Source: Fibrobacter sp. (GTDB lineage: Bacteria > Fibrobacterota > Fibrobacteria > Fibrobacterales > Fibrobacteraceae). From it: DNA of 35,163 bases. The notes beneath the pieces were generated by a model that was not told the DNA's origin, searched no databases, and saw nothing but the letters and a program-made list of their open reading frames with translations. The position numbers and the translations under genes are program-made. Where the stretch lies: the NCBI GenBank assembly GCA_024398965.1, contig JAKSIF010000028.1, positions 1 through 35,163 on the forward strand. Direction: 5' to 3'. Below, in pieces: positions 1 through 35,163 of this stretch (its first letter is position 1; every line of letters starts with the position of its first letter).

Positions 1-62
1 GTGTGGATGAAGACGACATGAACAAGGCCATCAAGGCCATCTACGACGCATTCACGAAATAG
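1..62 (+). CDS. C-terminal end of a probable aspartate kinase (partial)
   Basis: Only the last 19 codons are inside the window, in the frame starting at base 3 and ending with TAG at 60-62. The tail reads VDEDDMNKAIKAIYDAFTK. An acidic stretch followed by an amphipathic helix with A-[IV]-[KR]-A-[IL]-[HY]-x-A-F is how aspartate kinases end, in the last helix of the second ACT domain (compare the REDDLDAAARALHEQF type). Aspartate kinase makes aspartyl phosphate, the first step toward lysine, threonine and methionine. The call rests on 19 residues, so another ACT-domain protein is possible. A good intrinsic terminator lies 100 bp downstream. Confidence 0.4.
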   Translation, partial: VDEDDMNKAIKAIYDAFTK

Positions 63-104
63 TACATTGGGATGCAGCGGGTGATCAAAGCGCCTGCCCC
101 TCTG

Positions 105-152
105 TGTCATCCTGAGCAAGTCCGTGAGGACGTCGCGAAGGATCCAGTGACG
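105..152 (+). repeat. Dispersed palindromic repeat, intergenic copy
   Basis: The element starts with GTCATCCTGAGC (106-117) and ends with CGAAGGATCCAGTGACG (136-152), with a variable middle between them. The outer GTCA/TGAC and ATCC/GGAT segments are inverted, so the unit is an imperfect palindrome. The same left and right halves occur inside the coding region at 31327-31373 and, in the opposite orientation, in the tandem units at 7572-7854. Here it lies in the 3' region between a stop codon and its terminator, where it would be transcribed. Confidence 0.7.
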
Positions 153-160
153 AAAAAACA

Positions 161-188
161 GCCCGCAGTTCAACGCTGCGGGCTTTTT
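161..188 (+). terminator. Intrinsic terminator of the aspartate-kinase-like gene
   Basis: GCCCGCAG (161-168), a 7-nt loop and CTGCGGGC (176-183) form a perfect 8-bp stem followed by TTTTT. Confidence 0.85.
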
Positions 189-300
189 GTATGCCTTTGG
201 GAAGGCTGCAGCTTGTTTGTGGAGTTGCGTGGCCATTTGCGGTGGCAGGGCGCTCGTCGAATGGGCAAAATATGGTCTTTGGAAGGGTGTTTTTGCCAGA

Positions 301-535
301 ATTTTGTCACTAAATCGAAAAATTGGTTTGTTTGGTGACAAAAATTTTGAACAAAGTAATGTGTTTTGTCTTCTTCGGGTTGGGTTCGGGTAATTTTCGT
401 GTCACTAAATACCCATAACCAAACAAATGGTGACAAAAATTCGTTGCCGAGATCACCCCTTGGTTTAAAATTGTTCTGAACAAACTAATATTTGTGTCAC
501 TAAATTCAAAATTAAATCTGTTTAGTGACAAAAAA
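301..535. repeat. Three inverted-repeat hairpins phased at exactly 95 bp
   Basis: Three units each contain GTCACTAAAT on the left and GTGACAAAAA on the right, forming a hairpin arm pair about 45 bp across. The GTCAC cores sit at 306, 401 and 496 and the GTGAC cores at 335, 430 and 525, so both arms step by exactly 95 bp. Sequence between the arms has diverged; the third copy has a perfect TGTCACTAAA/TTTAGTGACA stem. The array is AT-rich and sits in the roughly 520-bp gap between the terminator at 188 and the gene at 710. No credible gene was seen in the gap. Operator sites, a non-coding RNA array or remnants of a small mobile element are all possible. Confidence 0.75.
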
Positions 536-709
536 TCCGAAAAAATGACTTCGCAACTTTCAAAAGATTGTTTTTCGAACCCTAAAATCGTATTTTCCTG
601 TCATTCACAACTCTGTTGCGCTCTCGTAGCAACACAGCTGCCTTTTACTATATGTTTTCGCTTGCGAGTGCGAGCGCTTTTGCTATATCAACACATGTCC
701 TGAGGATCT

Positions 710-1645
710 ATGAATATCAAGGAACTTTTGTCTCCTGATGTTGACCTGTCTTCGTTGCAAGCAAAAGCGGAAGAGCTTCTTGCTGCAATTGAGACGAAAT
801 CACGTAACTTGAAGAATGCGCCTGAAGGTCGCCTGCGAATTGCGCAGAGGGAAAGTGGTGTCTACTACTATCATGTGACGGACTCTTCTCCAGAGTGGGG
901 CGATTATTTGCCACAAATGGAATCAAAAACTATTGCCCGGTTGGCGCAGAAAGAATACGACCAGACAGTCCTTGCAGAAATGCAGCGGGAATTGAAGGCT
1001 GTTGATCGTTTTTTGAAATCTTTTTGTCCGAAGCGGCTGCACGATATTTTTGAGAAATTGCTGCCGGCCCGCAGAAAATTTGTACAGCCAGTGCGTCTTC
1101 CCGACGAAGAATTTGCGGAGCATTGGCTTGCGGTAAAGTACAGCGGGAAGGGGATGGCTGCCGACGCGCCCCTGCTGGAAACCTCCCGCGGGGAGCGGGT
1201 GCGCTCCAAGTCGGAGGTCATCATCGCGGATACCCTTGACCGTCTGAAAATTCCCTACCGCTATGAATTTCCCCACCAGCTGAAAGTCCGCAGAAACAGC
1301 CGCGGTCGAGGTGACGCAGCGGCAAAAGGCCGCACCAGCGACTCGTTGCACAACCCGCTGGGCAATAAACAAGATGGTGGCCGCCAACACGGCAGCTCCC
1401 GCCGCACCGTAACATTCCATCCCGATTTCACCTGCCTCAACATTCGCACCCGCCGCGAATTCATCTGGGAACATTTCGGGCGAATGGACGACCCCGAATA
1501 CATCGCAGAAACTCTTGGAAAATTCGAGACCTACACCGCCAACGGAATCTTCCCTGGCGAATCCCTCATCTTTACAATGGAAACACAGGAACGCCCGCTG
1601 AACCCCGCCACCGTGGAGGCGCTGGCGAGGAAGTATTTGCTGTAA
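710..1645 (+). CDS. PD-(D/E)XK-like nuclease-fold protein with internal insert
   Basis: The 311-aa protein is cytoplasmic, with no signal peptide. The N-terminal half (about 1-130) is charged and helical. The C-terminal half has S-K-S-E (E169), IPYRYE, HPDF (D239) and EFIWEHFG (E250, E254). This order of motifs is typical of a widespread uncharacterised family that I believe has a restriction-endonuclease-like fold; the assignment is from memory of the motifs. Residues about 194-233 form a low-complexity Arg/Gly/Ser-rich insert exactly between the strand before and the strand carrying the PDF motif, where family members normally have a short turn. The start ATG at 710 follows TGAGGA at a good distance. 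It is monocistronic, downstream of the 95-bp hairpin array. The target and biological role are unknown. Confidence 0.6.
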   Translation: MNIKELLSPDVDLSSLQAKAEELLAAIETKSRNLKNAPEGRLRIAQRESGVYYYHVTDSSPEWGDYLPQMESKTIARLAQKEYDQTVLAEMQRELKAVDRFLKSFCPKRLHDIFEKLLPARRKFVQPVRLPDEEFAEHWLAVKYSGKGMAADAPLLETSRGERVRSKSEVIIADTLDRLKIPYRYEFPHQLKVRRNSRGRGDAAAKGRTSDSLHNPLGNKQDGGRQHGSSRRTVTFHPDFTCLNIRTRREFIWEHFGRMDDPEYIAETLGKFETYTANGIFPGESLIFTMETQERPLNPATVEALARKYLL

Positions 1646-1766
1646 TGTATTTGGATCAATCCATGTTGAAAGTAGTCAGCATGATTTTTTTGCCGAAATT
1701 ATGAAACGATAATGGAATTTTAGACAAAATTTCTATTATAACCTTGTACAAAACAAAGAAAATGTT

Positions 1767-2378
1767 ATGAAGAATTTTATTGCGAAGATGGGTGCTGTTC
1801 TGATTGTGTTTCTAGCGGCATCGGCAAGTTATGCCGCGACAATGAAGGATAGCCGTGATGGCAAGACCTATAAGACTGTAAAGATTGGCAACCAGGAATG
1901 GATGGCGGAGAATCTGAATTATCAGACCGATGAAAGCAAGTGTTACGATAACAAACCCGAAAACTGCGACAAGTATGGCCGCCTTTATGTTTGGAGAGAA
2001 GCCGTTACCGCTTGCCCGGATGGCTGGCACCTGCCCAGCAAGGAAGAATTTGAGGAATTAGAAAAACTTGCCGGTCAAAAGGCTGGTGATATCGACAAGG
2101 CAGGAACCGTGCTGAAGTCCACTACTGGCTGGAAAGATAATGACGGAAAGAGAGGCAATGGGACTGACGGCCTCGGCTTTGGGGCGTTGCCTGCAGGCGA
2201 CTACTACAGCGACCTCGGCTTCTACGGCGAGGGCTACGGCGCAGTCTTCTGGTCTTCTACGGAGAGCTATAGTGACGACGCGTACAGCCTGGATTTGCTC
2301 TACGGCAGCGAGGGTGCAAGCGTGATCAACTACGGTAAGTACGGCGCTTTTTCCGTTCGTTGTGTCAAGAATCCCTAG
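1767..2378 (+). CDS. Secreted FISUMP-domain protein
   Basis: The 203-aa protein has a signal peptide (MKNFIAKMGAVLIVFLAASASYA, likely cut after residue 23) and then one FISUMP domain. The hallmarks are all visible: DGKTYKTVKIGNQEWMAENL near residue 30, KYGRLYVWREA, CPDGWHLPS, the GFGALPAGDYY segment, WSSTE and the C-terminal SVRCVK. The fold is related to sulfatase-modifying-factor/C-type-lectin-like proteins; the molecular function of FISUMP proteins is unknown. It has no lipobox, so it is probably periplasmic or exported. The ribosome binding site before 1767 is weak. It converges with the PLD-like gene, with 2 bp between the stop codons. Confidence 0.85.
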   Translation: MKNFIAKMGAVLIVFLAASASYAATMKDSRDGKTYKTVKIGNQEWMAENLNYQTDESKCYDNKPENCDKYGRLYVWREAVTACPDGWHLPSKEEFEELEKLAGQKAGDIDKAGTVLKSTTGWKDNDGKRGNGTDGLGFGALPAGDYYSDLGFYGEGYGAVFWSSTESYSDDAYSLDLLYGSEGASVINYGKYGAFSVRCVKNP

Positions 2379-2380
2379 CC

Positions 2381-2905
2381 CTACTTAATCCTGTCCCCGC
2401 AATATTCCTGACGACCGCAGTTCTTGCAGTGGGCGCCCATCCATAGGGTGTCAAACTGGTTGATGGCGGCTTCGACGATTTGCGGATCATTAGTCAAAAT
2501 ACCGGCTTCAAAATTACGCTTGAAAGCACTTTTCATGCCGATGCCCGCACCTGTCAAGTTGGCAGATCCGATGTAGGCCACTTCCAGGTCAAAAATCACC
2601 ATCTTGAAATGTACGCGGGGGCAAAGCACTCGTTCCAGGTCTGTGGCCAAAATCGGGAATCGGTCAAAGTCTTCGCGGAAATTTGGGCCCGGTTCCTTGG
2701 CGTGAACCAGGCGCACGCCCACGCCCTTTTTCAGCAGGCCCGCAATTTGTCCCAGCAGGGGAATGGCCTCGTCGTTCTGCTTTACATACAAGTCCTTGAT
2801 GTCGGCGGTACCAATCCACAGGGTGTCGCGAACTTTTGCGATACGCTCGATGACTTCGCTGTAATGCTCTTCGTTGGCGATGTACTTGGTGAAAATTTCG
2901 GACAT
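2381..2905 (-). CDS. Single-HKD phospholipase D-like protein
   Basis: The 174-aa protein has one PLD active-site motif, H99-x-K101-x4-D106, followed by IGSAN. Proteins with a single HKD motif act as dimers and are usually nucleases or nucleic-acid-related phosphodiesterases of the PLDc_2 group; substrate cannot be read here. The C-terminus carries a Cys cluster (HCKNCGRQEYC), a possible small metal site. I chose the start at 2905 because AGAGAAG precedes it; a longer frame to 2968 would add 21 residues and overlap the divergent FISUMP gene. The ends of the neighbouring genes leave little room for shared regulation except in the 43-bp divergent region 2906-2948. Confidence 0.75.
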   Translation of the reverse strand: MSEIFTKYIANEEHYSEVIERIAKVRDTLWIGTADIKDLYVKQNDEAIPLLGQIAGLLKKGVGVRLVHAKEPGPNFREDFDRFPILATDLERVLCPRVHFKMVIFDLEVAYIGSANLTGAGIGMKSAFKRNFEAGILTNDPQIVEAAINQFDTLWMGAHCKNCGRQEYCGDRIK

Positions 2906-2948
2906 AGACTTCTCTGGATAAAAAAGGCTGGAATAAAAAATACTATTT

Positions 2949-3719
2949 ATGAAACCAATGAGTCTCAAGAGAATGTTTTCAACTGTATTCGTCTGTGTTT
3001 TTTACGCACTGCTGTTCTGCATCATTACTGCCTGCAACAACTCCTTCACCGACGATCGTGACGGTCAATCCTACGACATGGTGCAAATCGGCAACCAAAT
3101 CTGGATGGCGGAAAACCTGAACTTCGCAGGCGCTGTTGATGCCGGCGCGATTAACCCGAAAGATGGCGCGGCCAACCCGAATGTCAACGTTTCTAACGGC
3201 GCGACTCTCGCATCCTTCTGCCCCGACGGCGACGATCGCAACTGCAAAAAATACGGTCGCCTATATACATGGGCGGCAGCGCAGAAAGCATGCCCTGCAG
3301 GATGGCACTTGCCTTCCGCCGATGAGTTCGATGCCATGTTCATGGCGACGATGGCTGCGGACGTTCGCGGAGCGGCTATGGCCCAAGCTGCAAACGTTAC
3401 AACTGTTGGCGGGTTACTCAAATCATCCAGCGGTTGGTTTAAGAAAGGAAACGGCACTGACGCGGTTCACTTCAACGCACTCCCTGCCGGCTACATGGCC
3501 GCGGCGGAAAACTCCAGCGGCCAGCCCGACGCTTCCAGCGAATCACCTGTAGGCAAGTTCGATGGCATCGGCGGCTATGCTCATTTCTGGAGTGCAACGG
3601 AAGACCCAAACGAGCCTGCTTTCGCCTTCTATCTTCATCTTTCCTTTAGCAGCAAGGAAGCCCTCGTTAAGCCTTACGATAAAGGTGAGGCTCGCTCCGT
3701 ACGTTGCGTTCGCAACTAA
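2949..3719 (+). CDS. FISUMP-domain lipoprotein
   Basis: The 256-aa protein begins with basic residues, a hydrophobic segment and a lipobox-like IITAC (Cys about residue 29), so it is probably an anchored lipoprotein. The FISUMP domain covers nearly all the rest: DGQSYDMVQIGNQIWMAENL, KKYGRLYTWAAA, CPAGWHLPSADEFD, FNALPAGY, FWSATE and SVRCVRN. A roughly 25-residue loop rich in Asn/Ala/Gly follows the first motif. The start is uncertain: no clear ribosome binding site precedes 2949, and ATGs at 2961 and 2979 also fit a signal peptide. It is a paralog of the genes at 1767 and 33976. Function is unknown. Confidence 0.8.
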   Translation: MKPMSLKRMFSTVFVCVFYALLFCIITACNNSFTDDRDGQSYDMVQIGNQIWMAENLNFAGAVDAGAINPKDGAANPNVNVSNGATLASFCPDGDDRNCKKYGRLYTWAAAQKACPAGWHLPSADEFDAMFMATMAADVRGAAMAQAANVTTVGGLLKSSSGWFKKGNGTDAVHFNALPAGYMAAAENSSGQPDASSESPVGKFDGIGGYAHFWSATEDPNEPAFAFYLHLSFSSKEALVKPYDKGEARSVRCVRN

Positions 3720-3824
3720 TGTGGTTTTTACCTAGTATGATTTTGTAGATTATTCCTGCTGCATTGAAGTTGCGGCGTTGTTATAGTTTATAGATCGCTT
3801 CCTGCGTAGACCGGAAATCTGGTG

Positions 3825-3847
3825 GACCGCAGCGCGGTCTTTTTTTA
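3825..3847 (+). terminator. Intrinsic terminator
   Basis: GACCGC (3825-3830), loop AGC and GCGGTC (3834-3839) are followed by a run of eight T. It lies about 105 bp after the FISUMP stop codon and most likely ends that transcript. The spacer 3720-3824 shows nothing else recognisable. Confidence 0.75.
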
Positions 3848-3951
3848 TCCATGAATACCTTGTGTAGGTGTATCTGGCGGGATGTCTGTACGAATTTTTC
3901 ATTTCGATGAGAACTCGCCACACTTTGCGAGGTATTAAACCGGGAGGAAGC

Positions 3952-4437
3952 ATGAAGGGCTTGAAAATGGTTGGCATGAAGTGTATCGGCAACAAGAAGC
4001 TGCTGGAGGAACCGCTATCGCGTATTGGGGTCTTTGCCTCGCGTTCGGAGGATCCCGCCGTGGGAATCATTCGCGAACAGTGGGCCATGAAAAAGGGCAG
4101 GGAACATCGCTGTATTGTAGGAACATTCCATTCCAAGGCGGAGTGCGAGTTGCTCTATTTCGTGTTGAAATATGGAGGCTATGCCGTATGGTTTATGGGC
4201 TGTAGCCTTCCGCCGAAACTTCCAGATTTTTGCAAACGTGCGATTCGCAGTCGAAGGCTTCTTATCGTGTCTTGTTTTAATTCAGAGCATCATTCTTATG
4301 CTAGGGCACGCTACTGCGCTCACCTGGTTGATATGTGCACCAGCTATCTGGTTGTCTGGTCCATGAAGGAAAATGGGATGATCGCTCCTATTTATAACAG
4401 GGCTGTTACCAAGGGAAAGTGGGTGGAATGTTTTTAA
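3952..4437 (+). CDS. Stand-alone DprA/SLOG-like protein
   Basis: The 161-aa protein resembles the nucleotide-binding (SLOG/Rossmann-like) core of DNA-processing protein DprA. Visible features are an RIGVFASR strand-turn near residue 23, a GTFHSKAE segment corresponding to the G-x-H-x-x-A-E region, AVWFMGCSLP and a run of hydrophobic strands ending in IAPIYNRA. It lacks the DprA N-terminal SAM-like and C-terminal winged-helix domains, so a role in transformation should not be assumed. The start at 3952 is set by the strong site GGGAGGAAGC just upstream; in-frame ATGs further up have none. A short hairpin (CTCGC/GCGAG) lies in the leader. It appears monocistronic. Confidence 0.5.
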   Translation: MKGLKMVGMKCIGNKKLLEEPLSRIGVFASRSEDPAVGIIREQWAMKKGREHRCIVGTFHSKAECELLYFVLKYGGYAVWFMGCSLPPKLPDFCKRAIRSRRLLIVSCFNSEHHSYARARYCAHLVDMCTSYLVVWSMKENGMIAPIYNRAVTKGKWVECF

Positions 4438-4521
4438 TAATTATGTACAAAGTGATACAACTAAAACAAGCCGCTGATTGACTTATAACGAGTAGAACTG
4501 GGCTAGGTGGAAATAATCACT

Positions 4522-4548
4522 AAAAAAAGACCCCGCCTTTGCGGAGTC
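4522..4548 (-). terminator. dnaN terminator
   Basis: On the minus strand GACTCCGC, loop AAAG and GCGGGGTC are followed by seven T. The U-G wobble pairs only in minus-strand RNA, which assigns it to dnaN. The remainder of the 4438-4604 gap shows nothing else. Confidence 0.8.
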
Positions 4549-4604
4549 TTTTAATTTCTTGCGTTGTAAGGTTCGCCGTAAGGTTGCGAACCTTGGGCGC
4601 CATC

Positions 4605-5720
4605 TTACTCGGTAAGACGCAGCGGCATCAGCAGGAAGCTGAAGCCCATGTCTTCGCCGACCGGTTCGATAATGCAAGCGCTGATGGGGTTGTTCATCTT
4701 GAGAACAACTTCTTCGCTCTTGCACATGCCGAGGATTTCGGAAATGTAGCGACCATCGAAACCAATGCTGAAGCTGCCTTCACCGTTGTGGGTAACAGCG
4801 ATGGAGTCGCGAGATTCGCCGCCTACATCCGGGTCGGTTGCAGACAGTTCCATGTTGTTGCCGTTGATCTGGAAACGGATCTGGTGAGTACGGGGATTAG
4901 CCATCGGCAAGATGCTGCGGACCTTGTTCTGCAGGTCGGTAACGTTAGCCTGTACGGTACGTTCGAAGTTCTGCGGAATCACGGCGCGGTAGTTGGGATA
5001 GGGGCCTTCGTACAGCTTGGAAATAATCTGGGTGTTGCCGGTGCTGAACAGGATGTGGGTCTCGGTAGTACGGACTTCGATTTGTTCGTCGTTCTTGGCC
5101 AGGCGGAGAATCTGCTGGAGAACCTTGGGCAGGATAATCACGCCACCGTCGAGGTTGGCGCCTTCCTGTTCGATGCTTGCGCGGCCCATGCGGTGACCGT
5201 CGGTAGCAACCATGGAAACCTTGCCGTCTACGGCTTCGAGGAACACGCCGTTCAAGTTCTGGCGGGTGGAGTCGCTAGAAACTGCAAATGCGGTCTTTTC
5301 GACGAGGAATGCAAGTTCGCTAGCTGCAAAGGTAAGGGAAGTGCTTTCGACTTCGGGGAACGGAGGGAAGTCGCTGGCGTCAAAACCCATGAGGGAGGAC
5401 TGACCGAGGTCGCTCCACTTGATGCGGGTCAGGTAATCCTGGACGTCTACACTGATAGTTTCGATGGAGGGGTCTACCAGAGCCTTGACCACTTCGGAGA
5501 ACTTGCGGGCGTTGATAAGGACTTCGCCGTCGCGTTCGCCGTTTACTTCAAGTTTGGTCCTGATACCCAGGTTCAAGTCCGTAGCGCAGAGCTCGAGGAT
5601 GTTGCCTTCGAGGCGCAGGGAGAAGTTGTTAAGAATCTGAAGGGTAGACTTGTTAGGAATTGCGGTAATTGCAGTCTGCAGAGCTTCCTGCAATGCGGCC
5701 TTTTTGACTTCAAACTTCAT
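4605..5720 (-). CDS. dnaN: DNA polymerase III beta subunit (sliding clamp)
   Basis: This 371-aa protein is the ring-shaped processivity clamp that tethers DNA polymerase III and other replication and repair proteins to DNA. Length is normal for the family. It starts with MKFEVKKAALQEALQ and continues with the three-domain clamp pattern, including the conserved LQILNNF, ATDLNLGIRT and GRYISEIL-type segments, and ends with the typical MPLRL peptide of the hydrophobic partner-binding cleft. Its start codon touches the stop codon of the upstream 50-aa membrane protein, so the two are probably translationally coupled. No dnaA or recF is adjacent, so this is not the classic origin arrangement within the window. 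Confidence 0.97.
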   Translation of the reverse strand: MKFEVKKAALQEALQTAITAIPNKSTLQILNNFSLRLEGNILELCATDLNLGIRTKLEVNGERDGEVLINARKFSEVVKALVDPSIETISVDVQDYLTRIKWSDLGQSSLMGFDASDFPPFPEVESTSLTFAASELAFLVEKTAFAVSSDSTRQNLNGVFLEAVDGKVSMVATDGHRMGRASIEQEGANLDGGVIILPKVLQQILRLAKNDEQIEVRTTETHILFSTGNTQIISKLYEGPYPNYRAVIPQNFERTVQANVTDLQNKVRSILPMANPRTHQIRFQINGNNMELSATDPDVGGESRDSIAVTHNGEGSFSIGFDGRYISEILGMCKSEEVVLKMNNPISACIIEPVGEDMGFSFLLMPLRLTE

Positions 5721-5873
5721 TTATGCGCCTCTCTGGATAAGCATGGTGCCCACGAAGAAAACCACGGCGACGGTTGCGATAGCAACAATCACCCAAGTAT
5801 TCAAGGCATTCTTTTTCTTGGGCGTAAAATTCTTTACGGTTTGTTTTGCGTGTCTACGATCCTTACGACTCAT
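5721..5873 (-). CDS. 50-residue single-pass membrane protein upstream of dnaN
   Basis: This frame encodes a very basic N-terminus (MSRKDRRHAKQTVKN, then FTPKKKN), one transmembrane helix (about residues 27-45, WVIVAIATVAVVFFVGTML) and a short QRGA tail. GGAG lies 7 nt before its ATG, and its TAA is immediately followed by the dnaN ATG with no gap. That context and the good ribosome binding site argue for a real gene. The positive-inside rule would place the basic segment in the cytoplasm. I do not recognise the family; size alone recalls SecE or small accessory subunits, but no specific motif supports that. Confidence 0.7.
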   Translation of the reverse strand: MSRKDRRHAKQTVKNFTPKKKNALNTWVIVAIATVAVVFFVGTMLIQRGA

Positions 5874-5936
5874 AGAATTCTCCATTTTGTTTACAGATAA
5901 AAAACTAATTTTTTTATGGACACGAGGAAATTTTTT

Positions 5937-6221
5937 ATGGATAAAACACCTCTAAATAAGCTTAAAAACAAGGCTGTGGGATTTGCATCCACTGCTCTTT
6001 TGCGTGTAGAACTGGCAACCGAGGAATCCAAGCTGAAAAAGCGCTTCCAGGCACTGGGCCAGAAGCTCCACGGAGCCGTTCGCGACGACCTGCTTGCAAC
6101 CATCAAGGACGACCCCTCTGTAGTGGAACTGTTGGGCGCCATCGAGGAGCAGAAGCGCCGTATCAAGGACCTTGAAGACCGAATCAACAACCCGGGCGAA
6201 GCTGAAAGTGAAGAAGCTTGA
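5937..6221 (+). CDS. Small coiled-coil protein
   Basis: The 94-aa protein is highly charged and helical, with no signal peptide. Heptad-like stretches (residues about 23-50 and 64-85, e.g. IEEQKRRIKDLEDRI) predict coiled coil, and it ends in an acidic tail. The start at 5937 follows AGGAAA; an upstream in-frame ATG at 5916 has no such site. Its end overlaps the M23-like gene by 14 bp if that gene starts at GTG 6208, so both are likely co-translated and may work together at the cell envelope. The family is not recognised. The divergent promoter region shared with the dnaN unit is 5874-5936. Confidence 0.75.
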   Translation: MDKTPLNKLKNKAVGFASTALLRVELATEESKLKKRFQALGQKLHGAVRDDLLATIKDDPSVVELLGAIEEQKRRIKDLEDRINNPGEAESEEA

Positions 6222-7035
6222 GATTCACGTATTCCCCAACAAGACCTCTAGCGGAAAGAGCTTTAGCCTTTCCCTGGTGAAGGCCGTACTCTTTGTGCTT
6301 TGCGTTGTGGCTGCCGTGGCCGGCTACCTGATGTTCTCTCCCGTTTCGATTTTAGACAACATAACGAGCGGAAACATTACGGCTCTCCATCGTCAGAATT
6401 CCTCCATCCGTAAGGAACTGAAGACGATTCGTGCTTCCGTTGACGAATCCATCCTCAAGGCGGAAGAGACCCGCGCCCTTCGCGATAGCACCCTTCGAAA
6501 GAGCGGCCTTGGCTTTGCGCTGGAATCTTCCGTTGATTACGAACAAACTATTGAATCCAGGAAGAGCCTGATGGAAATGGAATCCACCTTCAAGAAGCTG
6601 CTGACTGCTCTTGAAAAGGACAGCGCCCTGGCGGCGAAGATTCCGGTGCTCCATCCCCTAAAAAATGGACATGCCATCAAGAAGCGTTTCGAGATGGTGT
6701 ACGATCCCTTTACTGATAGCGAGTTGCCCCATCGCGGAATTGACTACGTGGCGGTTGAAGGCGATACGGTCTATGCGACCGGTGCGGGCTTTGTAAGCGA
6801 AATCCGCAGCCATCGCGGCTTTGGACTTTCCATGAAGATTGAGCATGCCAAGAGTGTCCGCACGTTCTACGCCCACTTGGGCAAGGCCCTTGTGCCGCCG
6901 GAATCCCTGGTGCGTCGCGGTCAGCCCATTGCCATCATTGGCGAAAGCGGTCGTGAAACCAGCGTTGGCCTGCATTATGAAATCCGAGTCAAGGGAAATC
7001 CGATTAATCCGGAACTGTTCTTTATAACAAAATAG
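6208..7035 (+). CDS. Membrane-anchored M23 (LytM-like) protein, active site incomplete
   Basis: The protein of about 275 aa has a short cytoplasmic start, one transmembrane segment (about 24-43), a coiled-coil stem (about 55-150) and a C-terminal M23/LytM domain (about 155-275). M23 enzymes are zinc endopeptidases that cut peptidoglycan cross-bridges. Visible residues are H175-x3-D179 (zinc ligands), the FYAHL histidine H223, and H256 in GLHYE. The first histidine of the usual H-x-H pair is replaced by Gly254, a position normally important for catalysis, so it may be a non-catalytic regulator of another hydrolase. Start choice: GTG 6208 overlaps the upstream gene by 14 bp; TTG 6172 is an alternative adding 12 residues. 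Confidence 0.8.
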   Translation: MKKLEIHVFPNKTSSGKSFSLSLVKAVLFVLCVVAAVAGYLMFSPVSILDNITSGNITALHRQNSSIRKELKTIRASVDESILKAEETRALRDSTLRKSGLGFALESSVDYEQTIESRKSLMEMESTFKKLLTALEKDSALAAKIPVLHPLKNGHAIKKRFEMVYDPFTDSELPHRGIDYVAVEGDTVYATGAGFVSEIRSHRGFGLSMKIEHAKSVRTFYAHLGKALVPPESLVRRGQPIAIIGESGRETSVGLHYEIRVKGNPINPELFFITK

Positions 7036-7076
7036 GCTCAAGACTTTTGGTACAGGGTTTGAGGAACGAGGTCTAT

Positions 7077-8321
7077 ATGTCAAATTCCGCTTTTGAACAG
7101 AATGTAATTGCCCTGGTATGGGACTGCGACAAGACTCTCATCAGCTCCTATATGCAGGAGCCGTTGTTCCGTTACTTCAATATCGACGGAGCAAAATTCT
7201 GGGCCGAGGTGAATGCCCTGAAGGCTCGCTACGGCGCCCAGGGAATTTCTGTCAATTCTGACACTTGCTACCTGAATCACATCTTGACCTATGTGAAGGC
7301 GGGTATCTTCAAGGGACTTTCCAACAAGCTTCTTCGTGAGTTCGGAAAGGAACTGAAATTCTATCCCGGTCTTCCCGACTTCTTTGGCGAAATCAAGAAA
7401 CTGATCGAGGAAGACCCCAAGTACATGGCTTTTGACATCCGGGTGGAGCATTACGTGGTCAGCACCGGCTTTGCGGAAACCATCAAGGGTAGCGCCATCG
7501 CGCCCTATGTGGATGGCGTATTTGGCTGCGAGTTCATCGAGGACGTTTTGCAGCCTGGTTTCTTGGACGGTAACATCACCCTGGGTTCTATCGACCACAA
7601 GGGTCTCCAGAATGACGCTGTGTCGAACGTCACCCTGGGTTCTATCGACCACAAGGGTCTCCAGAATGACGCTGTATCGAACGTCCCCCTGGGTTCTATC
7701 GACCACAAGGGTCTCCAGAATGACGCTGTGTCGAACGTCACCCTGGGTTCTATCGACCACAAGGGGCTCCAGAATGACGCTGTGTCGAACGTCACCCTGG
7801 GTTCTATCGACCACAAGGGTTTCCAGAATGACGCTGTATCGAACGTCACCCTGGAGGGAGGCACGACCGATAGGGTCCAAGAAATCTCCCAGATCGCCTG
7901 CGCCCTGGATAACACTTCCAAGACCCGCTATCTTTTCGAGATCAACAAGGGTAGCAACAAGTATCCCGAGACCATCGACGTCAATTCCTCCATCGCTCGA
8001 GAAGTCCGCCGTGTTCCCTTCCAGAACATGGTGTACATCGCCGACGGCCCCAGTGACGTACCCGCCTTCAGTATCCTGAATTATAACGGCGGCAGCACCT
8101 TTGCGGTTTACCCCAAGGGCGACGTAAAGGGCTTCAAGCAGGTGGACGCTCTCCGCCGTGATGGCCGTGTGCAGATGTTCGGCGAGGCGGACTACAGCCC
8201 TGCCACCCAATCCTGGATGTGGCTTACGGAAAAGGCCCGTGCCATCGCCGACAAGATCGTGGAAGTGAAGCAGGCCGCCATCAAGAACAGCGCCGGCGCT
8301 CCGCCAACCCATTTGAACTGA
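7077..8321 (+). CDS. HAD-superfamily hydrolase with five-fold internal repeat
   Basis: The 414-aa protein has the HAD motif I at VWDCDKTLI (D16 nucleophile, D18), followed by a cap region with PLFRYF and a YPGLPDFF segment. A later IADGPSDVPAF motif supplies the acidic motif IV of the fold, as in phosphoserine-phosphatase-like HAD proteins. It is presumably a cytoplasmic phosphatase of unknown substrate. Residues about 166-260 are an 18-residue unit (NVTLGSIDHKGLQNDAVS) repeated five times, encoded by 54-bp direct repeats, inserted between the cap region and the segment leading to motif IV. The start at 7077 has GAGG upstream; a longer frame from 7047 lacks one. The insert keeps the frame open, so a full-length product is possible. 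Confidence 0.85.
   Translation: MSNSAFEQNVIALVWDCDKTLISSYMQEPLFRYFNIDGAKFWAEVNALKARYGAQGISVNSDTCYLNHILTYVKAGIFKGLSNKLLREFGKELKFYPGLPDFFGEIKKLIEEDPKYMAFDIRVEHYVVSTGFAETIKGSAIAPYVDGVFGCEFIEDVLQPGFLDGNITLGSIDHKGLQNDAVSNVTLGSIDHKGLQNDAVSNVPLGSIDHKGLQNDAVSNVTLGSIDHKGLQNDAVSNVTLGSIDHKGFQNDAVSNVTLEGGTTDRVQEISQIACALDNTSKTRYLFEINKGSNKYPETIDVNSSIAREVRRVPFQNMVYIADGPSDVPAFSILNYNGGSTFAVYPKGDVKGFKQVDALRRDGRVQMFGEADYSPATQSWMWLTEKARAIADKIVEVKQAAIKNSAGAPPTHLN
7572..7854 (+). repeat. Five 54-bp tandem repeats plus 13-bp partial unit inside a CDS
   Basis: Units occupy 7572-7625, 7626-7679, 7680-7733, 7734-7787 and 7788-7841, followed by a partial copy to 7854. Copies differ at only a few bases. Read on the minus strand each unit contains GTCATTCTGGAG, a GACC/GGTC mini-hairpin, then CGATAGAACCCAGGGTGACG. 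This matches the layout of the dispersed repeat at 105-152 and 31327-31373, here in reverse orientation relative to the gene. The unit length is divisible by three, so copy number can change without shifting the frame. Confidence 0.95.
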
Positions 8322-8349
8322 CGCTTATACAGATTTTGTTACATACAAA

Positions 8350-8547
8350 TTAAATCAGGTGGATTCCCATTTCGTTCAGGAATCGGTTCAGGCAGAAGAG
8401 CCCGAAGCCAAGCAGAAAGATCTGGATGATGATAAAGGGGATGGGATGTTCCCTGAAATGATAGTCGCTGCCCTGGTGGGAAATGGTTCCGCGAACGATG
8501 TTGCTTATGAACCAGGCAAAGAATATAAGGGATAGTATCAGGGCCAT
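8350..8547 (-). CDS. Small membrane protein
   Basis: The 65-aa protein has two hydrophobic segments (about residues 2-18, ALILSLIFFAWFISNIV, and about 37-55, PFIIIQIFLLGFGLFCL) separated by a hydrophilic loop, so it probably crosses the membrane twice. The family is not recognised. A weak AAGAGA site precedes the ATG. It is convergent with the HAD gene and sits just downstream (in its own direction) of the G/C-rich palindromic repeat. Composition strongly unlike a random antisense frame supports it. Confidence 0.55.
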   Translation of the reverse strand: MALILSLIFFAWFISNIVRGTISHQGSDYHFREHPIPFIIIQIFLLGFGLFCLNRFLNEMGIHLI

Positions 8548-8599
8548 GTTGCTGTCTCTTGCCCCCTAATATAGAAATTTGCGGCTTTGGTGCTGTTCG

Positions 8600-8692
8600 T
8601 TCCCCCACGGGGGCGTTGCGGGGTCTCCCCGCAGAGGGGGTAGGGAAAGACAGTGAAACAGGCTTGAACGAGGGGGAGGCTTCCCCCTCTCC
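8600..8692. repeat. G/C-rich multi-hairpin intergenic element
   Basis: Three palindromes follow each other: CCCCC-acg-GGGGG near 8602-8614, GCGGGG-tct-CCCCGC near 8618-8632, and GAGGGGGA-ggc-TTCCCCCTC near 8670-8689. The block is much more GC-rich than its AT-rich flanks and has no open frame that looks real. It resembles a mobile palindromic repeat unit, but no second copy occurs in this window. Confidence 0.55.
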
Positions 8693-8766
8693 ACATAATG
8701 GCGTTTTTCGCCCTTATTGCCCCTGTCTCGTAATTCATAAATCGTAAATCATAATTATATTTAGAG

Positions 8767-8784
8767 TCCCCAGTTATATGGGGA
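8767..8784 (+). promoter_or_regulatory. 5'-leader hairpin of the RNase E/G gene
   Basis: TCCCC (8767-8771) pairs with GGGGA (8780-8784) across an 8-nt AU-rich loop, 43 bp before the start codon. RNase E genes in other bacteria are autoregulated through leader hairpins cut by the enzyme; a similar role here is inference. AT-rich sequence at 8740-8765 could hold the promoter, but no clear -35/-10 pair was seen. Confidence 0.35.
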
Positions 8785-8826
8785 AGTTTTATCGACTATC
8801 ATGTTTTTGAACTACCTAGGTTGTTA

Positions 8827-11800
8827 ATGACGAATAAGTGTAAATGTGGAATTCTGATTAGCAAGACGCCCTACGACAAGCGCTATGCCATCATGGAAGA
8901 TGGTGAACTTGTTGAGCTTATCGTAGATAGCGGCAATGCGACCCAGGTTCTCGGCAACATCTACAAGGGAATTGTGCAGAAGGTTATCGCTGGAAAGCTC
9001 GCGTTCGTAGACGTGGGTCTGGATGCCGATGGCGTTCTTCTGCAGGAAGATGTGGTGGACAGGAATGCTCCCAGGGGCAAGAATGACCATGACGACGTGG
9101 CTCCCGTTGCAAGCATCGAAAGTGTGCTTCATGTAGGTGACGAGATCATGGTGCAGGTAAATGCCGAACCTTCCGGAAAGAAGGGTGCCGGACTTACCAT
9201 GCAGCTGAATCTCGCCGGTAGCCTCCTGGTCTGCATGCCCGGTACCGACTTGATTAGGGTCTCCAAGCGTGAAAAGGATCCGGCAAGGCGTAGCGACATC
9301 AAGCGTATGATCAATCGTACCAAGGGTCGCGACGTGGGTTATATCGTCCGTACCGAAGGCGTAAATGCCTCCGAGGTGGAACTGACCCAGGAAATGCGTG
9401 GCCTGGAAACCAAGTGGGAAAGCATCAAGGAAAACTTTGCCAACCTGAATGGTGCCGGCTGCCTGTACGAGGAATCCAATTCTACCAAGCGTGCCATTGG
9501 CGAATACATCAACGAGAATACGGATTACGTCTACATCGATAACCGTGACGAGTACTTCTCCCTCCGTGACGATCTGAAGTCCCTGTCTCCGGACAAGCTG
9601 GACAAGGTGAAGCTCTGGAGTTCCGCCGAAAGCCTTTTTGAATATTTCAAGGTGGAAAACGACTACGCCCGCTCCCTGCAGCGTACCGTTCCCCTGCCTC
9701 GTGGCGGTAACCTGGTTATCGAACAGACCGCTGCCCTCGTGTCCATCGACGTGAATACCGGACCTAAGGTTCACGGCAAGGACCAGGGAAAGATCATCCT
9801 TGAAACCAATATCGACGCCTGCCGCGAAATCGCCAAGCAGTTGCGTCTCCGTGATGTGGACGGCCTGACCATCATCGACTTTATCGATATGGAGACCGAG
9901 GCCGACAATACCACGGTCTATAATGAGTTCTGCAAGGCAATCCGCCGCGACAAGGCGGAGGTGATTCCTGCTACCATTAGCCAGTTCGGCCTGATGGAAG
10001 TGAAGCGCAGACGTATCCATGTGGACCCCATTGGCGGCAAGACCAATGTGTGTCCGGTTTGCAGTGGCGGTGGCCGTACGGCAACCCTGGAAAGCACTCT
10101 CGGCATGATCGACCGCTGGATGGCCCGTGCCAAGGCCAAGGGCAACCTCCATCAGGTTACCCTGGTGACCAACCCCTACGTGGTTGACGTCATGTGCAAG
10201 GACCGCAGCCGCATGTTCAACTACCTGGAACACAAGCATGGCATGACCATCGACCTGATCCAGGACGAGAACGCCCACGTGAACCAGTTCTGGATGTACA
10301 ACGAGAACAAGGAAGACATCACTGACCTCTACAACTTTGCCGATATGGAAAAGCCGGTCAAGGTCTCCGCTCCCAAGCGTTCCAAGAACTCCAGAAACGA
10401 CAGCCGCAGCAAGTGCAAGCGCGAAATCCTCATCAGTAAGACTCCCTACGAAAAGCGTATCGCCATCATGGAAGACGGCGAACTGGTGGAACTGGTGGTG
10501 GAAGGCGTTTCCTCTACCCGCGTGCTGGGCAACATTTACAAGGGCGTGGTCCAGAAGGTGCTTCCTGCACTGAAGGCTGCGTTCATCGATATCGGTCTCG
10601 AGAAGGCTGGCTTCCTCCATCAGGAAGACGCCATGGACCGTAACGAACTGCTGCGCCGCGAATATGGCGACGACGATGACGAGGATGGTTCTTCCAAGGA
10701 AATCTCCATCGACGAGATTCTCCAGGAAGGTCAGGAAATCATGGTGCAGGTTGTTAAGGAACCTATCAGCACCAAGGGTGCCCGTCTGACGACCCACCTG
10801 AGCTTTGCCGGCCGATTCCTGGTCTGCATGCCGGGTACCAACTTCGTCGGCGTGTCCAAGCGTGAACGCGACCCGGCCAAGCGTCGTGAATTCAAGAAGG
10901 TGGTCAAGCGCCTGAAGGGCCGCGATGTGGGCTATATCGTCCGTACCAACGGCCTGAACGAATCCGAGTTCGAAATCAACAAGCAGATGCGCGAACTGGA
11001 AAGCAAGTGGGAACAGACGAAGTTCAACTTCGAAAACCAGCCTGCCGAAACCTGCATCTACGAAGAGTCCGATTCCATCGAACAGACTGTCCGCGAATAC
11101 TTCAGCGACAACACCGACTTCGTATACATCGACAATCGCGAAGAGTACTTTGCCCTTCGCGAGTACCTGCAGCGCCTGTCTCCGGACAAGCTGAACAAGG
11201 TGAAGTTCTGGAACGAGAAGGTAAGCCTGTTCGAAAACTTCAAGATCGAGAACGATTACTCTCGCTCCCTGCAGCGTAAGGTTCCTCTGCCGGTTTCCGG
11301 CGGTAGCCTCATCCTTGAACAGACCGAAGCTCTCGTGTCCATCAAGGTGAACGAGGGCCACAAGTGCCGCGGTCTGGAAGTCTGCCAGGAAGCTTGTCAG
11401 GAAATCGCCAAGCAGTTGCGTCTTCGTGATGTTGGCGGTCTCATCATTATCAAGTTCCCCGAGATCGACGAGTCCGCACGTGAAACGGTCTACAACGAAT
11501 TCCGCAAGGCAATCCGTCGAGACAAGGCTCCTATCAGCCCGTCTCCCATTAGCCAGTTCGGCCTGATGGAAGTGACCCGCAAGCGCGTCCGTGTGAACCT
11601 CATGACCGAAAAGACCGAAGTCTGCGCCGTCTGCTGTGGCGGTGGCCGCATCGGTACTCTCGCTGGCACCTTGGGCATGATCGACCGCTGGATGGCTCGC
11701 GCCAAGGCCAAGGGCCGCATGCGTGACGTTACCTTGGTTGTAAGCTCCGCCGTTGTGGATGAACTCTGCAAGGACGACTGCAACATCTTCCGCTATCTCG

Positions 11801-11916
11801 AAGCCAAGCACTTCATGAAGATCAACCTGGTGGAAGACGAACACGCCCACGTGAACCAGTTCTGGATGTACGACAAGAACAACGAGGACATCACAGAGCT
11901 GTACAACTTCGTGTAA
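8827..11916 (+). CDS. Tandem-fused RNase E/G: active copy plus catalytically substituted copy
   Basis: The 1029-aa protein consists of two full RNase E/G-type units, about 1-505 and 529-1029, joined by a basic Ser/Lys/Arg linker. RNase E/G cuts single-stranded RNA in mRNA decay and rRNA/tRNA maturation. Copy 1 has the two magnesium-binding aspartates in SIDVN (D308) and IIDFIDM (D351), with the same 43-residue spacing as E. coli D303/D346. In copy 2 both are lysine (SIKVN, K840; IIKFPEI, K876), and about 7 residues between them are missing. Both retain the 5'-sensor-like IVRT and a CxxC zinc-link motif. Copy 2 has the more canonical S1 start (AAFIDIGLEKAGFL); copy 1 reads LAFVDVGLDADGVL. The ATG at 8827 is chosen because AGG lies 7 nt upstream; an upstream TTG at 8821 is the alternative. 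Confidence 0.93.
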   Translation: MTNKCKCGILISKTPYDKRYAIMEDGELVELIVDSGNATQVLGNIYKGIVQKVIAGKLAFVDVGLDADGVLLQEDVVDRNAPRGKNDHDDVAPVASIESVLHVGDEIMVQVNAEPSGKKGAGLTMQLNLAGSLLVCMPGTDLIRVSKREKDPARRSDIKRMINRTKGRDVGYIVRTEGVNASEVELTQEMRGLETKWESIKENFANLNGAGCLYEESNSTKRAIGEYINENTDYVYIDNRDEYFSLRDDLKSLSPDKLDKVKLWSSAESLFEYFKVENDYARSLQRTVPLPRGGNLVIEQTAALVSIDVNTGPKVHGKDQGKIILETNIDACREIAKQLRLRDVDGLTIIDFIDMETEADNTTVYNEFCKAIRRDKAEVIPATISQFGLMEVKRRRIHVDPIGGKTNVCPVCSGGGRTATLESTLGMIDRWMARAKAKGNLHQVTLVTNPYVVDVMCKDRSRMFNYLEHKHGMTIDLIQDENAHVNQFWMYNENKEDITDLYNFADMEKPVKVSAPKRSKNSRNDSRSKCKREILISKTPYEKRIAIMEDGELVELVVEGVSSTRVLGNIYKGVVQKVLPALKAAFIDIGLEKAGFLHQEDAMDRNELLRREYGDDDDEDGSSKEISIDEILQEGQEIMVQVVKEPISTKGARLTTHLSFAGRFLVCMPGTNFVGVSKRERDPAKRREFKKVVKRLKGRDVGYIVRTNGLNESEFEINKQMRELESKWEQTKFNFENQPAETCIYEESDSIEQTVREYFSDNTDFVYIDNREEYFALREYLQRLSPDKLNKVKFWNEKVSLFENFKIENDYSRSLQRKVPLPVSGGSLILEQTEALVSIKVNEGHKCRGLEVCQEACQEIAKQLRLRDVGGLIIIKFPEIDESARETVYNEFRKAIRRDKAPISPSPISQFGLMEVTRKRVRVNLMTEKTEVCAVCCGGGRIGTLAGTLGMIDRWMARAKAKGRMRDVTLVVSSAVVDELCKDDCNIFRYLEAKHFMKINLVEDEHAHVNQFWMYDKNNEDITELYNFV

Positions 11917-11955
11917 GGTGGCGCCGGGGCAATCCTGGAATCAAACCTTAAAAAA

Positions 11956-11987
11956 GAAGGCCGTGCAAACAAGCACGGTCTTCTTTT
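11956..11987. terminator. Bidirectional terminator between RNase E/G and fibro-slime gene
   Basis: GAAGGCCGTGC (11956-11966) and GCACGGTCTTC (11973-11983) form an 11-bp stem with one wobble, followed by TTTT. Six A before the stem give a T run on the minus strand, so it can serve both convergent genes. Confidence 0.88.
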
Positions 11988-12046
11988 ATTTTTGGTGAGA
12001 GAGAAGCTCTTTAATGAATGGGGGCGGTGTTCGCCCCGCGGGAGTC

Positions 12047-15000
12047 TTACATTTCCAGGTCCAGCTGGTTTACCTGGCCGCGACGTACGCCCCAGAGCTT
12101 GTCGCGGGTCTGGTCCATGGTAGTCTTGCCGTTGACCTTGATCTTGATCTGGAGTCGTGCGATGTACACGCCGGTACCGACCACGCGGCCGTCGTCTGCA
12201 CGCATGTTCCAGGCCAGGAAGATCTTGCCCTTGTTCTTAAGGCAGCCGCCTTCGCCGTAGACGGATTCGTCGGAGCACCTGATGGTGTTTGCGTCACCGC
12301 CCACATATTCGCCAAGCTGGCTGTAGTAGCGGGTCTGGTAGTAGAGTTCTACGGCATCGTCGGATACCAGGGACTTGGAACCGTTGCGGAATTCTTCAAC
12401 ATTGTATTCGTTCAAGGTTCCGTTCTTGATTGCCTCGATAAGGGTTTCGCTTACGCCAGCCTTCTTCAACTCCTCATCCATATCGCCCCTGCGGATTGCG
12501 TCGTACAGGTCTGCCTGGGTGACGGTGGAAATGTTGCCAATGGAGATGGTGGTGTCGCGGCTGTTTTCTACGCTGACGTCAATCAGCATCTTGATTGCAG
12601 CCACCTGGTCCTTGGGAAGCTTGCTGGTGTAGTTCTCTGCAGTGATGGTTCCTTCCATGACTGCGGCCACGGTCTCGTCGCTGATTGTGTAGCCTTCGCC
12701 AACTTCGCCACCGAGGACACCTGCGGCAATATCCTGGAAGATCATGTCCCTTGCCTCGGTCTCGGTCATGCTGGTGATGACTGTGTCGTAGCTGGTGGTG
12801 CTGCCCAACTTGGATTCTACGAAGGCGTCGAGAGCGTTGATGTCCTTCTGGGTTTCCTCGAACATAATCTTGGAAATGTCGAAGTCAATCAGGTTGCCTT
12901 GCACACCAAGGGAGTCGCCGATGCTCTGTGCATCCTGGGTCGTATTGGTAATGAGGGTCGGCTGGGTGGTTTCCTTCTTGGAGATGATTCCGTAGGGGTC
13001 CTCGCCAACGGCAACCACACCCGGGCTTTCGTTACTCAGTTCCTGGTCACCGGTGATGGTTACCCAGGGATTGTTCTTGTGGGGAAGATTTCCGAGAAGG
13101 TCCTGAGTGATTGTGTTTTCATCGACTGCAAAGTGGATCAGGTCTCCATTGTCAGGCATGATGGCGTCTTCGGTGGAGGGACTGTAGATCAGGATGACGG
13201 TGTTGTCGCTGCCGCCCTGCTGTACCGGGTTCTCGGGATTTTCCTTGACACCGGCGCGCATGCAGATCAGTTCGAACATTTCAAGATAGGCATCGCGGGA
13301 TTCGTCGGTGATTGCCTCACTGAGAGTCAGAGTCAGTTCGCGGTTGCCATCGCTACGCTTGGCCTTGACGGCCTTGAGAATGATGGGGCCGACGCCATCG
13401 TCGATGGGATCGTTTTCCGTATTGAACTGGGTGGACTTGCCGTCCTTGGAGTAAGTAAACCAGGAATTGATCTTGCCGGTGTAGGGCTCGCTGTTGCCAC
13501 CGGTGAATTGACGGCTGCCAAATCCACAGTTGTCGTCGGAGCATTCATTGCCCATGGTTTCGGCAGTAATGACCAGGTCGGTTCCGTTATCCAGCACAAT
13601 GTACTTGGTAGTTGTTGCAAAGGCTTCGCCGAAGGTGAACTGGATGGAGTCCAGGGTGGTCTCGCCCTTCAGCTTGCGATCGTACTGGACGAACATGCTG
13701 TCGGCACGGCCGTCGCCGTTGCGGTCGACGATGATGGCGTTAGACACACGGGGAATAGGCGGTTCCTTGAAGTTCAGGTTGATCCAGGAGGATGCTGCCG
13801 CGGCGGCGCCCTTGGCGGTAAGCGTTACGCCTTCGACAGGAGCGTTGGCGTGGACGTAGAATGTGGCGTGGGCGTTCTCGTCCAGCATGACGCTGGAAAT
13901 CTTCTTTCCGCCGATGGTATCCAGAATGTCAATGTTTGGGTCGGAGAAGGTCAGGTTGATCTTCTTGTTGTAAGTAGAGACCTGTGCCCATTCTTCCAAG
14001 AAGGTGATGTTCACCTGGTAGGTGGCGTATGCCCAGTCACCGATCTGTAGGGTATCGCCGCTTACTTCCTTGCCAAGAATCTTCCACTTGTCGTCTGCAA
14101 AGGCTACGGTCGGAATGGCGTAAGACGGAATGGTGATTTCAATGACGGTGGACTGGCTGGGATCGGACTTCAAGGTAATTTCCAGGAAGTAATGGCCGGG
14201 AGCCAGGGCGTAATTGTCTACGATCTTTGCGGAGTCGATACTGAAGGTAGAATCGTTAAGGATGACAAGGCCTTCGTAATATGTCTTGCCCGGTTCAAGA
14301 ATCTCGGGTTCTGCCAGGTTACCTCCAGTAAGACGGAAGTTGGATGCACCGCCGGTAGTATCCACTTCGGTGTTGCTTGCGTCGAGGCCGCAGGAGAGCT
14401 TGTTCTTCTTGTTGATCTGCCATACGCCGTAATTGGTTGCAGTACCGCGCTTGTCGGAGGTGACAAAGATGGATGCGTCCACCTGCAGGTCAATGGAAGT
14501 ACGCATGCGGAAGTTGGAGGAACTAGTGTGGCGTTCTACGTAGAAGATATGGAAATCATAGGTCTCGCCGGGAACCAGTTTCTTGCCGTTGTTCTGACCG
14601 ATGGTGTCAAGGAGCACTGCACCTGCTTCCTGGGCGTGCTGGCCACCGATATCTACGGCAAGGCGCCTATCGATGAACACCCACACGTCATCGTCACCAT
14701 AGAAGTCGAAGTACTGACCGGGAACATATTCGAACTGGGCCTGGATCTTTACGGTAAAGCCAAAGTTGTGGTTGCCACCGCTGCCGTTGAGCCAGTCGAA
14801 ATAGGGGTTCTCGATAGTGCCCGCATCATCAAGATACTTGAAATCATCCAACAGGAACATGCCGCCCTTGTTGTTCTCGTTACCCTTGGAAATGCGATCC
14901 TTGGAAACTTCTGCCAGCCAGAAACCTTCGTCATCCATGGAGATGTAAATGTCTCGGCAGGTCATGTTGGTATATTCGTTGCCCTTGTCGTCCTTGGCTA

Positions 15001-16102
15001 CAACTTCTGGCAGGAACCAGTCGGCTAGATGGGTGGTTCTCAAGCACTTTGACGGGAAGGGATCGGAGGGAACAGGAACACCATTCTTGCCCAAGTCGTA
15101 CTGGACCATGCCTTTGACGCTGTTACAGCCACCAGAACCGAAGTCAGCGCTGATACCGTTGGCGGGGTCGCCGTTTTGTCCCTTTCCATCACCATCGCCG
15201 CCAGTGCCGTGGAGCCAGTCAAAGACTGTTACCGGGAACTTCTTCAGGGGGCAGTCTCCCAGAACGCCGGGGTACTTGCTGAATACGGCGGGGGCGTCAT
15301 TCTTGTAGCCCTGCACCCAAATGGTGTCGGTAAGGGCTGCGATGGAATCCAGGTTGATTTCTGTGGCGGCAGTAGGCTCTTCACTTACCATGCCTTCCGC
15401 GCCTACGAAATTCGTACCGATGGTCTGCTTGAAGAAAACATTGAGTCCTGCCTCGGAAGGTGTGACGGATGCCTTGAACCAACCGCAGTACTTGTCAAGT
15501 GCGGTCATGGTGGCGACGGAATCGCCGTTCAGGAAAAGAATGGCGTTGGTGTTTGTCCAGGGAGTAAGGAAGTTGATGACCTTCTTCTTGGTTCCGGTGT
15601 TTCCGCCTGGGTTCTTGCCCGGGTCCTTGTCACCGGGCTGAGTTGCACCGGGATCCTTACCTGGTTCAGTAGCGACAGAGGAACTGCTTTTTGCGGAAGA
15701 TGAGGAGGATTCTGCACCGGGCTTTCCCGGGTCAGAGGGCTTGGGTGCCTCTGCCTTCCAGGTTCCGTCTTCGGCGATGGTCAGTGAAACGTTGTTTCCG
15801 CTTTTGAAAAGCTGGCTACCGGGAATATTGACCAGTTCCTTGGAGCACTTGTCGTCGATGTAGAATATGAAATTTCTCTTGTTCAGCTGGGTTGTCGAAT
15901 AGCTGATTCCGTCGCCAGCCGTTCTGCAGGATTGGCTCTGGGTGCCATTGTTGTTTACGACCTTATAGAAAATTGTACCGTCGTAGTCGACATCGGCGGT
16001 ATAGTTCGCCGCAATGGCGGCGGTACTCAAAGTCAGGAATAATGTACTCAACAATTTTAAGGGGCGCAGCTGAACTGCCCTCTTCTTTTCATTACACCAC
16101 AT
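12047..16102 (-). CDS. Giant secreted fibro-slime domain protein 1
   Basis: The 1351-aa protein has a signal peptide (about 1-32), an N-terminal domain, a Ser/Pro/Gly-rich linker (about 118-173), a PWTNTNAILFLNG-type carbohydrate-binding-like segment (about 175-265) and a fibro-slime/PA14-like domain (about 291-540: FDWLHGTGG, GFWLAE, FLLDDFKYLD, PYFDW, FDFYGDDDVWVFI, DIGGQH). Further on are a Ca-binding-type DRNGDGRADS motif, helical segments, and a C-terminal FlgD-Ig-like fold (FLAWNMRADDGRVVGTGVYI). Fibro-slime proteins of Fibrobacter are surface proteins linked to adhesion to cellulose; the exact role here is inferred. GGAGAG lies before the ATG. It is preceded by the terminator of its paralog at 16312-20175, so it needs its own promoter in 16103-16241. 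Confidence 0.88.
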   Translation of the reverse strand: MWCNEKKRAVQLRPLKLLSTLFLTLSTAAIAANYTADVDYDGTIFYKVVNNNGTQSQSCRTAGDGISYSTTQLNKRNFIFYIDDKCSKELVNIPGSQLFKSGNNVSLTIAEDGTWKAEAPKPSDPGKPGAESSSSSAKSSSSVATEPGKDPGATQPGDKDPGKNPGGNTGTKKKVINFLTPWTNTNAILFLNGDSVATMTALDKYCGWFKASVTPSEAGLNVFFKQTIGTNFVGAEGMVSEEPTAATEINLDSIAALTDTIWVQGYKNDAPAVFSKYPGVLGDCPLKKFPVTVFDWLHGTGGDGDGKGQNGDPANGISADFGSGGCNSVKGMVQYDLGKNGVPVPSDPFPSKCLRTTHLADWFLPEVVAKDDKGNEYTNMTCRDIYISMDDEGFWLAEVSKDRISKGNENNKGGMFLLDDFKYLDDAGTIENPYFDWLNGSGGNHNFGFTVKIQAQFEYVPGQYFDFYGDDDVWVFIDRRLAVDIGGQHAQEAGAVLLDTIGQNNGKKLVPGETYDFHIFYVERHTSSSNFRMRTSIDLQVDASIFVTSDKRGTATNYGVWQINKKNKLSCGLDASNTEVDTTGGASNFRLTGGNLAEPEILEPGKTYYEGLVILNDSTFSIDSAKIVDNYALAPGHYFLEITLKSDPSQSTVIEITIPSYAIPTVAFADDKWKILGKEVSGDTLQIGDWAYATYQVNITFLEEWAQVSTYNKKINLTFSDPNIDILDTIGGKKISSVMLDENAHATFYVHANAPVEGVTLTAKGAAAAASSWINLNFKEPPIPRVSNAIIVDRNGDGRADSMFVQYDRKLKGETTLDSIQFTFGEAFATTTKYIVLDNGTDLVITAETMGNECSDDNCGFGSRQFTGGNSEPYTGKINSWFTYSKDGKSTQFNTENDPIDDGVGPIILKAVKAKRSDGNRELTLTLSEAITDESRDAYLEMFELICMRAGVKENPENPVQQGGSDNTVILIYSPSTEDAIMPDNGDLIHFAVDENTITQDLLGNLPHKNNPWVTITGDQELSNESPGVVAVGEDPYGIISKKETTQPTLITNTTQDAQSIGDSLGVQGNLIDFDISKIMFEETQKDINALDAFVESKLGSTTSYDTVITSMTETEARDMIFQDIAAGVLGGEVGEGYTISDETVAAVMEGTITAENYTSKLPKDQVAAIKMLIDVSVENSRDTTISIGNISTVTQADLYDAIRRGDMDEELKKAGVSETLIEAIKNGTLNEYNVEEFRNGSKSLVSDDAVELYYQTRYYSQLGEYVGGDANTIRCSDESVYGEGGCLKNKGKIFLAWNMRADDGRVVGTGVYIARLQIKIKVNGKTTMDQTRDKLWGVRRGQVNQLDLEM

Positions 16103-16241
16103 CCAATCTCTCCATTAAGGGATTAAACCCTTTACCTGTACTGATTTTCTTACACTAGAAATAAATTTTTTTAATGAAATAAGCAATAAGGCTATAAAGT
16201 TCTTACACACTTGTAACACGGTTTTACCGCCTTGAATGTGT

Positions 16242-16280
16242 AAAAAAAAAGAAAGACTTCCATTTTTCAGGAAGTCTTTC
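16242..16280 (-). terminator. Terminator of fibro-slime gene 2
   Basis: A perfect 11-bp stem GAAAGACTTCC/GGAAGTCTTTC (16251-16261 and 16270-16280) is followed on the minus strand by nine T. It separates the two fibro-slime genes transcriptionally. Confidence 0.9.
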
Positions 16281-16311
16281 GAAAAAACGGGCTGATTTCA
16301 GTTTTTTTTGA

Positions 16312-19300
16312 TTAGAGACCCAGGTCAATGGCGTTCACGTCGCCGCGGCGGACACCCCAGAGGAAGTCCTGGGTACGGTCGGTAATGACCTTGCTGTTGA
16401 CCCTGATCTTGATCTGGAGACGGGCGATATATACGCCGGTGGAGGCCAGGCGACCATTTTCGGCGCGCATGTTCCAGGCCAGGAAGAATCGACCTTCGTT
16501 ACCCAGGCAGTTCTTGGCGCCGTCATCCTTGAAGATGTCTGCGTTGCAGCTGATGGTTTCAGACTGTCTGTTCACGTATTGGCCAAGGCTTGTGTAGTAG
16601 ATAGCCTCGTAGTAGAGAACGGTGTTGTCTGCCACGGCGTCAACGATCTTTTGAATATCGGAATCGCTTCCGCGGGTGTAGTTGCTTATGTTCTCTGCGG
16701 TCAGGAGGCCGTTCTTGTAAGCATCCACGATGACATCGCTAACACCGTACTTCTTCTTGGCATCCTTGATGGAAAGCTCGCCGGTGGAAACCTTCTTGAT
16801 GAGCTCCTCGATGGTGTAGGTCACCGTGGGAGTACCGTCCGGGTTTGTGGGAGCGTCCTTGTCGAAGTAGGCTGCTGTGGACTGCGCTGCCTTGACGATT
16901 TCTGCGATTTCGTTTTCAACAAGGGTCTTCATGTCCAGGTCGCCCAGGTAGTGGCCCTGGGTACCGTAGATTGCTGCAACCTGTTCTGCGTTCAGGGTGG
17001 TTTCGCTCTTGACAAGCTTGGGCACGGTGGCGTTGGGGCTTGTGATAATGACCCTTGCGCTATCAAACGTTGCGGAACCCTTGTCCAAGGTAATAACACT
17101 GGGGCTTGTAACGGTAACGCGCTGTTCGCCGGTAATACGGACCCAGGGGTTCCTGTCGTGGGGGCCTACATCCACAAGGTCCTTGGCTTCGCCACCGACT
17201 GTAATGGGGGTGAAGCGGACAGAGTCGCCTACGGCCGGGATGTAATCCGTTTCCATGCCCTTGGGGAAGACGAGCCTCCACTGGTTTGCAGGGATGGTTC
17301 CGATATCGCTGGCTTCCTTGATGGTGGAATCCTGCACGCCATCCTTCCAGACATGGAACCTGAATAGATCTGTGCTTGCATTCTCGCCATTGACGCCTTC
17401 GCTGAAAGTCATCTTGAGAAGGGTGTTGCCGTCGCCCATGTATTCCACTTCGGCGGCGGTAATTACGGGGCCTACGCGGTCGGTAAGAGCGCCATCCACA
17501 GGGAATATGGACTGCTTGCCGTTTTCTTCGTCAGTATAGGTGTACCAGATATTGATCTTGCCGGAGTAAGCCTTTTCCTTGCCGCCGGTAAAGATGGCTG
17601 TGCCGAAACCGTTGCCGCGGCCATTGGCAATGATGGATGCTTCGGTGGCGCCATCGACGTAGCTTGCGGTGTAGGTCTCTTCGAAGTATTCATTGAATTC
17701 GCTAAAGATGAATCTTGCGGAATCCAGAATGCTCTGGCCGCCAAGAGGCTTGTTGAACTGGATCCAGATGCTGTCGGAGCGTCCATCGCCATCGCGGTCA
17801 TAGATGTAGGCGACTTCGATCTGGGGCACCGGAGGTACGGCCATGTTGATGTTTGTCCAGCTGATGGACTGGTTCTTGGCGCCTGCGCTTGAAACAGTCA
17901 GGGAGGCGTTAACGATTTCGTCGAGACCCTTTACGAAGAAGCTGGCGTGACCCTGCTGGAGGAGGACTTCGTTAATGGCGTTGCCCATGGAGTCGCAGGG
18001 GAGCAGGTTCTTGTCGGAGGTCGTGATGCTTACGGCAATGCCGCTGTACATGGTTGCCCATTCTTCGGCGTACATGATGTTCACCGGGTAGAGGCGGCCG
18101 GCCCACATCTTTTCGTCCTTGATAAGGCTGATGGGGAGGGTGTCGCTGCTGACGTTACGATCCAGTTCGCTACCGAAGGGAGACCAGAACTGGGTATAGC
18201 GCAGAGTGTCCTCGGTTTCGAAGTCGATGGTAAAGTAGTTGGAGTCCTTTACGCTTGCGAATGCCAGGTTAGGCAGTTCGTAGGGATCCACAGTGAAGTA
18301 GATGTCCTTGTAGGCGTCGGGGTTGCTCTTCAGGCTTACGCGGATGTAGTAGGTTCCCGGAGGCAGAAGCATTGCCTTGCCAAGAGCCTTGAGATCCACT
18401 GTAACCTGGGTGTAGTCGTTCTCGATGGAGATGCCGCCGAAGTAGAGGGAATCCTGCTTCAACAGGAGGCCGCCCTTCGAGACGCCCTTGCCGAACAGGG
18501 TAAAGTTGGAAGGACCAAGTTCGATCTTTGTCTTTTCGGGGCTGGAGCTAAAGTCGCAGGCCAGTTCGCGTTCAAAGACCTTCTGCCAGACTTCCTTCTT
18601 GATAAGCTTTTCATCGTCGGAAAGATTCTGGAAGAACATGCTTGCGTCAGTCTTCAGGTCGATGGAGGTGCGCATCTTGAAGTTGGATTCGTCCCTATGT
18701 CGTTCTGCATAGAAGATGTGGAACGGATAGGTTTCACCTGGGGTGAGGTCCAGCTTCTTCAAGTCGATGGAACCGTTGGACTGGTGATGCTGACCGCCGA
18801 TGTCCACCACTAACTTGTTGTTGATGAACACCCAGACGTCGTCATCGCCGTAGAATTCAAAGTACTGACCGGGAATATATTCGAACTGGGCCTGGATTTT
18901 CATGGTGAAACCGTAGTTGTGGGTTCCCATGTCGTTACCCTTGATCCAGTCGAAGTAGGGGTTCGGAATGGTTCCTGCAGAATCGAGGAACTTAAAGTCA
19001 TCTAGGAAGAACAAGCCCTTTTCGGGACTTTCCTTGTTCTTCTGGCCAAGCCAGAAACCGTCGTTATCCAGGTTCAATTCCAGGTTACGGCATGTGACGT
19101 TGGTGTAGGCCTTGCCGTTGACCACTTCCAGGGTTTCAGGCAGGAACCAGTAGTCCAGATGGTCTGTAATCTTGCAGTTCTCGGGGAAATTTGCGGCACG
19201 AACCGGCACGCCGTTGGGGCCAAGTTCCTCTTCCACCATGCCCTTGGTCAACTGAGCGCAGCCGCCGGTACCGAAGTCCTGGCTAGTCATGCCGACCTGT

Positions 19301-20175
19301 GCCTTGGCGTTGGCTTCGTCGTTGCCGTCGCCATGGAGCCAGTCAAACATCATCACAGGCAAAATCTTGGTGGGGCAGTCTCCCAGTTCTTCGGGGTAGA
19401 CGGTAGACATTTCGGGCATGCCGTACTTGGCCATGATCCAGATGGTGTCTGCAATTTCAAGAAGGGAGTCCAACAGGATTTCTTCTTCTACGGGAACGTC
19501 CATTCCCTTGATAATGCCCTGGCTGCCGATGCGGGTTTCGCCGATGGTCTGTTCAAAGGCTACGTATACTTCCTTGGGAAGGATGTTGATCGTGGATTCG
19601 AGCCATCCGCAGTACGGAGACTGCATGGGCTTCATCTTGGTATCGTTGCCATTGACCTTCATGATGGCTGTGGTGTTGGACCACGGGGGAAGCAGGCGCA
19701 CCGTCTTTGTAACAGGGACCGGGATGTAGACGTCAGTGGGCTTGGCGTTCCTTACGTCCATGGTGCCGTCGTCGTTCAAGACAATCCATACTTCGTAAAT
19801 GGGCTGGGTGGTGTCCCCTTCCACATAGTCGGGGAAGATTTCCTTCAAAGTGGGGAGGGCCGCCTCGTCCTTGAACAGCAAGGAATCGCAGGTGCTCTTG
19901 CCTTCTTGGCACTGGAGGCCGAATCTCAGCTTACGGTCGTTGATGGCCGAAGCCTTGAGACGTTCCCCCTTGAACTCAATATGGAACATTCCGTCGCTTC
20001 CCATGGAAAGTGACTTGAACTTGAAGTTGGCTTCATTATCGGCGTAGTAGAGGCCGTTGCCGTCGTAAATGACATGTGCCTTTGCGACAATCTTGTTTTC
20101 GTCTTGCGCGTTGGCGGAAATAAAAAACAGAGCCAAGCAAACTGCTATGCTCCGGAACAGGTTCAGTAACCTCAT
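16312..20175 (-). CDS. Giant secreted fibro-slime domain protein 2
   Basis: The 1287-aa paralog of the gene at 12047-16102 has the same layout: signal peptide (about 1-23, ending ANA), N-terminal domain, a PWSNTTAIMKVNG segment (about 163-250), fibro-slime/PA14-like domain (about 272-510, with FDWLHGDGND, FLLDDFK-like FFLDDFKFLD, EFYGDDDVWVFI, DIGGQHH), a DRDGDGRSDS motif, helical segments and the FlgD-Ig-like C-terminus FLAWNMRAENGRLASTGVYI. It lacks the long Ser/Pro/Gly linker of paralog 1. Conserved Cys pairs near the C-terminus could form disulfides. AGGAGA lies 7 nt before the ATG. Likely exported and exposed at the cell surface, where it may bind plant cell-wall material (family knowledge plus inference). 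Confidence 0.88.
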   Translation of the reverse strand: MRLLNLFRSIAVCLALFFISANAQDENKIVAKAHVIYDGNGLYYADNEANFKFKSLSMGSDGMFHIEFKGERLKASAINDRKLRFGLQCQEGKSTCDSLLFKDEAALPTLKEIFPDYVEGDTTQPIYEVWIVLNDDGTMDVRNAKPTDVYIPVPVTKTVRLLPPWSNTTAIMKVNGNDTKMKPMQSPYCGWLESTINILPKEVYVAFEQTIGETRIGSQGIIKGMDVPVEEEILLDSLLEIADTIWIMAKYGMPEMSTVYPEELGDCPTKILPVMMFDWLHGDGNDEANAKAQVGMTSQDFGTGGCAQLTKGMVEEELGPNGVPVRAANFPENCKITDHLDYWFLPETLEVVNGKAYTNVTCRNLELNLDNDGFWLGQKNKESPEKGLFFLDDFKFLDSAGTIPNPYFDWIKGNDMGTHNYGFTMKIQAQFEYIPGQYFEFYGDDDVWVFINNKLVVDIGGQHHQSNGSIDLKKLDLTPGETYPFHIFYAERHRDESNFKMRTSIDLKTDASMFFQNLSDDEKLIKKEVWQKVFERELACDFSSSPEKTKIELGPSNFTLFGKGVSKGGLLLKQDSLYFGGISIENDYTQVTVDLKALGKAMLLPPGTYYIRVSLKSNPDAYKDIYFTVDPYELPNLAFASVKDSNYFTIDFETEDTLRYTQFWSPFGSELDRNVSSDTLPISLIKDEKMWAGRLYPVNIMYAEEWATMYSGIAVSITTSDKNLLPCDSMGNAINEVLLQQGHASFFVKGLDEIVNASLTVSSAGAKNQSISWTNINMAVPPVPQIEVAYIYDRDGDGRSDSIWIQFNKPLGGQSILDSARFIFSEFNEYFEETYTASYVDGATEASIIANGRGNGFGTAIFTGGKEKAYSGKINIWYTYTDEENGKQSIFPVDGALTDRVGPVITAAEVEYMGDGNTLLKMTFSEGVNGENASTDLFRFHVWKDGVQDSTIKEASDIGTIPANQWRLVFPKGMETDYIPAVGDSVRFTPITVGGEAKDLVDVGPHDRNPWVRITGEQRVTVTSPSVITLDKGSATFDSARVIITSPNATVPKLVKSETTLNAEQVAAIYGTQGHYLGDLDMKTLVENEIAEIVKAAQSTAAYFDKDAPTNPDGTPTVTYTIEELIKKVSTGELSIKDAKKKYGVSDVIVDAYKNGLLTAENISNYTRGSDSDIQKIVDAVADNTVLYYEAIYYTSLGQYVNRQSETISCNADIFKDDGAKNCLGNEGRFFLAWNMRAENGRLASTGVYIARLQIKIRVNSKVITDRTQDFLWGVRRGDVNAIDLGL

Positions 20176-20513
20176 CCGTTCTCTCCTATATTTCCCTAAT
20201 CAAAACCCTAAAAACCTGGACGAAAAATAACTTTTTTTTACATCTGTACAAAGGGCTGAGGGGTAAAAGGAATGTAAACTTTTCTTGCTTGTGCAAGAGA
20301 GGGAACTCTATCCGCATTTCTTTGATTGTCAATGAATTAGAAATAGCGTGGACTTCCCCGTAAATTGCGTATTTTGACGATGTTTTTGGGAGTGTTTGTG
20401 GACTTTTTAAGTTTTTTTCAAAAAATACTGTGCCACGGGCGGGGTTAAAACCTAATTTTTAGGTCGTAATAACCATTTTTAAGCGAATTTTTGAAAAAAC
20501 AGGAGATTTTAGA
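20176..20513. promoter_or_regulatory. Divergent regulatory region between fibro-slime 2 and pta
   Basis: This 338-bp gene-free region must hold promoters in both directions. It contains a perfect palindrome TCTTGC-TTGT-GCAAGA (20283-20298), a second perfect palindrome ACCTAA-TTT-TTAGGT (20450-20464) 50 bp upstream of pta, and at 20322-20345 a 24-bp segment (TTGATTGTCAATGAATTAGA...) that recurs with few changes at 34934-34957. The pta ribosome site AGGAG is at 20503-20507. The palindromes could be operators, but no regulator can be named. Confidence 0.45.
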
Positions 20514-21905
20514 ATGAATCGCGTATATCTCGTTGCCGCTGCCGATATGGCCGCCAAGGTCAAGGTTGCAGTGGATGCCGTCGCTGCAGCAGGTCTCAAG
20601 ACCGCTACCTACAAACCCTGCCTTAACGGCGCTGCCGCTGTGGAAATGCTCAAGTCCGGCGATAGCGCTGTGCTTATGGAAAAGATTGCTGCCGACTTCA
20701 TCGCCCAGGACTTCGACGCTGTGGACGTTGTAGTGGTGGAAGGCGCCCAGGACATGAGCGGTGCCGCCGCCTACAAGTTCAACGACAAGCTTGCTACCGC
20801 TCTCGACGCAAAGATTTTCTGCGGTGACGATGACGCAGATTTGTACTGCCCCAACCGCATTATGCATTGCCCCAAGTGCATTGCCCGCAACCTTGCTGAA
20901 CCCGCTGCTGAACGCAAGACTTCCCAGGCTATGTTCCGTGCCGGCCTCCTCCAGAAGGCTTCCAAGTCCGTAAAGCGCATCGTTCTTCCCGAAGGTTCCG
21001 AACCCCGTACCGTCCAGGCTGCAGCTCTCGCCGTAGAACGCGGCATTGCAGTTCCCGTGCTCATCGGCAAGAAGTCTGAAATCGAAGCCGTGGCCAAGGA
21101 AAAGGGCGTAAAGCTCCCCGCCAACATCGAAATTATCGAACCCAGCGCAGAACTTGCTGAAAAGTACGTTCCCACCCTGGTTGAACTCCGCAAGGCCAAG
21201 GGCATGACCGAAGAAGCCGCCCGCGCAGCTCTCGCCGACAACGTGATGCTCGGCACCATGATGCTGAAGATGGGCGAAGTGGACGGTCTCGTTTCTGGTG
21301 CCATCCACTCTACCGCTGATACTCTCCGTCCGGCCCTGCAGATCATCAAGACCGCCCCGGGTGTCAAGTCCGTAAGCTCCGTGTTCTTCATGTGCCTGCC
21401 TGGCCAGACCTACGTCTACGGCGACTGCGCCATCAACCTGAACCCCACCGCCGAAGAGCTTGCAGGTATCGCCCTACAGTGCGATGACACCGCCAAGGCA
21501 TTCGGCCTGCCCAGCCGCGTTGCAATGCTTTCCTACAGCACCATCAATTCCGGCAAGGGCCCCGACGCAGACCTCGTTAAGGAAGCTACCGCCATTGCCA
21601 AGGCTGCCCGCCCCGACATGGCCCTGGATGGCCCGCTGCAGTACGATGCTGCAACTACCCCCAGCGTTGGCTCCCTGAAGGCTCCTGGTTCTGCTGTGGC
21701 TGGCAAGGCAACCGTGTTCGTGTTCCCGGATCTTTCCGCCGGTAACATCGGCTACAAGGCTGTGCAGCGTTCCGCCCAGGGTACCATCGCTATCGGCCCC
21801 ATGCTCCAGGGTCTCGCCAAGCCGGTGAACGACCTTTCCCGTGGCGCCTTGGTGGAAGACATTGTCTATACCATCGCTCTTACTGCTGTTCAGGCACAGG
21901 CTTAA
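20514..21905 (+). CDS. pta: Phosphate acetyltransferase with reduced N-terminal domain
   Basis: The 463-aa enzyme interconverts acetyl-CoA plus phosphate and acetyl phosphate plus CoA, the first step of acetate formation; acetate is a main Fibrobacter fermentation product. The catalytic PTA domain covers about 150-463 ([57 protein letters not shown]). Residues 1-145 resemble the dethiobiotin-synthase-like domain of long Pta enzymes ([26 protein letters not shown]) but have no P-loop GK[ST], and the DRTGG domain is missing. Long Pta proteins are about 700 aa and short ones about 330. No ackA is adjacent; it must lie elsewhere. Start is fixed by AGGAG 8 nt upstream. Confidence 0.93.
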
Positions 21906-21967
21906 TAAGACGACCCGATCGACTGTCGCAAACAAGAACGTGTGACGTCGATTGCTACGCGCTTCGA

Positions 21968-21987
21968 CGACTCATAAAGATGAGTCG
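21968..21987. repeat. Short perfect palindrome downstream of pta
   Basis: CGACTCAT (21968-21975), loop AAAG and ATGAGTCG (21980-21987) form an 8-bp hairpin. The surrounding 21906-22055 is rich in CG and short inverted words (GTCGATTGC, GCGCTTCGACGA, GTCGGAAGACCGGCGG) and holds no gene. It may be an extended palindromic repeat unit or part of the pta 3' region. No T run follows, so it is not an intrinsic terminator. Confidence 0.5.
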
Positions 21988-22055
21988 CCTGCGCTTGTCG
22001 GAAGACCGGCGGCTCACAGAAGACCGTTCGGCCCTAGACGTAGGTTTCCTGAAAG

Positions 22056-22090
22056 AAAAAATCCTCGCAGTTTAACTGCGGGGATTTTTT
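22056..22090. terminator. Bidirectional terminator between pta and the TPR-like gene
   Basis: ATCCTCGCAG (22061-22070), loop TTTAA and CTGCGGGGAT (22076-22085) are followed by TTTTT and preceded by AAAAA, so it can end both convergent transcripts. Confidence 0.88.
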
Positions 22091-22139
22091 AGACTTGTCG
22101 CGACGTTCGAGTATCGAATTATTGCGTCTTTATGTCCGA

Positions 22140-22901
22140 TTACTTCTTGTCAAGCTTGGCGTTGATCTGCTTCTGCAGTTCCTTGAGTTTCCAGCGGCCG
22201 CGCTTGTCTTCGAGGAAGAAGCTGGTGCGTACTCCTCGGGAAAGCCCGCGATCGATAAGGTTCAGGGCGTCTGCATAGCGCTTCTGGTCAAAGCGCAGTT
22301 CTGCCAGGAAAAGGTAGTTGTACAGGTCCTTCGGATCCTGCTGCAGTGCCATGGTCAGGTACTTGTCAGCAAGCTTCTTGTCGGGCCAGGGAAGCACCAG
22401 GGGAATGTAGGGCAGTACAAAGTGGGCTCGGCCCAGTACCTGCCAGTTTTCAGCTGCCGTCGCCACATCGCGAACTGTAGTAGCGACGCCTTCCTTGACA
22501 GAAGTCAGAGCACCACGCTCGTTACCCCACATGGAAATTGCCGTCGCATAGATGTGGGCAATCTCCTTGTTCTTTGGAAACTTTCTGTAGGACTCTTCGC
22601 TGATTGTCTTGAGGCTATCCAGCTTGCCCTTTCGCTTGTTCTTGTCGAAAGGAACAAATCTGAAGCTGAAGTAGAGGCTCTTTACCAGGCCTGCGGTTGC
22701 CTGCTCCAGTACCGTGGAATCTTCCATGGCCTTTCGGTAGCTCTCAATCATCAGCTTGGCGTTCTTGGCATCGGCCTTGTCCCCATTGGCGCGTTCTGCT
22801 CTTGCCGCATAGCAAGAGTCCGCAACACGAAGACTTTCGTTTGCGTTTGCAGCTCCGCATACTGCCAGGAGCAGGAACATGGCCAATACAAGGTTTCTCA
22901 T
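22140..22901 (-). CDS. Secreted TPR/TatT-like protein
   Basis: The 253-aa protein has a signal peptide (about 1-20, ending ANA) and an all-helical body. Segments such as NWQVLGRAHFVLPYIPLVLPWPDKKLADKYL followed by LQQDPKDLYNYLFLAELRFDQKRYADALNLI look like TPR repeats and resemble the TatT component associated with TRAP transporters; no transporter genes are adjacent, so that role is not supported. It starts 12 bp after the stop codon of the phosphofructokinase-like gene and is probably its co-transcribed partner. Likely periplasmic. Confidence 0.7.
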   Translation of the reverse strand: MRNLVLAMFLLLAVCGAANANESLRVADSCYAARAERANGDKADAKNAKLMIESYRKAMEDSTVLEQATAGLVKSLYFSFRFVPFDKNKRKGKLDSLKTISEESYRKFPKNKEIAHIYATAISMWGNERGALTSVKEGVATTVRDVATAAENWQVLGRAHFVLPYIPLVLPWPDKKLADKYLTMALQQDPKDLYNYLFLAELRFDQKRYADALNLIDRGLSRGVRTSFFLEDKRGRWKLKELQKQINAKLDKK

Positions 22902-22913
22902 GGAGCCTGTTTC

Positions 22914-24251
22914 TTACTTCTTGCCCTTGCCCTTTCCGGAGAAGTAGTCCTGCTGACGGGTTACGCCCAGCACGGCATGCCACAGGGTTCCGTTGGGGTT
23001 GATCTTCTTACGTTCGTTGACGGCGTACTCGATAGGCACGTGGGAGAATGCGTTGTTCATGCTGCCCACAACCATGTCGGTCTTGCCTGCCATGCCTGCG
23101 TGTACGGCGGCTTCAGCCAGCTGGAAGCAGAAGATGGCGTCGGTACCCTTGGCCGGAGTGCTACGAACCATGTAGCTTGGGTCAAAGTACTTGATGTTGA
23201 TTTCCTTGCCAACGCTGTTGAAGTGTTCCTTGATCTTACGGGTCAGGAATTCGCCAATGTCGTTCTTGAGCACGTTGCCGCTTGCGTCCTTGCGTTCGGG
23301 CTGGCCAATGAACAGTTCCTGGCCGGCGCCTTCTGCAACTGCAATCACGGCGTGGGTCTTGCCGTTGTCGTAGCGGCTTTCAAGAGCCTTGCACAGGCCC
23401 TCGAGGGTAAAGGGAACTTCGGGTACCAGGCAGATGTTCACCACGGTGGTGGCGAGGGCTGCGTAGGCGGCGATAAAGCCGGAGTCGCGACCCATGAGCT
23501 TAACCAGGCCAAGGCCGTTGAATGCGCCGTTTGCTTCGTTGTGGGCGCAGGTGATAACGTCTGTGGCACTGAGAACGGCGGTTTCAAAACCGAAGGTTCT
23601 GTCGATCAGGTTCAAGTCGTTATCGATTGTCTTGGGAATACCGATAATGGAGATGGGCTGCTTGCGCTTCTTCACTTCTTCGGCAATGGCGTGGGCGCCG
23701 CGGAGGGTACCGTCACCGCCGATGCAGAACAGCACGTTGATGTTGAGGCGCATCAGGGTGTCTACCATGATAGCCGGGTCCTGCTCACCGCGGGAGCTGC
23801 CGAGAATGGTACCGCCGTCGTCCTGGATGGCGTCCACTACGTCCGGGTTCAGCACCTTGGGAGAATAGCCGTACTTGGGGTTGAGGCCGCGGTAGCCATA
23901 GGGAATACCGAAGATGTTATGGACACCGTAGTCGAACCACAGGGTCTGAACCAGGCCCTTGATTACGCTGTTCAAGCCGGGGCAGAGGCCGCCGCAGGTC
24001 ACGATGCCTGCTCGGGTCCATGCCGGGTCGTGGAAAATGGTTTCGCGGGGGCCAGCTGCTTCCAGGGAAGGAACCGGAACGTTCTTTTCGTAGAACTGGT
24101 GAAGGCGCTTGACATCGCAAGTCAGGCTGACTCGTTCGCTGTCAGAAACGAACTGGACGCCCTTCATGGGGGACTTGAGTGTTCCGGTTCCTACGGTTTC
24201 AATGCCGAGATCGTAGGCCGACGGATTTAGCAGAATATCTTCTTGTGTCAT
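22914..24251 (-). CDS. 6-phosphofructokinase, long plant/trypanosome-like type
   Basis: The 445-aa kinase phosphorylates fructose 6-phosphate to fructose 1,6-bisphosphate in glycolysis. Landmarks are GIVTCGGLCPGLN, GYRGL, the phosphoryl-donor motif GGDGT, GIPKTIDND with the catalytic aspartate, and GRDSGFIA. GGDGT with Gly points to ATP as donor, whereas the Lys in PKTIDND is the residue found in pyrophosphate-dependent enzymes; plant and trypanosomatid ATP enzymes show this same combination. The N-terminal extension of about 85 residues is also typical of that clade. Donor should still be regarded as inferred. Start has AAGGA 8 nt upstream; own promoter at 24303-24332. Confidence 0.9.
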   Translation of the reverse strand: MTQEDILLNPSAYDLGIETVGTGTLKSPMKGVQFVSDSERVSLTCDVKRLHQFYEKNVPVPSLEAAGPRETIFHDPAWTRAGIVTCGGLCPGLNSVIKGLVQTLWFDYGVHNIFGIPYGYRGLNPKYGYSPKVLNPDVVDAIQDDGGTILGSSRGEQDPAIMVDTLMRLNINVLFCIGGDGTLRGAHAIAEEVKKRKQPISIIGIPKTIDNDLNLIDRTFGFETAVLSATDVITCAHNEANGAFNGLGLVKLMGRDSGFIAAYAALATTVVNICLVPEVPFTLEGLCKALESRYDNGKTHAVIAVAEGAGQELFIGQPERKDASGNVLKNDIGEFLTRKIKEHFNSVGKEINIKYFDPSYMVRSTPAKGTDAIFCFQLAEAAVHAGMAGKTDMVVGSMNNAFSHVPIEYAVNERKKINPNGTLWHAVLGVTRQQDYFSGKGKGKK

Positions 24252-24302
24252 ACTAGCATCCTTTTATGGTTGCTTGGTTCTTAGCTAGCCCTTGCATCCA
24301 TA

Positions 24303-24332
24303 AAGATACATAATCACAGATTAAATTGACAA
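24303..24332 (-). promoter_or_regulatory. Sigma70-type promoter of the phosphofructokinase unit
   Basis: On the minus strand TTGTCA (24332-24327), an 18-bp spacer and TATCTT (24308-24303) precede the start codon at 24251, leaving a leader of about 45 nt. The -35 box lies inside the last codons of the histidine kinase gene. Confidence 0.5.
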
Positions 24333-26213
24333 TGACTGGAAGTGGATTTTGGTCCTAAGTCCGGGGTGGGCGTTTTCCACTTCAATCTGCATATTACATA
24401 AAGTGCAAAGCTTTTTCACCATGGAAAGACCGATACCCGTTCCGCTTGTCTGTCGGGTCATTTCGTTCTCCACGCGGTAGAATTCCTGGAACACCTTCTT
24501 CATTTCGGCAGGAGGAATGCCCGGGCCGTAGTCGCGTACTGCAAGGTACATGTCCGTACCCTTGATGGCAAGTTCGATGTTGATCATCTTGTAGCTTGCG
24601 TTCTTGGAGAACTTCAGGGAGTTGTCCACCAGGTTCATCAGGATCTGCATGATGGCATCGCGGTCGATAAGCAGGCTTACGTTGTCTGCATCCGTATCGG
24701 AGGAAACCGTAAGTTCGAATCCCTGCTTTTCCACATTCCTGCTGTAGGTGGCGATAAAGTCATCCAGGACTGCCTTGGGGCGTTCCTGTCGCAGCTGCAC
24801 GTTCCAACGGTTACCGTCCAGCTTGGACAGGTTCAATACGTTCTGGATCAGGCGGGAGAGACGGTCTGCCTCGCTTGCAATCTGGGTGTAGTACTTCTGT
24901 CGCTTTTCCTCGTTAAGACCGCCAAAGCTCTGGAGCATTTCGGCGTACATCTTGATGGCGGTAAGGGGAGTCTTCAGCTCGTGGGTAATGGCGGATACGA
25001 AGTCCTGACGCTTGGTTGCCAAGGCCACTTTACTCTGGGTGAATCTGTAGATTGTAATCAGGCAGATTGCAATCACCAGTAGCAGGATTACGCCTGCAGT
25101 AAGGATGGTGGAACCTGTTGCCCTTGAAGTTTCCTTGATGTACATCTTGAAGATGACGTTCTCGTAGGGCGCAGGGAATGGCTTGGATAGTTTCAGCTTG
25201 TATCGATGATCGTGGCTGCCAATGGTAAACAGGGTCGTATTTTCCAACACGATGTCGATGGCGTAAGGAGAGGAATAGGAATTGTAGATGCTCCGTTCCC
25301 TGTGAGTCATGTACTTAAGGTAAGGAATCTTTTCGACGACAAAACCTTGGACGACGGGCTGCTGTCCAATATAGATCTGTCTGTAAAAGACTATGTAGTC
25401 GTTGGTGGTTTTCATTTCCAGGTCGGAAATGTCCACGCCTCCGTTGAACTCGGGAATATCAAATGTCTGACGGAATTCTACAGGTGCGGTTTCGGCAATG
25501 TAGGCCTGAGCTTCTTCCTCTGACGTAGTCTCGATACGTGTGACGATTTTCTTGAAGTGAGGTTCTTCGCTTGCTTCGTCCGTGGAGTCTGGGATGTTTT
25601 CCCAGAACTGGTCGATCACGTTACGGAGGCCCGCGGTATCAAGGTTCGACTTGGGTTCCTTGTTCTTGATGCCCAGGGTGTCAAGAAGATGCTGTATCTT
25701 GTCGCGGGTACGCTTGCGCAGTTTCTTGTCGTCGGGGGAGAAGTTGTCCCACACGGAACGTCCGATACTGTAGTTGGTATCAGGGTAGAAAGGTGTAAGC
25801 AGATCGCCGTTATGGAAAATCTGGAAGTGTCCAACAAGACCTTTTCGGCAGACCTGTCCATCGAAATTACAGAAAGGCCCGCTGGAGTCCGGGAATGCGA
25901 AAAAGCCGGAGAACTGGGTGCTGCTGCCGCCGATCACGGGAATAGATTTCAGGATGCCGTAGTCCTTGTAGGAACGGGTATTCTCAATGACGTAGTCGGC
26001 CACGAGCCTCGTGCTCATGTCGTTGTAGGCGTTGTTCACATCTTCGTCCTGCGTCTTCTCTTCGAGGGTCGTGGACTGCTCGTAGGTATGCAGGAACAGG
26101 ATGGTGAGGGGTATTGCGATGACTATGAAAATGGAAACAAACACCAGACGGTCTCTGATGACGGTCTGGTGTTTATTCAAGTAGTTGCGAATTCTATTTC
26201 TTAGCGATCGCAT
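24321..26213 (-). CDS. Two-component sensor histidine kinase
   Basis: The 630-aa membrane protein has transmembrane helix 1 at about 22-42, a large periplasmic sensor region of about 330 residues with no recognised fold, helix 2 at about 375-397, and a cytoplasmic kinase. The H-box ITHELKTPLTAIK carries the phospho-accepting H411; the ATPase part has an N-box (LMNLVDNSLKFS), DYGPGIPP (G1) and GTGIGLSMV (G2). Its ATG overlaps the end of the response-regulator gene by 13 bp, so the two form a coupled pair. The sensed signal is unknown. Confidence 0.95.
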   Translation of the reverse strand: MRSLRNRIRNYLNKHQTVIRDRLVFVSIFIVIAIPLTILFLHTYEQSTTLEEKTQDEDVNNAYNDMSTRLVADYVIENTRSYKDYGILKSIPVIGGSSTQFSGFFAFPDSSGPFCNFDGQVCRKGLVGHFQIFHNGDLLTPFYPDTNYSIGRSVWDNFSPDDKKLRKRTRDKIQHLLDTLGIKNKEPKSNLDTAGLRNVIDQFWENIPDSTDEASEEPHFKKIVTRIETTSEEEAQAYIAETAPVEFRQTFDIPEFNGGVDISDLEMKTTNDYIVFYRQIYIGQQPVVQGFVVEKIPYLKYMTHRERSIYNSYSSPYAIDIVLENTTLFTIGSHDHRYKLKLSKPFPAPYENVIFKMYIKETSRATGSTILTAGVILLLVIAICLITIYRFTQSKVALATKRQDFVSAITHELKTPLTAIKMYAEMLQSFGGLNEEKRQKYYTQIASEADRLSRLIQNVLNLSKLDGNRWNVQLRQERPKAVLDDFIATYSRNVEKQGFELTVSSDTDADNVSLLIDRDAIMQILMNLVDNSLKFSKNASYKMINIELAIKGTDMYLAVRDYGPGIPPAEMKKVFQEFYRVENEMTRQTSGTGIGLSMVKKLCTLCNMQIEVENAHPGLRTKIHFQSLSI

Positions 26214-26923
26214 TCAGGTGCAGAGCGCATCTGGTAGCCTTCGCCACGGAAGGTTACCAGGAGCTTCGGATGGGACGGATCGTCCTCGATCTTCTTGCGG
26301 AGCTTTGTAATGTGGATGTCTACGGTACGGGTGTCCACGGATTCTGCGTTTTCGTAACCCCAGACCTTGCGGAGGAGTTCGGAACGGGGGACGGCGTGGT
26401 CACGGTTGTTCCACAGGTATTCGAGGATTTCGATTTCCTTACGGGTAAATGCCAGTTCCTCGTCGCCACGGGTACCGGTGTATTCACGGAAGTTCACTTT
26501 CAGGTTGCCTGCAACCAGCTTGCCTTCGTTTTCCATGGACTGGCGGCTACGGCGGAGCACAGCTTCGATACGGGCCAGGAGCATGGGCACGGAGAACGGC
26601 TTGGGAATATAGTCGTCGGCACCGAACTTAAGACCGTTGATGATATCTTCGTCGGCGTTCTTTGCAGACAGGATGATAATGGGCAGGCTCTTGTCCTGTT
26701 CGCGAATCTTGTCGCAAACGGTAAAGCCGTCCATGCCCGGGAGCATCAGGTCAAGGAGTACAAGACCATACTGGCCGGTCAGGGCCTCGGCAAGGCCGTC
26801 TTCGCCGTTGATTACATGCTTTACACGATAGCCATTCAGTTCGCAAAGGTCCACGAGACCTTCGGCGATGGCGATTTCATCTTCGATGATAAGGATATTG
26901 GTACTGCTTGTGTTCTGAGTCAT
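26201..26923 (-). CDS. OmpR/PhoB-family response regulator
   Basis: The 240-aa protein has a receiver domain (about 9-125) with acidic pocket EDE at 14-16, phospho-acceptor D58 in LVLLDLMLPG and the KP switch in DDYIPKPFS, followed by a winged-helix DNA-binding domain (about 140-235: FTRKEIEILEYL, VDTRTVDIHITKLRKKIE, FRGEGYQ). It is the first gene of the pair and is phosphorylated by the kinase encoded just downstream. Targets cannot be read from the sequence; the outer-membrane-type gene immediately upstream (26974-27792) is a possible neighbour target. Confidence 0.96.
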   Translation of the reverse strand: MTQNTSSTNILIIEDEIAIAEGLVDLCELNGYRVKHVINGEDGLAEALTGQYGLVLLDLMLPGMDGFTVCDKIREQDKSLPIIILSAKNADEDIINGLKFGADDYIPKPFSVPMLLARIEAVLRRSRQSMENEGKLVAGNLKVNFREYTGTRGDEELAFTRKEIEILEYLWNNRDHAVPRSELLRKVWGYENAESVDTRTVDIHITKLRKKIEDDPSHPKLLVTFRGEGYQMRSAPECDR

Positions 26924-26973
26924 CTCTTTATCTACCTAAAAATTCTTGTTGTTCCCATGGTTTTAGGCGATGC

Positions 26974-27792
26974 TTAGATAGCGAGGCCTACACCGATTTC
27001 TGCAGCCATGTTGCCTGCGCTGATTTCGTCAGGATAGTCGCCGCCAAAGTAGCACTTGAAGTTGGCGTATGCTGCGATGGGGATAATGGGAAGCTTTGCG
27101 CGGAGACCCACCAGGGCATGACCGCCGATGCTGGTCTTGAGACCTTCGTCGAGGGCTGCTTCCTGAACCTTGGCCTTCATGGTTTCACCCAGGTTTGCAG
27201 CCTGTTCCTGTGCTGCCTGTACGGATGCCGGGTCGGTAGGATCGATGTTTGCGAGCATGCCGAGCATTTCCTGGACCACGCCATCAACCAGGGCGCTGGT
27301 GAACTGCTGGTTAAGAACGAAGGAGTTCATGCGGTAGGTGACACCACCACCGATGTAGGGGCGGATGATGGGGAGGGAGGTAATGGGATAGGTAATGGAA
27401 AGGTCGCCGTTCATGGAGACGAACTTCGGGTTTGCCTTGCCGAAAGGAGTGCCGCCCAGTTCGATTTCCAGGGGAATTTCGGTGAAGTCGTTAGGATTGT
27501 TGGGGTTCTTCACGTAGAGAAGGGCGTCGTAGGAGCCGAACTGGAAGTTGACGGTTGCTTCAACGTCGATGATGGGGAGGATGTCTACCCACAGCTTGAA
27601 GCCGAAACCCTGCATGGTGCCGCTGAAGCCGCCATGGGAAAGAAGCACAGATTCATCTTCCGTTACGGGCAGGGGGTCTGCTGCCTTCATCTTGGTGCCG
27701 AAGCCCGGGGCGTAATGGCCACCGATACCGATAATTGCAAAAGACTGGCTAGCCAGGAGGGCTGCAGCAGCTGCGATAACTTTCAAATTCAT
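26974..27792 (-). CDS. Putative outer-membrane beta-barrel-like protein
   Basis: The 272-aa protein has a signal peptide (about 1-18, MNLKVIAAAAALLASQSF-A) and alternating hydrophobic/polar strands rich in Gly and aromatic residues (GIGGHYAPGFGTK, FGFKLWVDILPIIDVEATVNFQFG, IRPYIGGGVTYRM) that suggest a small outer-membrane barrel. A helical, Ala/Gln-rich loop (about 165-220) interrupts the strands. AGGAG precedes the start. No named family recognised. It lies 51 bp upstream of the response-regulator start on the same strand and could be co-transcribed. Confidence 0.7.
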   Translation of the reverse strand: MNLKVIAAAAALLASQSFAIIGIGGHYAPGFGTKMKAADPLPVTEDESVLLSHGGFSGTMQGFGFKLWVDILPIIDVEATVNFQFGSYDALLYVKNPNNPNDFTEIPLEIELGGTPFGKANPKFVSMNGDLSITYPITSLPIIRPYIGGGVTYRMNSFVLNQQFTSALVDGVVQEMLGMLANIDPTDPASVQAAQEQAANLGETMKAKVQEAALDEGLKTSIGGHALVGLRAKLPIIPIAAYANFKCYFGGDYPDEISAGNMAAEIGVGLAI

Positions 27793-27880
27793 GGGAGACT
27801 CCTAAAATAAACGTTTTGACTTGAAACTACATTAAAAAAACAAAAAGCGGTTGTTCGAAACTGGCGAAAACAGGTGGATT

Positions 27881-29284
27881 TTAGCGAATTGCGGGGACAA
27901 ACAGGAAAATTTTCTGTCCGCGGCTTACTTTTACATTATCAAAAGAATACTCGCCTGTTGCGCCTCCGGCATAATTCAGGGTATTTACAGAAACGCTATG
28001 GCTACCGGGTTCCACCGGGATGCGCACCATGTGGACCGTGTTGGGCATGAATAGGCCCACGCGAAGGTCTGCCTGTTCCAGCTGGCTCTGGCCCACGTCC
28101 ACGGCGATGTTCTTCAGCAGGTCCAGAACGCCGTTTCCGGTATTGGTTGCCGACTTTGCCTTCTGGGCGGCAATGGTTCTCAGGATAACTCGGACTGCGG
28201 TACGTGTAATGGTGGTTGTGGATTCGTCCTTCAAGTTCTTATCAAGCTCGGAGTCCACGTCCATGTACATCTCGGGCTTGATTCGGGGCTGCTTGTCTAC
28301 ACTGACCGCGAATCCGGCGACGCTTTGCTTCAAGGTCTTCTTCTCGGGCAGGGAGAATCCTACGTGGAACGTTCCGCTGGAGCCTCCCGGTACGGGCGGG
28401 GCAATCAGGGTAATGGAACTCATTCTTCCTGTCTGTCCGTCCTTGTAGTTCAGGTGCATGGAACCGCCGCTGACAAACGTGCCGGACATATACATTTCAC
28501 CGAGGATGGGACTGTGACCGGCATAGCCGACGATTACGATTTCCTGACCCATTTCGCGGGCCTTGGTTGCCTTGGGAGTCTGTGCCAGGGGTTCGTGCTT
28601 GAGGCCGTTCAGGTCGTTGCTTCGGTCCATGTGGTTCAGCTGTTCGTTTACGAATTCCCAGGCTTCCTTGGGCAGTTTCACTTCACCTTCGTCAAAGGCC
28701 TTTACCGCTTTCACGTAGGCGATGGCGGCGTCGTCACCTTCGCCAGCCATATCGAACACCATGGCTATCAGGTAGCGCAGAAGTCCGTTGTCGTTGACCT
28801 TCTCGTTGTCCTTCTGGTAAAGGCGTTCCAGGGCCAGGTTGGCACGCTTGGCTTCAACCAGGGCTCCGTCAATATCCTGCATTGCCAGGTAGTTCAGGAT
28901 CTGGTACTCATGGAGCATGATGATTTCGAAGGGGCGGGCTCTGTAGGGGCGCACATTGTCGTTGGTAGCGATGGCTGCAGCCTCGTTGGTCACGGACTTG
29001 GTATAGAGATCCTCGTAGACTTCTTCCGCCTTGTCCAGGTACTTGGCGCTTTCGGCATAGTCTCCGTTGTAATGGTGCAGGGTTCCCAGGTCGAAGTTAT
29101 AGAGGAACACGCTGTTGGATCCGTAGATGTCCTTCTCCTCTTTCTTGGCTTTGTTGATGGCGCCTTCGAATCCCCCCTTCTTGAGGGCCGGGGCTAGGGT
29201 TTCGTAACGGGTCATGGCCTTGTTGGCGCAGGAGCACAACAGGAGGGCGAGTACAGATACAAGGATTAAGGAAAAACGTCTCAT
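27881..29284 (-). CDS. COG3014-like TPR lipoprotein
   Basis: The 467-aa protein starts with a lipoprotein signal (RRFSLILVSVLALLLCSC, Cys about 19). The first half is helical with TPR-like features (FLYNFDLGTLHHYNGDYAESAKYLDKAE, HEYQILNYLAMQDIDGALVEAKRAN); the second half is beta-rich with GYAGHSPILGE and ends in a small Ig-like domain (VRIPVEPGSHSVSVNT). This matches an uncharacterised conserved family (COG3014-like). The start is placed at 29284 because an upstream in-frame ATG lies inside the terminator hairpin 29298-29324; no clear ribosome site is visible. Probably anchored in an outer or inner membrane. Confidence 0.75.
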   Translation of the reverse strand: MRRFSLILVSVLALLLCSCANKAMTRYETLAPALKKGGFEGAINKAKKEEKDIYGSNSVFLYNFDLGTLHHYNGDYAESAKYLDKAEEVYEDLYTKSVTNEAAAIATNDNVRPYRARPFEIIMLHEYQILNYLAMQDIDGALVEAKRANLALERLYQKDNEKVNDNGLLRYLIAMVFDMAGEGDDAAIAYVKAVKAFDEGEVKLPKEAWEFVNEQLNHMDRSNDLNGLKHEPLAQTPKATKAREMGQEIVIVGYAGHSPILGEMYMSGTFVSGGSMHLNYKDGQTGRMSSITLIAPPVPGGSSGTFHVGFSLPEKKTLKQSVAGFAVSVDKQPRIKPEMYMDVDSELDKNLKDESTTTITRTAVRVILRTIAAQKAKSATNTGNGVLDLLKNIAVDVGQSQLEQADLRVGLFMPNTVHMVRIPVEPGSHSVSVNTLNYAGGATGEYSFDNVKVSRGQKIFLFVPAIR

Positions 29285-29297
29285 AGTGCAGTAAAAA

Positions 29298-29324
29298 TAA
29301 AAAATCCCCGACAAGGGTCGGGGA
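29298..29324 (-). terminator. Terminator of the PEGA gene, 13 bp upstream of the lipoprotein start
   Basis: On the minus strand TCCCCGAC, a 4-nt loop and GTCGGGGA are followed by seven T. Its placement almost on top of the next gene's start means that gene must be expressed by read-through, from a promoter inside 29284-29357, or by regulated termination. Confidence 0.85.
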
Positions 29325-29357
29325 CATGGTATAAACCATAGAGAGAAAAACTTTGGA

Positions 29358-29900
29358 TTACTTTTTCTTCTTCTTGCCGGAGGATGCGTCGAGAGTGATT
29401 TCGACGGTTTCTTCGCCCTTCACGGTCACGAGTGCTTCTGCAGACTTGCGGTTGGAGCATTCTGCGCGAACCACGTGGTCACCTGCATCCAGGTTGTGGA
29501 TGGTGAGAGGTGCGCCATCGGTCTTGTCGGAGTTGTCGCCGTCGACGTAGATGAGGCACTTGCCCGGAATGGTGGTCACCTTGATGTTGCCCTTAGGAAT
29601 CTTGGTGCCGAAGTCGAAGTTGTTACGCTTGTCGTTGCCCGGCCAAACGTTCACGCGCTGGTTAACCAGTTCGTAGCCCTGGTCGATCACCACGAGGGTC
29701 TGGCGGCCAGACTTGACGGTTACGTTTTCAATGGGGCTCTTGCCGAGAGGTTCGCCACCCAGGTAGACATCGCTGTTAGGAGGGTTGGTGATGATGTTGA
29801 TCACGGCGTTCTTGCCACGAGGAGGTGGATCGTCATCGTCGGCGATGGCGGTGGTGAACAGGAATGCCATCATCAAGGCAAAAAAGAACATTTTCTTCAT
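29358..29900 (-). CDS. Secreted PEGA-domain protein
   Basis: The 180-aa protein has a signal peptide (about 1-20) and two PEGA-type beta domains (about 31-95, INIITNPPNSDVYLGGEPLGKSP; about 102-172, IKVTTIPGKCLIYVDGDNSDKTDGAP). PEGA domains are surface-layer or periplasmic modules of unknown partner. The C-terminus is a Lys run. AATAGGAG precedes the ATG, and TTTGTATTTTTA about 40 bp upstream may be the -10 region. Divergent from the ABC-class ATPase gene across 29901-30039. Confidence 0.85.
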   Translation of the reverse strand: MKKMFFFALMMAFLFTTAIADDDDPPPRGKNAVINIITNPPNSDVYLGGEPLGKSPIENVTVKSGRQTLVVIDQGYELVNQRVNVWPGNDKRNNFDFGTKIPKGNIKVTTIPGKCLIYVDGDNSDKTDGAPLTIHNLDAGDHVVRAECSNRKSAEALVTVKGEETVEITLDASSGKKKKK

Positions 29901-30003
29901 GGATTACTCCTATTAAGTTTGTGCTTAAAAATACAAAGTTTTTATGGAATTTAATTTTTTTTATTGAAAAAGTTTGTGAACCAAGGACAAACAGCCGTAA
30001 ATC

Positions 30004-30032
30004 TTGGGAAAAAATGCATTTTTTCGTATCTT
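30004..30032 (+). promoter_or_regulatory. Candidate promoter for a leaderless transcript
   Basis: TTGGGA (30004-30009), a 17-bp spacer and TATCTT (30027-30032) precede the ATG at 30040. Initiation about 7 nt after the -10 box would fall on or next to the start codon. No Shine-Dalgarno sequence is present upstream of this ATG. Confidence 0.45.
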
Positions 30033-30039
30033 TATATAT

Positions 30040-31824
30040 ATGAAGGCTCTTTATCAGAAAATCCGTACCCTAAATGGCAAGAATTATGGTCTTTACAAGT
30101 CCCTTGGCGAAAAACCTTGGGATTTTGGCGATTTTTCGTTGGAATTTATCCATGTCCAGGGCGATCCCTTTGCCCCTGCCTCCAGGGTGGTCATCAAGGC
30201 CAATCTCCAGATGCTTGGCTATGCCTCCGAGTGGGGTTCTAGCTTTGAACGCCGCCTGGCCCTCAGTGATTTTCTGTACCGCCGCCTAAGCAAGCTTGTT
30301 CTGGAACGTTATCCCGAGAAGGATGCCGCCGTCGTATTCGATGTTTCCGGCCCCGAGATGCTGGTCCGCAATTCCCTGTGGATTGATAACGGCGAACTGC
30401 GCGCCTGCCTTCAGGTGCGTCTTCCTGGCGAAGGCCGCAAGATCCAGGCGGAGGCGGCTGCCGAAATATTGACTATGGTTCTGCCGGACCTTGTTTCCGC
30501 AGGCCTTTATTACAGCAAGAGCGATGAGGCGGCCTTGAACGCCCACTACCAGGTGCTGGCGGACCGTGCCGAGATCCTCAAGGAACTTGAGAGCCGCGGG
30601 CTTTGCGCCTTTGTTCCCGACGGCGCTGTACTGCCCCGCGTTTCTGGAATTTCCGAAGATCCGATGGAAGGGGCGGTGCCTTTTGCTGCCCCCGATGAAA
30701 TGGCTGTTACTTTGGATGTAAACGGCCGCAGTGTTCGCGGTATGGGAATACCCAAGGGCATTACTGTTATTACCGGTGGCGCCTTCCATGGAAAATCTAC
30801 CTTGCTGCAGGCCTTGACCCGTGCCGTGTATCCCCACGTTCCTGGGGATGGCCGCGAAGGCATTGTCATTGATGAATCCGCTCTTCGTGTGGGCGTGGAA
30901 GATGGCCGCAGTGTACGCGGTACAGATCTTTCGCAGTTTGTGCGAGACTTGCCGGGCGGTGTCAGCACCAAGAACTTTACCACTGCAAGCGCATCTGGTT
31001 CAACAAGCGAAGCCGCCAATCTGCTGGAAGCCATGGAAGCAGGATCTTCTACATATCTGATTGATGAAGACTCCTCCGCAGTGAATTTCCTCATTCGCGA
31101 CGCCCGTGTCCGCAAGCTGTTGGGCGATGACCGCGAACCGCTGATCCCGCTGACGGATCGCATCCGCGACATTGCTGCCCAAGGCCGCAGCTTTATTCTC
31201 GTGGCTGGCGCCTGCGGCGACTACCTGGAACTTGCTGACAATATCATTGTGATGGCAAACTACAAGGCCGAATGCGCAAAGACTGCTGGAGAGCCCTGCG
31301 CCGCCTTGGGCGAATCTTCCGTGGAGTGTCATTCTGAGCGAAATGCCGCAGGCATGGAGTCGAAGAATCTGACTATTGGTTTGCCGCCGTCGGGGCTTGC
31401 GCCTTTTGTCGCGCCTGCATGCCGCGGCTTTGCCGAATACATCAAGCCCATCCAGAACAGCATCCGCCCCACTTCCGCCGTAGAACGCCAGGTAAAGGTG
31501 AAACTTTCCGGTGACTATCTTGTACAAATAGGCTTCCTTGCTTCTGATACAAGTCGTCTCGTTACCTTGTCTGGAAAACAGCAACGCCTTGGCGCAGGAT
31601 TCATGCTTTTGAATCTCTGCCAGAACGTCATGAGCAATGGGGATTCCGCGAACTCCTCCGGCGATGCAGCCTCCATCGTAGAAAGCATCGAAAAGCTTTG
31701 CGACAAGATCAAGAATGTAGGCTTCCGCAACCTGCCCCAGGGCATGAGCCGCGAAATGAGCCTTGCCCGCCCCGTAGATATCGCCTGCGTGCTGTTCCGC
31801 CTCCGCGACCAGGGACGAAAGTAA
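30040..31824 (+). CDS. ABC-class predicted ATPase (PF09818-like)
   Basis: The 594-aa soluble protein has an N-terminal domain (about 1-190) and an ATPase core with Walker A GGAFHGKST (K252), HVPGDGRE, DGRSVRGTDLS, a signature-like ASGSTSEAANLLEAME and Walker B LIDED (D342/E343), as in the predicted ABC-class ATPases of COG3044. No transmembrane segment, so it is not a transporter. Cellular role of the family is not established. Residues about 420-465 contain a translated copy of the dispersed palindromic repeat (SVECHSERNAAGMESKNLT) in the variable stretch after the ATPase core. An upstream TTG frame from 30004 is possible but overlaps the promoter. Followed after 17 bp by a lipoprotein gene. 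Confidence 0.88.
   Translation: MKALYQKIRTLNGKNYGLYKSLGEKPWDFGDFSLEFIHVQGDPFAPASRVVIKANLQMLGYASEWGSSFERRLALSDFLYRRLSKLVLERYPEKDAAVVFDVSGPEMLVRNSLWIDNGELRACLQVRLPGEGRKIQAEAAAEILTMVLPDLVSAGLYYSKSDEAALNAHYQVLADRAEILKELESRGLCAFVPDGAVLPRVSGISEDPMEGAVPFAAPDEMAVTLDVNGRSVRGMGIPKGITVITGGAFHGKSTLLQALTRAVYPHVPGDGREGIVIDESALRVGVEDGRSVRGTDLSQFVRDLPGGVSTKNFTTASASGSTSEAANLLEAMEAGSSTYLIDEDSSAVNFLIRDARVRKLLGDDREPLIPLTDRIRDIAAQGRSFILVAGACGDYLELADNIIVMANYKAECAKTAGEPCAALGESSVECHSERNAAGMESKNLTIGLPPSGLAPFVAPACRGFAEYIKPIQNSIRPTSAVERQVKVKLSGDYLVQIGFLASDTSRLVTLSGKQQRLGAGFMLLNLCQNVMSNGDSANSSGDAASIVESIEKLCDKIKNVGFRNLPQGMSREMSLARPVDIACVLFRLRDQGRK
31327..31373 (+). repeat. Dispersed palindromic repeat embedded in the ATPase gene
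   Basis: GTCATTCTGAGC (31328-31339), an inner hairpin ATGCC-gca-GGCAT, then TCGAAGAATCTGAC. The ends match the intergenic copy at 105-152 and the tandem units at 7572-7854. The reading frame runs through it without a stop codon. Confidence 0.8.
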
Positions 31825-31841
31825 CGGAAAGGAATTGAAGA

Positions 31842-32552
31842 ATGGTGGCAAAGTTGTATCATATTCTGCTATGTGCAGCGGCGCTAGCCTTGGCGGCTTG
31901 CAATGCATACTACTATGAAGACTATACCCGAACCTTGAATCGTTATGAATTGAAGGTGGCGAATTTTGTGGAACTGGATTCCATCATTCTTCGCCAGGAT
32001 TCTCTGGATGTAGACTGGCTTTATCCGGATACGATTGTAAAAGTGTCGTTGGAACATGACCACCGCTTTAGAAATTACCAGCCGATGGATTCGACTCTTT
32101 TGGCCAATTCGGATTCTGCGTCTGCCACGATGGTCACACTGTCCGTAAATAGGGCGAATTTTTCTGCAAATCCCTTGTCCTTTGAATTCAAGATGGATAT
32201 TGAGTATACGGCGAAGGATTACGCAGGTGATGATCATAGACCCTATTGGAGTGGTGTTTCCACTACGCGGTTCTATTTGGATATTTTCGGCTGCAAAGAT
32301 ATTAACTGCGAAACCGCAGAGAAAATTGTATGGCACAATGGCAATTACTCCAATGTACTGGTTCTTGGCCCCGATGATTTCAAGTTTTCCAAAAAAAACT
32401 TTGAGCAGTTTTATGATGGAGACTGTTCCGACTACACCAAGGAATATTCCTTCAACCTAAAAATTGACCATCCCCGTATCAAGCTGGATGCCGATATTCA
32501 GCAGGGGTATATAGAATGTCGTGAAAAAGTGCCGAGTGGAAACTGGGGGTAG
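31842..32552 (+). CDS. Lipoprotein of unknown function
   Basis: The 236-aa protein has a lipoprotein signal (HILLCAAALALAAC, Cys20). The mature part is acidic and beta-rich, with aromatic residues and several Cys (FGCKDINCETA, GDCSDYTKE, YIECREK) that could form disulfides. The family is not recognised. GGAAAGGA precedes the start 10 nt away. It lies 17 bp after the ATPase gene and 3 bp before the next lipoprotein gene, so the three are probably co-transcribed. Base composition is more AT-rich than the ATPase gene and the housekeeping genes, typical of fast-evolving accessory lipoproteins. Confidence 0.75.
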   Translation: MVAKLYHILLCAAALALAACNAYYYEDYTRTLNRYELKVANFVELDSIILRQDSLDVDWLYPDTIVKVSLEHDHRFRNYQPMDSTLLANSDSASATMVTLSVNRANFSANPLSFEFKMDIEYTAKDYAGDDHRPYWSGVSTTRFYLDIFGCKDINCETAEKIVWHNGNYSNVLVLGPDDFKFSKKNFEQFYDGDCSDYTKEYSFNLKIDHPRIKLDADIQQGYIECREKVPSGNWG

Positions 32553-32555
32553 TAT

Positions 32556-33968
32556 ATGTTAAGATTTTTATTGCATATCGCCCTGTTGTTCCTTCTGGTA
32601 TCTTGTGGGGAAGAAGATTTTTTTGGTCCGGAATCCCACACAAAGCCTGTGGAACTTTATGAGCTGGGGCTAGATAATCGGGCGCCTGTCGGATATGTAT
32701 TGGCCGAGAATGATTTTACGGTTCGCAGGTTCTACTACTACGCCGTCAATGAAAAACTGAAAGCTGTTGGCGACACCGTATTTGCAAAGCCGGCTAAGGA
32801 TCTAGTAAGTTTTGAATTTCCCGCAAGGAACATTGAATCCGAGACGGTGATGTTTGTTGCCGAATTGCAGGCCGATGATTCCGTGACAGTAAAGCTTCAA
32901 TCCTTGACGGAGGTGGGGCGTAAAGACGAATTTATACTCAGCACGGCAAGTACTTTGCTAACCCCGCGAGTCATGGAATTGATGCGGCAGGGTTACCCGG
33001 TCTATACTGCAAAAAATATGGCGTTACAGGAGCTACAGAGACAACTCAATGTTCGTGAGGAACTTTTTGATATCGAAGATGTAGATGTTCCCTATGAAAA
33101 TTATGACACACGTTGTGTAAATTGTGATGTTCGGACAATCTGCACCCGCTCCAATTTCGTCGTTTATGCCTGGTCCTTCGTAAGGCAGAATAACAGTGCT
33201 TCCGGGTATAGGGATTTTCTTGATAGTGTCAAGGCAGACTTTGCAGAAGATGGAATCCTGAATGAAGAACATGTCGTCGTGCCGATTGTGGATTATGGAC
33301 TTATGAACTTGACGCTCATTTCCCGCGATATGGATTCTCTAGTTTCCTCAATGAAGCTAATCTGGGATACAAAGTATTCTAGGAATGGTAGCCGTCACTC
33401 AGATAGTTGGTATCATAGGGATTACTGTAAAAGTATGGGGCAATTTGCCGGGGACTGGCAAAGCAAAATGCTAAACCATTTTTTAGGCTTTGGAAAATGC
33501 AATCGCGATAACCTATTTGAAGTTCTGGATAATCCTTTTGAAAGTGGCGCTTCCCAGGATGAGAAGTTTATTTGTGATATTCGCAGTGCCAATGGGCGTT
33601 TCTGGTCAAATGCTTGTGATACGAGCTTCGCTTGGCGACCCTTTACGCAGAAAGAAAAAGACCTTGGACTCTGCATTAGTGACACTGCCCTTGTGCGTGA
33701 AATTTATGCATTTAAGGATTCTGTCAAGTACAAGTGTGCTCCAGATGGAAACTGGTACAAGGTGATTTCTTACGATGAACTCAGAAAGTCAAGGGAGTGT
33801 CGTTCGACGGTAATCTACTACATCGAGGACATTGAAGAATATCACTCCCGCGCTTACCACAATGGTGAAGGGAAATATCAGCCCTTTGACCTTATTGATG
33901 GGGCCTGTAAAGTTAGGCTAGAGCCTCGTTGGAAAGAAGATGACAAGTATTTTGGTCGTTGCTATTAA
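32556..33968 (+). CDS. Large lipoprotein of unknown function
   Basis: The 470-aa protein has a short lipoprotein signal (RFLLHIALLFLLVSC, Cys17) and an acidic, Cys-containing body. C-terminal segments such as YKCAPDGNWYKVISYDELRKSREC recall the Cys/Trp modules found in other Fibrobacter surface proteins, but no domain can be named. Its ATG follows the preceding stop codon by 3 bp, so translation is likely coupled. It converges with the FISUMP gene, with a 7-bp gap and no visible terminator. It is AT-rich like its partner. Confidence 0.75.
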   Translation: MLRFLLHIALLFLLVSCGEEDFFGPESHTKPVELYELGLDNRAPVGYVLAENDFTVRRFYYYAVNEKLKAVGDTVFAKPAKDLVSFEFPARNIESETVMFVAELQADDSVTVKLQSLTEVGRKDEFILSTASTLLTPRVMELMRQGYPVYTAKNMALQELQRQLNVREELFDIEDVDVPYENYDTRCVNCDVRTICTRSNFVVYAWSFVRQNNSASGYRDFLDSVKADFAEDGILNEEHVVVPIVDYGLMNLTLISRDMDSLVSSMKLIWDTKYSRNGSRHSDSWYHRDYCKSMGQFAGDWQSKMLNHFLGFGKCNRDNLFEVLDNPFESGASQDEKFICDIRSANGRFWSNACDTSFAWRPFTQKEKDLGLCISDTALVREIYAFKDSVKYKCAPDGNWYKVISYDELRKSRECRSTVIYYIEDIEEYHSRAYHNGEGKYQPFDLIDGACKVRLEPRWKEDDKYFGRCY

Positions 33969-33975
33969 TGGCACT

Positions 33976-34893
33976 TTACTTTGTCAACTCGTCTGCAGTA
34001 GAATCTTTGTCTACGGTAGAATCTTCATCTGCAACGGGATCGTCCGCACTTAAATCATCTTCTGTAATCTTGATACATCGGATGGAGTAGCCTTCTTTTC
34101 GAAGGCGAAATTCGCTCGAGGCGTTTGCGCGGTTTGCCGCCAGCACTTTGATGACGGAATGTAAGTTGTTGTATTGGGTTGTGTGAAAGTTAGCGTTTTC
34201 CCCAACGTATTTCATGGATCCGTCATGGAACAGATAACCCGTGGGAATGGCAGAAAAACCTGCACGATCGGATCCAGAATCGGTGTTCCACAAAGTTGTC
34301 TTTGCCTTTAGTGCCTTCCCTGCGGTGGAGAATCCTCCGAACTTTTGGAACAGGTTGTCAAACTCGTCGCTGCTAGGCAAACGCCACCCTTCTGGACAAA
34401 TCCCCCTTATGATTTTGGAATCTTCGTAGTTTGTGTAAGTATTGAAACCTTCCTTTTCCAGCTCTATGGAATCAATGGCCGCACCCAATGTGTAGAGCCT
34501 TCCGAAGATATCGCAATAGTCTTGGATGGAAGAATCGCCTCCGCACCACATCTTTCCCTTAAGGGAGGGTGTGTTTACGGAGTCCGCGTAGTTGAGGTTT
34601 TGTGCCATCCAGGTCTGGTCTTCAATTTGTACGGTCCTGTATTTTTTCCCGTCGCGTTTGTCTGTAATTTCACCGTAGGAAATGTCGGGGTTGAATACGT
34701 CGTCTAGTTTGTATGCAGAGGAGCTGGATTGTGCTCTACTGGAGGAACTTCTTTTGACGGGGATGTTTTCTATTCTGTTATGCCAGTCGTCGTTGGATCC
34801 ACCTGTTGGATTTGAATCTTCGGCGCATGCGACGAAAAAGAGGGCGGCAAACGTTAAGAAAATGGTTGTGACGATGTTTTTCTGGCTTGTCAT
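33976..34893 (-). CDS. FISUMP-domain lipoprotein
   Basis: The 305-aa protein has a lipobox (LTFAALFFVAC, Cys about 23), a Ser-rich tether (RSSSSRAQSSSSA, about 47-60) and one FISUMP domain (about 73-280: DGKKYRTVQIEDQTWMAQNL, DIFGRLYTLGAA, CPEGWRLPSSDEFD, FSAIPTGYLF, YSIRCIK). It ends in an acidic Asp/Ser/Ala repeat (DDPVADEDSTVDKDSTADE). It lacks the usual WSSTE; the position reads HTTQYNN. The start at 34893 gives a proper signal peptide; a longer frame to 34944 does not. No Shine-Dalgarno site is seen. The tether suggests display at the cell surface. Confidence 0.85.
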   Translation of the reverse strand: MTSQKNIVTTIFLTFAALFFVACAEDSNPTGGSNDDWHNRIENIPVKRSSSSRAQSSSSAYKLDDVFNPDISYGEITDKRDGKKYRTVQIEDQTWMAQNLNYADSVNTPSLKGKMWCGGDSSIQDYCDIFGRLYTLGAAIDSIELEKEGFNTYTNYEDSKIIRGICPEGWRLPSSDEFDNLFQKFGGFSTAGKALKAKTTLWNTDSGSDRAGFSAIPTGYLFHDGSMKYVGENANFHTTQYNNLHSVIKVLAANRANASSEFRLRKEGYSIRCIKITEDDLSADDPVADEDSTVDKDSTADELTK

Positions 34894-34933
34894 GGGAATA
34901 AAAATACAATAAAAGGGTCTTTTTTCTACTTCG

Positions 34934-34957
34934 TTGATGATCAATGAGTTAGAAAAT
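34934..34957. promoter_or_regulatory. Recurrent 24-bp IHF-like motif
   Basis: TTGATGATCAATGAGTTAGAAAAT contains ATCAA-N4-TTA, close to the IHF consensus, and is nearly repeated at 20322-20345. Each lies in a regulatory gap near a strong promoter region. Binding is a hypothesis. The rest of 34894-35095 is AT-rich, with poly-A tracts that could act as an UP element. Confidence 0.3.
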
Positions 34958-35095
34958 CGAAGAAAATAGGGCTTGTTTTGCTGGGTGTCAAAAGAAAGTT
35001 GTGAATAGAATGTTTACAAGTTGGCGGTTTTGTGGAATAAAACCCGTTATTTTTGAAAAAAGTGAAAAAAAGTGAAATTTTTTCGCATCGGGCCC

Positions 35096-35123
35096 TTGAC
35101 ATCGCGCTGGAAAATTCTATAAT
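35096..35123 (+). promoter_or_regulatory. Consensus sigma70 promoter, probably of an rRNA operon
   Basis: TTGACA (35096-35101) and TATAAT (35118-35123) are both perfect and separated by 16 bp, with A/T-rich tracts (GAAAAAAGTGAAAAAAAGTG) just upstream resembling an UP element. The window ends in GCGAAAGTTC, which resembles the start of the leader box of rRNA operons in related bacteria. No gene follows inside the window. Confidence 0.7.
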
Positions 35124-35163
35124 TGGCCTCACCCTCGAACGAGAGCGGTAAACGCGAAAGTTC

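Follow-up and report, generated by a model that had tools for sequence, protein, structure and literature searches.

What is the purpose of an RNase E/G gene that is twice the usual length, and in which one of the two encoded copies has lysine where the metal-binding aspartates should be? The question arises from a single frame in a stretch of 35,163 nucleotides of Fibrobacter sp. DNA (assembly GCA_024398965.1, contig JAKSIF010000028.1, positions 1 to 35,163 of the forward strand), called here the window. RNase E is a central enzyme of bacterial RNA decay, and the way its symmetrical protomers share RNA binding and cutting has been argued mainly from structures. In the initial annotation of the locus it was proposed that the second copy may bind RNA but not cut it, that a lysine can mimic the charge of the missing magnesium, and that each half keeps what the other has lost, so that the chain is a built-in enzyme/pseudoenzyme dimer. 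We asked whether the fusion is real, how widely it occurs, whether the complementary losses extend beyond a few residues, and what arrangement of the two halves would account for them.

A fused gene with two RNase E/G copies

The fused gene is one open frame of 1029 aa, and the features of the locus are collected in Table 1. Pfam finds RNase_E_G (PF10150, E values 5e-77 and 3e-69) twice and S1 twice, and each half alone matches NCBIfam TIGR00757 above its cut-off, at 348 and 373 bits against 326. The halves are 59.5% identical. Mapping onto E. coli RNase E confirmed the residue assignments of the initial annotation: E. coli D303, N305 and D346 correspond to D308, N310 and D351 in copy 1 and to K840, N842 and K876 in copy 2, and E. 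coli F67, the base-stacking residue of S1, corresponds to V70 in copy 1 and F596 in copy 2. By sequence and fold the protein belongs to the RNase E/G family, and it is the only Rne/Rng match in its genome, a nearly complete Fibrobacter assembly.

Table 1. Features of the fused RNase E/G locus and its neighbors, in window coordinates
Position	Strand	Feature	Remarks
7047-8321	+	Upstream HAD-like gene	
7572-7854		54-bp unit repeated 5.2 times (96% match)	In frame inside the HAD-like gene
8824-11850	-	Open frame of 1008 aa	Antisense to the whole RNase gene
8827-11916	+	Fused double RNase E/G gene	ATG at 8827, stop at 11914-11916; 1029 aa
8953-9489	+	Copy 1 S1 + 5'-sensor	Degenerate (53-57% identical to the single-gene consensus); Val70 at the position of Phe67; R175/T176 (E. 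coli R169/T170) kept
9679-9906	+	Copy 1 DNase I core	Intact active site D308, N310, D351
9907-10041	+	Copy 1 C-terminal DNase I segment (E. coli 356-400)	Diverged, the converse of copy 2
10042-10083	+	Copy 1 Zn-link	CPVC (C409, C412)
10303-10413	+	Copy 1 C-terminal tail and linker joining the copies	Linker Lys/Arg-rich
10528-11082	+	Copy 2 S1 + 5'-sensor	Conserved (96-99% identical to the single-gene consensus); F596, K650, R706, T707 kept
11272-11478	+	Copy 2 DNase I core	K840 and K876 in place of the metal-binding Asp; active-site loop 7 residues shorter than in single genes; fold retained in the predicted model
11479-11613	+	Copy 2 C-terminal DNase I segment	Conserved again (about 93% to the single-gene consensus across the copy 2 sequences)
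11614-11655	+	Copy 2 Zn-link	CAVC (C933, C936)
11952-11987	+	Terminator-like hairpin downstream of the gene	15 pairs
12047-16102	-	Large PA14-domain protein	Apparent paralog of the next
16312-20175	-	Large PA14-domain protein	Apparent paralog of the preceding

Distribution and origin of the fusion

One might suspect that such a gene is a sequencing or assembly artefact. This is not the case, as 20 of 80 Fibrobacter species genomes carry the same fusion, two of them being 100% complete in about 20 contigs. About 56 species have a single copy of ~500 aa, two gave no match, and fused genomes hold no extra single copy. None of the sampled genomes of other genera in the phylum shows the fusion (168 genomes and 41 genera, Fibrobacter included; the search was confined to Fibrobacterota). 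Genomes elsewhere in the phylum with several matches carry separate genes. Some of these (Fibrobacterota genomes G153-G159 of our sample) have two separate Rne/Rng genes, a ~540-aa RNase G-like and a longer (675-870 aa) RNase E-like one, so that the phylum has at least two ways of having two copies.

Fused and single genes share one locus, after an M23 peptidase and a HAD-like gene and before a PA14-domain gene, so the duplication happened in situ. In FastTree trees, which are approximate, the copy 1 sequences and the copy 2 sequences are each monophyletic (support 1.0 and 0.988), although branch support for copy 2 versus the single genes is low; two outgroup loci that gave a wrong frame were left out. 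The fused-gene tree mirrors the species clades of gyrB and rpoB, for which we used complete matrices because a concatenated gyrB+rpoB tree with missing data was distorted. We conclude that the fusion had one origin, early in the genus. Single-copy species are nested among fused ones, and the two forms alternate among closely related species at one syntenic locus, yet both gene trees roughly follow the species tree. Does this reflect an ancestral array with differential loss, or allelic replacement? Either is possible.

Reciprocal decay of the two copies

Do the complementary losses hold across the fused clade? Twenty distinct fusions were compared with 33 distinct single genes. At E. coli position 346 copy 2 has Lys in 20/20, while at position 303 it has Lys in 7, the subclade of the window, Asp in 11 and Asn in 2. 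The pair of lysines noted in the initial annotation is thus not universal, and only D346K is. At position 67 copy 1 has Val, Ser or Ile in 20/20, while copy 2 keeps Phe in 20/20 and K112 in 20/20. Single genes keep D303, D346 and F67 in 33/33, and copy 1 keeps D303, N305 and D346 in all 20 fusions. The loss in copy 1 is only partial, however, because the 5'-sensor residues R169/T170 are kept in both copies of all 20 fusions and copy 1 mostly retains K112 (18/20), so that its RNA-binding arm may not be dead and may retain some 5'-end binding. The two Zn-link Cys are likewise kept in both copies of all 20 fusions.

The same opposition runs over whole domains. Against the single-gene consensus, S1 and 5'-sensor are 54-57% identical in copy 1 and 93-94% in copy 2, while DNase I residues 280-320 are 94-95% identical in copy 1 and 64-76% in copy 2. 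The segment 360-400 switches back, copy 2 being the conserved one. In comparison with the single genes, which occupy the same locus, the N-terminal half of copy 2 is 88-97% identical and the catalytic core of copy 1 about 88% identical. Sites lost in only one copy split 33:1 (copy 1 v copy 2) in S1/sensor and 2:8 in the DNase I core (Fisher p = 2e-6). A circular-shift control that respects the clustering of sites matched this in 14 of 423 shifts of the domain labels, so the domain association is real but less extreme than the Fisher value. Tree depths are mirror images, 0.542 v 0.093 for S1/sensor and 0.090 v 0.544 for the DNase I core; the S1/5'-sensor evolves about 6 times faster in copy 1, the DNase I core about 6 times faster in copy 2. 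Within the clade of the window (clade A), dN/dS is 0.166 in copy 1 and 0.038 in copy 2 for S1/sensor, and 0.008 and 0.188, respectively, for DNase I; single genes have 0.033 and 0.029. The degenerate domains, with dN/dS of about 0.17-0.21, are relaxed but not unconstrained. The RNase H and small domains showed no clear partition, although the published duplex groove would predict one.

The lysine in copy 2

D346K is the only residue in the DNase I domain of copy 2 that differs from the single genes and is fixed. The codon is AAG, from GAC, in all 20 fusions, while neighbors N305, T306, I348 and D349 drift. No new acidic residue replaces the lost ligands. In the clade of the window the active-site loop is 7-10 residues shorter, and the net charge of the copy 2 DNase I core rises from -5.6 to +0.4. 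The predicted fold is nevertheless kept: a model of copy 2 alone, built with 50 sequences (pLDDT 81.9), matches 2bx2 (Z 33.8, 463 residues, rmsd 7.5), and its DNase I domain lies within 1.4 A of 6x2d over 103 residues (Z 18.0). With catalytic residues lost, the fold retained in the model and purifying selection still evident (dN/dS about 0.2), copy 2 has the marks of a pseudoenzyme.

E. coli RNase E with D303R/D346R is the inactive mutant used to trap RNA (PMC6202311), and D346R is inactive as well (PMC3469820). The structures of the double mutant, 5f6c and 6g63, are the top PDB sequence hits of copy 2. The comparison is suggestive only. The engineered change was made in all protomers of a homotetramer, while here the change is natural, is Lys rather than Arg, and is restricted to one half of a fusion. 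A lysine in the second site probably takes the place of Mg2+, satisfying local charge and possibly still holding an RNA phosphate, but this is plausible inference.

A proposed asymmetric dimer in one chain

What arrangement would account for reciprocal decay? Published RNase E structures bind RNA on one protomer and cut it on the partner (PMC2631609), and in the cryoEM RapZ-GlmZ complex the 5'-sensor and S1 of the noncleaving protomer contact the RNA (PMC9841335). A homodimer therefore has two composite sites, each using the S1/5'-sensor grip of one protomer and the DNase I active site of its partner, although the papers we consulted do not state unambiguously which protomer's S1 closes over the active site. 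In the fusion, the composite site made of copy 2 S1/5'-sensor and copy 1 DNase I is conserved on both sides and under strong purifying selection, and the other is damaged on both sides. Segment 356-400, which holds the residue that contacts the 5'-end RNA in E. coli (R373; PMC6202311), follows the binding copy, not the cutting copy. We propose, with good though not full confidence, that a single-copy rne/rng gene duplicated in tandem and fused in frame at its own locus, and that the product is a covalently linked principal dimer that has become asymmetric. Copy 2 would bind the 5' end and the single-stranded substrate and present it in trans to D308/N310/D351 of copy 1, giving one cut site per chain. 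The trans pairing and the loss of catalysis in copy 2 are inferred from evolution and published geometry and not from assays, and a full-chain AlphaFold model built with 17 fusions was uninformative (pLDDT 48.8, pTM 0.26), so that the pairing is not shown structurally. Within these limits, the interpretation in the initial annotation is supported.

Other readings are possible. A neutral ratchet shares the anatomy of our proposal and differs only on selection for the lysine: after fusion one of two redundant composite sites was free to decay, the enzyme now works at half stoichiometry, and the lysines and basic changes are drift. The relaxed dN/dS is found in exactly the parts of one composite site, duplicated homomers tend to become heteromers under neutral models (PMC11066126), and about 56 sibling species do well with the single gene. 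Yet the invariance of K346 and of its codon amid drifting neighbors, for a change that needs two nucleotide substitutions, suggests selection on the lysine itself, and we regard the neutral reading as possible but somewhat less likely than not.

It might instead be that copy 2 is a regulatory brake, its inactive, basic DNase I face binding RNA or a partner and inhibiting or gating copy 1. The gain of basic residues in its DNase I core (K/R at E. coli 282 in 20/20; net +6) and the Arg/Lys-rich linker would fit, but the most conserved part of copy 2 is its S1/5'-sensor, at single-gene levels of constraint, which points to a positive role in substrate handling; we think a brake unlikely. About equally doubtful is pairing of like halves between chains, with copy 1 a self-sufficient enzyme and copy 2 an RNA-binding appendage. 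The retention of Zn-link cysteines and sensor residues in both copies would allow it, but a copy 1 dimer would have only Phe67-less S1 domains and a copy 2 dimer only dead sites, and no site would combine the conserved parts. Finally, the interspersion of fused and single states on species trees makes allelic exchange at the locus possible, and one might think that gene conversion from single-copy alleles produced the mosaic conservation. No near-identical DNA tracts were found, however: the copy 2 S1/sensor of the window is at most about 90% identical to any single gene, with third positions about 75%, as between fusions. Conversion also does not explain why dN/dS differs between domains within clades, and this reading is very unlikely.

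Relation to known ribonucleases

Each half has the domain order and fold of the E. coli RNase E catalytic domain. The fusion differs in having two copies in one chain, with one composite active site expected per chain instead of one per protomer, and the functional unit of the family is a homodimer. The division of labor resembles that of the eukaryotic tRNase Z long form (tRNase ZL / ELAC2), in which tandem duplication of a dimeric ribonuclease left one half with the substrate-binding arm and without metal ligands, and the other with the active site and without the arm (PMC3714273). This is a parallel and not a relative, since tRNase Z has an unrelated metallo-beta-lactamase fold, has the binding half first, and acts on tRNA. 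In the Fibrobacter case the pre-fusion single gene is still present at the same locus in sister species. We found no earlier report of an RNase E/G fusion or pseudoenzyme in the open-access literature, which is not proof of absence. It is more likely than not, in our view, that the fusion is a naturally evolved, covalently heterodimeric RNase E/G with a single composite active site per chain, in which an invariant lysine permanently locks off the second site. If so, it would be the first described bacterial RNase E/G pseudoenzyme half, and an evolutionary record showing that S1/5'-sensor and DNase I of opposite protomers form the working unit of the whole family. Because the two halves can be mutated independently, cis versus trans presentation, the need for two active sites and the value of 5'-end sensing become directly testable without mixing subunits.

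Neighboring features

The repeat array inside the upstream HAD-like gene adds about 90 aa of 'NVTLGSIDHKGLQNDAVS' repeats, and neighboring loci L031-L082, which include both fused and single forms, showed no such array. Relatives of the two downstream PA14-domain proteins are found at the same place in most sister loci. The long frame antisense to the RNase gene is probably a shadow of codon bias, with no sign that it is expressed.
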